A DNA stretch of 35,480 nucleotides, taken from contig DRGL01000039.1 in the NCBI GenBank assembly GCA_011050085.1, positions 1 through 35,480 on the forward strand, written 5' to 3'. Origin of the DNA: Pricia antarctica (GTDB taxonomy: Bacteria > Bacteroidota > Bacteroidia > Flavobacteriales > Flavobacteriaceae). A program made the translations under genes and the position numbers. Shown here piece by piece: positions 1-35,480 of this stretch. Each line of letters starts with the position of its first letter. The stretch's first letter is position 1. The notes beneath the pieces were generated by a model, which saw nothing but the letters and a program-made list of their open reading frames with translations, was not told the origin of the DNA and did no database searches.

Positions 1-467
1 GTCATTTTGTATTTGTACAACGATATAATATCGTCAAGCGTCTGTACAGCAGGCGTATCGCCGCCGAGTATCGCTACTGCTTTCAATAGCCGGGGGAATT
101 TCTTGCCTGCCACCGTCACATTAAAGAATATTTCACTCGACACCTTGCGGTATGCGCCCGCTTTAATCAAGTCAAAAATCTTTTTCGGTACTTTCGTGAA
201 GTCAGCAACCAGCTTGCCGCCGACTTTCCGCAATTTCTCAATCCATCCAACAGCAGGCATCCCGTCTTTTTGAACCAGCCCTTGTTCCTTGTCATGCCCG
301 ATCTTTAAAAACGGTCTGACTGTCTGCCCCGTCTCGTTAAATGCGGACACCAGTTCCTCAATATCCTTCTCGGTGTATTTGTCACCATTCCATTGACCCG
401 GCGCGAATATCTGAACACCTTGAATGTCGAATGTTTCCGGCAACTTAAAATGTTTTTTATCTGGCAC
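1..467 (-). CDS. Capsid maturation protease / scaffold (Mu gpI-like), 3' end cut by window
   Basis: The reading frame starts at a GTG at 467 behind a strong AGGGGAGG site and runs off the left edge, giving about 155 residues. The N-terminus has the pattern of phage Mu I-like head proteases: an FDIQGVQIFAPGQWNGDKYT opening, a RPFLKIGHD segment, PAVGWIEKLRKVG, then FTKVPKKIFDLI and a YRKVSSEIFFN stretch. Family members process the capsid scaffold during prohead maturation and sit just before the scaffold/major capsid genes, which fits its place after terminase and portal. The catalytic core and the C-terminal scaffold part cannot be fully judged because the gene is incomplete. The family call is by motif recognition. 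Confidence 0.8.
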   Translation of the reverse strand, partial: MPDKKHFKLPETFDIQGVQIFAPGQWNGDKYTEKDIEELVSAFNETGQTVRPFLKIGHDKEQGLVQKDGMPAVGWIEKLRKVGGKLVADFTKVPKKIFDLIKAGAYRKVSSEIFFNVTVAGKKFPRLLKAVAILGGDTPAVQTLDDIISLYKYKM

Positions 468-477
468 GAGACCTCCC

Positions 478-810
478 CTATTTCGCTTGGCTGAATATAT
501 TGTCAATTTTTATCAGCACATCCGCGTATGTTCTATTAATTGGTATCTCGGCAGACCGAAATTTTTTCGCCATATAATCAAAATCATCGCCGTCCATTTC
601 GACCAACCCTTGTTTGTTTGATTCCAAAGTGTTCATTATTTTATTGTATCGCCGCTGTGTTTCCATATTTGAATTTACTGTCGACACTCCATCCTTGTTC
701 GGCTTATTGCATGAACGTGCAATCATATTTGATATGACTTCGATTATGAAAGTCGGCACATCCTTAACTGTCTTATCTTTTATCGTAATATTCAAATCTA
801 ATTTCCGCAT
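478..810 (-). CDS. Hypothetical protein in head module (110 aa)
   Basis: ATG start at 810 behind AAAGAGGTG; the stop lies just before the ribosome binding site of the protease gene. The protein is soluble and mixed in charge, with no motif I recognise: a beta-like N-terminus (KLDLNITIKDKTVKDVPTF) followed by predicted helices. The opening KLDLNITIKDKTVKD looks like small phage proteins that set a numeric limit or assembly property, but I cannot name a family. Its position between portal and protease suggests a virion or head-assembly role, which is inference only. Confidence 0.75.
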   Translation of the reverse strand: MRKLDLNITIKDKTVKDVPTFIIEVISNMIARSCNKPNKDGVSTVNSNMETQRRYNKIMNTLESNKQGLVEMDGDDFDYMAKKFRSAEIPINRTYADVLIKIDNIFSQAK

Positions 811-819
811 AACACCTCT

Positions 820-1086
820 TTAAGGAATCCATAAAGCGCGCGCCTCACCTACACGAATAATTCGCGCAAGCATATCATCCAGCTTGCTTTGAATCAACGA
901 TTTTTGAGTATTCAATCTCGGTGTTAAGACTAAATCAATGAATTGAACCAGGGCGGCTTCTTTCTCCGGTCTTGTTAAATTGTGCCACCAGTCATAGTTG
1001 TACGTCGGATGATGACTGTTTTCTTTGTTATCCAGCCATATTTGGAACTCACTGTAAATCCTTTTCTGTGCTGCTGTTAATGGCAT
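820..1086 (-). CDS. Hypothetical small head-module protein (88 aa)
   Basis: ATG at 1086 follows an excellent AAGGAGGACAT ribosome binding site. The protein is helical and Trp-rich in its first half (YSEFQIWLDNK, YNYDWWHNLTRPEK) with a conserved-looking VLTPRLNTQKSLIQSKLDDM helix. No family recognised. It is co-directional and tightly spaced with the genes on both sides, so it is probably part of the same head operon. Confidence 0.75.
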   Translation of the reverse strand: MPLTAAQKRIYSEFQIWLDNKENSHHPTYNYDWWHNLTRPEKEAALVQFIDLVLTPRLNTQKSLIQSKLDDMLARIIRVGEARALWIP

Positions 1087-1099
1087 ATGTCCTCCTTAA

Positions 1100-2905
1100 T
1101 CATGTATCGAACTGAACCTCGATAAGACCTATATAATTCTTTCCAGTTATTCCTGTTTCCTCGAAAGAATATGTCACTCGCATCATAACATAATCACCAG
1201 CATTGAATGTATCCGTTCCTCTTGCTTGTGTATTGTCCCCACCCTGAATTCCTGTTGATGCGGCAGTTACACTCGCCCGAAAGTTAGTAAACGAAGTGTT
1301 AATATATGGATCACCTAACATCGTTGCTCCGGCTTCAGCAGTTGTAATATCAATTTGCAAACTTACACCAACGATACTGCCTGCTCTTGGCATTCTATAC
1401 CCTTGAGTGGGAACTGAACCTCCTCCAATCGGAACATCTCCTATACTCATATTAAAAGAAGCATTAGTATGACTGGCGGCTTCATTAAAACCAAGAACCA
1501 TTCTACTGCCTTTCATTTCACCAGCGACGTGTAGATCGTTGGTTACATCAACATCATTAGTAGCAGTAAGAGTAATTGTGCCATCCGAACTTATTAATAT
1601 AGCACCATCAGCAGATTGGTGAATAAAAGTACCAGAATCTCCGAATTGTAATTTTGTCGTTGTGCCGAATGTTTGCGTCGCTGTCCAATTTTGCGCGAAA
1701 TCAATCAACGCCATTGTACCATCTGAATCAGGGACGGTATACGTTCTGGTATTTCCCGTCGTGATATTTGTTCCAACATCAAACGCCATTTCTTTAGTGA
1801 CATCAGCTTCATCAAATATTTTAAAAATATTATCAGCAAATTGTTCATCGAGCACACTTACACCTGCACCAGCCCCAGCAAAAGAAAGACCTCTTAAATC
1901 TTTAGTTGCAATATGAGTCCATGTTCCACTCGCAGAAACCTGATGACGTAAAGTAATAATAGAGATTTCAAATGCTGTTGAACTTTCTTTATTAAAAGCA
2001 GATGGCACTGATGTTACAGTAAATCCGCTGACATCATTTGTCGCATCACTTTCCCTGTTGTATGATCCAGTGGGAAGATTAACCATAAAAGGATCAAACT
2101 CACCTGTTTTATTAGCAACTCCTATAAAAGTAAGATTGAAATACTTACCACTCATAGAAACATCATTTGCATCTTTAAGAAGAACATTGAGATTAGCTAT
2201 ATCATCAAATGATCCTCCATTATTAGCATGTTGATTGACCACAAGGAGTTTATCCGTTGATGAAGTGTCCATAGCGGGAATAGTATGGCTGTGCATTTGA
2301 TAAACTATTCCTGCTGTGGATTTAAAGAATACATCATCTGCTGAACCAGCATTAGCAATTATAGTAAGATACGAGGTTGTCCCGTTACCATCGACACCAG
2401 TAAAATACTGCGCCCCAAGTCGACGTGATCTTTCAGCAATATGAAGAAGATGACCTTGATTATCCGTACCCGTTAAATGATCGTTCCAGTTCTGATTGAC
2501 ATAAGCACCATCAGACTGAACAAAACCAGCCGAGGGTACAAGGAAAAATCCTACTTTAATGTGTTCTGCCGCCGGAAAACTGCTTGTTGATTTTGTCAAA
2601 ACTTTTGTTGACTGCGGTATATAAATAAAATTTTTTGTTGGCGAGGCATCTGACCCTGCTGTTAATACAATCGTTGCGCCCGGCGTTACATCCAATTCAT
2701 TATCTCCGTCGGAGAATTGCATTGTCAGGTCGCCGCCTGCCGAGGCAGTTAATGTCAATGTAACGGTAGCACCGTCGCTTGTGACAAGCGCATCAATAGA
2801 TTCCCTAAATGACCCATTCACGAGAGACCGGGAAATAAAGTCATTTGTGGTGTATGCTTTTTCAAGCCGACCCATAAATGGATTGAACTGCCAACTTCCT
2901 ACCAT
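1100..2905 (-). CDS. Large beta-rich fibre-like structural protein (601 aa)
   Basis: I place the start at the ATG at 2905, directly after the TAA of the upstream gene (TAACATG) and behind GGGGTGG; a longer reading from a TTG at 2953 would overlap the upstream gene and lacks that site. The sequence is Thr/Ser/Gly/Asn rich and almost devoid of Lys/Arg clusters and Cys, typical of trimeric phage fibres. A stretch near residues 420-485 (TATQTFGTTTKLQFGDSG, then ISSDGTITLTATNDVDVTND, then LHVAGEMKG) resembles the shaft repeats of environmental phage fibres. The last 130 residues look like a separate beta domain. It lies between portal and capsid protease rather than with the tail genes, so a head-anchored fibre or decoration is possible. 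Receptor specificity is unknown. Confidence 0.8.
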   Translation of the reverse strand: MVGSWQFNPFMGRLEKAYTTNDFISRSLVNGSFRESIDALVTSDGATVTLTLTASAGGDLTMQFSDGDNELDVTPGATIVLTAGSDASPTKNFIYIPQSTKVLTKSTSSFPAAEHIKVGFFLVPSAGFVQSDGAYVNQNWNDHLTGTDNQGHLLHIAERSRRLGAQYFTGVDGNGTTSYLTIIANAGSADDVFFKSTAGIVYQMHSHTIPAMDTSSTDKLLVVNQHANNGGSFDDIANLNVLLKDANDVSMSGKYFNLTFIGVANKTGEFDPFMVNLPTGSYNRESDATNDVSGFTVTSVPSAFNKESSTAFEISIITLRHQVSASGTWTHIATKDLRGLSFAGAGAGVSVLDEQFADNIFKIFDEADVTKEMAFDVGTNITTGNTRTYTVPDSDGTMALIDFAQNWTATQTFGTTTKLQFGDSGTFIHQSADGAILISSDGTITLTATNDVDVTNDLHVAGEMKGSRMVLGFNEAASHTNASFNMSIGDVPIGGGSVPTQGYRMPRAGSIVGVSLQIDITTAEAGATMLGDPYINTSFTNFRASVTAASTGIQGGDNTQARGTDTFNAGDYVMMRVTYSFEETGITGKNYIGLIEVQFDT

Positions 2906-2906
2906 G

Positions 2907-3140
2907 TTACCACCCCACACTTCTGGCTGACCACGCAAGCGTTCGCTTCTCAATATTCGTCACTTTCTGTGAAGTCGTTGTCGTATAAGTAAATCTGAAT
3001 ATTGTCCAATCAGTTGAGGCACTATCTTTATTGCGGTCTAAATGCAACCCAATATAAAGCGGTCTGCTGTCATCAGGGTCATACCGTATATGCCCATCAA
3101 TCGGGTCGTGTGCAAGTGCCGGTTTAATCGGACCTGTCAT
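2907..3140 (-). CDS. Small structural-type protein (77 aa)
   Basis: ATG at 3140 overlaps the portal-MuF stop as TAATG, pointing to translational coupling. The protein contains RYDPDDSRPLYIGLHLDRNKD then TDWTIFRFTYTTTTSQ, a pattern of short beta-rich phage proteins seen next to fibre genes. It ends right at the start of the 601-residue fibre-like gene. A role as an adaptor or decoration protein is a guess from position; no enzyme motif is visible. Confidence 0.75.
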   Translation of the reverse strand: MTGPIKPALAHDPIDGHIRYDPDDSRPLYIGLHLDRNKDSASTDWTIFRFTYTTTTSQKVTNIEKRTLAWSARSVGW

Positions 3141-5758
3141 TACATTACCCTCTTGTCGTTTTTGTCGACGATAATATATTCAATAGTTATCTCGACAGGA
3201 ACCATCGCTGATAAATTCATCAAGAAGCTGTTGTTGTTTTCCAGCCGCCATCCTTCCTCAAAAATCTTTTCCCAGTTCGTTGCCTTTTCAAGCAGGGTCT
3301 TAAATTTCCATTCCGCATCCTCATTGCCCTTGAATGACATTTGAACAGGGCTGAAAACATCGACGTTGCTGACATTGATGCTGTAAACAGCGATAAATCT
3401 GCCCGGACGAGGTTTCCCGATAATTACGTTTTCGCCGAACTCTTGAATGAGCATTGAATTCATCAAAGGAGTATTGTCATGGATAAACGATTTTTGACCC
3501 GGAACTCCGATTAAATTACCGCCAAGCCCGCGCAATTTGCTCGGCTGTAACTTCGACTTCGCGGTCGTCTCGAAATCCTCGAATTTGGTTATCGGCACCA
3601 GCACGCTCCGGCAGTTCATGTGAGCAGGCGGCTTCACCGTATCTGAAATCTCGCCTATGGTGAATATCGTCTGGTCAAGATGCTGACATACAGCCGAAGT
3701 GCGGTCATCGAGTATCGAACTCCATTGATACGCAACGACCACCTGCTTTGCTATCGGGTCATGCTCCCAATATTTCTTGCGCGCCTCATTATATATTTCA
3801 TTCGTCTTTGTGCGGGCAACGGTTTTCAGCCAGACCTCTGAACTTTTACGCAATTGGTTGCCAAGCAACCGCGTCAGCTCCGCCGACCCCAGCCCGTCTT
3901 TAATGCCTGTCATAACGATATTCTTTGACTCTTTCGTCAATAGCGTCGAATAATCGCCGACGGTTTTAAATGAGTCGATGTCCAGCAGTTCAAGGAACTC
4001 CTCTGGCGGCAATATTACAACGAATTGCTTTTTCTCGTCAGGGAATGTCTCTTTTTGTGCCTGATTAAACGATTCCTTGAATAAATCGCGGAATAGGATT
4101 TTAAGCAACGCATTCATTTTGCGCTGATTCAGCGGCTTCAACTGCTCAATGCGTTCGGGGTTGAATTTCGTCAGCAGGTTTTTGTCTCGCACCTGCTCGA
4201 CCATGCTTGATGCCATTGTTTTCATTATCGGCGACAAACTGCGTATCATGCGCGATTCATTTCTATCAAGTAATTTATTTATCTGAACGAAATCAAGCTT
4301 TTTCTCAAACTTTGTCAATGCCCGGTGCGCAAACTTTTTGGTCAGCTCATCAATGTCCTCCTCGCCATCAACCGGCTCCGGCGTGCCTTTCGGGTCTGGC
4401 TTTTTAGGTTCGTCGCCCTGGGGTTGCGGTGGCATCTGACCGGGTATCATCTGACCGGGTAACATCGGGGGTCTCGGCTTCTCTTTTTTCGGTCGGACTA
4501 TATCGCCTTCGGGGAAGCCCGTTGCACTCCGCAGATAATTTATTTCCTCGTCATTCGCTTCGAATATCTTGGCTTTGACTGCATCCGTCCATACTTTTAA
4601 ATATTCAAGCACGTCGTCGTGCGTATACGGCTTAAAATCGAACCATATGTCGAGGTCACCAAAGTTCGCCTGGGTTAATGGCTTAATTATTTTTTGTGTG
4701 ATTTTCCGCGCTAATGATTCCCGGTCTTTTTTAATCGTGCCGAGGAATAACTTGAACTGCTCTTTGCCCAGCGAAGATGAGCCGCTTTTCGTTTCAGACC
4801 CGCTTACGCCGAGTAAATCAGGCACCAACACCGACCGCGCTATCTGCATATTATAATAATTTAATGCCCTGATATAAGCATCCGAAGCATCCCGACCCGG
4901 CTGTTGAAAGTCGATTGTAACCGATTCGGGCTTAACGGTTGTCGATGATTGCTGTATCGTTTTTAACATATCATGGAAATCTGATATTTCATTCGGCTCC
5001 ATATTCTTTGGATATGTGCCAACGACCGTCGGACTCGCAAATTTCTCCAAGTATATCGCGAACATCCGTGATATAAATTTTTTCGTTATCCAGGGCTTAT
5101 GCGCCGGTCGTAAATCAGACCGCCCGTATGGATTGCCGAATTGCATCTGATAGACATGATGTATAAATACTTCCGGCTTGAATTGCTTCGGTCCCGTTTT
5201 GAGTGCCTGCTCAATGCTGATAACCGTGCCATGATCATCGACGTGTAATTTAAACGTATGCGGCGGGCGCGTTCTCATTGATTTGACAACGAATTTACCG
5301 TCTTTGAGAGCATGAACAGGTTCGGTAATTGAAAATCCGTATTCAAACGACGAAAGCATATCTCTCAATACATCGTCGAATGTCGTATCGAAACCGCTTA
5401 AATTATTCACGTTTTCGAGCATCTTCGTCATAAAATCGTTTGCTTCATCTGATTCACCGTTAATCATCCAACCGGTATTTACGACCATATCTTTTTTAAT
5501 CGAAAGGGCGGATTTCACCTGGTCATCGTGTATCATTTCATCGTAAACATCATAAACATTGCCGGAAGCAAGCGGGTCGGGATTCCAGGGGAAATTAAAG
5601 GATAACTGCCAGAGCGGGGACAATAATATTGATTCGGCTTGATTCTTACTGCCGGTGATAATTAATTTATCTTTTACTTGAAACTTGGTCTGTTGGAGTT
5701 TTTGCCGTGCGGAAAGTGGGTCAGAATAGGGTCGCGCTTTCTCTTTTATCGGAGACAA
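3140..5758 (-). CDS. Portal protein fused to MuF minor head protein, with extra C-terminal domain (872 aa)
   Basis: Residues about 1-415 are a DUF935/Mu gp29-type portal (for example MKHxx-type IHHVYQMQFGNPYGRSDLRP at 199-218, then ARSVLVPDLLGVSGSETKSG). A Pro/Gln/Asp-rich linker covers about 423-468. Residues about 560-725 are a Mu gp30/SPP1 gp7-like MuF domain whose core at 679-723 carries WSSILDDRTSAVC and PPAHMNCRSVLVPI. About 140 further residues (735-872) are unassigned. Portal and MuF are usually separate adjacent genes. The portal forms the DNA channel, while MuF proteins sit inside the head near the portal. The start is a TTG at 5758 with AAGGGGGG eight bases upstream, overlapping the terminase 3' end by 38 bp; no better start is visible. 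Confidence 0.88.
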   Translation of the reverse strand: MSPIKEKARPYSDPLSARQKLQQTKFQVKDKLIITGSKNQAESILLSPLWQLSFNFPWNPDPLASGNVYDVYDEMIHDDQVKSALSIKKDMVVNTGWMINGESDEANDFMTKMLENVNNLSGFDTTFDDVLRDMLSSFEYGFSITEPVHALKDGKFVVKSMRTRPPHTFKLHVDDHGTVISIEQALKTGPKQFKPEVFIHHVYQMQFGNPYGRSDLRPAHKPWITKKFISRMFAIYLEKFASPTVVGTYPKNMEPNEISDFHDMLKTIQQSSTTVKPESVTIDFQQPGRDASDAYIRALNYYNMQIARSVLVPDLLGVSGSETKSGSSSLGKEQFKLFLGTIKKDRESLARKITQKIIKPLTQANFGDLDIWFDFKPYTHDDVLEYLKVWTDAVKAKIFEANDEEINYLRSATGFPEGDIVRPKKEKPRPPMLPGQMIPGQMPPQPQGDEPKKPDPKGTPEPVDGEEDIDELTKKFAHRALTKFEKKLDFVQINKLLDRNESRMIRSLSPIMKTMASSMVEQVRDKNLLTKFNPERIEQLKPLNQRKMNALLKILFRDLFKESFNQAQKETFPDEKKQFVVILPPEEFLELLDIDSFKTVGDYSTLLTKESKNIVMTGIKDGLGSAELTRLLGNQLRKSSEVWLKTVARTKTNEIYNEARKKYWEHDPIAKQVVVAYQWSSILDDRTSAVCQHLDQTIFTIGEISDTVKPPAHMNCRSVLVPITKFEDFETTAKSKLQPSKLRGLGGNLIGVPGQKSFIHDNTPLMNSMLIQEFGENVIIGKPRPGRFIAVYSINVSNVDVFSPVQMSFKGNEDAEWKFKTLLEKATNWEKIFEEGWRLENNNSFLMNLSAMVPVEITIEYIIVDKNDKRVM

Positions 5759-7316
5759 ATATTTTACCCCCCTTGTTCACTATCTTTCGAGAAGTTCGAT
5801 ATTTCAGCATGAACATTTGGTTTGCAATGGCTTCTGCGATTACTTCATCATCGAGTTTTCCTTCGCTTGCTTCATACTTACCATCATTATTAATAAATGT
5901 CAATAACTCCTTCAACATATCTTCATCGTATATGCTATACATCGGCTGGAATGTATCGATGTCATCTTCTTCATCACCTTCGATAGCTTGCTTTAAATCG
6001 ATCAACATCTTTGTCCGGGATAGTTTGTTTGTATCCCAGCCAAGTTTTATCTTTGGTTTATCCGACATTTTCATCTTTGCCCTTGTAGATTGCGTTTCAT
6101 AAAACAGGTTCCGGTACCGGCATATTTCATCAAGACCCAATATTACAGCATGACCGGTATTGTTTCTTTCAACCGCGAGCAACGCATTATTATATGTTCT
6201 GCACCATTCATTGCACACATTATAAAACGTCTTAATCCCGACCTTACCCCGGTATTTGAAGGCATGCCGCCGCTTCGTCACATTAATAATCTTCAAGGTG
6301 CAATTATCGTTGACACCCTCGGAAGTATCGGCACCGGCAACATACACATCGTTCTTATTCGGCTTCTCGTACTCAATGAATCGTTCGTCGGTATCCGGCG
6401 TATTTGCTTTATTCCATGCCCGTGCATCTTTAAGCAATTCGAGTATCTTTTTTACGGCGAAAAAGTGTTTTCCCGAACTGACAAAAGCATCTTCTGCTGT
6501 TTCTGGAAACTCCTGCGGGAAAAGGTCTTTTTGTGCCCGTTTCGTCTGCCGCCGCCAGAGTACCTGCTCCGGGGTCAATACCATCTTGTAATCATCAAGC
6601 ATGATCCGCTGTACCCGCTTTTCATCCTCTTTCAGATGCTTCATTATGCTGTCCGGCTCAATCTCTTTCAATGGCAACTGATACTCACGCTGTATGAACC
6701 ACGGCAAAAATAGATACCGGTATTCGTTATCGCCAGTTACCGCGTCCTGATAGGTCAAATACCCGTCGTTTGCCACACCGTTGCCGGTTGACTCACCGGT
6801 GATGTTTGTATCTGGGGATGTTGCACCCAACGTCATCTTGACCTCGTCATCCTTACACCAGCACCATTCGCTGATATGCAGGTTATGGACCGCAGTCGAT
6901 TTGATCGATACGGATATGAATATCTTGCTCTCGATCTCCTTGAAGTACAGTGCCCGGCGTGATTCCTCGCCAAGCGGCGCCTGGAGGTCTGCGGGTAGCA
7001 TTTTATAGGCCAACATGACGATTGACCATAGATGGTTTAAGGACTCCCATTTATGCGATAAAATGCCTGTGGTGATGTTTTGGGTAAACATCGTGTCATC
7101 CAGCCACCATAAGAGCCAGAATGTCGATACGCCTTCCTGCCGGGATTTGATGATTATGTTGCGGATGGGTTTCTGACCATCAATACTGCGGATGATCCGT
7201 TGCTGTGCATCGTTGAATTTGAAGGTGACAAGATTATGTTTTTTGTCTTTGATCTTGTACAGGTGTTGCATCCGGTACATCTTGTCTGCCAGTTGTGCTA
7301 TCTCGGTCTGATTCAT
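5721..7316 (-). CDS. terL: Terminase large subunit (Mu gp28-like)
   Basis: This 531-residue protein is the DNA-packaging motor. The ATPase half has a Walker A-like KSRQEGVST at residues 57-65, a Walker B HNLHISE at 144-150 and a TGESTGNG coupling motif at 173-180. The nuclease half has the three expected acidic positions: D330 in GADTSEG, E383 in AVERNNTG and D489/D490 in GKLDDEVIAEA. Length matches the family. ATG at 7316 is preceded by TTGGGGACC; M13 or M16 are possible alternative starts. It lies between small terminase and portal in the normal packaging order. Its 5' end overlaps the preceding small gene by 83 bp, an unusually long overlap. Confidence 0.92.
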   Translation of the reverse strand: MNQTEIAQLADKMYRMQHLYKIKDKKHNLVTFKFNDAQQRIIRSIDGQKPIRNIIIKSRQEGVSTFWLLWWLDDTMFTQNITTGILSHKWESLNHLWSIVMLAYKMLPADLQAPLGEESRRALYFKEIESKIFISVSIKSTAVHNLHISEWCWCKDDEVKMTLGATSPDTNITGESTGNGVANDGYLTYQDAVTGDNEYRYLFLPWFIQREYQLPLKEIEPDSIMKHLKEDEKRVQRIMLDDYKMVLTPEQVLWRRQTKRAQKDLFPQEFPETAEDAFVSSGKHFFAVKKILELLKDARAWNKANTPDTDERFIEYEKPNKNDVYVAGADTSEGVNDNCTLKIINVTKRRHAFKYRGKVGIKTFYNVCNEWCRTYNNALLAVERNNTGHAVILGLDEICRYRNLFYETQSTRAKMKMSDKPKIKLGWDTNKLSRTKMLIDLKQAIEGDEEDDIDTFQPMYSIYDEDMLKELLTFINNDGKYEASEGKLDDEVIAEAIANQMFMLKYRTSRKIVNKGGKIFVSDKRESATLF

Positions 7317-7512
7317 TGGTCCCCAATAGTTCGTGAACGTCGTCTATGGCAACAACATGCGTATTCGCAACCCAAAATGTATCTTTCTCAATCTCAGCGA
7401 GGATGATGGCTTTGATTTTCCCTGCCATCCAATCCAGATGTGTTTTGGGTATAGTGTCATTCTCCGAGCAACCTTGTTCAATCAGGTTTATTATCTTCTG
7501 ATTTAGCGTCAT
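7234..7512 (-). CDS. Hypothetical protein between small and large terminase (92 aa)
   Basis: ATG at 7512 lies within the 3' end of the small terminase gene (35-bp overlap) and the stop lies 83 bp inside the large terminase gene. The first 65 residues look like a normal folded helical protein (LNQKIINLIEQG, HLDWMAGKIKAIILAEIEKD), whereas the last 25 are Asp/Gln/Thr-rich and are dictated by the overlapping terminase frame. No family recognised. Position suggests an accessory packaging factor; alternatively the large terminase starts further downstream and the overlap is shorter. Confidence 0.7.
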   Translation of the reverse strand: MTLNQKIINLIEQGCSENDTIPKTHLDWMAGKIKAIILAEIEKDTFWVANTHVVAIDDVHELLGTNESDRDSTTGRQDVPDATPVQDQRQKT

Positions 7513-7963
7513 TCGAGACCCCCTCTGTTTTCTCCGGATCGCCCTTCCCCGGCTCTTTTTTGTTGATATCCTGTATCAACTGAACGATATGATAATGCAA
7601 GCTTTTAGATTCGATCTGTAGAGTATCGGCAAATTCTTTTGGCAGTCGGCTTTTAAGATATTTGAATGCCAGTTCCGGGTTGCCTTTTAATGCTTGAAAA
7701 ACAGAATCTTTTGCTCTGAGTATAGGGCTGTGCTTCAATCGATCGAATCGCTCACTTAATTCAGGATTATCTTTAACCCACCGATAGTAAGTTTGTTGCG
7801 AAATATCAGCAAATGCGCACGCTTCTACAACTGAACAGTCGATTGCGAAAGCTGTCTCTAATTTTGTTATTAAAGCGGGTGTCTGTTTCCATAAAGATTT
7901 CGGGCCGGTTTTGGACAATTCTTTATTTGATGGTCTGCCGGGCTTGTCTCTTTTCTTTTTCAT
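7478..7963 (-). CDS. terS: Terminase small subunit
   Basis: A 161-residue basic protein with a helix-turn-helix of the phage terminase small-subunit type at about 44-75 (VVEACAFADISQQTYYRWVK then DNPELSERFDRL), a lysine-rich N-terminus and an acidic, disordered C-terminus. It would recognise the viral packaging site and load DNA onto the large subunit. It is the first gene of the packaging operon, and the 125-bp region directly upstream contains repeats that may be its binding site. No strong ribosome binding site is visible before the ATG at 7963. Confidence 0.87.
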   Translation of the reverse strand: MKKKRDKPGRPSNKELSKTGPKSLWKQTPALITKLETAFAIDCSVVEACAFADISQQTYYRWVKDNPELSERFDRLKHSPILRAKDSVFQALKGNPELAFKYLKSRLPKEFADTLQIESKSLHYHIVQLIQDINKKEPGKGDPEKTEGVSNDAKSEDNKPD

Positions 7964-8088
7964 AATATTTGTACGAGGAGGGGCGCATAATTCAGGTTCG
8001 CTACTCTTTGGCTACCCTCGCTTACCTTACTGCACCCCTATTCCACCATGTTCTATCGCTCTTTCCCCGGGATCGAGCGCCTCGCTTT
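7964..8088. other. Non-coding region with iterated short repeats upstream of small terminase
   Basis: No convincing reading frame. TCGCT (AGCGA on the minus strand) occurs four times, at 7998, 8018, 8056 and 8082, and the segment 8000-8047 shows a loose 10-11 bp iteration of a (G)CTACYCT-like unit. Such iterated motifs next to a small-terminase gene are a plausible packaging-site or operator signal, but this is inference. Confidence 0.35.
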
Positions 8089-8316
8089 TTATTTTTTCTT
8101 TTCTTCTGCAAGTTCGAGTATCCTTGTTGCGACATGTTTGAGGAATTTCCAGCCGTCAAGATTATATCTCATTTTACCGCCTGATGTTTCAAATGACACG
8201 TCGTATTCGCAGTTAGTAAACTTGCCGTCTATAAATGTGATGACCGCTTTCATGCATTCAGGATAAGAATGCGATTCAATCTTATAAATCTCGACGACTT
8301 CTTTTTTTTCAATCAT
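8089..8316 (-). CDS. Hypothetical small protein, paralogue of the gene at 14891-15148 (75 aa)
   Basis: ATG at 8316 follows the stop of the upstream gene by two bases and uses its AAAAAAGGAC as ribosome binding site. It has a beta-rich N-terminal half and a C-terminal helix MRYNLDGWKFLKHVATRILE. The gene at 14891-15148 carries the same motif (NNYNLDDWKFLRKVAESISE), so the two are clearly homologous copies within one genome. Function unknown; the alternating beta strands and WKFL helix suggest a small structured domain rather than a disordered peptide. Confidence 0.78.
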   Translation of the reverse strand: MIEKKEVVEIYKIESHSYPECMKAVITFIDGKFTNCEYDVSFETSGGKMRYNLDGWKFLKHVATRILELAEEKKK

Positions 8317-8318
8317 CT

Positions 8319-8516
8319 TTAATGTCCTTTTTTCTCAACATCCTCATCCACGATGATTCTTTGTTCGGGAATGACAATCAATAAAAATCGCACACAGCTT
8401 GGATTTCTGCAAGCCCAAACCTGTATGCTCGCAATAGCTCCGACTATATCAGTTGCCGACTGATTAAACCTGTCCAGCGCGGTCTTGCAACTATGGCACA
8501 CGGGTTCGATTCTCAT
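8319..8516 (-). CDS. Small Cys-rich, probable zinc-binding protein (65 aa)
   Basis: ATG at 8516 overlaps the stop of the preceding mini-gene as ATGA. Two Cys pairs (VCHSC near the N-terminus, ACRNPSC near residue 36) could hold a zinc ion; the C-terminus IPEQRIIVDEDVEKKGH is acidic then basic. No named family recognised. Confidence 0.75.
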   Translation of the reverse strand: MRIEPVCHSCKTALDRFNQSATDIVGAIASIQVWACRNPSCVRFLLIVIPEQRIIVDEDVEKKGH

Positions 8517-8668
8517 TGCCTGTTTTCTCTTTGGGTATCTTTAAATGCAAGCTGAATATGATAATCGAGTATAATGATTGACAATGCGAACAGTTTTTCG
8601 GAAAAATATATGCCGAACACCACGCACCCCTCGTTATATTTAATGAGAGCATGTTTTAAGGTTACCAT
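8513..8668 (-). CDS. Mini-gene, hypothetical (51 aa)
   Basis: Reads MVTLKHALIKYNEGCVVFGI and continues to TQRENRQ. ATG at 8668 follows GGAGCG and overlaps the 3' end of the upstream gene by 7 bp; its TGA overlaps the ATG of the downstream gene (ATGA). The coupling on both sides is the main support. The middle is hydrophobic (YFSEKLFALSIIILDYHIQL) and could be a membrane segment or a buried helix. No family recognised. Confidence 0.65.
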   Translation of the reverse strand: MVTLKHALIKYNEGCVVFGIYFSEKLFALSIIILDYHIQLAFKDTQRENRQ

Positions 8669-8901
8669 TTCACGCGCTCCGATAAATAGTTAATCAGTTC
8701 TTTAACTTGCGGGCTGTTCATAACAACCAGATCACCATACGGATTCCCTGATTTCAGAAGGTGCCAGCATAATCGCAATCTTTGAAAAATACCGTTGTTC
8801 GTCATGGTGATATGCCACAACGCAAAATCAAATTCATCATATTCTTTATCATGGTAAACGCTTAAAGCATGGCTCTTGCACTCGCATTCAAAGAATTTCA
8901 A
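8662..8901 (-). CDS. Conserved phage hypothetical protein (79 aa)
   Basis: Starts at a TTG (8901) that overlaps the upstream TGA (TTGA), with AAGAGG eight bases before it. The sequence KFFECECKSHALSVYHDKEY then FALWHITM, RLRLCWHLLKSGNPYGDLVV matches a pattern I know from many phages: an N-terminal C-x-C with His, a central Trp, and WHLLKxGxPYGDxV near the end. The family has no known function; the paired Cys and His suggest metal binding. Confidence 0.8.
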   Translation of the reverse strand: MKFFECECKSHALSVYHDKEYDEFDFALWHITMTNNGIFQRLRLCWHLLKSGNPYGDLVVMNSPQVKELINYLSERVKW

Positions 8902-9047
8902 TATATCAACCTCTTAATTCGAGCACCCTTGTCCCGGTATTTCTGCAAAACCTCATCAGCCGGCTTACCCCGGTCCCGCCAGGCAATCGGCGCGGTCTCC
9001 CGGATAATCCCGTTCCTTGCTGTGATAGTGAATGTCTTTGTCGGCAA
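8898..9047 (-). CDS. Mini-gene, hypothetical (49 aa)
   Basis: Reads (TTG)PTKTFTITARNGIIRETAP and ends KYRDKGARIKRLIY. TTG at 9047 with GGATAAG upstream, just inside the end of the previous gene. It has a short beta hairpin-like N-terminus and a basic helical C-terminus (DEVLQKYRDKGARIKRLIY). The uninterrupted, well-composed frame that joins its neighbours at both ends supports it as real. Function unknown. Confidence 0.68.
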   Translation of the reverse strand: MPTKTFTITARNGIIRETAPIAWRDRGKPADEVLQKYRDKGARIKRLIY

Positions 9048-9049
9048 AC

Positions 9050-9256
9050 TTATCCAGTAGGTTTCCGTTTTTTCTCCCTGTGAAATTTAGCTTTATGACT
9101 GACCCAGCCGCGGCATTTCCAGCACATATTATAAAACTCACGTCCCCTTCTCGCGACCAATATTCTGCCGCAACTGCACGCGTTCTTAATCGTGTTCGGT
9201 AATTTGGGCGGTCGTTTAACGAATACCGATGGTTTATTCTTTCGTTTTTTTACCAT
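9050..9256 (-). CDS. Small basic zinc-ribbon protein (68 aa)
   Basis: A Lys/Arg-rich protein with two Cys pairs, ACSCGRILVARRG and MCWKCRGW, forming a likely zinc ribbon, flanked by basic tails (VKKRKNKPSVFVKRPPK and HREKKRKPTG). The composition suggests nucleic-acid binding. ATG at 9256 overlaps the stop of the preceding mini-gene region by a few bases. Confidence 0.75.
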   Translation of the reverse strand: MVKKRKNKPSVFVKRPPKLPNTIKNACSCGRILVARRGREFYNMCWKCRGWVSHKAKFHREKKRKPTG

Positions 9257-9257
9257 G

Positions 9258-9368
9258 CTAAATTATAGGGCAAGGCAGGATTTGTAGTGTTACCTGCACG
9301 AGTTCACTCGCAATTTTGCGCCATTCCTCGACCGGCGTACTTTCCGTGCTGTTCTTCTTTTCAGCCAC
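9258..9368 (-). CDS. Mini-gene, hypothetical (36 aa)
   Basis: GTG at 9368 behind AAGGGCAA; reads (GTG)AEKKNSTESTPVEEWRKIA then SELVQVTLQILPCPII. A disordered N-terminus followed by one amphipathic helix. It ends two bases before the next ATG. Support is only frame position, ribosome binding site and tiling with neighbours. Confidence 0.5.
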   Translation of the reverse strand: MAEKKNSTESTPVEEWRKIASELVQVTLQILPCPII

Positions 9369-9385
9369 TTGCCCTTAAACCCTAT

Positions 9386-9541
9386 TTATACATACAAATT
9401 ATATCCATCCCTTGAATCTCTTGGTAATTGAAAATCGCAATATCCTGAATAAGAACATTGATACCCCATGCTACCAAAGATTCGATATTGGCATGGACTT
9501 GATACCGAACATGTTTTATTGACCGGATCGCCTACACCCAT
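9386..9541 (-). CDS. Mini-gene, Cys-rich hypothetical (51 aa)
   Basis: ATG at 9541 lies just after the stop of the upstream gene, with GGGGTT as ribosome binding site. It carries four Cys (NKTCSVSSPC, then GYQCSYSGYC) in two C-x5-C pairs, suggesting one metal site. No family recognised. Confidence 0.6.
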   Translation of the reverse strand: MGVGDPVNKTCSVSSPCQYRIFGSMGYQCSYSGYCDFQLPRDSRDGYNLYV

Positions 9542-9542
9542 T

Positions 9543-9716
9543 TCAACCCCATTCCATCGACTTATCGTTTAATGCCTTAAAGCGCTCCCGGCTGATAATG
9601 ATATGTTCTTCCTCAATCTTTTTGATAATCAGCGATGCGCATCCGGTCAGGGATGTCCCGTTCGGGATTTTATTTATTGCTTCCTGCACCTGATCCAGTA
9701 TCTTTTGTTTTCCCAT
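9543..9716 (-). CDS. Hypothetical helical protein (57 aa)
   Basis: I prefer the ATG at 9716 (MGKQKILDQVQEAINKIPNG), which has AAGGAG nine bases upstream, over an upstream ATG at 9764 that would overlap the methyltransferase gene by 95 bp. It still overlaps that gene by 47 bp. The protein is two or three helices (LIIKKIEEEHIIISRERFKALN). Function unknown. Confidence 0.65.
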   Translation of the reverse strand: MGKQKILDQVQEAINKIPNGTSLTGCASLIIKKIEEEHIIISRERFKALNDKSMEWG

Positions 9717-11070
9717 CGGCCTTGACTCCTTCTTTTTTACCCGGCTCATCCATGTGCGGGTCAATTAAATTAATTTTATTGCCCGCTTGCACACCCTTTT
9801 GGTATAATTGTTCTTTTAAATTTTCTTTCGCCCGCTCATCCCAGGTCGGCATTTTTGAGCCGATATTGCCTTTCCAATCTTCCACTTCACGCCATTTTTG
9901 CGGGTTAATTATTACGGCAATATCCATCAGATGTATTGCTTGGTCGAATTCGCCCATGCGCTCTTTACACCATGCCATATAAATCAGAAAATCCTCAACG
10001 GGTCGCAACTGGCACACTTTTTCAAACAATGCGTAAGATTCCTTATATCGCTGGAATTGATAATGCCACACCGCCTGCGACGTTATGAATGCCAGGTTTT
10101 CCCCCATGAATTCATTGCATATTTTAAAATCATGCTCTTGCCGGTCAGGGTCTTTTTTATGGTTATCAAATATATAGCGCGTCCACGCTTCGGGAAATAA
10201 TCGCCATTCGTTCGTCGCCAATTCGTAATGCTTCGCTTTATAATGTGTTATCGCCCGCACTACTGAATCAATTTTTGCGTTCACATCTTCCCATTTTTCC
10301 TTAATTATCGGCTCCACCGGAAATCCGTCTTTTTGACGAGTGAGTAAATATGTTTGCCCGTACTGTTCATAATCCTCCTTAACGATATACAACCCGGCTT
10401 TTTTCAGCAAATTATGGAACGATGTCCGGGTAAAACAACAGATATGATTTTTGTGAAAATAACTAGCAACCGTCAACTCACCTTCCTGCGCGATGTCCTC
10501 AATAACCCGCAACCATTCCGGCACAGATATAAAAAGATGCCCATCGTCTTTTAATAACGCTATGTGTTCGATTAATTTTTTATCAGAAGCCATCATGTGT
10601 TCGAGAACATGATAAAAACAAATCAAATCATATTTATGCTTTTTTTCAAGCGTCTCGGTCAGCGGTATTTTGAGAATATGCTCGCTGTATCGTCGGTAAG
10701 TCGTCGTCAACTCACACCCTGTTGCCCGGTGACCATACGGCACACCCTTCGCATCAGACATCCGCCTGAACCATGCAACCAAATACCCCGTCGCCGCGCC
10801 AACATCACCGATGACCAATCCATGCCGGTCTTTGAGATATTCTGTCAGAAAAGTTTTGATGTAATTCTGTTTCCTGTTTGTGGTTTTAATATTATTTGAA
10901 GTTGGTGCGTTCCGATATTCCTTGCGATAAAATTCATTCAACTTTGCTTCTTCGCTTTCCTCTTTTTGATGCGCGATAAAACCGCAATTCTTGCAAATAC
11001 CGACCACGCTTTTTTCGTTTAAATCTTTACGCAAATGCCAGTCCGACTTATCGCAGATGTAACATCTCAT
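9670..11070 (-). CDS. Zinc-ribbon / SAM-dependent methyltransferase / TPR protein (466 aa)
   Basis: Residues 1-30 form a zinc ribbon (C3, C6, C26, C29). Residues about 60-250 are a class I SAM methyltransferase of the Methyltransf_23 type: motif I VIGDVGAATGY at 86-96, an acidic GCE at 118-120 for the ribose, and DLICFYHVLEHM at 148-159. The C-terminus (about 325-400) looks like two or three TPR-like helical repeats (YKESYALFEKVCQLRP, FDQAIHLMDIAVIINP), followed by a Lys/Gly-rich disordered tail. The same N-terminal zinc ribbon plus methyltransferase arrangement occurs in sugar C- or O-methyltransferases of polysaccharide clusters. Next to NeuB- and SpsF-like genes, a role in modifying a sugar is likely but the substrate is unknown. 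Confidence 0.85.
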   Translation of the reverse strand: MRCYICDKSDWHLRKDLNEKSVVGICKNCGFIAHQKEESEEAKLNEFYRKEYRNAPTSNNIKTTNRKQNYIKTFLTEYLKDRHGLVIGDVGAATGYLVAWFRRMSDAKGVPYGHRATGCELTTTYRRYSEHILKIPLTETLEKKHKYDLICFYHVLEHMMASDKKLIEHIALLKDDGHLFISVPEWLRVIEDIAQEGELTVASYFHKNHICCFTRTSFHNLLKKAGLYIVKEDYEQYGQTYLLTRQKDGFPVEPIIKEKWEDVNAKIDSVVRAITHYKAKHYELATNEWRLFPEAWTRYIFDNHKKDPDRQEHDFKICNEFMGENLAFITSQAVWHYQFQRYKESYALFEKVCQLRPVEDFLIYMAWCKERMGEFDQAIHLMDIAVIINPQKWREVEDWKGNIGSKMPTWDERAKENLKEQLYQKGVQAGNKINLIDPHMDEPGKKEGVKADGKTKDTGSGAGSNK

Positions 11071-11168
11071 TATTTATCTCCTTTTTTTATTGTCATACAT
11101 CGTATTGCAAATAGCATAATACACAAAATGATAAACCAATAAGAACCATAAGCTATAATTTCGTCCAT
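11070..11168 (-). CDS. Tiny single-pass membrane protein (32 aa)
   Basis: Reads MDEIIAYGSYWFIILCIMLF and ends TIKKGDK. One strong hydrophobic segment (YWFIILCIMLFAI) followed by a basic tail gives an N-out/C-in prediction. It starts inside the 3' end of the NeuB-like gene (16-bp overlap) and its TAA overlaps the ATG of the methyltransferase gene (TAATG). The ribosome binding site is weak, so it may depend on coupling. It might instead be only the spacer carrying the AAAAGGAG site of the next gene. Confidence 0.5.
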   Translation of the reverse strand: MDEIIAYGSYWFIILCIMLFAIRCMTIKKGDK

Positions 11169-11857
11169 TGTAGTGAAAACTTGCACATCTCCTCCAACTC
11201 CTTCGGGTCTGCCGACAATTCGTGATCGCGGAACTTGCTGTAATTATGGTCGAGCGTAAAATGTTTTTCGATAACCGTCGCGCCGATTATCATTGCTTCG
11301 ATTGATTTTGACACGCCAATAAAATGATCGCTGAATCCAATCTTTTTATATAGCCGTTTCATTTGCATCATCTTATTGAACATCGGCAATTGCGCTGGAT
11401 ATTCATTGACGCAATGCAACATAGTCGATTTTTTTATTCCAAGCATTTCAATCTCTTTAAACCCCATCATATACGGGACCGAAATGAATGTATGGTCACT
11501 ATCCAATCCCGATTGTTCAATAAATTTTTTCGTGCAATGGCGCGCGGGAATCTTGTGGTATTTTTCAAGACCCAGCAAATCCTCGTATTCTCTACTCCAA
11601 ATTGAAAAGAATACGGGTATCTCAATCTGTTCGCCGAAATAAAATAATTCCTTATGCTCTTTCATGCTCAATATGAATTTCTCGTATTTCTTAATATCCC
11701 GTTTCGTTCGCGCGAACCCCTGCGCATTTCCTGCTTGCAATTTCACCGCATCGGCACCGCAATTCCTCGCAATAATAATCATTTTTTTGGCAATTTTCAA
11801 ATTGCCCTCATGGTTATTGCCAATTTCTGCAATTATGAACGGTTTTTCTTGCGTCAT
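11153..11857 (-). CDS. NeuB/SpsE-family sialic-acid-type synthase, short form (234 aa)
   Basis: The protein has the full run of NeuB-family motifs: AEIGNNHEGN (10-19), GADAVKLQ (34-41), LHCVNEYP (147-154), IGFSDH (173-178), GATVIEKHFTL (192-202) and RDHELSADP (210-218). Family members condense phosphoenolpyruvate with an N-acyl hexosamine to make a nonulosonic acid such as sialic, legionaminic or pseudaminic acid. Usual length is about 340, so this copy lacks the C-terminal SAF/antifreeze-like domain and has a shortened barrel around residues 50-145. Activity is therefore uncertain. The nearby SpsF-like cytidylyltransferase would be the natural next enzyme (SpsE/SpsF pairing). Confidence 0.85.
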   Translation of the reverse strand: MTQEKPFIIAEIGNNHEGNLKIAKKMIIIARNCGADAVKLQAGNAQGFARTKRDIKKYEKFILSMKEHKELFYFGEQIEIPVFFSIWSREYEDLLGLEKYHKIPARHCTKKFIEQSGLDSDHTFISVPYMMGFKEIEMLGIKKSTMLHCVNEYPAQLPMFNKMMQMKRLYKKIGFSDHFIGVSKSIEAMIIGATVIEKHFTLDHNYSKFRDHELSADPKELEEMCKFSLQWTKL

Positions 11858-11862
11858 ACGTT

Positions 11863-12012
11863 TTACAAATGTTTCGGTCTGTCGATAATTGAATGCGTCA
11901 GCATCTTTTTATCGTCCGGCAATAAATCATCAATCATCTTTTCGATGACCGCCAGCTCATCGCGCACTCGCCTTAAGTTTGCTATAATTAATTCCGACTT
12001 ATTTATTGGCAT
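11863..12012 (-). CDS. Mini-gene, helical hypothetical (49 aa)
   Basis: ATG at 12012 overlaps the upstream TAA (TAATG). Reads MPINKSELIIANLRRVRDEL, AVIEKMIDDLLPDDKK and ends SIIDRPKHL. A coiled-coil-like helix fills residues 5-33. It ends five bases before the NeuB-like ATG. No family recognised. Confidence 0.65.
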   Translation of the reverse strand: MPINKSELIIANLRRVRDELAVIEKMIDDLLPDDKKMLTHSIIDRPKHL

Positions 12013-12245
12013 TATATCTCTTTCGTCGTGGTCGTGTATATAGTGAAAATTTTATTCCGAACGTCCCTGGGTAACACCTCTTTTATTCTCTGCCTCTTGC
12101 TTGCGCCCAGCCCTTTCAGACCATACATAACCTGCGATAAATACGATTGCGATACGCCAATCTCACCGGCAAACCATTTCAGGTTACTCGTTTTTCTGAT
12201 ATAAACGACTTCTTTTAGTAAGGCAACGTCGAGTCCGAATTTCAT
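12012..12245 (-). CDS. Small helix-turn-helix DNA-binding protein (77 aa)
   Basis: Residues about 20-60 form a Cro/C1-type helix-turn-helix (NLKWFAGEIGVSQSYLSQVM then YGLKGLGASKRQRIKEVL). The length and position at the edge of the accessory module fit a small regulator, for example of the glycan genes that follow. No target site can be assigned. ATG at 12245 lacks a clear ribosome binding site and follows the upstream stop directly. Confidence 0.72.
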   Translation of the reverse strand: MKFGLDVALLKEVVYIRKTSNLKWFAGEIGVSQSYLSQVMYGLKGLGASKRQRIKEVLPRDVRNKIFTIYTTTTKEI

Positions 12246-12611
12246 TTAATATGAATGTTTGACAAACAATTTTTCAGCTTTATTAGCCGCCTGGTGTTTC
12301 AGCCATTTTTTGTTGCGCGAGTCAATCGGATACTTTATGACAACCTGTCTTTTAAAATCGTCGACGACTTCCTGCCAGCATCGCCGCTTAATATCAATAA
12401 CTATTCTCACGATGTCGAGCTGGATGTCGCCTAATTTTTTGTTTCGTTTTGAAAACTGTGTCAATGACCGCTGGAGCCGCCTATGCAACAGCAGGCATTT
12501 TTTTATTGACATCCGCATGAACATGCGACGCATAGTCGGTCGCCGAACCCGATGCTCATTTGCCATTGCGCTTATTTCAGCGTCAGTATAAAGGTCGCCG
12601 CCGGTGTTCAT
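12246..12611 (-). CDS. Hypothetical basic helical protein (121 aa)
   Basis: ATG at 12611 overlaps the upstream stop (ATGA) with AAGGATAAT as binding site. The protein is very basic (MRRMFMRMSIKKCLLLHRRL, KRNKKLG, KRRCWQEVVDDFKRQ) and helical, ending in WLKHQAANKAEKLFVKHSY. The charge suggests nucleic-acid binding. I recognise no family. Confidence 0.7.
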   Translation of the reverse strand: MNTGGDLYTDAEISAMANEHRVRRPTMRRMFMRMSIKKCLLLHRRLQRSLTQFSKRNKKLGDIQLDIVRIVIDIKRRCWQEVVDDFKRQVVIKYPIDSRNKKWLKHQAANKAEKLFVKHSY

Positions 12612-13081
12612 ATTATCCTTACTAAAAAAGCAATGTGCGGTCTATCAGAAAACGCCCAATTAATCCCTTTGCCGGTGAAATTATTTTTACCAATACTAAC
12701 ACATTTCGGCACCCACATTTTCCATTTATTTGAATATACCATTAACCCTGGTCTTATAATGCAAACGTGCCCATGTTCCTCGCCCTTGCTATATGCCAGA
12801 ACAACGCACCCTTGATTCGCAAAATGCTGTGCTTTACCCATACCTTTTGTCAATACCGGGTTTTTTGAATCATCCCATTCTTTATCGTTTTCTATAACTT
12901 CAATTATATCATTCGCTAACAAACCGAGAAATTTATCATATTTATAGAACCCGCAAATTCCCGATACAAATAAATTACAGTACGTTGCAACACCAGACGC
13001 TCTCACTTTTTCAAAAGTTCCGTGTGAATAAACATCATAAGATTGACCTATCGCATCAAGAAGTTTCGGAACGCTTGCCAT
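12608..13081 (-). CDS. Papain-fold (NlpC/P60-CHAP-like) hydrolase, putative cell-wall enzyme (157 aa)
   Basis: The order Cys then His fits a non-permuted CHAP/NlpC-type enzyme: C35 in VATYCNLFVSGIC as nucleophile and H105 in EEHGHVCIIRPG as base, followed by KCVSIGKNNFTGKGINWAF, a segment I associate with phage-encoded peptidoglycan hydrolases. No signal peptide. I start at the ATG at 13081 behind GAGGTGG, not the TTG four codons upstream. It sits among sugar-biosynthesis genes, away from the other hydrolase (27189-27806) and the holin-like gene. It may be an endolysin, or may trim envelope polymers as part of the accessory module. Confidence 0.7.
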   Translation of the reverse strand: MASVPKLLDAIGQSYDVYSHGTFEKVRASGVATYCNLFVSGICGFYKYDKFLGLLANDIIEVIENDKEWDDSKNPVLTKGMGKAQHFANQGCVVLAYSKGEEHGHVCIIRPGLMVYSNKWKMWVPKCVSIGKNNFTGKGINWAFSDRPHIAFLVRII

Positions 13082-13089
13082 AAACCACC

Positions 13090-14460
13090 TCAATTAAATT
13101 TATTTTTACTCATGTCGCCGAATAGCTGGTTGAATATATGTTTTCGCTCGCCGGTATTGTTAGTGCTTAAATTTTTATCGTGTTGACGGTAATAAAAACA
13201 CGGATGCTCGACATACGAAATCTTTAATTCGTAGTGTTCTTTGATGCGGTGGTAAAGGTCAAGCGAATCCCAATGTCTCAATCCCTCTTTAAATTTCAAC
13301 TCGTTAATCGTCTTTTTATTCATTAATGCACAGCCCGCATGATGATGAATATTACCCCCAACAATGGCTTTGGTTTTCTCCGACGCAGTATCACCTTCCC
13401 GGCTCACCCAATAATTCGGGTATATGATAACCGCATCTTCTTCTTTGATTTTTTTCAACATATGTACTATGCTGTGCGGAGAAATCATATCATCAGCATC
13501 AACTCTCATAATATATTTTCCTCTTGCCCGCGCCAAAGCAATATTCGAGCTGGATGCAAGCCCGATATTTTTCTGGTTCACCATGACGGTCGCCTTTGGC
13601 ATTTTCCATAACGCCAACTGTGTAATTGCTTTGCTTAAAGAATCGTCGTTGCTTTTATCATCAACCAGGATATATTCGACCGCCGTCTTTGAAACATTAA
13701 TCGACATTATGATTGACGAAATACAATCGGTTATCCACTTACTTGCGTTTTTCATGCAGGTGTATATCGTAATTTCAGGCAATTTATTATATTCCATAAT
13801 CATCTGGTTGCCGTCTATGTATTCGCAAATCGAATCAACGGTCGCGTCATTGCCTGTTTGCCGCAACACCGCCTCCAACACCACTAAATCCTCGGCGTAA
13901 TCCAGTACGAGACGATACGGACGCTGAATTGATTTGCGCGGTTCAAGAATAATCGGTTTTTTTCCTTTGACAAAATAAGATATGTGCTCAACAGGATATT
14001 TAATTTCTTTCGCTCGGTTGAGAATGGTCTCTGCCAGCATCACCTCAACGCCCGCGCCCTCGATTATCGAAGGTGTGCACCCGTAGCTTGCGCTCACGCG
14101 TTTGACTTCATTCAAAAGGTCAACCATTGTTTTCCCGTCTATAATAATATCGTCATGCGTGATGCGGATAACATATTTATATTTATTCTCTTTGAGGAAT
14201 TTTTCCATCCGATGCAATGGGCTTTCAGGACTGCCTGAAATAATCTTCGCGCCGCGTTGCCAGCAAATTTCTCGATACTCCTCCATGTATTCATATTCAA
14301 TGCCGTCAGGCACCGCAACAACAACATCAAAATTGAGTCCATGCACCCTGTCAAGGATATGAGACAGCACACGCTTGCCGTTTATCTCGGCAAAGCATTT
14401 TTCTTTTATCCGCCGCGAATATGGTGTTGAACAGATAATGATTACAGCAAGGTCATTCAA
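13090..14460 (-). CDS. Fusion of SpsF-like cytidylyltransferase and GT2 glycosyltransferase (456 aa)
   Basis: Residues about 1-215 match SpsF/CMP-sugar cytidylyltransferases: an N-terminal nucleotide-binding loop region STPYSRRIKEKCFAEINGK (11-29), VIRITHDDIIID (97-108, equivalent to the VTGDxPLxD region) and PYRLVLDYAEDLVVLEAVL (181-199). Residues about 229-440 are a GT-A family 2 glycosyltransferase: ITIYTCMKNASKWI, VEYILVDDKSND (261-272), NIGLASSSNIALARARGKY and a DADD metal motif at 321-324. One polypeptide could thus activate a sugar with CTP and transfer a sugar. Start is a TTG at 14460 with GAGAGGTG; an in-frame stop lies five codons upstream. The acceptor is unknown. Confidence 0.85.
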   Translation of the reverse strand: MNDLAVIIICSTPYSRRIKEKCFAEINGKRVLSHILDRVHGLNFDVVVAVPDGIEYEYMEEYREICWQRGAKIISGSPESPLHRMEKFLKENKYKYVIRITHDDIIIDGKTMVDLLNEVKRVSASYGCTPSIIEGAGVEVMLAETILNRAKEIKYPVEHISYFVKGKKPIILEPRKSIQRPYRLVLDYAEDLVVLEAVLRQTGNDATVDSICEYIDGNQMIMEYNKLPEITIYTCMKNASKWITDCISSIIMSINVSKTAVEYILVDDKSNDDSLSKAITQLALWKMPKATVMVNQKNIGLASSSNIALARARGKYIMRVDADDMISPHSIVHMLKKIKEEDAVIIYPNYWVSREGDTASEKTKAIVGGNIHHHAGCALMNKKTINELKFKEGLRHWDSLDLYHRIKEHYELKISYVEHPCFYYRQHDKNLSTNNTGERKHIFNQLFGDMSKNKFN

Positions 14461-14564
14461 TTGTTCACCTCTCTGTTAAACTGAATATAAAACTCGCAGT
14501 TATCGCAGTCGCGATTCATGCAGGTATACCAGCTCGCGCAATCAGATATAATCTTTTCCGCCAC
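14457..14564 (-). CDS. Mini-gene, Cys-rich zinc-type protein (35 aa)
   Basis: GTG at 14564 with GAGGTCGAG upstream, overlapping the end of rusA; its TGA overlaps the TTG of the next gene. Four Cys (C9, C15, C20, C23) in DCASWYTCMNRDCDNCEFYI form a compact metal-site pattern. Tight coupling on both sides supports translation. Function unknown. Confidence 0.6.
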   Translation of the reverse strand: MAEKIISDCASWYTCMNRDCDNCEFYIQFNREVNN

Positions 14565-14925
14565 TTATCTCGACCTCAACTCTCGGATTTTCCTTGTCGA
14601 TGCGGTACGGCGCAACAAATATCGGCACGACCCATTTGTCGTCAGTATAAATCAAAGTTTTCATTACATCGAGTAGGCATTTTAACATATCGCTCGCATC
14701 CCGCCGTTTATCTTTCAGGTAAAAAATAATATATATCGGCAACTGGTTCTCAAACGTAGGCGCAAATAATGGTTGAGTGAATAATGCTGGATTCTGTTCT
14801 AATATTATGGACGTCGCCGTCGTTTTATAATCCCGATATTTCTTACTCAATATCATCCGGCGTTGTCGCCAGGCGACAATCAGGCGTTCGTTATCGCTTG
14901 GCGGTAGCGGCAATGTCAGTTTCAC
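14542..14925 (-). CDS. rusA: RusA-family Holliday junction resolvase
   Basis: The 127-residue protein starts MKLTLPLPPSDNERL, the usual RusA opening, and carries the catalytic acidic cluster RRDASDMLKCLLDVMKTLIY then TDDKWV: D76, D79, K82, D86 and D95/D96. RusA dimers cut four-way junctions, which phages use to resolve replication and recombination intermediates before packaging. It lies far from the recombination genes at 22.9-24.8 kb, among accessory genes. Length is normal. Confidence 0.88.
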   Translation of the reverse strand: MKLTLPLPPSDNERLIVAWRQRRMILSKKYRDYKTTATSIILEQNPALFTQPLFAPTFENQLPIYIIFYLKDKRRDASDMLKCLLDVMKTLIYTDDKWVVPIFVAPYRIDKENPRVEVEISGGKDYI

Positions 14926-15148
14926 TTTTACCTTCTAACTCTGATATAGATTCAGCTACTTTCCTTAAAAATTTCCAATCGTCTAAATTATAATTATTTG
15001 TCCTTCCTAATAAATCATATCGACAATAATCAAATGTGTTCTTTCCATAACAGTCAACAATAAAAAATAATTTCGCCGCGCGGACGGTTGCGTAAGGCAT
15101 TCTTACTTCCGTGACTTCATACACTCTTTGTTTTAAATCAGCAATCAT
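14891..15148 (-). CDS. Hypothetical protein, paralogue of the gene at 8089-8316 (85 aa)
   Basis: ATG at 15148 overlaps the TGA of the upstream gene. The C-terminal NNYNLDDWKFLRKVAESISE matches MRYNLDGWKFLKHVATRILE of the other copy, and the N-terminal halves both alternate beta strands with a conserved CRYD/CEYD segment (FDYCRYDLLGRTNN and FTNCEYDVSFETSG). Its last 35 bp overlap rusA. Function unknown; divergence of the copies suggests an old duplication. Confidence 0.78.
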   Translation of the reverse strand: MIADLKQRVYEVTEVRMPYATVRAAKLFFIVDCYGKNTFDYCRYDLLGRTNNYNLDDWKFLRKVAESISELEGKSETDIAATAKR

Positions 15149-15324
15149 TCCTCATTCACCTTTGTCATCGCTTTTGCTATAACCCAAACGGCGCATTTAT
15201 ATTCCTCGCCCATGTACCATCCACAGTTTGTCAGCATACACTCTTGCTGGACTTCAACTATCTCGCCTGTGTTCGGGTTTTTGTCGTAATTTTTTATCAA
15301 TGGACACTTCGGGCTTTCAATCAT
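15145..15324 (-). CDS. Mini-gene, Cys-rich hypothetical (59 aa)
   Basis: ATG at 15324 overlaps the radical SAM gene's TGA (ATGA) and its own TGA overlaps the next ATG. Reads MIESPKCPLIKNYDKNPNTG, EIVEVQQECMLTNCGWYM and ends AVWVIAKAMTKVNEE. The four Cys (C7, C29, C34, C44) with a GWY turn suggest metal binding, as in the 35-residue protein at 14457-14564. Real gene by composition and coupling; function unknown. Confidence 0.72.
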   Translation of the reverse strand: MIESPKCPLIKNYDKNPNTGEIVEVQQECMLTNCGWYMGEEYKCAVWVIAKAMTKVNEE

Positions 15325-16247
15325 AACTCACGATCCTGTACATGGTCTCGGCGCGCATCAACGTAAGACATAAAGCTGGTGCAGGTCTTACATAATTCCA
15401 TATCATTCGCCAGGTCATTTCTCAAATTCTCGCGCAATTCATTCATGCGACTGCCATGCCAGATTTCAAGTAAGGACTGATGATATACGTCTCCGACCTG
15501 ATATTTTTCGTCGTAATCAACGCAACATGCAAAGACCTTCCCGTCGGTAGCAACAACCAGTCGTTGACTCGGATAACCACAATACGTTCGTGTCGGTCTA
15601 TGCCTGCCATCATATTTTTTACTTCGGTCAAAGCAATAGTGTTCCGACACCTTGACATACCCGTCACCGAATATCACCCGCACCATTTCTTTGAAGTCCT
15701 CTTTTTTATTCACGTCCGTAATTATTCGTCTGACCCAAACATTATCGTGCCCCATTTCAACTACACGCCTAATCGTTTCGATAACGGTGCGTATGCCACC
15801 ACGTTTACGCATCTTGGCGTATAACTCTTTGTTCAACGTGTCAACGCTGAACATGCATTTCGTGGTGTACTTCAATCCCTCGATTGATTTATCAGGACAG
15901 TTCCCGTTCGTGTTAATCAATATGTCGTAGAATACCTTGCCCCGGACTGCAAACTGCATTATTTTCGTAAATTCTTGGTGTAAGGTCGGTTCGCCTCGCC
16001 AGTTAAATTTAACCGCAGGAATGCCTATATTCTTTGCCTCAGTAATCAAACGCATGGCTAAATCAAAAGGCATGAAACTGTTGACGACGTTTTTTCTATG
16101 GTCTTGGGTAGGAACGAAACAGGTCGGGCATTGAAGATTGCATACAGCAGACAATTCAATGTCAAGGTTCAGAGGTATCGGCGGCATCTTCTGCATGCTG
16201 TCATCCCATGCCTGCCGGTAGTGTGAAAAAGTAGAATAGTATTTCAC
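15321..16247 (-). CDS. Radical SAM / SPASM domain protein (308 aa)
   Basis: The radical SAM cluster motif is C36-x3-C40-x2-C43 in AVCNLQCPTCF, followed by a KFNWRGEPTLHQEF motif (GEP, SAM binding) at 80-93 and INTNGN. The C-terminal SPASM region has C223, C241/C242, C286 and C289 (TYCGYPSQRLVVATDGKVFA, VGDVYHQSLLEIW), expected to bind an auxiliary iron-sulphur cluster. Such proteins mature peptides or modify sugars and other small molecules; no precursor peptide is obvious. The setting beside sugar-nucleotide genes makes a carbohydrate substrate possible. GTG start at 16247 has only a weak binding site. It needs an anaerobic or reducing cytoplasm. Confidence 0.87.
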   Translation of the reverse strand: MKYYSTFSHYRQAWDDSMQKMPPIPLNLDIELSAVCNLQCPTCFVPTQDHRKNVVNSFMPFDLAMRLITEAKNIGIPAVKFNWRGEPTLHQEFTKIMQFAVRGKVFYDILINTNGNCPDKSIEGLKYTTKCMFSVDTLNKELYAKMRKRGGIRTVIETIRRVVEMGHDNVWVRRIITDVNKKEDFKEMVRVIFGDGYVKVSEHYCFDRSKKYDGRHRPTRTYCGYPSQRLVVATDGKVFACCVDYDEKYQVGDVYHQSLLEIWHGSRMNELRENLRNDLANDMELCKTCTSFMSYVDARRDHVQDREL

Positions 16248-16291
16248 GAATTTACTTTACTAAATTGTTATCTAAACCGCAAGGGTTTTTT

Positions 16292-16429
16292 TTACCGTGT
16301 ATTCTCTGCGATCGTTTCGAGTAACGTAATTATTCTGGCAACCCGCCAATCGTCAAGAATATTAGCAGTCGCAAAAACAATCCCGGCGGTCAGCCAGCCG
16401 ACAATCAATCCAATGATTATCTTTTTCAT
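16292..16429 (-). CDS. Mini-gene, secreted or membrane-anchored peptide (45 aa)
   Basis: Reads MKKIIIGLIVGWLTAGIVFA then TANILDDWRVARIITLLETI and ENTR. A basic start and 17-residue hydrophobic stretch ending at VFATA look like a signal peptide or single membrane anchor, followed by a short amphipathic helix. ATG at 16429 lies 11 bases after the upstream stop. Function unknown. Confidence 0.65.
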   Translation of the reverse strand: MKKIIIGLIVGWLTAGIVFATANILDDWRVARIITLLETIAENTR

Positions 16430-16439
16430 TTAAATCACT

Positions 16440-16625
16440 TCAGTCCCATATAATTTTAATCATGCCGCCTTTTATTGTAAGTAGCGTTTTATCATGCAAT
16501 CTAATACTCGTGCATTTCCCAAATTCATAAAAATTCACACTCCTCGCATTGAATTTCTCCATCAGTTTGCCATCACTTGAATACCAAAAAACCACAATAA
16601 CCAAAAACAATATTATCTTTTTCAT
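16440..16625 (-). CDS. Small protein with signal peptide or membrane anchor (61 aa)
   Basis: Begins MKKIILFLVIVVFWYSSDGK, a hydrophobic leader, then about 40 polar residues with one Cys (NFYEFGKCTSIRLHDKTLLTI). ATG at 16625 overlaps the upstream TGA. Its leader resembles that of the next gene (MKKIIIGLIVG), so the pair may share origin or location. Envelope-located accessory protein is a reasonable guess. Confidence 0.7.
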   Translation of the reverse strand: MKKIILFLVIVVFWYSSDGKLMEKFNARSVNFYEFGKCTSIRLHDKTLLTIKGGMIKIIWD

Positions 16626-16789
16626 TTGCCCCCCAGCATTTTAAAATCAATTTTTCTACATCTCTTGCATTTCATTCTCTGCACAGGCATTGCCACTAAC
16701 TCCGGCGTATTCTTTTTTGGCAGTATTCCTAAACCTATCGTCGTTGTCCAGTCGTGACTGCAAAAGATTTGCCTTAAAGTTTCGAGCAT
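16622..16789 (-). CDS. Mini-gene, zinc-binding protein (55 aa)
   Basis: Reads MLETLRQIFCSHDWTTTIGL and ends MKCKRCRKIDFKMLGGK. The pattern C-x-H-x-W near the N-terminus followed by C-x2-C about 30 residues later is a recurring small phage zinc protein. ATG at 16789 is inside the upstream gene's end (16-bp overlap) with AGGTAAC upstream; the stop overlaps the next ATG. Confidence 0.72.
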   Translation of the reverse strand: MLETLRQIFCSHDWTTTIGLGILPKKNTPELVAMPVQRMKCKRCRKIDFKMLGGK

Positions 16790-16980
16790 AAGTTACCTCG
16801 CTGTTTTAGAATCTCGATTTCGCCTGTTAATTTACTAACCGCATGCAATAGCCGATTGTTTTCAATCTTTAAATCGCAATCAGTTGTCACCAGTTTTAGA
16901 TAGTCGCTTGAAATGATTTTGTATTTCTTATGCATTTCAGCCAACCTCTTTGTGTTGAATAGGTCAATCATTCGCCTCAT
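16774..16980 (-). CDS. Small coiled-coil protein (68 aa)
   Basis: Highly helical, with heptad-like hydrophobic spacing in LKIENNRLLHAVSKLTGEIE and ILKQRGN. ATG at 16980 overlaps the 3' end of the membrane-protein gene by 17 bp. It directly follows a two-helix membrane protein, an arrangement seen in spanin- or holin-accessory pairs, but it has no membrane or lipobox signal itself, so this is only a possibility. Confidence 0.68.
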   Translation of the reverse strand: MRRMIDLFNTKRLAEMHKKYKIISSDYLKLVTTDCDLKIENNRLLHAVSKLTGEIEILKQRGNLCSKL

Positions 16981-17155
16981 CCCCCATTTCTTGTTCGAGC
17001 ATTATTTTAGAGAATACTAAATGTAATAGCGAGGCAACATATCCAATACCTATTCCAATTATTATTCCAAACAAACAGGCAATCGTCGGGTGGATGTGTC
17101 CAATCAAAGCACCCATGACAACACCGCCGGTAAATATTGCAAGGGATTTTTTCAT
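16964..17155 (-). CDS. Small two-helix membrane protein (63 aa)
   Basis: I take the ATG at 17155, which overlaps the upstream TGA (TGATG) and has AAGGGGG four bases before; a GTG three bases earlier is also open. Two hydrophobic segments, SLAIFTGGVVMGALIG and IACLFGIIIGIGIGYVASLL, are joined by a short HIHPT turn and followed by a charged tail. This is the size and shape of a class II holin, but glycine-rich pairs are also common in unrelated phage membrane proteins. Confidence 0.7.
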   Translation of the reverse strand: MKKSLAIFTGGVVMGALIGHIHPTIACLFGIIIGIGIGYVASLLHLVFSKIMLEQEMGDEAND

Positions 17156-17229
17156 CACTCCCCCTTCGGAGGTGGCGGTGGTAGCGGTTTCTTAGCACCT
17201 AATGGTGGATATTCCGGAACTTTTGCCAT
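17155..17229 (-). CDS. Proline-rich micropeptide (24 aa)
   Basis: Reads MAKVPEYPPLGAKKPLPPPP and PKGE. ATG at 17229 has a near-ideal TTTGGAGGAATA binding site and its TGA overlaps the ATG of the following membrane protein. The strong site argues for real translation; it may serve as a coupling leader or as a polyproline ligand. Proline runs of this kind stall ribosomes without EF-P, which could regulate the downstream gene. Confidence 0.6.
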   Translation of the reverse strand: MAKVPEYPPLGAKKPLPPPPPKGE

Positions 17230-17245
17230 TATTCCTCCAAATGTT

Positions 17246-17329
17246 TCGGGCAGGCAGGATTCGAACCTGCTTTGATAGTTCCTTGTTGTTGTGCGACACC
17301 GCTGAGCTGATTAACTATCTACCCACCCG
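17246..17329 (-). tRNA. tRNA-like element with non-canonical middle
   Basis: On the minus strand the 5' segment CGGGTGG pairs with the 3' segment CTGCCCG as a 7-bp acceptor stem (two G-U pairs), next to a perfect T-arm (GCAGG, loop TTCGAAT, CCTGC) and an A discriminator. The 52 bases between do not fold into normal D and anticodon arms: a D-loop-like AGCTCAGCGGT is present, but the only long helix is GATAGTT with AACTATC enclosing 32 bases. No anticodon can be assigned. It may be a degraded tRNA, a rearranged tRNA or a tRNA mimic similar in plan to the tmRNA tRNA-like domain. Confidence 0.5.
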
Positions 17330-17387
17330 ACGATTTGCGTTTTCGCCAGAACGCCACTGCCCGTGTATATTAATTTGCTCTCAACGC

Positions 17388-17624
17388 TTATATTTCTTGA
17401 ACCGTGATGCGGACTTTTGTTTTATAATTACTGCCAAGTAATCTTCTTTTATTTAAATTAATTCTTGGAACTAATAGCCAATCAAAATTCATCGCGTTTA
17501 ATTCCCATTTTTTATAAGTATATCCAACCAAACTTTTCTTCCGCTTCTTCTTAACAGCAGGCATTTCAAAACCTCCAACCCATATCCCCGGACTAATCTC
17601 TTTTACTTTCTTCCGCTTCTTCAT
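17388..17624 (-). CDS. Small basic protein with two MKKRKK-type units (78 aa)
   Basis: ATG at 17624 follows CGGAGGAAG. The protein begins MKKRKKVKEISPGIWVGGFE and repeats the unit internally as MPAVKKKRKKSLVGYTYKKW. The internal ATG at 17564 has its own GGAGGTTTTGAA ribosome binding site, so a 58-residue shorter product is likely as well. The C-terminus (NFDWLLVPRINLNKRRLL) is also basic. Nucleic-acid binding is suggested by charge. Likely formed by joining two copies of the local mini-gene unit. Confidence 0.68.
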   Translation of the reverse strand: MKKRKKVKEISPGIWVGGFEMPAVKKKRKKSLVGYTYKKWELNAMNFDWLLVPRINLNKRRLLGSNYKTKVRITVQEI

Positions 17625-17761
17625 AGCTTCCTCCGATAAATTATTTCATTAATTCTTCCGATAAAATCACACAATGATAAATTTAAAGCATACATCCATG
17701 AACCAATGCAACAAATACATCGAAATAATATATGATATAAACTTTTCTTCCGCTTTTTCAT
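17621..17761 (-). CDS. Mini-gene, MKKRKK-start membrane peptide (46 aa)
   Basis: Reads MKKRKKSLYHILFRCICCIG then SWMYALNLSLCDFIGR and INEIIYRRKL. AGGAG precedes the ATG at 17761; the TGA overlaps the next gene's ATG. A Cys-rich hydrophobic segment follows the basic start. A longer reading in another frame over this stretch is a shadow, because this frame has proper starts and binding sites. Confidence 0.65.
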   Translation of the reverse strand: MKKRKKSLYHILFRCICCIGSWMYALNLSLCDFIGRINEIIYRRKL

Positions 17762-17764
17762 AAT

Positions 17765-17890
17765 TTAATCTCCTGATAAAACAACCGCTATCACTAAAAT
17801 TATTGCCGTAAAAATGTAGTAGGGAATTAAAATAAAATCTATTACCATTTTCAATCTTTCTATATAAATTTCTTTCTTCCGCTTCTTCAT
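17765..17890 (-). CDS. Mini-gene, MKKRKK-start single-pass membrane peptide (41 aa)
   Basis: Reads MKKRKKEIYIERLKMVIDFI then LIPYYIFTAIILVIAVVLSG D. One clear membrane helix occupies residues about 15-38. ATG at 17890 overlaps the upstream TGA (ATGA) with CGGGG upstream. Shares its first six codons almost exactly with the next two genes. Confidence 0.68.
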   Translation of the reverse strand: MKKRKKEIYIERLKMVIDFILIPYYIFTAIILVIAVVLSGD

Positions 17891-18045
17891 CGCTTACCCC
17901 GCTTCTTTTTCGGCTTGACCAATTCACCCCAAATAAAATTCAGGTGTTTGCATTTTGCACATTCAAAAAATTGTACTGTGCAATAGCCGATGTACTTAGC
18001 TTGTCTTGTTTTCTTCCGCCTCTTGGGCTTCCGGGGGTTCTTCAT
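17887..18045 (-). CDS. Mini-gene, basic zinc-finger-like protein (52 aa)
   Basis: Reads MKNPRKPKRRKKTRQAKYIG, a Cys cluster YCTVQFFECAKCKHLN, and a basic tail LVKPKKKRGKR. ATG at 18045 overlaps the pentapeptide gene's TGA. Three Cys plus His could bind zinc; the two basic ends suggest RNA or DNA binding. It is the first of four consecutive mini-genes with an MKK/RRKK-type start. Confidence 0.7.
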   Translation of the reverse strand: MKNPRKPKRRKKTRQAKYIGYCTVQFFECAKCKHLNFIWGELVKPKKKRGKR

Positions 18046-18815
18046 GGTTCCTCTTTTATTTTTAATAAATTCTCTACGTGTTTTTTCGTGTATTTTTTTA
18101 ATACTTTTAATTTCTTTACGCGAAATTTACCGTCAGTCGTATATGGTATACACACAATATCTTTTGCATCAAATTCTACCTCAATAAATGTAATACCGTT
18201 TTTATTTATGGAGTCATTATAACACCATGAAAGCGTAGCCACATTTAATCCTTTTCCACAATTTACAAAAGGATTAGTATCATAATCTCGCGTTTCATAT
18301 TCTTTATCAGTAACATATTCTTTATTTTGATATGGCGATCTACCGTCCTTTAAATATTTCCATGCCCGAATTGTGCCATTAACATTTTGTATTAAATCTA
18401 AATCAGGTCGGTAAAATATTTCTGCTCCCTGCAAGTATGCTCCCTGCAAGTCTGCTCCCTGCAAGTATGCTCCCCGCAAGTATGCTCCCTGCAAGTCTGC
18501 TCCCTGCAAGTATGCTCCCTGCAAGTCTGCTCCCCGCAAGTATGCTCCCTGCAAGTCTGCTCCCTGCAAGTATGCTTTCCGCAAGTCTGCTCCCTGCAAG
18601 TCTGCTCCCCGCAAGTATGCTTCCTGCAAGTCTGCTCTCTGCAAGTCTGCTCCCTGCAAGTATGCTCCCTGCAAGTCTGCTTTCCGCAAGTCTGCTCCCT
18701 GCAAGTCTGCTTTCCGCAAGTCTGCTCCCTGCAAGTCTGCTCTCTTCCCATCTTTTTCATCAGCAAACCACTTTTTATGCTTCTTTAAAATTTCTTGTAA
18801 TTCTGCATGATTCAT
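18042..18815 (-). CDS. Pentapeptide-repeat protein with conserved C-terminal domain (257 aa)
   Basis: Residues 26-130 are 21 uninterrupted A(D/Y)L(Q/R)(G/K/R/E) pentapeptides, which fold into a right-handed quadrilateral beta-helix; known members mimic DNA (Qnr, MfpA) or act as scaffolds. The C-terminal 120 residues (IRAWKYLKDGRSPYQNKEYV, FVNCGKGLNVATLSWCYND, DIVCIPYTTDGKFRVKKLKVL) form a separate domain of the kind found in many phage proteins of unknown function. The N-terminus HAELQEILKKHKKWFADEKD is the usual lead-in. DNA mimicry against gyrase or restriction enzymes is possible, unproven. Repeat number is likely variable between relatives. Confidence 0.88.
   Translation of the reverse strand: MNHAELQEILKKHKKWFADEKDGKRADLQGADLRKADLQGADLRKADLQGAYLQGADLQRADLQEAYLRGADLQGADLRKAYLQGADLQGAYLRGADLQGAYLQGADLQGAYLRGAYLQGADLQGAYLQGAEIFYRPDLDLIQNVNGTIRAWKYLKDGRSPYQNKEYVTDKEYETRDYDTNPFVNCGKGLNVATLSWCYNDSINKNGITFIEVEFDAKDIVCIPYTTDGKFRVKKLKVLKKYTKKHVENLLKIKEEP
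18426..18740 (-). repeat. 15-bp coding tandem repeat array (21 units)
   Basis: Near-identical 15-mers, plus-strand consensus TCTGCTCCCTGCAAG with TATGCT, CCCCGC and TTTCCGC variants, encode the pentapeptides. Because the period is a multiple of three and stop codons are absent, long open frames also appear in another minus frame and on the plus strand; these are artefacts. The near-identity indicates recent expansion by slippage or unequal recombination. Confidence 0.95.
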
Positions 18816-19125
18816 CTTTCCCCTCCCCCCCTCTCATCTTCTGCATCTGGGCTTTGTAGATGTCTTTGATTATTTCTTCATTCCAATAGCAAGGTACATT
18901 ATCAGATTTAACTCTCTCCACTATTTCTTTCATATCTTCTAAACTCAACACCGCACTCTGCAACCGCTTGATCTCTTGGTCGTGGTACTTCTCGTATTCG
19001 TCTATGGCTTTATTATATTGCTCGATACCCCAACACTCTTGACAACTCCCCCATACACAATGAGGATGCTTAAACTCTTTCTTCTCCGGCTTCGGTATCC
19101 GTCCGGCGTTCTCTTTGGTGGTCAT
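18775..19125 (-). CDS. Hypothetical protein with Cys/His N-terminus (116 aa)
   Basis: ATG at 19125 overlaps the upstream TGA and follows GGAGGGTAA. Residues 19-31 HPHCVWGSCQECW hold three Cys and two His in a zinc-finger-like spacing; the rest is helical and acidic (EYEKYHDQEIKRLQSAVLSL, EDMKEIVERVK). The 3' end overlaps the pentapeptide gene by 41 bp. No family recognised. Confidence 0.72.
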   Translation of the reverse strand: MTTKENAGRIPKPEKKEFKHPHCVWGSCQECWGIEQYNKAIDEYEKYHDQEIKRLQSAVLSLEDMKEIVERVKSDNVPCYWNEEIIKDIYKAQMQKMRGGEGKDESCRITRNFKEA

Positions 19126-19586
19126 TTACCCTCCAATGGTTCATATATTTTTTCAAAATGTCCCCTCAACCAAAACCTACGCAATGCAGAGAACATCATC
19201 ATATTTTCATTCAAAAGTTTTTTTATTGTGGAAGGATGAAAGTTTTTATCGTTTCTTGAAGCACTCTCCAGCATCCGCGCTTTATTGTTTTTCACAAGCA
19301 AGACTCCCCACCCTTCCGGAATATTAATTTTTTGATATAGTTCGCTTGGCATACAATAAATTCTATAATTACCCATGCTTTGTTCTGGAAACCTTCTTGA
19401 TATTTTTCTCTCGTCTGCTTTGAAATCTGACACATTTGTTTTACATTCAATAAGTGTTGTGTAATAACTTCGAAATCCAATCACGTCAGGGGTTTCATTT
19501 GCATACGTTGTAAACTCTTTAAAGACAAAAGAGTGATTTCTACAAGCCCATTTGTATGCAATATCCACAAGCTCTTTATGCTTCAT
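19122..19586 (-). CDS. PD-(D/E)XK nuclease-like protein (MmcB-type, 154 aa)
   Basis: The core ETPDVIGF (31-38) ... TTLIECK (43-49) is the nuclease signature (D34, E47, K49), preceded by a helix HKELVDIAYKWACRNHSFVF and followed by ADERKISRR and YRIYCMP as in MmcB/phage homologues often labelled as DNA-repair or hypothetical proteins. Start chosen at the ATG at 19586 with AAGGAGG seven bases upstream; a non-ATG start seven codons earlier is open. Part of the early module, so a DNA-processing role is expected. Confidence 0.78.
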   Translation of the reverse strand: MKHKELVDIAYKWACRNHSFVFKEFTTYANETPDVIGFRSYYTTLIECKTNVSDFKADERKISRRFPEQSMGNYRIYCMPSELYQKINIPEGWGVLLVKNNKARMLESASRNDKNFHPSTIKKLLNENMMMFSALRRFWLRGHFEKIYEPLEGK

Positions 19587-19846
19587 CCCTTCGCCTCCTT
19601 GCGCCATTTTAGTTTTACTTTATAATAATACTTAACACCATGTTCGTCGTATACTTCCACCCATTTCTCCGGGGAGTCGGTGCGAGGGATGATGTGAAAT
19701 TTGTCCATTATAGAAACCGTTCGTTTTAATAAATTACACTCAACTATAGTTAAACTAGCACACCCCAAATATCCCATTTCAGCATCGTGTACAATTTTTG
19801 TTATTATTTCCATACCCTTATCAATCTCACTCTTTGATTCTGTCAT
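19583..19846 (-). CDS. Hypothetical early protein (87 aa)
   Basis: ATG at 19846; the 3' end overlaps the nuclease start (ATGA-type). Helical N-terminal half (SEIDKGMEIITKIVHDAEMG) and beta C-terminal half (KWVEVYDEHGVKYYYKVKLKW). No motif recognised. Confidence 0.7.
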   Translation of the reverse strand: MTESKSEIDKGMEIITKIVHDAEMGYLGCASLTIVECNLLKRTVSIMDKFHIIPRTDSPEKWVEVYDEHGVKYYYKVKLKWRKEAKG

Positions 19847-19850
19847 TGTT

Positions 19851-19988
19851 TTACCTCACCTCATGCATATCGAATTGAAGCAATCGCGCCTGCGGATCAA
19901 TATCGTTGATTAACTTTTTAATCTCTTTTTTAAATTCATATACTCCATAATCTTCCGTCTCAATAACAAACTCTATTTTTACATTCAT
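19851..19988 (-). CDS. Mini-gene, hypothetical (45 aa)
   Basis: Reads MNVKIEFVIETEDYGVYEFK then KEIKKLINDIDPQARLLQFD and MHEVR: a beta-alpha-beta-like miniprotein with balanced codons. ATG at 19988 has AAAGGAAT upstream and overlaps the upstream stop; the stop lies five bases before the next ATG. Resembles the 51-residue protein at 26834-26989 (both open with a VKIE/KVFLKIET beta strand). Confidence 0.65.
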   Translation of the reverse strand: MNVKIEFVIETEDYGVYEFKKEIKKLINDIDPQARLLQFDMHEVR

Positions 19989-20290
19989 TCCTTTGCCTCC
20001 AGATTCTTACGTGCCTGGTCGATTGCTTCGTTGAATCCTTTAAATTTTAAATATTCACTTCCACGTTGTATGTTGTTTAAATCTTTCTTCTCCGGCAACT
20101 GTACGATTGCCCAGAGACGGATAATATGTGCTTTAATTCCAATACAATCGCATTGAACCTGAACAGTTATTGGACAAGTATCAACGCAAACATCACCATT
20201 ACATCCAGAATCATGTTCAGATTCTGTAGTAAATCCTTCGCCCTCACAATTAGAACATTTATTATCTAATATCTCTCGTAATGTTTTCAT
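19985..20290 (-). CDS. Cys-rich zinc-binding protein, DnaJ-like ribbon (101 aa)
   Basis: Residues 12-50 contain CSNCEGEGF, CNGDVCVDTC and CDC, like the CxxCxGxG zinc repeats of DnaJ and many phage small proteins. The C-terminal half is an amphipathic helix region (GFNEAIDQARKNLEAKE). ATG at 20290 follows TAAGGA. Function unknown. Confidence 0.75.
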   Translation of the reverse strand: MKTLREILDNKCSNCEGEGFTTESEHDSGCNGDVCVDTCPITVQVQCDCIGIKAHIIRLWAIVQLPEKKDLNNIQRGSEYLKFKGFNEAIDQARKNLEAKE

Positions 20291-20293
20291 TCC

Positions 20294-20434
20294 TTACCGC
20301 CTCTTTTTTTTATTGCGTAAAAATTCACGTGTGCTATCTATTTGTATGTTCTTTACACTCCAACCACTGTTTAAACTCCATATTTTCTTAGCGAATACTG
20401 TAGCCATAACTAAATACATACTAAACGATTTCAT
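20294..20434 (-). CDS. Mini-gene, hypothetical basic peptide (46 aa)
   Basis: Reads MKSFSMYLVMATVFAKKIWS then LNSGWSVKNIQIDSTREFLR and NKKKRR. The ATG at 20434 overlaps the upstream stop and has TTGGAGAA before it. Short hydrophobic N-terminus with basic C-terminus; could be membrane-associated. Modest support. Confidence 0.55.
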   Translation of the reverse strand: MKSFSMYLVMATVFAKKIWSLNSGWSVKNIQIDSTREFLRNKKKRR

Positions 20435-20685
20435 TTCTCCAACCTCCGCAGGATTTCTTCTCGTAATTGATTATGATGAATATTTTCTGCGCAACTATTA
20501 CAGATTATCGGGCTGTCGTCTCCATGCCAACATTCTCTTTTCTTTCCTGCAATCTCTCGCACAAGGTCGATGATGCGTTGTTCTGAATCAGATAAAGCAT
20601 TATCACAATATGGACTTGGTAAACAGTTTTTTCTTGAAAAAAAAGTATCTAATTCTTCCCTCAACTTCTTGCGGAATGTCATCAT
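20431..20685 (-). CDS. Hypothetical protein with Cys/His cluster (84 aa)
   Basis: Start set at the ATG at 20685 (MMTFRKKLREELDTFFSRKN) because GGAGGTGGG lies directly upstream and it overlaps the previous TGA. The segment KRECWHGDDSPIICNSCAEN has three Cys and a His, suggesting zinc binding. Otherwise charged helices. Confidence 0.7.
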   Translation of the reverse strand: MMTFRKKLREELDTFFSRKNCLPSPYCDNALSDSEQRIIDLVREIAGKKRECWHGDDSPIICNSCAENIHHNQLREEILRRLEK

Positions 20686-21212
20686 CCCACCTCCACCAGT
20701 TTTGAACACTTCTGAATATTTACTATTGCCATCCTCGGATTCTTAACCAGCGAGCATTGGAAGTCAACGCAGTTGCCGCACATCCGCAATATATTCATAA
20801 ACCGCATTTCGTCAAACCAATAAATCGTTGATTTTATAAATTTATTTTCAATCGGGTCGAAATGAATGATACCGTTTGCCCTGCCCGGATTCGTTTCCAA
20901 CAACCTGAACTCTCGATGATACTCCTCGCAGAATACTTTTAACTCCCCTGTCTCCATGTTACCGGTGCCGATGCTCATTGAACCCTTCTCGATTGTTTTT
21001 TTTACTGTTCTTAATTTTTCATATCGCACCGTTTCCGTCAATGACGCATTCCTGTCCAGGGTCAGCTTTATAGTAAAATACCTTTTAAAATCTTGTCGCG
21101 CCGTCTTAATTGCATCGCATCTATTACACACATTCGAGCCGCAATTACATCCACATATTAAACAGTTCACATATTTTTCAAACACAATGCTTTCAGCTTC
21201 CGCTTTTTCCAT
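20682..21212 (-). CDS. Hypothetical protein with N-terminal Cys cluster (176 aa)
   Basis: Residues 17-32 hold CLICGCNCGSNVCNRC, six Cys that could coordinate one or two zinc ions; a second group MCGNCVDFQCS lies near residue 145. Between them is an alpha/beta region (RYFTIKLTLDRNASLTETVR, GIIHFDPIENKFIKSTIYWF). Overlaps the replisome organizer gene by 20 bp. No family recognised; expression with replication genes suggests a nucleic-acid role. Confidence 0.72.
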   Translation of the reverse strand: MEKAEAESIVFEKYVNCLICGCNCGSNVCNRCDAIKTARQDFKRYFTIKLTLDRNASLTETVRYEKLRTVKKTIEKGSMSIGTGNMETGELKVFCEEYHREFRLLETNPGRANGIIHFDPIENKFIKSTIYWFDEMRFMNILRMCGNCVDFQCSLVKNPRMAIVNIQKCSKLVEVG

Positions 21213-21936
21213 CGGACTCCTCCTTGATAATTTTTCTAAATCTTTGTTCGTCTGACTCCTTCTGGATGGTCGGCTGTATCTTTTTTACTTCGTCTCGGTT
21301 CAGCCAGTTTAATATCGTGTAGTAGTGCGACTTATATTTATCACCCTTTGAGCCGATATGCCCATTTAACGCCTTGATATATTTATTTGTATAGAAATGT
21401 CCATATTCACTTAAAAGCGTCTGGTGTTCCCGGGCTATTAGTTTGACGAAATCAAGGTGAGTGTGCTTGGCCTCACTCTTTTTAGGATTAGGATTAGGAT
21501 TAGGATTAGGATTAGGATTAGGATTAAGGCGATTGTTGGTTTGTGTTGGCAAAGGTTGGCAAAGGTTGGCTAAAAGTTCCCTTGGTGGTTCTGGCGTTCT
21601 CCGTCGATGACGAGTTGGTACACCATCATCATTGACGCAATACTTGGCATTATGGGCATCGAATCGTACAAATACTGAATATATACGTCCGTCTTGTTGC
21701 CAGTATTTTAAAATTCCCTTATCTCCAAGTTCCTTTTGCCAGCTTTCGACAGCTTTAGCCGTAACCTTTGATTGTAAAGGATAGCATCGGCCTCTTATAA
21801 TAGCCGGCGTGGCCTCAAAGCACCCATAATCGTCAACCAGCAACAATATCCGGTAAAAATGTCTTTCCGCATGGACTGATAGCGTATTAAAATTCGGACT
21901 TGTTAAGATACTATCTTTTATGATCCTGTTTGGCAT
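21193..21936 (-). CDS. Phage replisome organizer / replication initiation protein (247 aa)
   Basis: The N-terminal 100 residues (MPNRIIKDSILTSPNFNTLS, RHFYRILLLVDDYGCFEATP, RGRCYPL) match the winged-helix start of phage replisome organizer proteins that bind the origin and recruit helicase loader. A (Asn-Pro)x7 linker at 138-151 joins it to a C-terminal helical domain (DFVKLIAREHQTLLSEYG, HYYTILNWLNRDE) of DnaD/DnaB-loader type. No phage helicase or polymerase is in the window, consistent with use of host enzymes. Origin repeats are often inside such genes; none was recognised apart from the linker hexamers. Confidence 0.82.
   Translation of the reverse strand: MPNRIIKDSILTSPNFNTLSVHAERHFYRILLLVDDYGCFEATPAIIRGRCYPLQSKVTAKAVESWQKELGDKGILKYWQQDGRIYSVFVRFDAHNAKYCVNDDGVPTRHRRRTPEPPRELLANLCQPLPTQTNNRLNPNPNPNPNPNPNPKKSEAKHTHLDFVKLIAREHQTLLSEYGHFYTNKYIKALNGHIGSKGDKYKSHYYTILNWLNRDEVKKIQPTIQKESDEQRFRKIIKEESDGKSGS
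21482..21526. repeat. Hexanucleotide microsatellite (TTAGGA)7
   Basis: Seven perfect TTAGGA units plus TTA on the plus strand; read on the minus strand as AATCCT codons they give the Asn-Pro linker of the replisome organizer. Unit loss or gain keeps the frame, so linker length can vary without breaking the gene. Confidence 0.97.
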
Positions 21937-22484
21937 CTTTGTTTTTTCCAGTTATGTAAAATACCACACATATAAGAAAACACATTACCTTCTGTGCATC
22001 TATTTTTTCGTTTCAGGTTGTCTATTGACATATTCATCGCCTCAATTATCTGATATTTATTAAATGTTTTTAAAAAATACTTAATACTTATTTTCCATTT
22101 GTCACCAAAAATATACTTATCATGTGTCCGCTTCGTCTTTTGAAATTTATTAAAAAAATAATATCCAAGCTCATTGATTATTTTTTCTGTTTCATTGTGC
22201 ATATCTTCAACGTATTTATAGTAAATTCTTGTTTGCTTTTTTTGTTCCTTGAGGGTTTTTATTGTATTCGACACGGACGCTGGCAACACGTCCAGAGGAA
22301 TATCTTTTTTCCCTCTGTTGCAGTCGAAACATGATGTAAGCAAATTATTTATATCATCACTTCCGCCTTTTGATTTTGGGATTAAATGGTCTATTTCGAG
22401 GATTATATTTGGCGGGTTTTTTCCACAATACCGGCAGGTGAAATTATCTCTTTTAAAAATCTCAAATCTTATTAATTTTTTCAT
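21918..22484 (-). CDS. HNH endonuclease (188 aa)
   Basis: Residues 5-61 are an HNH domain with structural zinc: FKRDNFTCRYCGKNPPN (C17, C20), LEIDHLIPKSKGG (D32-H33) and NLLTSCFDCNRGKKD (C52, C55). The C-terminal 120 residues are basic and helical (SIKYFLKTFNKYQIIEAMNM) and may bind DNA. Start taken at the ATG at 22484; the binding site is weak, and a structured RNA lies just upstream. It could be a free-standing homing enzyme or a packaging/recombination nuclease. Overlaps the replisome organizer start by 19 bp. Confidence 0.85.
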   Translation of the reverse strand: MKKLIRFEIFKRDNFTCRYCGKNPPNIILEIDHLIPKSKGGSDDINNLLTSCFDCNRGKKDIPLDVLPASVSNTIKTLKEQKKQTRIYYKYVEDMHNETEKIINELGYYFFNKFQKTKRTHDKYIFGDKWKISIKYFLKTFNKYQIIEAMNMSIDNLKRKNRCTEGNVFSYMCGILHNWKKQRCQTGS

Positions 22485-22496
22485 AAATAAAAATAC

Positions 22497-22593
22497 CCGA
22501 CAAGACACAAAGGTGCTACGGCACACTTGTGGTGGGCTGTTCCTTTGGAGGTCTTGCCGGATTTAATTGATTTGTTTATTAAGTACCGTAGCA
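22497..22593 (-). ncRNA. Candidate structured RNA with pseudoknot upstream of HNH gene
   Basis: On the minus strand a 10-bp stem (22551-22560 with 22497-22506, one G-U) encloses a perfect 6-bp stem CAAAGG/CCTTTG (22542-22547 with 22508-22513). The loop sequence GTGCCGTAGCA (22514-22524) pairs over 11 bp (one U-G) with TGCTACGGTAC at 22583-22593, outside the hairpin, giving a pseudoknot. A U-rich TATTTTTATTT follows, then the HNH ATG. This could be a leader regulator, part of a mobile element or a terminator-type switch. Confidence 0.55.
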
Positions 22594-22638
22594 TATTCCA
22601 ATCTTATAAAATTTCAATCGGATTGTAAAGAACTATTT

Positions 22639-22806
22639 TTATCGACGGACAACAATATTTTTCCAGTGACAGTTCGGACATATTGTGCGTCGCGCCGATA
22701 GTCGCCAGATGCTATAAATGAGACCCGGAACAATAAAAAAACACCACAAGATCAACTCAATCAGGATGTGTCCCGGCGTCTCAACCTTCGCTTCGCCTTC
22801 GTGGGT
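22639..22806 (-). pseudogene. N-terminally truncated membrane/zinc-ribbon protein (open frame without start)
   Basis: The frame reads VETPGHILIELILWCFFIVP then GLIYSIWRLSARRTICPNCH and WKNIVVRR. It matches the C-terminal two thirds of a common small bacterial/phage protein with one membrane helix (LWxFFIVPGLIYSxWRL) and a CPxC ribbon. In that family an N-terminal CxxC ribbon comes first; here the frame is closed by a TGA 8 codons before VETPG and has no ATG, GTG or early TTG. It overlaps out of frame with the short gene start at 22850, suggesting a deletion junction, or expression by frameshifting. Confidence 0.6.
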
Positions 22807-22850
22807 TCAAGGTTGCTTTCCTGTACCAAAACCGTCAATTCGTTTTCCAT
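22761..22850 (-). pseudogene. Truncated 5' end of a recombination-module gene (29 codons)
   Basis: ATG at 22850 behind GAGGGATAATT reads MENELTVLVQESNLEPTKAK then RRLRRRDTS and stops. The first 19 residues look like the conserved start of a longer phage protein usually found beside the annealing protein and nuclease genes. After TKAK the sequence turns into an Arg-rich read-through of another gene's frame. Probably a remnant fused by deletion. Confidence 0.55.
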
Positions 22851-22875
22851 AATTATCCCTCATTTTATTTTTTCA

Positions 22876-22908
22876 GCGGGCAAAGCGGCATGCAGTCCGA
22901 TTACCCGC
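22876..22908 (-). other. Hairpin after the Cas4-like gene
   Basis: Eight bases after the stop, GCGGGTAA pairs with TTGCCCGC (one U-G) around an inner CGG/CCG. It is followed by TGAAAAAATAAAATG rather than a U tract, so it may be an mRNA 3' stabiliser or a translational control element and not a classical terminator. Confidence 0.35.
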
Positions 22909-22915
22909 CGAATAT

Positions 22916-23890
22916 TTATTTTTTATCCTTCGTTAAGTCCTGTATCACCATCCGCGCCGTCGGCACTTTTTTCGCATATTGTTTCTTTATATCGTCGGGG
23001 ATTTTGTATTCCGTGCGCTGGCTCGGCACTTGCTGAATCAGATATTTCCCCCCGACAATTATTTTTTCGATTCCTTTCGTTGTCGTCTTAATCTTGTCGT
23101 ACAGTTCGCCGTACTCTTTCGATATTGGTTTCAATTCCAGCATGCGGTCAATCGTGGTCTCGAATTCCTTGTTGTCGATTAATTCGGCGGGCTTGTTGAG
23201 CACATCCTGTAGGCATGTTAAACTGAACGGACACATGTCGCATATCGAGCTGTCGTATGGTATTCTGTTGGGATATGTCTTTGACTGAATGCCTTTGTAT
23301 GCCCGTTCGAGTCGCTGAAGAATTGCCTCGCACTCGCCCAGGTCAAGGTAGACCGGCAATAATTTCCAATGACCCAAGCAATCGGTCAGGATAAATAATC
23401 CCTGCTCGACGTTGTTGCCGAACATATACATCTGCAACTGCCGGATATATTTCCGTTGGTATGGTTTCTTCGACATATCGTCGAGTGTCTTTATTGCATT
23501 AAAGATATTAGGATTCATGCTTTTAATCTCGAAAGGGAAACGCGTCGCCCGGTCGATTTCGATAAAGCCATCAATCCTTCCCCTAGCGAGCATGACGCCG
23601 CCGATGCCTTTTATCTCGACGGGTTGCTGTGCCAGTATGACTTTAAAGCCCATGCCCAATAACTCCGAGACAACCTTCCGTTCTTGCTCATTGCCCTCAT
23701 TCAGCCGCGCCTGCACCTCCTCGTTGAACATCGCGCGCTCTTGCCAGTTCAATACCCCGTAGACCATCTGACGGTCGCATTCAGAAATATCGCTTAAAAT
23801 CATATTGTTTCGTGGGTATCTGCTGATTTTTTTCGACAATTCATGTTTGCGCTTGTTTACGATGCTGTCAATTAATACGTTTACATCCAT
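22916..23890 (-). CDS. Cas4-like / RecB-family PD-(D/E)XK nuclease (324 aa)
   Basis: The nuclease core has D107 in RGRIDGFIE, E121-x-K123 in FPFEIKSMN and a QLQMYMF (151-157) motif. C39 (SDISECDRQ) together with C217, C220 and C226 (SICDMCPFSLTC) would bind the 4Fe-4S cluster of Cas4/AddB-type enzymes. Phage homologues supply exonuclease for annealing-type recombination, replacing lambda Exo, and this gene directly follows the putative annealing protein. No CRISPR array or other cas gene is present. Start at 23890 (MDVNVLID) is preferred since AAAGGGG lies eight bases upstream; an ATG six codons earlier is possible. Confidence 0.83.
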   Translation of the reverse strand: MDVNVLIDSIVNKRKHELSKKISRYPRNNMILSDISECDRQMVYGVLNWQERAMFNEEVQARLNEGNEQERKVVSELLGMGFKVILAQQPVEIKGIGGVMLARGRIDGFIEIDRATRFPFEIKSMNPNIFNAIKTLDDMSKKPYQRKYIRQLQMYMFGNNVEQGLFILTDCLGHWKLLPVYLDLGECEAILQRLERAYKGIQSKTYPNRIPYDSSICDMCPFSLTCLQDVLNKPAELIDNKEFETTIDRMLELKPISKEYGELYDKIKTTTKGIEKIIVGGKYLIQQVPSQRTEYKIPDDIKKQYAKKVPTARMVIQDLTKDKK

Positions 23891-23944
23891 TGAAATTACC
23901 CCTTTCATTTGTCTTGTGGCTTTAGCTTTGCCACTTTTTAGCCA

Positions 23945-24823
23945 TTATTCCGTTTCGGCAATGGTCTGGATCGTGGACCCATGTTTTCCTGCCGTATATT
24001 CAATTTTGGCTTTTTTCGTTTCGATGCCGATTTCTTTTGCTTTGTCAGCAATCTTTTTATCAAAGGTGGTGTAATCTTTGCCGTCCATCGCTTTGACTAT
24101 GTACAACGTCCATTTCCCTTTTGGGTCTACTTTCCTGGTAATGTCTTTGATCTGGACGATTACATTCTTGACTTCGGCAGTCGCCTGTTCTTTCTCGCCC
24201 TTGAACATGTGTCCACCTGCCCGGTCGAGCTTAACGCCAAACTTTTCCAGTTCGGTTGGGTTCATGCGATGAAGCCCAAACAGCACCTTGATGCCTTCTT
24301 TCATGGCCCCGCGCCTGCCAGCCATTTTGATATTGCCTTCGTCGATGTCGTGCAGGGGTTTAAATTTTCCGTATGCCTTACCGAAAAACTTATCCTTGCT
24401 TGCCGCCCGGCCGTATACTCGCACGATGCGTGATTTATAACTGGCATCACACTCAAAGTTCCAGCGATACCATTCGCCGTTATCATCGGTGCCATTTTCC
24501 TTCTCGGAACTCCAATTCGTAAAGTTCACACCCAGCGTTGACCCAATACGCATTGCACCGGCAAAACCCAACTCGGCTTTTTCTTTGCTTTTATCCTTAT
24601 CGTCGCTAAAAACAATCCAATCGCCAGGTTGCGCCAGGCGTAATAATGCCATACGGATTTTATTATGCGCGTCAATTACCCGTTGGATATTGTCAGCAAG
24701 AAATAATATGTCGTCGACCGATTTCTTATCTTCCGGCAACGATACCAGACCGCTTTCGCCAGGCACCGGCTCAATCTCTGTGCCTTCTGTTTTTGCTTCA
24801 ACATTCTCGCTATCTTTTTGCAT
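23945..24823 (-). CDS. Probable ssDNA-annealing / recombination protein with OB-like C-terminus (292 aa)
   Basis: After an acidic disordered N-terminus (1-35), residues about 38-205 contain GFAGAMRIGSTLGVNF, IVRVYGRAASKDKFFGK and DIDEGNIKMAGRRGAMKEGI, the layout of phage annealing proteins in which a strand-rich part is followed by a helix with a conserved A-x-RRGA segment. It does not match classical RecT, Erf or Red-beta closely. Residues about 215-292 (KNVIVQIKDITRKVDPKGKW, YTTFDKKIADKAKEIG, AKIEYTAG) look like an OB-fold. Position before the Cas4-like nuclease supports the role. ATG at 24823 with GGAGAGGACT upstream. Confidence 0.6.
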   Translation of the reverse strand: MQKDSENVEAKTEGTEIEPVPGESGLVSLPEDKKSVDDILFLADNIQRVIDAHNKIRMALLRLAQPGDWIVFSDDKDKSKEKAELGFAGAMRIGSTLGVNFTNWSSEKENGTDDNGEWYRWNFECDASYKSRIVRVYGRAASKDKFFGKAYGKFKPLHDIDEGNIKMAGRRGAMKEGIKVLFGLHRMNPTELEKFGVKLDRAGGHMFKGEKEQATAEVKNVIVQIKDITRKVDPKGKWTLYIVKAMDGKDYTTFDKKIADKAKEIGIETKKAKIEYTAGKHGSTIQTIAETE

Positions 24824-24986
24824 AGTCCTCTCCTTTTCGGTTCAACGTATCCTGGTTTTTAATCACAAACCTTTCAATGAACACCGTTAATATTCTGTTC
24901 ATTGATATTTTTTTCCTGACAGAGATGATTTTAAAATCCTCTTTCAGTTTTTCCTCAACCTCAATGACCATCTGCGTCCTGGACAT
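24810..24986 (-). CDS. Ribbon-helix-helix DNA-binding protein (58 aa)
   Basis: Start set at the ATG at 24986 (MSRTQMVIEVEEKLKEDFKI) behind GGAGGTGGAGGAG. A beta strand (QMVIEVEEKLKEDFKI) followed by two helices (SVRKKISMNRILTVFIERFV) fits the Arc/MetJ fold. It is an obvious candidate to control early transcription, for instance at the inverted repeat at 25330-25375. Target inferred only from proximity. Confidence 0.72.
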   Translation of the reverse strand: MSRTQMVIEVEEKLKEDFKIISVRKKISMNRILTVFIERFVIKNQDTLNRKGEDYAKR

Positions 24987-25035
24987 CTCCTCCACCTCCT
25001 CGTTAATGAAGCGCGCAGGGGAACACGCCTCTTGA

Positions 25036-25242
25036 TTATTGTACGACTGTTATATCTTTTGTCCGGCTGTTGAGCTGGGCAAACACTTCTTTTTGCATCG
25101 CCCGCTTGACTGCTCCTTTGTCAATCCTCTGAACGTAATCACGGACAATGGTGTTTAACATGTTGTCGAGTGTATCGACAGTATTGTTAACGACCACGAC
25201 CTTGCCGTTGCCATTCCTTTTTTTCGCGAACACTTTACTCAT
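25036..25242 (-). CDS. Hypothetical basic early protein (68 aa)
   Basis: Starts at the ATG at 25242 (MSKVFAKKRNGNGKVVVVNN), two bases after the stop of a 17-codon leader; a longer reading upstream would overlap that leader. The C-terminal half is helical (TLDNMLNTIVRDYVQRIDKG). Position and size suit a small regulator or DNA-binding protein. No family recognised. Confidence 0.62.
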   Translation of the reverse strand: MSKVFAKKRNGNGKVVVVNNTVDTLDNMLNTIVRDYVQRIDKGAVKRAMQKEVFAQLNSRTKDITVVQ

Positions 25243-25244
25243 CC

Positions 25245-25298
25245 TTATTGAATGTTTTTGCGGTTGTAATAAGTCCACTTCTTGCGCTTCTTTGCCAT
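25245..25298 (-). CDS. Leader peptide at early promoter (17 aa)
   Basis: Reads MAKKRKKWTYYNRKNIQ. ATG at 25298 has a very strong GAGGGGGGTG site and is the first start codon downstream of the promoter at 25331-25359. Its TAA is followed by GGATG of the next gene. The basic, Trp/Tyr-containing sequence and the coupling suggest a translated leader, although it could simply be a tiny basic protein like the MKKRKK group. Confidence 0.55.
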   Translation of the reverse strand: MAKKRKKWTYYNRKNIQ

Positions 25299-25329
25299 TC
25301 GCTTCACCCCCCTCTTTTTTATTTAACTA

Positions 25330-25375
25330 TAAAATAATAAATCAATGCAACTATGTCAAGCTATTTATTATTTTA
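25330..25375. promoter_or_regulatory. 13-bp inverted repeat around the early promoter, candidate operator
   Basis: TAAAATAATAAAT (25330-25342) and ATTTATTATTTTA (25363-25375) are perfect inverted copies with a 20-bp spacer that holds the -35 box. Arm centres are 33 bp apart, about three helix turns, so two repressor dimers could bind one face. The right arm also contains the stop codon of the upstream 55-residue gene. Confidence 0.6.
25331..25359 (-). promoter_or_regulatory. Sigma70-like early promoter
   Basis: A perfect -35 box TTGACA (25354-25359, read leftward) is followed after 17 bases by TATTTT (25331-25336); TATTAT is available at 14 bases and TATAGT further down. It points at the 17-codon leader and the recombination genes. 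The -10 box lies inside the left arm of the inverted repeat. Confidence 0.65.
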
Positions 25376-25535
25376 ATTCCTGAAAATGCTCCGGGTAATC
25401 GCATTGTTTCTTTACTCCGGCACAAGTGCAACGCTGATCTTTCTCCCGGCAGTATTCAAATTCCCGGCCGGTCGCCGCGCTATCAAGTTCTTTCCAATGC
25501 TTACACATTATTATTGCAAATCGCGGTGTTCCCAT
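25368..25535 (-). CDS. Mini-gene, Cys-rich protein (55 aa)
   Basis: Reads MGTPRFAIIMCKHWKELDSA, REFEYCREKDQRCTCAGVKK and ends CDYPEHFQELK. Five Cys (C11, C29, C36, C38, C45) and His residues point to metal binding. ATG at 25535 with AAGGAG seven bases upstream; a nested ATG seven bases earlier gives only nine codons. Stop overlaps the operator-like repeat. Confidence 0.7.
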   Translation of the reverse strand: MGTPRFAIIMCKHWKELDSAATGREFEYCREKDQRCTCAGVKKQCDYPEHFQELK

Positions 25536-25536
25536 T

Positions 25537-25956
25537 TCATTTCTCCTTGATTAATTTATTTTCTAAAAGATATATCAGCGTCGTGGCTCTTGCTTCGGCT
25601 TCTGTGTTTTCATCACCTAAAGAACCACACACTTTATCAGGTTCACAAAAATCAACACAACCACCTCCCCACTCTAATTCATGGGATTCCCATGCTTGAT
25701 CTTTTCTCATCTTCCGTGCATCATAAATTGTAAACCAAGAAGTTTTTCTTGTTGAAGATTTATTTATAATCTCCCCAAGCTCTGCTACGGTGAATGCTGA
25801 ATATTGGGCCTTAATGTAAATGAGTTCTCTATTCAACACAGGAGAAAAATCTAAATCTCCGTGATCTAAATATCCCCACAAACTATCCTGCTTAACCCCA
25901 AGCTCTTTGAGTTTCTTTGCGCTCTCTAAACTGCACACTTGATCTTCGAGTTTCAT
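25537..25956 (-). CDS. Conserved phage hypothetical protein (139 aa)
   Basis: Starts MKLEDQVCSLESAKKLKELG VKQDSLW, contains QYSAFTVAELGEII and ends TEAEARATTLIYLLENKLI. These three segments are hallmarks of a small protein family found in many phages and prophages, of unknown function. ATG at 25956 follows GGGGGGGATAGG. Located at the front of the early module. Confidence 0.82.
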   Translation of the reverse strand: MKLEDQVCSLESAKKLKELGVKQDSLWGYLDHGDLDFSPVLNRELIYIKAQYSAFTVAELGEIINKSSTRKTSWFTIYDARKMRKDQAWESHELEWGGGCVDFCEPDKVCGSLGDENTEAEARATTLIYLLENKLIKEK

Positions 25957-25974
25957 TGCCTATCCCCCCCCTAA

Positions 25975-26160
25975 TTATTTTACTCTCCCCTTCCTTATTA
26001 AGCCCTTCTTTTTGAGTTCATCCCATGTTTCCTTGAAAGCACCAAGCGGATATTTTTTATTTTCGCCTGTATCAAAAAACCAATACCAGATCAATCCACC
26101 GCCAGCCACGATCGTCATCAAGTGCAAGATCGCCAGCGTTCCGTTGTACGGCTGATACAT
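25975..26160 (-). CDS. Small single-pass membrane protein (61 aa)
   Basis: One hydrophobic segment (LAILHLMTIVAGGGLIWYWF) near the N-terminus followed by a soluble basic tail (FKETWDELKKKGLIRKGRVK). ATG at 26160 behind AAAGGAGGTAGAATC. Early expression suggests host-membrane interaction, such as exclusion, but nothing specific is visible. Confidence 0.7.
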   Translation of the reverse strand: MYQPYNGTLAILHLMTIVAGGGLIWYWFFDTGENKKYPLGAFKETWDELKKKGLIRKGRVK

Positions 26161-26239
26161 GATTCTACCTCCTTTTCATTTAAACACATCTTTTATTTTT
26201 GCCCGGCTTCCATACTTTGCGTATTTTCAACGATCTTGA

Positions 26240-26251
26240 CCCCTCAAGGGG
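26240..26251 (-). terminator. Short GC hairpin after the 56-residue gene
   Basis: CCCCTTGAGGGG three bases after the stop at 26255 folds into a 4-5 bp hairpin. No U tract follows on the minus strand, whereas ATTTTATA follows on the plus strand. Weak or non-functional terminator. Confidence 0.25.
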
Positions 26252-26254
26252 ATT

Positions 26255-26425
26255 TTATACCTTCTCTAAATATTTCTCGGATAATTCAGTGTATTTTTCC
26301 ATTATTTCATTAATCTTTTCTCTATTTAGCCCACTTAATTGCCCTACAAGTTTTACTGCAAACATATTTGTTACTCCTGATTCTCTAACTCTTTCATACG
26401 ATAGAAATTCTTTTTTCGTAATCAT
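26255..26425 (-). CDS. Mini-gene, helical protein (56 aa)
   Basis: Reads MITKKEFLSYERVRESGVTN MFAVKLVGQ, LSGLNREKINEIMEKYTELS and EKYLEKV. ATG at 26425 with GGGGAGGTGATG upstream. The sequence is like small phage proteins that open MITKxEFxxYExVRxSGxTNMF, so it is confidently a real gene of unknown role. Confidence 0.78.
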   Translation of the reverse strand: MITKKEFLSYERVRESGVTNMFAVKLVGQLSGLNREKINEIMEKYTELSEKYLEKV

Positions 26426-26499
26426 TTCGCATCACCTCCCCTTTTTTTATCTCCAACCCCTCAGTAGGCAAGTGCTTTTAGATTTTTTGTTCTGTGCGG

Positions 26500-26571
26500 T
26501 TAAACGTCTTTTAATTTAATTGCAAGCAGTGTATTTGGATTTTTGACTACAAAACGCAGCTGCTTAATCAT
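26500..26571 (-). CDS. Micropeptide coupled to upstream zinc protein (23 aa)
   Basis: Reads MIKQLRFVVKNPNTLLAIKL KDV from an ATG that overlaps the upstream TGA (TGATG). No own ribosome binding site, so translation would depend on coupling. Short and uncertain. The 70 bases after it up to 26426 show nothing except the next binding site. Confidence 0.4.
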   Translation of the reverse strand: MIKQLRFVVKNPNTLLAIKLKDV

Positions 26572-26726
26572 CAAGTTACGCTGCGGATTGTTTCTTTTTG
26601 TGCATCAATTGTGTTTTGGAGAATGTTTAGGTCCGATATTAAAACATTCTTTTCATACTCTAAACACTTATTACACCATACATCCAACCTGCCTTCAATG
26701 TTAGTCTGGCAATTTATGCAATACAT
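26571..26726 (-). CDS. Small zinc-ribbon protein with coiled-coil tail (51 aa)
   Basis: Start taken at the ATG at 26726 (MYCINCQTNIEGRLDVWCNK CLEYE), six bases after GAGGTG; a longer reading from 26780 lacks a site. Two C-x2-C knuckles, then a helix NVLISDLNILQNTIDAQKET. This zinc knuckle plus helix is frequent among early phage proteins. The 107 bases before 26834 upstream of it hold no gene I can support. Confidence 0.7.
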   Translation of the reverse strand: MYCINCQTNIEGRLDVWCNKCLEYEKNVLISDLNILQNTIDAQKETIRSVT

Positions 26727-26833
26727 AATTTCACCTCGTTCCGCACTTGCCTGCTCAGCGGTTGAATATTCGTATGTCAAAGAACTAACCTGCTAATAAG
26801 GCACACTCGGAAGTGCGCCATATAGGAAGTTAT

Positions 26834-26989
26834 TTATACCAGTGAATATTTTTTAACTCTTTTTTGTGTTGCATAAATATGATACGGTTCTGCTTCGGTA
26901 CACTGCATAACACTATAAACATAATTTACTAAATCTTTTTTTGTTTTAAATTTTTCGGTTTCGATTTTTAAAAATACCTTGAACTCCAT
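26834..26989 (-). CDS. Mini-gene, first gene of the early operon (51 aa)
   Basis: Reads MEFKVFLKIETEKFKTKKDL then VNYVYSVMQCTEAEPYHIYA and TQKRVKKYSLV. ATG at 26989 follows AAGGGGGTGTT and lies about 36 bases below the promoter at 27025-27053. A small alpha/beta protein by pattern. Being first after the promoter, it should be among the earliest expressed products. Confidence 0.72.
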   Translation of the reverse strand: MEFKVFLKIETEKFKTKKDLVNYVYSVMQCTEAEPYHIYATQKRVKKYSLV

Positions 26990-27024
26990 TTTAACACCCC
27001 CTTGTTTTTTATCCTTCTATAGAT

Positions 27025-27053
27025 ACATTATCATATATTCCTATGGTTGTCAA
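27025..27053 (-). promoter_or_regulatory. Sigma70-like promoter for leftward early operon
   Basis: TTGACA (27048-27053) with TAATGT (27025-27030) at a 17-bp spacing, or GATAAT at 15. The octamer AGGGTCAA on the plus strand occurs at 27055-27062 and 27087-27094, 32 bp apart (three turns), next to and upstream of the -35 box; it reads TTGACCCT leftward and may mark a second promoter or an operator. Confidence 0.65.
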
Positions 27054-27116
27054 TAGGGTCAACCCTTTTATTTTAGGTATTTAACGAGGGTCAAAAAGAG
27101 GGGTTTTCCGTCGGGG

Positions 27117-27168
27117 ACAAAAAAAGGAACGCAGGAAAAATGAGGGGTACTCAAAACCTGCGTTCCTT
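27117..27168 (-). terminator. Strong intrinsic terminator ending the tail/lysis operon
   Basis: Read leftward, AAGGAACGCAGG (27157-27168 side) pairs perfectly over 12 bp with CCTGCGTTCCTT, loop of 21 bases, and the stem runs directly into a tract of T. It lies 20 bases after the stop of the last lysis-module gene and just before the early promoter, so it separates late and early transcription. Confidence 0.9.
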
Positions 27169-27188
27169 ATAAGTAGCGAAAATGGTGG

Positions 27189-27806
27189 TTATATAATCAG
27201 CTCATAAATCTTTGTCGCCTGGTAGGATTCGGCGATAATATATAAATCATTCGGCGTTACATCCTCATCATCGACATTGACAAAAAGCGGATGTTTCATT
27301 TCGTACTTGTAAATATCTGCGACCAAATCACTACATATATTTAATCGTTTCGATGGTTTGATTAATCTTTTCAGAACAGGTATCTTTTTAAAACCTTGAT
27401 ACAAAAATCCTCTTATATCATATAACCGATATTTGTAACGAATATCGCCGGCCCTTTTATGAGAAGCTCTCTTGCCTCTGGTCGCCATCTTACCATCGAC
27501 ATCCCCAAAAGAGATAACAATATATCTATGACTTTTTTTTAGAAGATTCTTTATATCAGTCGTATGCGCTGTTGTTGTCATATTAAGACAATATCCTAGT
27601 TCGATGTGCAGGAATGAATGAGTAAAGGTTAGATCATATTTCCAGCCATGCAGATACCGCATACCCCACCTGGTCAGCTTGTTGCTCCCGGCTTCAAGGA
27701 TAATGCTCATGTCCTCAATGTCGTCTATGTTGATTTTAGGGTAGGCGGGAAATTTAATTATTTTTTTCTTCTTAAACAGGTTCTTGATTTTCCTGAACCA
27801 TCGCAT
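27189..27806 (-). CDS. Circularly permuted NlpC/P60-like hydrolase, putative lysis enzyme (205 aa)
   Basis: His comes before Cys, as in the permuted papain-like (YiiX/LRAT-type) group: H63/H67 in LTFTHSFLHIELGY and C158 in RLNICSDLVADI, followed by DVTPNDLYIIAES. The motif just before the His (SNKLTRWGMRYLHGWKYDLT) is typical of the permuted group. These enzymes cut peptidoglycan peptides or lipid/amide bonds. It follows a holin-like membrane protein and ends the late operon, fitting an endolysin. Highly basic N-terminus (KIKNLFKKKKIIKF) could bind the envelope. ATG at 27806 behind AAAGGGG. Confidence 0.7.
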   Translation of the reverse strand: MRWFRKIKNLFKKKKIIKFPAYPKINIDDIEDMSIILEAGSNKLTRWGMRYLHGWKYDLTFTHSFLHIELGYCLNMTTTAHTTDIKNLLKKSHRYIVISFGDVDGKMATRGKRASHKRAGDIRYKYRLYDIRGFLYQGFKKIPVLKRLIKPSKRLNICSDLVADIYKYEMKHPLFVNVDDEDVTPNDLYIIAESYQATKIYELII

Positions 27807-27939
27807 TTGCTTTTACCCCTTTACAATACGGACATATATGCCCGGTTATTTTCCCATGAAACCAAATTGCGCCGGACGACTTCTTGAATCTTTCGTAATC
27901 GAACCAATGCAGACAATGTGAACATTTTTTCCATCCCAT
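27772..27939 (-). CDS. Mini-gene, zinc-ribbon protein (55 aa)
   Basis: Reads MGWKKCSHCLHWFDYERFKK, SSGAIWFHGKITGHICPYCK and ends MVQENQEPV. Two C-x2-C pairs (C6/C9, C36/C39) make a complete zinc ribbon. The ATG at 27939 follows GCGGG; its end overlaps the hydrolase gene by 35 bp. Small zinc ribbons between holin and lysin genes are common in phages; role unknown. Confidence 0.72.
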   Translation of the reverse strand: MGWKKCSHCLHWFDYERFKKSSGAIWFHGKITGHICPYCKGVKANAMVQENQEPV

Positions 27940-27952
27940 AATCAAACCCGCA

Positions 27953-28198
27953 TTATCTTTTGCCGTTCTGCTGGATATGAATTAAAACGCGCTGGTTCTC
28001 TTTTAATATCTCTTTTATATCCCGCAAAATTAATACGGACTCAATACCTTCTTTGACATGTTCTTCCATTTTTTCCCTGCATTCTCTTGGCATATAATAA
28101 CCGTTCCTGTTTTTGCTCGGCTTAATCCAATCGACAATAACCTTGACTGCAATTCCGCCTATAAATGCGACTGATAAATATGCAATCTGATTTGTCAT
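27953..28198 (-). CDS. Holin-like small membrane protein (81 aa)
   Basis: One N-terminal membrane segment (IAYLSVAFIGGIAVKVIVDW) followed by a charged helical cytoplasmic part (EEHVKEGIESVLILRDIKEI, LKENQRVLIHIQQ). The size, topology and position between fibre and hydrolase genes fit a holin or XhlA-type haemolysin-like lysis accessory protein. ATG overlaps the fibre stop (ATGA). Confidence 0.62.
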   Translation of the reverse strand: MTNQIAYLSVAFIGGIAVKVIVDWIKPSKNRNGYYMPRECREKMEEHVKEGIESVLILRDIKEILKENQRVLIHIQQNGKR

Positions 28199-28926
28199 GG
28201 CAAAGGTTTTGTTACCGTAAATCTGAATCTTGTTCCATAATATCTTGAATGCGTAACGGAAGTCGCAACATTTAAACCTACTTCCATGTAATATTTATTA
28301 TTTTCGTTATCAACAGTAAGTGAAATATTTCTGTGGAAATCGTTAAATCCAGTCGACGTTACAGTAGAATTAAAATTACTTGTTATTTGTGTCAGCGTAC
28401 CGCTACCCCCAATCCTCCATAAAGCCATGAAACCAGAAGCACTTGAAGTCGTCCTGTAAAAAAAAGCTGTTACTGTAGCGACTGAAGCACCATGAGGGAA
28501 AATTAATGGATAGTGCATAGTTATTTGAGCCGATGTCGTTGTTCCAACACTTAAATATCCATTAATAAGTGAATATAATATTTGAGAAGTAGCAGGAATG
28601 GCAACATTTCCACCAATAGAAAGGAATCTTTCTTGCCCTGAATCATATTTTATATCATCACACGATAATGAATCAGTACTTATTTGCGATGCAGAGGTTG
28701 TGTGTTTTTGTAAGACATTTGTTTTGACTGATGTTCCTCCATGAACAGTATCAAAATATCCATTTAACCACCTATTTGCACTTTCACCTATGTCATAAAC
28801 AGAATCAGTTTTTGACCCGGCGTTCATAGGTACGATTGTTCCTTCTATCCAATCAAAATTATCATTGACATCTTTTGCTTTTGCTTTAGCACCTGCGACC
28901 AGTACTGCCCATGTCGTCCCTGCCAT
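28195..28926 (-). CDS. Tail fibre / tail appendage protein (243 aa)
   Basis: The start (WAVLVAGAKAKAKDVNDNFD WIEG, then DIGESANRWLNGYFDTVHGG) is the characteristic N-terminal module of many environmental phage fibres, where a helix with VNxNFDxI is followed by a DIGxxxxRWxxxYF motif. The rest is Ser/Thr/Gly-rich beta structure ending in RYYGTRFRFTVTKPLP, probably the receptor-facing part. It shares style with the 601-residue gene at 1100-2905. Confidence 0.82.
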   Translation of the reverse strand: MAGTTWAVLVAGAKAKAKDVNDNFDWIEGTIVPMNAGSKTDSVYDIGESANRWLNGYFDTVHGGTSVKTNVLQKHTTSASQISTDSLSCDDIKYDSGQERFLSIGGNVAIPATSQILYSLINGYLSVGTTTSAQITMHYPLIFPHGASVATVTAFFYRTTSSASGFMALWRIGGSGTLTQITSNFNSTVTSTGFNDFHRNISLTVDNENNKYYMEVGLNVATSVTHSRYYGTRFRFTVTKPLP

Positions 28927-28938
28927 AATTACACCTCT

Positions 28939-30825
28939 CTATAAATGCCTTAAATGAAAACTGGTTGTAAACTTATCCAGATTGATTATCTTGGACAGTA
29001 TCTTAAATTGCTCACCATTCCAATCAAAATTTTCTCCGATTTGTCCTGCCCACTCCGCATCTTCGGTTAATATAGCCGAATCAGAAGCCCACTCAAACAA
29101 GTCCCACCGGCTCTCGCCGATAATATCGTATGAGTGGTAATTCAATAATACTTTGTCTGAAACTTCAAGCTGTGGTATGAACTTACATTTTACTTTAATT
29201 TCTTCTTTTATAACATCGAATTGCGTGACTAAATTATCAATCGCGGCTTGTGCTGTTGTCGTGTCGGGAAACCATAAATTCTCAAATTCATATTGATGCA
29301 CCCCGAACTGCCATACGCTTTGCGATGGATTAACTGTTGTCGTTGTACCTGCTGTTAAGAAACTGGTTGATGTGTCGTCTCTTATATATTTTAACCTGAA
29401 ATTATTAAACAGCTTCGTCACGGGTTCCAGATAGTTCGTCAGTTGAATTATATTTGAATCATTGAACCCCTGACCTTTTAACGTAAACTGCGACGTTGAT
29501 GTTCGTTCATTTCTGTCTCTAAATTCAACCCCGCCGGTTCTGTTAATTAACAACAGGAATCCTTCCGCCTCTGCCAACTTTGACATGACTTCCCAACAAT
29601 TCTTTTCCTCTATAGTTGTCGATGTGGCTAAATTATAATTAGCAATTGTAGCTTGTATACCCCACGCCGTTGAAGTGATAAACTGCGTAAAAATAGCCGT
29701 GCCGACACCATCAGATGCGTCGCGAAATTTAGCGATTAAATCGCTGGCTGTTTGTGTCGCACCAAGCCCAGCTACATCTTTTGCTTTTACCTGTTCAAAT
29801 ACTGTTTGCAATGAATTGAATTTCAGTAATGCTTCATTTTTAACACCGCTTATATCGACGTCGTTTGTTAATATGAAAATACCCAACGTCGGGTCTGTCG
29901 GCAATTCCGTATCATCCCACGTAGAATAACCTGCCTCGATTTTTAACAGAGTTCTATATCGTGTCATAAAACCATTCCATAAACTTTGATCGTTGGAGTT
30001 CGGATTAAAATCCCCGCCATCGTTCCGCACTTTAAGTGTGATTCCAGAATGGCGAAATTTGTTTAATCTTAATTCGTCGACGGATAGTTTAATCGTACCC
30101 CAGGATTTTACAAATTCAGTAATATTGAACCAATCAGTTTCATATAATCCGGTAGATGCGCTCCGCCTCTTGATGAAAGCCCGGCGGAACACATTGCCGA
30201 CCGGTGCGTTGATCTGGTTTTCTATTGTTGCCGTAGGTCTCTTTGTTAAAGGAAAATCGTCATCATAAGTAACGACCAGTTTTGCACCAAACGATGCGCC
30301 GAGGTCACGATGCGCATGATAAAAATGTGACGTTGAAGATAATGCTTCAATAATGACTATGATGTTGTTGCCGCTTGTCCAGGCAGGTTTCTGAACAACC
30401 GTTTGCAATGCGCTGTTTATTGAGGGCGATGTATGAAATATACCTGCCGGAGTCGCGGCACCATCCCATGCGATACCTGCATCAATCGTTCTGTTTGAAA
30501 CATTGCTTGCCGTTGTTGTTAAATCTACAGCCGTAGCTGTTTGCTCGACATAAACTTTTTCTTGTATGGCTGTTAGCGTCGTACCAGGAACATACAACTC
30601 AATCCGAGCGTCTACGATATATTTGCCTGAAGGAATCGTTACATTCTGGAAATGATAAGCGTCCCATGCTGAACGGTAAAGTGTAAACGGACCGAATACC
30701 TGGCTACCATTCTGCGCCGAGTTAAAAAGAAGGCGGTCTCTGGTAAGTTCGACCGTGCCGTTCGCTTCTTCGCGCGCGTCATTGTTTCCTGACGTGACTG
30801 TAAATGTCGCTGTCGTGCGTGCCAT
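28939..30825 (-). CDS. Tail hub / baseplate protein with N-terminal carbohydrate-binding-like domain (628 aa)
   Basis: Residues 1-190 form a beta-sandwich with the flavour of DNRLRE/CBM domains (LLFNSAQNGSQVF, IPSGKYIVDARIELYVPG, ASFGAKLVVTYD). From about 230 the sequence looks like a phage tail hub: ITEFVKSWGTIKLSVDELRL, DPTLGIFILTNDVDISG, CWEVMSKLAEAEGFLLLINR and TGGVEFRDR, typical of Siphoviridae tail-tip proteins that encode a GP27-like hub. It begins at the ATG overlapping the previous stop (TAATG). Probably binds host glycans while forming the tail tip. Confidence 0.75.
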   Translation of the reverse strand: MARTTATFTVTSGNNDAREEANGTVELTRDRLLFNSAQNGSQVFGPFTLYRSAWDAYHFQNVTIPSGKYIVDARIELYVPGTTLTAIQEKVYVEQTATAVDLTTTASNVSNRTIDAGIAWDGAATPAGIFHTSPSINSALQTVVQKPAWTSGNNIIVIIEALSSTSHFYHAHRDLGASFGAKLVVTYDDDFPLTKRPTATIENQINAPVGNVFRRAFIKRRSASTGLYETDWFNITEFVKSWGTIKLSVDELRLNKFRHSGITLKVRNDGGDFNPNSNDQSLWNGFMTRYRTLLKIEAGYSTWDDTELPTDPTLGIFILTNDVDISGVKNEALLKFNSLQTVFEQVKAKDVAGLGATQTASDLIAKFRDASDGVGTAIFTQFITSTAWGIQATIANYNLATSTTIEEKNCWEVMSKLAEAEGFLLLINRTGGVEFRDRNERTSTSQFTLKGQGFNDSNIIQLTNYLEPVTKLFNNFRLKYIRDDTSTSFLTAGTTTTVNPSQSVWQFGVHQYEFENLWFPDTTTAQAAIDNLVTQFDVIKEEIKVKCKFIPQLEVSDKVLLNYHSYDIIGESRWDLFEWASDSAILTEDAEWAGQIGENFDWNGEQFKILSKIINLDKFTTSFHLRHL

Positions 30826-31586
30826 TAAACAGAGGTCCTTTCCTCAAGGGTAATATTGCCGGAGAAGCCGACATCTTTCACATTGTAAGAAAACTTAAAA
30901 TCAAAATCCCCGGACCACACGACCGGGAATGCACCTCCGTCCCAACTCGTCGATGTTGGAAACGGCGCGAAAATCAGAGGGACCGCTTCTTCGTATAGCG
31001 AAAGCAAGCTGTCATGGAACGCCTGCGTTATAAATCGTAGCCCGATTTTAGTTTTATATTTATTTTTCACATTATAAAGCACAACGCCTCCGTCCGGCAT
31101 GATGTGGCGAACCTGCTTTCGGTCGAGCATCGGTTTGAATAATCTTATGTCCGGGTTGCGTGTAAAAACCAATCTGTTTTGCGCGATGATAAATTCGCCG
31201 ACTTTATTTTCGGTATCATCTGTGACCGCGAGGTCCATTTGCAACTGAACGGAATTTACAATCACCGACGTGAATGAATAATAATTTGCTGTAGCTGAAT
31301 TCGCCGTCTCGTTTATATCCGGGCTTAATACGTTTGCTGTGACAGAATTATAAAAGACCCGGAACTGTTTAAGGTTATGATTCAATAATATGATGTGTGT
31401 TATTGTTGTGCTCTGGTCAAATTCAATTGAAATAATTGTCGACGTATTTGTGCCATAACCAGAGGATTCCCATGTGACTGTCTTATCTCGGTCAAATAAA
31501 TTGCCGACCGTTGCTGTATTTGAGTCGACCTTAATCTGCGTCGTCGTATTAATAAAGTTTTCTGAAAGAAATCTCATTAACGCCAT
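30825..31586 (-). CDS. Distal tail-type protein with discoidin-like N-terminus (253 aa)
   Basis: Residues about 15-130 (NLFDRDKTVTWESSGYGTNT, TIISIEFDQSTTITHIILLN) follow the F5/8-type C (discoidin) layout. The C-terminal half (KQVRHIMPDGGVVLYNVKNK, TKIGLRFITQAFHDSLLSLY) looks like the distal tail proteins that bridge tube and hub. It comes after the tape measure and before the hub, the expected place. Confidence 0.72.
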   Translation of the reverse strand: MALMRFLSENFINTTTQIKVDSNTATVGNLFDRDKTVTWESSGYGTNTSTIISIEFDQSTTITHIILLNHNLKQFRVFYNSVTANVLSPDINETANSATANYYSFTSVIVNSVQLQMDLAVTDDTENKVGEFIIAQNRLVFTRNPDIRLFKPMLDRKQVRHIMPDGGVVLYNVKNKYKTKIGLRFITQAFHDSLLSLYEEAVPLIFAPFPTSTSWDGGAFPVVWSGDFDFKFSYNVKDVGFSGNITLEERTSV

Positions 31587-31595
31587 AAATTCTCC

Positions 31596-33254
31596 CTAAA
31601 AAGAAACTGCTTGACTGTTCTGCCGCAACTCCAAAAGTTTTTCATCAATCATGCCTGCCAGTTCAGTCAACGACTCATCGGAGGCAACGATAACACCTGC
31701 TTGAATAATAACTGTCGTACCGCCTAATACACCGCCGAGACGTTCCTGTGCTTCCGGGTCATCCAGCGGGATCACGGCTTCTGCTTTGCCGGCTTCGCCG
31801 ATACGGGCAACAGTTCCGCCTTGCCTCGGTAATACAACGCCGCCCTCCGCCAAGTTTGTCGCTCCTATCTTTGATACTTGCACCGCGCCCGCCGCGGCAA
31901 CCAGAGCCGCTAATGCGAAATTGAGTGGGGGTGGTGCAGAACCTAATGCCCGCGATACACCCAGCGACGTGCTTACTATAGCGTTTGCAATAGCCGCCGC
32001 TTTGCCCAGCAAGAATAATGCTTTATTGCTTGAATCAGACAACGACGAAATTGCACCTAACGTCGCCTGTAATGCCGCTATTTTATCTTTGTCTGCCTGC
32101 TCATTGACAGCTTTCAGTTTTGCCAAAAACGAAGCGCGTAATGATAGCGTTTTTTTCCCGGTGTCGGTTTGTAGTTTCAAATTTTCAACAGCGTCGAATT
32201 TTGCACCGGCAAGTTCTCTTTTTCGTCTGGCTATTTCCTCTTTTTCTCTCTCATCAGCTTTTTTCTTTAAATCAACGAATGCCTTTGCCTGATTCTTAAC
32301 CATCTTTTTAAAATCATTGAAAAGATTTACAACAGTATTACCGCTAACCTCTGCCATCTTGTTGTATGCCGCAACAAAATTACCATCAACCAGTTCAATC
32401 AACGCCTCGATGATTCCTGAAAGTGTCTCACGGAATGTCTCGAAAATTTCAAATATAAATGTGAAGGTGGTGAAAATTATTTCGCCAACGGCTACAATTA
32501 TGTCAATGAACGCTTTAAAAAATCTGATGTTCTCTATCAGAACTTCGGTAATTGCTTTTATTTTCGGCACTAATTTTGATAACGGACCCGCTAAAACTTT
32601 ACCGACTGCTTCGAGCAATGTGCCAAAAGTATTTTTTAACTGGTCTATCGAACCAATAAATGTTTGCGCCGACGCCTCTGCAATGCCCTTAAAGTTATTA
32701 TCAAGTGATTTTAATATTCCGTTGAACCCCTCCGTCTTAATAGCTTGCTTGTCGAGGACAACGCCATATCGACTCAACTGCCCTGCCTGACCCGTAAATC
32801 CTTTTCCTAACGCAATGGCTATTGTCTGCAAATCAACCTGCGCGCCCGTTGATTTTCTCGATGCCTCTGCCATGTCCAGCAACCGGGGTGTTATTGCCGC
32901 AATCTGTTTTTCGTTCAACTGGAATGTTGCCAGCATCGCTTGTGCTGAAATAATTTCTTCGTCGCCAAATCGTGTGGTTTTTTCAAGCGCACCCGCATAT
33001 CGGATTAATTCCTGCGCGCCTTCTTCTGTCGCACCCTTGACATTTTTTAAAGCGGCGGTTAATTTATTCTCCTGTTCCTCTTGTAAGCCAAATGCCTTCA
33101 ATGCTTTTATGGCAACAGCCGTAACGCCGACCAGAGCCGCGGTTATTGCAAGCCAATTCTTTTTCAAAGCATTGACAGCTTTACCAACGGCACCAAGTTT
33201 TTTGGTTGCATTGTCTTTAAGGTTTAATATTAACGATGCTTTTTTTTCTGCCAT
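31596..33254 (-). CDS. Tape measure protein (552 aa)
   Basis: A long helical protein with coiled-coil N-terminus (KASLILNLKDNATKKLGAVG), a hydrophobic segment (WLAITAALVGVTAVAIKALK), a second at about 245-275 (AFIDIIVAVGEIIFTTFTFI) and a third near 440-470, as in tape measures. The conserved YGVVLDKQAIKTEGFNGIL region and the position after the chaperone genes agree. At about 1.5 angstroms per residue of helix it predicts a short tail, roughly 80 nm; this estimate is rough. Confidence 0.87.
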   Translation of the reverse strand: MAEKKASLILNLKDNATKKLGAVGKAVNALKKNWLAITAALVGVTAVAIKALKAFGLQEEQENKLTAALKNVKGATEEGAQELIRYAGALEKTTRFGDEEIISAQAMLATFQLNEKQIAAITPRLLDMAEASRKSTGAQVDLQTIAIALGKGFTGQAGQLSRYGVVLDKQAIKTEGFNGILKSLDNNFKGIAEASAQTFIGSIDQLKNTFGTLLEAVGKVLAGPLSKLVPKIKAITEVLIENIRFFKAFIDIIVAVGEIIFTTFTFIFEIFETFRETLSGIIEALIELVDGNFVAAYNKMAEVSGNTVVNLFNDFKKMVKNQAKAFVDLKKKADEREKEEIARRKRELAGAKFDAVENLKLQTDTGKKTLSLRASFLAKLKAVNEQADKDKIAALQATLGAISSLSDSSNKALFLLGKAAAIANAIVSTSLGVSRALGSAPPPLNFALAALVAAAGAVQVSKIGATNLAEGGVVLPRQGGTVARIGEAGKAEAVIPLDDPEAQERLGGVLGGTTVIIQAGVIVASDESLTELAGMIDEKLLELRQNSQAVSF

Positions 33255-33795
33255 GCTTTAACCTCGTCTGCTTCTTTTTTTAATCCTTCAAATAATATGA
33301 ACGAATTAAACATTTGTTTTTCCATCAACGACAAAGGGTATTGTCTGTCGCCAAAGACGATGTCTGCCGGAGTACATCCGTATTCTTTCGCCATTCTGTG
33401 TACAATAATCGCTTTATCTTTATCGAAAAAAAAAGCTTTTTTAATCCTTTAAATTGATTCAAACTATGTGCAATTATCTCGAAGTACAATGGATACCCAA
33501 TGTCAATATTTCTGAATAAATCTTCGGCGCAAAGACCGTCTTTGCCATCGGCATGCAACACCGGCTCCGTAACGCCGGCGCGGATTACGTCGTACATATC
33601 CTTTTGGATTTTTGCCATCTCTTGCGGCTGGATTTGACGGTTCGGGTCAATGGGTCGCCTGCTCTCGTAACTGGTAAATATCTGGGGTATCTTATCGTGG
33701 GGGAAGTCGAGTAGGGGATTCAGCTTGCGTATCACAAACCGCATCCCCCCGACTTTAATTTTCTTGAAGCCCTGCAACTTATCTTTGAGGTTCAT
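33230..33795 (-). CDS. Tail assembly chaperone, long form by -1 frameshift (GT-like, about 188 aa)
   Basis: A -1 slip on the run T9 at 33426-33434 (heptamer T TTT TTT in phase after AAG CT) opens a frame reading DKDKAIIVHRMAKEYGCTPA, DIVFGDRQYPLSLMEKQMFN and KEADEVKAWQKKKHR, which stops at 33230, 25 bases inside the tape measure gene. The continuous length 566 bases plus one re-read base is divisible by three. The extension has the DADRIDxEFGIxPxDI-like T-domain flavour of GT proteins. This is the lambda G/GT logic and fills the otherwise empty 33255-33324 stretch. Confidence 0.85.
33325..33795 (-). CDS. Tail assembly chaperone, short form (G-like, 156 aa)
   Basis: Zero-frame product between tail tube and tape measure. 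The first 120 residues (LKDKLQGFKKIKVGGMRFVI, IPQIFTSYESRRPIDPNRQI, IGYPLYFEIIAHSLNQ) are a normal folded domain, but after FKGLKK the sequence becomes a basic, low-quality tail (LFFSIKIKRLLYTEWRKNT). This break lies exactly at the T9 run, as expected for the non-shifted product of a frameshift gene. Tail chaperones bind the tape measure and tail tube during assembly. Confidence 0.85.
   Translation of the reverse strand: MNLKDKLQGFKKIKVGGMRFVIRKLNPLLDFPHDKIPQIFTSYESRRPIDPNRQIQPQEMAKIQKDMYDVIRAGVTEPVLHADGKDGLCAEDLFRNIDIGYPLYFEIIAHSLNQFKGLKKLFFSIKIKRLLYTEWRKNTDVLRQTSSLATDNTLCR
33426..33434 (-). promoter_or_regulatory. Slippery T9 site for programmed -1 frameshifting
   Basis: Nine T residues on the coding strand within AAG CTT TTT TTT TCG allow tandem slippage of two Phe tRNAs from TTT TTT to TTT TTT. 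The purine-rich AAAGGATTAAAAAAG just upstream may act as an internal Shine-Dalgarno-like stimulator. Confidence 0.8.
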
Positions 33796-34820
33796 TAATA
33801 ACTCGTTGTTGAGTTAATAAAGGTAAACCTGATGTCGTATCCTGTCGAAGTGTCAGGATTATCGACCAGGACATCGTATGTTATCTCTGACGACAATATT
33901 TCATTCGGTCCCGCGACTTCTGGTTCGGGACTATTGACAAACACTTTCGGCATATCAATCACGCAGGTATAGTTTTGTTTTGCGCTTGCCGATTGACCGA
34001 CAAACCGCAACTGGACAGAACCTTGTGTTGCCTGAACGAATCTGTTCCATATCGTATTCGTGTCGAATCTTTGCTGAACCTTGAATTCGATTGACCTCCT
34101 GGTCGGTGGGAATATCTGCGGCGTATTGCTACCCAACGCCCGCGCGTTCGCATCGGTTATCATGTTGTTGTTGATAACCAGCTCGAATCCCTGTATAAAC
34201 TCCTCTACCGTCGCTGTCATGGATGCGATATTACTGTGATAGCGATAAACACCCTGCACGTAAGTGTATGGCAATATTGCGCTTATGGAAAGGTCGCCCG
34301 AAATATCAGCACCAGTCAACGATGAATCCTGTGCAATTATTTCATACGATGCCTTAATCATTTCGCCGACGTTGCCTGAAATAGTCATTTGGTTAATACG
34401 AACACCTTTGTATTCCCAAAAATGGTTTTGCCCTTTCCTCACCTTGAACATTAAACTCGACGGCGATGTATCGAAATCCCCGGCATCGAGCTGGTGCGTA
34501 AACCCTCCTGACAAGGATGCCGTTGTAATCCCGCCACCCAGCGCAACCGCCGTCAGCAACACCGATTCCTGCGGATGATAATTTTGTTCCATTGTTCCGG
34601 CAACATTTTTATCAAGCTGTACCCGTTTCGTGAATCCCCGATTTATTCCTATCTGTTCGAGTTTCTGACTGACGATTTCTGTCTTGACAGAAAAATTCAA
34701 CGGTTCAAGTGTCGATGCGCCTGTGCCCGCTGTCAATCCTGTCACCGTTCCAAACGCATCTTCTTTCCAAAATGCAAAATACGACTTTACCCCCATCTCA
34801 CTCCCAGACCCGATTACCAT
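33795..34820 (-). CDS. Tail tube protein (341 aa)
   Basis: Beta-rich with conserved segments LEPLNFSVKTEIVSQKLEQI and NRGFTKRVQLDKNVAGTMEQ, KVRKGQNHFWEYKGVRINQM and NVGEMIKASYEI, FIQGFELVINNN, ITYDVLVDNPD, as in phage major tail/tail tube proteins. Position before the chaperones agrees. ATG at 34820 behind AAAGGAGGTATTGT. The coding region overlaps the upstream gene by 23 bp and shares one base with the chaperone start. Confidence 0.83.
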   Translation of the reverse strand: MVIGSGSEMGVKSYFAFWKEDAFGTVTGLTAGTGASTLEPLNFSVKTEIVSQKLEQIGINRGFTKRVQLDKNVAGTMEQNYHPQESVLLTAVALGGGITTASLSGGFTHQLDAGDFDTSPSSLMFKVRKGQNHFWEYKGVRINQMTISGNVGEMIKASYEIIAQDSSLTGADISGDLSISAILPYTYVQGVYRYHSNIASMTATVEEFIQGFELVINNNMITDANARALGSNTPQIFPPTRRSIEFKVQQRFDTNTIWNRFVQATQGSVQLRFVGQSASAKQNYTCVIDMPKVFVNSPEPEVAGPNEILSSEITYDVLVDNPDTSTGYDIRFTFINSTTSY

Positions 34821-35480
34821 ACAATACCTCCTTTGATTTTTCTAACAAAGCGGCAGATTTATTAAACGCTAATTGAGAATAATTAATCTGCTCATATTGC
34901 AACCTTCTCATTTCGATATAACTTTTATTCACATTGATATTTTTTAATTTATCTTCGAGTTTTGCAAGCGCAGGCATCGCCAGAATACCCCTGTCCGAGC
35001 AATTCGTTGCAGGAATATTAAAAGTCGTTATGTAGGAGTATAACCATTTCGCCGAGAACCAGAGATTCTCGCTGGTATAAACCACGTCGCCATGAATATC
35101 CATAAGTGTTCTATGGTTCATGTAATACCGTTTTGGCTTCGGGTCAGAAAAAGCATAATACGTTCCCTCTGGTCGCCACGAATAATCGTAACCGACCAGA
35201 AGATATTCGTCATATCCGGCGAAGTTCTGAAAACCATATTGATTACACCCCGTCATAAATATCAGCATGGCATTTGAGACATTTGACCCCGCCGGAATTA
35301 TCCGCATGCCGTCACCGAATATCTTTTTGAAATGCAATTCGGAATGTATGGAATCCTCATTGACGAAAAAATACCTATCGCCCATCCACGATTTTGTCCA
35401 TACGGGGTTGGCGTATGGAGTAGCCATCAATTTCACACCCGCGGTATCTCTGATGTATTTCTCGATATGTTTAAACAGGA
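34798..35480 (-). CDS. Unidentified virion/junction protein, 5' end outside window
   Basis: The frame is open to the right edge (LFKHIEKYIRDTAGVKLMAT PYANP precedes the first in-frame GTG/ATG), so at least 227 residues are present and more lie beyond. It contains KSWMGDRYFFVNEDSIHSEL, GYDYSWRPEGTYYAFSDPKP, HRTLMDIHGDVVYTS and a C-terminal helix region. The opening HIEKYIRDTAGV resembles the first helix of tail terminator proteins, but the rest is longer. Position just before the tail tube supports a head-tail connector, tail terminator or other junction role. Family not identified. Confidence 0.65.
   Translation of the reverse strand, partial: LFKHIEKYIRDTAGVKLMATPYANPVWTKSWMGDRYFFVNEDSIHSELHFKKIFGDGMRIIPAGSNVSNAMLIFMTGCNQYGFQNFAGYDEYLLVGYDYSWRPEGTYYAFSDPKPKRYYMNHRTLMDIHGDVVYTSENLWFSAKWLYSYITTFNIPATNCSDRGILAMPALAKLEDKLKNINVNKSYIEMRRLQYEQINYSQLAFNKSAALLEKSKEVLYGNRVWE

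Follow-up and report, generated by a model that had tools for sequence, protein, structure and literature searches.

A leader-like RNA with loop-to-upstream pairing before the HNH and replication-initiator genes of a phage contig from Pricia antarctica

Results

The window, the whole 35,480-nucleotide contig of Pricia antarctica analysed here (DRGL01000039.1, assembly GCA_011050085.1), carries on its minus strand a putative structured RNA followed by an HNH endonuclease gene and, overlapping its stop codon, a replication gene. The features are, in 5' to 3' order:

22624..22629, minus strand: putative -35 element, TTTACA (sigma-70-like match)
22601..22606, minus strand: putative -10 element, TAAGAT (sigma-70-like match)
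22583..22593, minus strand: A, 5' segment, TGCTACGGTAC (sequence, RNAfold, shuffle test)
22561..22582, minus strand: L1, A/U-rich linker of 22 nt
22551..22560, minus strand: B, 5' arm of the terminator-like hairpin (outer stem), CCGGCAAGAC
22542..22547, minus strand: C, 5' arm of the inner stem, CAAAGG
22514..22524, minus strand: A', loop segment and partner of A, GTGCCGTAGCA, flush with C'
22508..22513, minus strand: C', 3' arm of the inner stem, CCTTTG
22497..22506, minus strand: B', 3' arm of the outer stem, GTCTTGTCGG
22485..22496, minus strand: U-rich tract, GTATTTTTATTT (sequence)
21918..22484, minus strand: HNH endonuclease gene (PF01844, E = 1.5e-13; phrog_14314)
21193..21936, minus strand: replication initiation/replisome organizer gene (phrog_13246, phrog_5810), overlapping the HNH stop

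The minus-strand sequence of this RNA is confirmed to hold all three helices. A sequence-only reading had described a 10-bp outer stem, a 6-bp inner stem and an 11-base complementarity between the loop and an upstream segment with one U-G, and all of these lie in the sequence: B and B' form 10 bp including one G-U, extendable to 12, and the A:A' duplex spans 11 bp, one U-G among them. RNAfold predicted both stems of the hairpin, outer and inner, at -29.4 kcal/mol, and the A:A' pairing was equalled in one of 5000 dinucleotide shuffles in which the upstream 75 nt were shuffled and the hairpin was held fixed. Across both strands of the window this layout scores highest (16.0; runner-up, 13.5). 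Automatic loop-pairing runs that scored the correct stem gave p=0.003 and p=0.005; one run mistook A/A' for the terminator stem and gave p=0.279 there. The same reading had held that the element is not a terminator of ordinary shape; we find, to the contrary, a GC-rich hairpin with a U-tract directly 3' of it, as in an intrinsic terminator, the hairpin having a large loop whose partner A lies near the inferred 5' end. Between the outer stem and the HNH start codon lie 12 nt. A tRNA search of the window found none, and no close relative of the window RNA was found. The promoter-like motif, the terminator-like U-rich stretch and the overlapping initiator gene behind HNH were added by the present analysis.

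Recurrence of the layout upstream of HNH genes was surveyed in 80 IMG/VR loci with HNH relatives (31-45% identity) and further loci, giving 118 after duplicate removal, the window included; the entries numbered 138 altogether, and 20 near-duplicate loci together with L075, whose start codon was not found, were removed before the 118. Set aside from the further loci were contigs already among the first 80, L137 and L142 (taken as copies of L136), and the HNH-motif-only matches L169-L175, L190-L201 and L203-L212. The order A - B - A' - B' - U-tract is present in many upstream stretches, with unrelated letters. The layout was assigned by eye at 39 of the 118 loci, among them the window, and 79 loci carry no assigned RNA; at 49 loci no terminator-like hairpin of the sought size lies within 110 nt upstream, and at one further locus no pairing was found. 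Median dimensions over the 39 assigned loci are 9 bp for A, 26 nt for L1, 25 nt for L2, 8 nt for L3 and 96 nt from A to B'. For 37 of the 39, a spacer of 0-38 nt (median 16) separates the stem from the HNH start codon, and it measures 8-38 nt in 34 of these 37 and 0-7 nt in L046, L026 and L019; in L041 and L039 a small gene separates the RNA from HNH. A U-tract of at least 5 T in 8 nt follows at 34/39 loci and is weak in L033, L046, L134, L143 and L016. Only three alignable pairs were found among the 39 RNAs by blastn (E<=0.001), a comparison that also missed a family alignable by MAFFT.

Similar layouts are found elsewhere, so the layout is not exclusive to the initiator operon. In an unselected test, in which the terminator hairpin was fixed, an upstream partner for its loop was scored and all given loci were run, loop pairing at p<=0.01 was found for 8 of 44 HNH-upstream hairpins versus 17 of 1136 control hairpins, a 12-fold excess over control terminators; at p<=0.05 the counts are 17/44 and 60/1136. 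Among the control hairpins are those of L041 and L039, which belong to the assigned RNAs, and some RNA regions read on the reverse strand. A strict scan of the 80 loci at a score of at least 12 had matches at 17 loci in the 11.8 kb scanned upstream of HNH (near-duplicates L042, L043 and L077 included) versus 92 matches in the rest of 932,606 bases; at a score of at least 14, there were 7 loci upstream of HNH, L077 included, versus 19 matches elsewhere. The strict-scan match differs from the assigned structure in L040, L042, L043 and L062. Permissive-helix scans had excessive background and gave way to the stricter ones, and duplexfold scoring of long stretches, which is noisy, reached p<=0.01 in only 6/56. 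Such a layout outside the operon occurs on the minus strand of L051 near 1632, on the strand opposite to HNH, where the RNA has a -10-like TAAGAT and lies downstream of a gene that by eye resembles a CI-type repressor.

The window HNH protein has 188 aa and matched only HNH families in Pfam. Its relatives at E<=1e-20 number four among 60 relative genomes, three of them weak and the fourth that of the window itself, and one among 296 genomes of the order, again the window's own. A same-strand ORF lies close behind HNH at 74 of the 118 loci; 63 of these ORFs and that of the window were scanned, and families of replication initiation proteins drew the most members, 22 of 64 for each of the leading two. 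In the corresponding upstream scan (29 of 37 ORFs plus the window) no family was matched by more than 4 of 30 members. The annotated phage Louie has its HNH gene flanked by a cII-like gene on one side and a replication initiation gene on the other. A search with the window's initiator gave one distant viral relative, L238, in which no such RNA was seen. Separately, 15 of the 64 replication proteins downstream of HNH matched phrog_5718, described as an HNH endonuclease, which perhaps reflects a domain common to HNH and initiator proteins.

Just 5' of A the window carries TTTACA-17-TAAGAT, with nine of 12 matches over the -35 and -10 elements at a spacing of 17, as scored against the sigma-70 consensus; transcription would start near 22594. 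A sigma-70-like or Bacteroidetes-type motif is located just 5' of A in 32 of 45 RNAs, versus 7.0 expected from shuffles. The 45 comprise the 39 eye-assigned RNAs and six later finds and, since the RNAs were selected by eye, these promoter and 5'-hairpin statistics describe a chosen set that includes family members. In some relatives the upstream partner sits in the loop of a 5' hairpin, so that the pairing is loop-loop: A lies inside such a loop at p<=0.05 in 10 of the 45 RNAs and, with family duplicates removed, in 9/38 (combined p 1.9e-5). No 5' hairpin around A was detected in the window (p=0.858).

Seven RNAs (L010, L025, L168, L227, L230, L232 and L234) form a family alignable by sequence, in which 98.1% of cells are paired and 14 of 30 pairs and 29 cells are altered on both sides. 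These changes fall in the long-range A:A' helix (4/9 pairs), the terminator stem (9/15) and the 5' hairpin (1/6). None of 500 shuffles reached the family's percentage paired, its count of changed pairs or its count of changed cells, and two of 500 reached its count of pair types. Slid versions of the structure gave 1-4 both-side-changed pairs; since L025 supplied the written structure, this comparison favours slide 0. L234 was found with a model of the other six that lacked the A:A' pairs, and its A and A' nonetheless pair. Outside this family, L243 and L245 have a common terminator stem (CCCTCAAG/CTTGAGGG), with A/A' changing from TCGCACT/GGTGCGA to TTCCGCC/GGCGGAA and pairing kept. The family model found no match in 395 genomes of the window's phylum, which tells little.

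Judged by gene order, the RNA is not an HNH element: in L236, L241, L259 and L234 it lies directly before an initiator-like gene with no HNH between. The L236 phage is 89% identical to the L004 phage upstream and 93% downstream, has nearly the same promoter, encodes an initiator-like protein 97% identical to that of L004, and lacks HNH. Homology between the two ends at the promoter and restarts at the initiator gene, and the RNA between consists of unrelated letters in the same layout. Conversely, L227 and L231 share a 143-nt stretch with the RNA at 99.3% identity, their initiator genes being 89% identical; in L227 a small ORF stands between the RNA and the initiator-like gene.

Relatives of the L060 initiator were examined at 20 loci, of which 13 show the RNA by scan and L246 by eye; five of the 13 (L239, L240, L242, L247, L248) are contigs of the HNH set. 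The 20 were drawn from 27 loci, leaving out L254-L257 (taken as L252 duplicates) and the partial L262, L263 and L265; L244 is cut off, and L250, L251, L252, L253 and L261 show no RNA. The RNA lies immediately before the initiator in L241 and L259, whereas a small gene of 69-77 codons intervenes in L243, L245, L246, L249 and L264; four of these five small genes were scanned and had no Pfam match. Another HNH-type gene (PF01844) follows the RNA in L258 and L260. L239 and L259 differ here by the HNH gene, which in the group of L239, L259 and L241 is the optional piece and lies 3' of the RNA. Matches to PHROGs replication families are strong in L060, L241 and L264, moderate in L025 and weak in L004, L236 and L234 (E 1e-4 to 4e-4). 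In L239 a 14-nt repeat stands on either side of the HNH gene (1468, 1991), and L259 has a single copy (1991), a possible footprint of insertion or deletion.

At gathering score neither the window nor any of 57 other phage loci (9+20+11+17) matched an Rfam family. Over the same window and 57 loci the covariance models of C4 antisense RNA (RF01695) and isrK (RF01394) gave 0 matches at gathering score, and phage P4 as positive control scored 74.9 bits for C4 and 60.8 bits for isrK. With a relaxed threshold the window matched only Lig_thermometer and Teg23, both under their gathering scores. The HEARO model (RF02033) gave no window match at gathering score. HEARO and the IscB omega RNA are RNAs upstream of an HNH gene; the window RNA differs from them in this negative search and in that RNAs of its type also exist without HNH. 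In the literature covered on HNH-linked or replication-leader RNAs, to which most subscription papers do not belong, we found no account of the element.

Attenuators of the pT181 type, which belong to plasmid rep genes, likewise precede a replication initiator, and their regulator is a countertranscript from the other strand. The OOP RNA of phage lambda is a short phage RNA linked to replication control and antisense to cII (PMC12197685), whereas the window RNA is on the operon strand. As described in PMC4825925, the P4 CI RNA (C4-type) pairs with seqA and seqC and thereby prematurely terminates the replication genes, and the short RNA IsrK of Gifsy-1 has a promoter and a terminator of its own, with read-through into a phage operon. 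Common to P4 and, by prediction, the window is pairing between RNA segments ahead of phage replication genes, and the likeness to IsrK would extend to promoter, terminator and read-through. Processing and trans action, as described for P4, would be conjecture for the window RNA; the genes downstream of IsrK differ, and its model is unmatched. A layout scan of P4 with wider limits found A-B-A'-B' at 8448 (TTCTCAC..GCTATCGCC..GTGAGAA..GGCGATAGC) with a score of 11.5, a level that chance reaches now and then. Given that Rfam matched neither the window nor the 57 loci, the window RNA may work like the P4 system with no family membership implied.

Discussion

We favour, with a probability of roughly 0.57, the reading that the RNA is a leader of about 100 nt acting as a transcription attenuator of a phage replication-initiator operon. 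RNA polymerase would start shortly 5' of A, copy A, the large-loop hairpin with A', and the U-tract, and then either stop, freeing a short RNA, or continue into the replication-initiator gene, with or without HNH before it. How often it terminates would be governed by A:A' pairing, which might help the large-looped hairpin to close or, alternatively, hold the loop and hinder closing. In the latter case a free short RNA that captured A would favour termination, a negative feedback. In L007 only 1 and 3 nt lie beside A', so that on geometric grounds both helices would be hardly compatible. The short distance from stem to HNH start codon (0-38 nt in 37/39) leaves little room for another promoter. 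Layout, promoter-like motif, U-tract, the compensatory changes of one family, gene order and the presence or absence of HNH can be read directly from the DNA; from them we infer transcription start and stop at these sites, and an effect of A:A' on termination together with its direction.

A tentative variant, to which we give distinctly less weight, is that the released short RNA acts in trans, its A or A' pairing with nascent leaders and shutting the replication operon off; the outcome would be negative feedback, copy control or superinfection immunity, like that of the P4 CI RNA. In its favour are the replacement of the RNA between homologous flanks by an unrelated one of the same layout (L004/L236), the converse case of L227 and L231 with near-identical RNA (99.3%) and more divergent initiator genes (89%), and the position of A, in some of the RNAs, within the loop of a 5' hairpin (combined p 1.9e-5, 38 RNAs). 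P4 and IsrK offer precedent (PMC4825925). A second match to the A' region between the stem and HNH codon 4, resembling P4 seqC, was found in L056, L059, L058, L005 and L034 (p<=0.04), but these are only 5/39 with about 1.6 expected at that threshold, the L034 match lies inside coding sequence, and the window has no second site (p=0.587). Moreover, there is just one clear cassette swap, and HNH differs there too, which makes it thin, and covariation is blind to cis versus trans. That the RNA is instead an independent small RNA gene, with targets among other phage or host RNAs and an operon that merely follows, appears unlikely; a promoter-like motif, a terminator-like end and the similar RNA on the opposite strand of L051 would fit it, whereas the position before an initiator operon recurs and the letters differ between loci, with three blastn pairs among 39 RNAs (E<=0.001, the MAFFT-aligned family being missed).

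Two further explanations fare worse. An ordinary strong insulating terminator whose complementarity arose by chance would account for the strong stem and U-tract, and most control terminators lack a loop partner, but loop pairing 12 times as frequent as among control terminators (p<=0.01) and the double compensatory changes in the A:A' helix of the family make this very improbable. That the RNA guides or partners the HNH nuclease, or marks where a mobile element ends, we consider barely credible: it adjoins an HNH gene in the window, and other HNH-type genes follow it in L258 and L260, yet it occurs with no HNH following and matches neither HEARO nor any other Rfam family. The guide and mobile-element ideas were dropped as contradicted by L236, L241, L259 and L234. 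The sequence-only reading had proposed a structured RNA with loop-to-upstream pairing that it did not recognise as a known riboswitch or intron; the negative Rfam search agrees with this, and an alignable family of similar RNAs shows compensatory changes. Its proposal that the RNA regulates the HNH gene is retained in so far as a regulatory role is plausible, but the tie to HNH fails on the four loci just named; for its alternative of a mobile-element end nothing was found, the optional piece in the L239/L259/L241 group being the HNH gene 3' of the RNA.

If the attenuator reading is right, RNA control of replication genes, described for P4-like elements, would extend to tailed phages of other groups, and such leaders would have been missed so far because their layout is conserved and their letters are not. 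A search rule would follow, namely to look immediately ahead of replication initiators for a terminator whose loop can pair with a segment 5' of it, and RNA-based phage immunity would become testable. More speculatively, and as an idea that we hold to be possible rather than probable, these RNAs may constitute a widespread, sequence-hypervariable immunity or copy-control system of tailed phages in which the short leader RNA of a phage would detect, through loop pairing, nascent leaders of the same type and stop the replication operon behind them; discrete A/A' types, exchangeable as cassettes, would then play at the RNA level the part of repressor immunity types.

The phage contig carries other genes of interest on the minus strand. 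A Cas4-domain exonuclease-like gene (22916-23908, phrog_1990) lies upstream of the RNA. A pentapeptide-repeat protein (18042-18815, PF00805) has two more frames open across its repeat, of 122 and 140 codons, and a radical SAM protein with a SPASM domain (15321-16247) is encoded amid phage genes. Genes at 11153-14460 suggest synthesis of a sialic-acid-like sugar: one belongs to the NeuB family (PF03102), and another encodes a protein that combines glycosyltransferase-2 with nucleotidyl/cytidylyltransferase domains.
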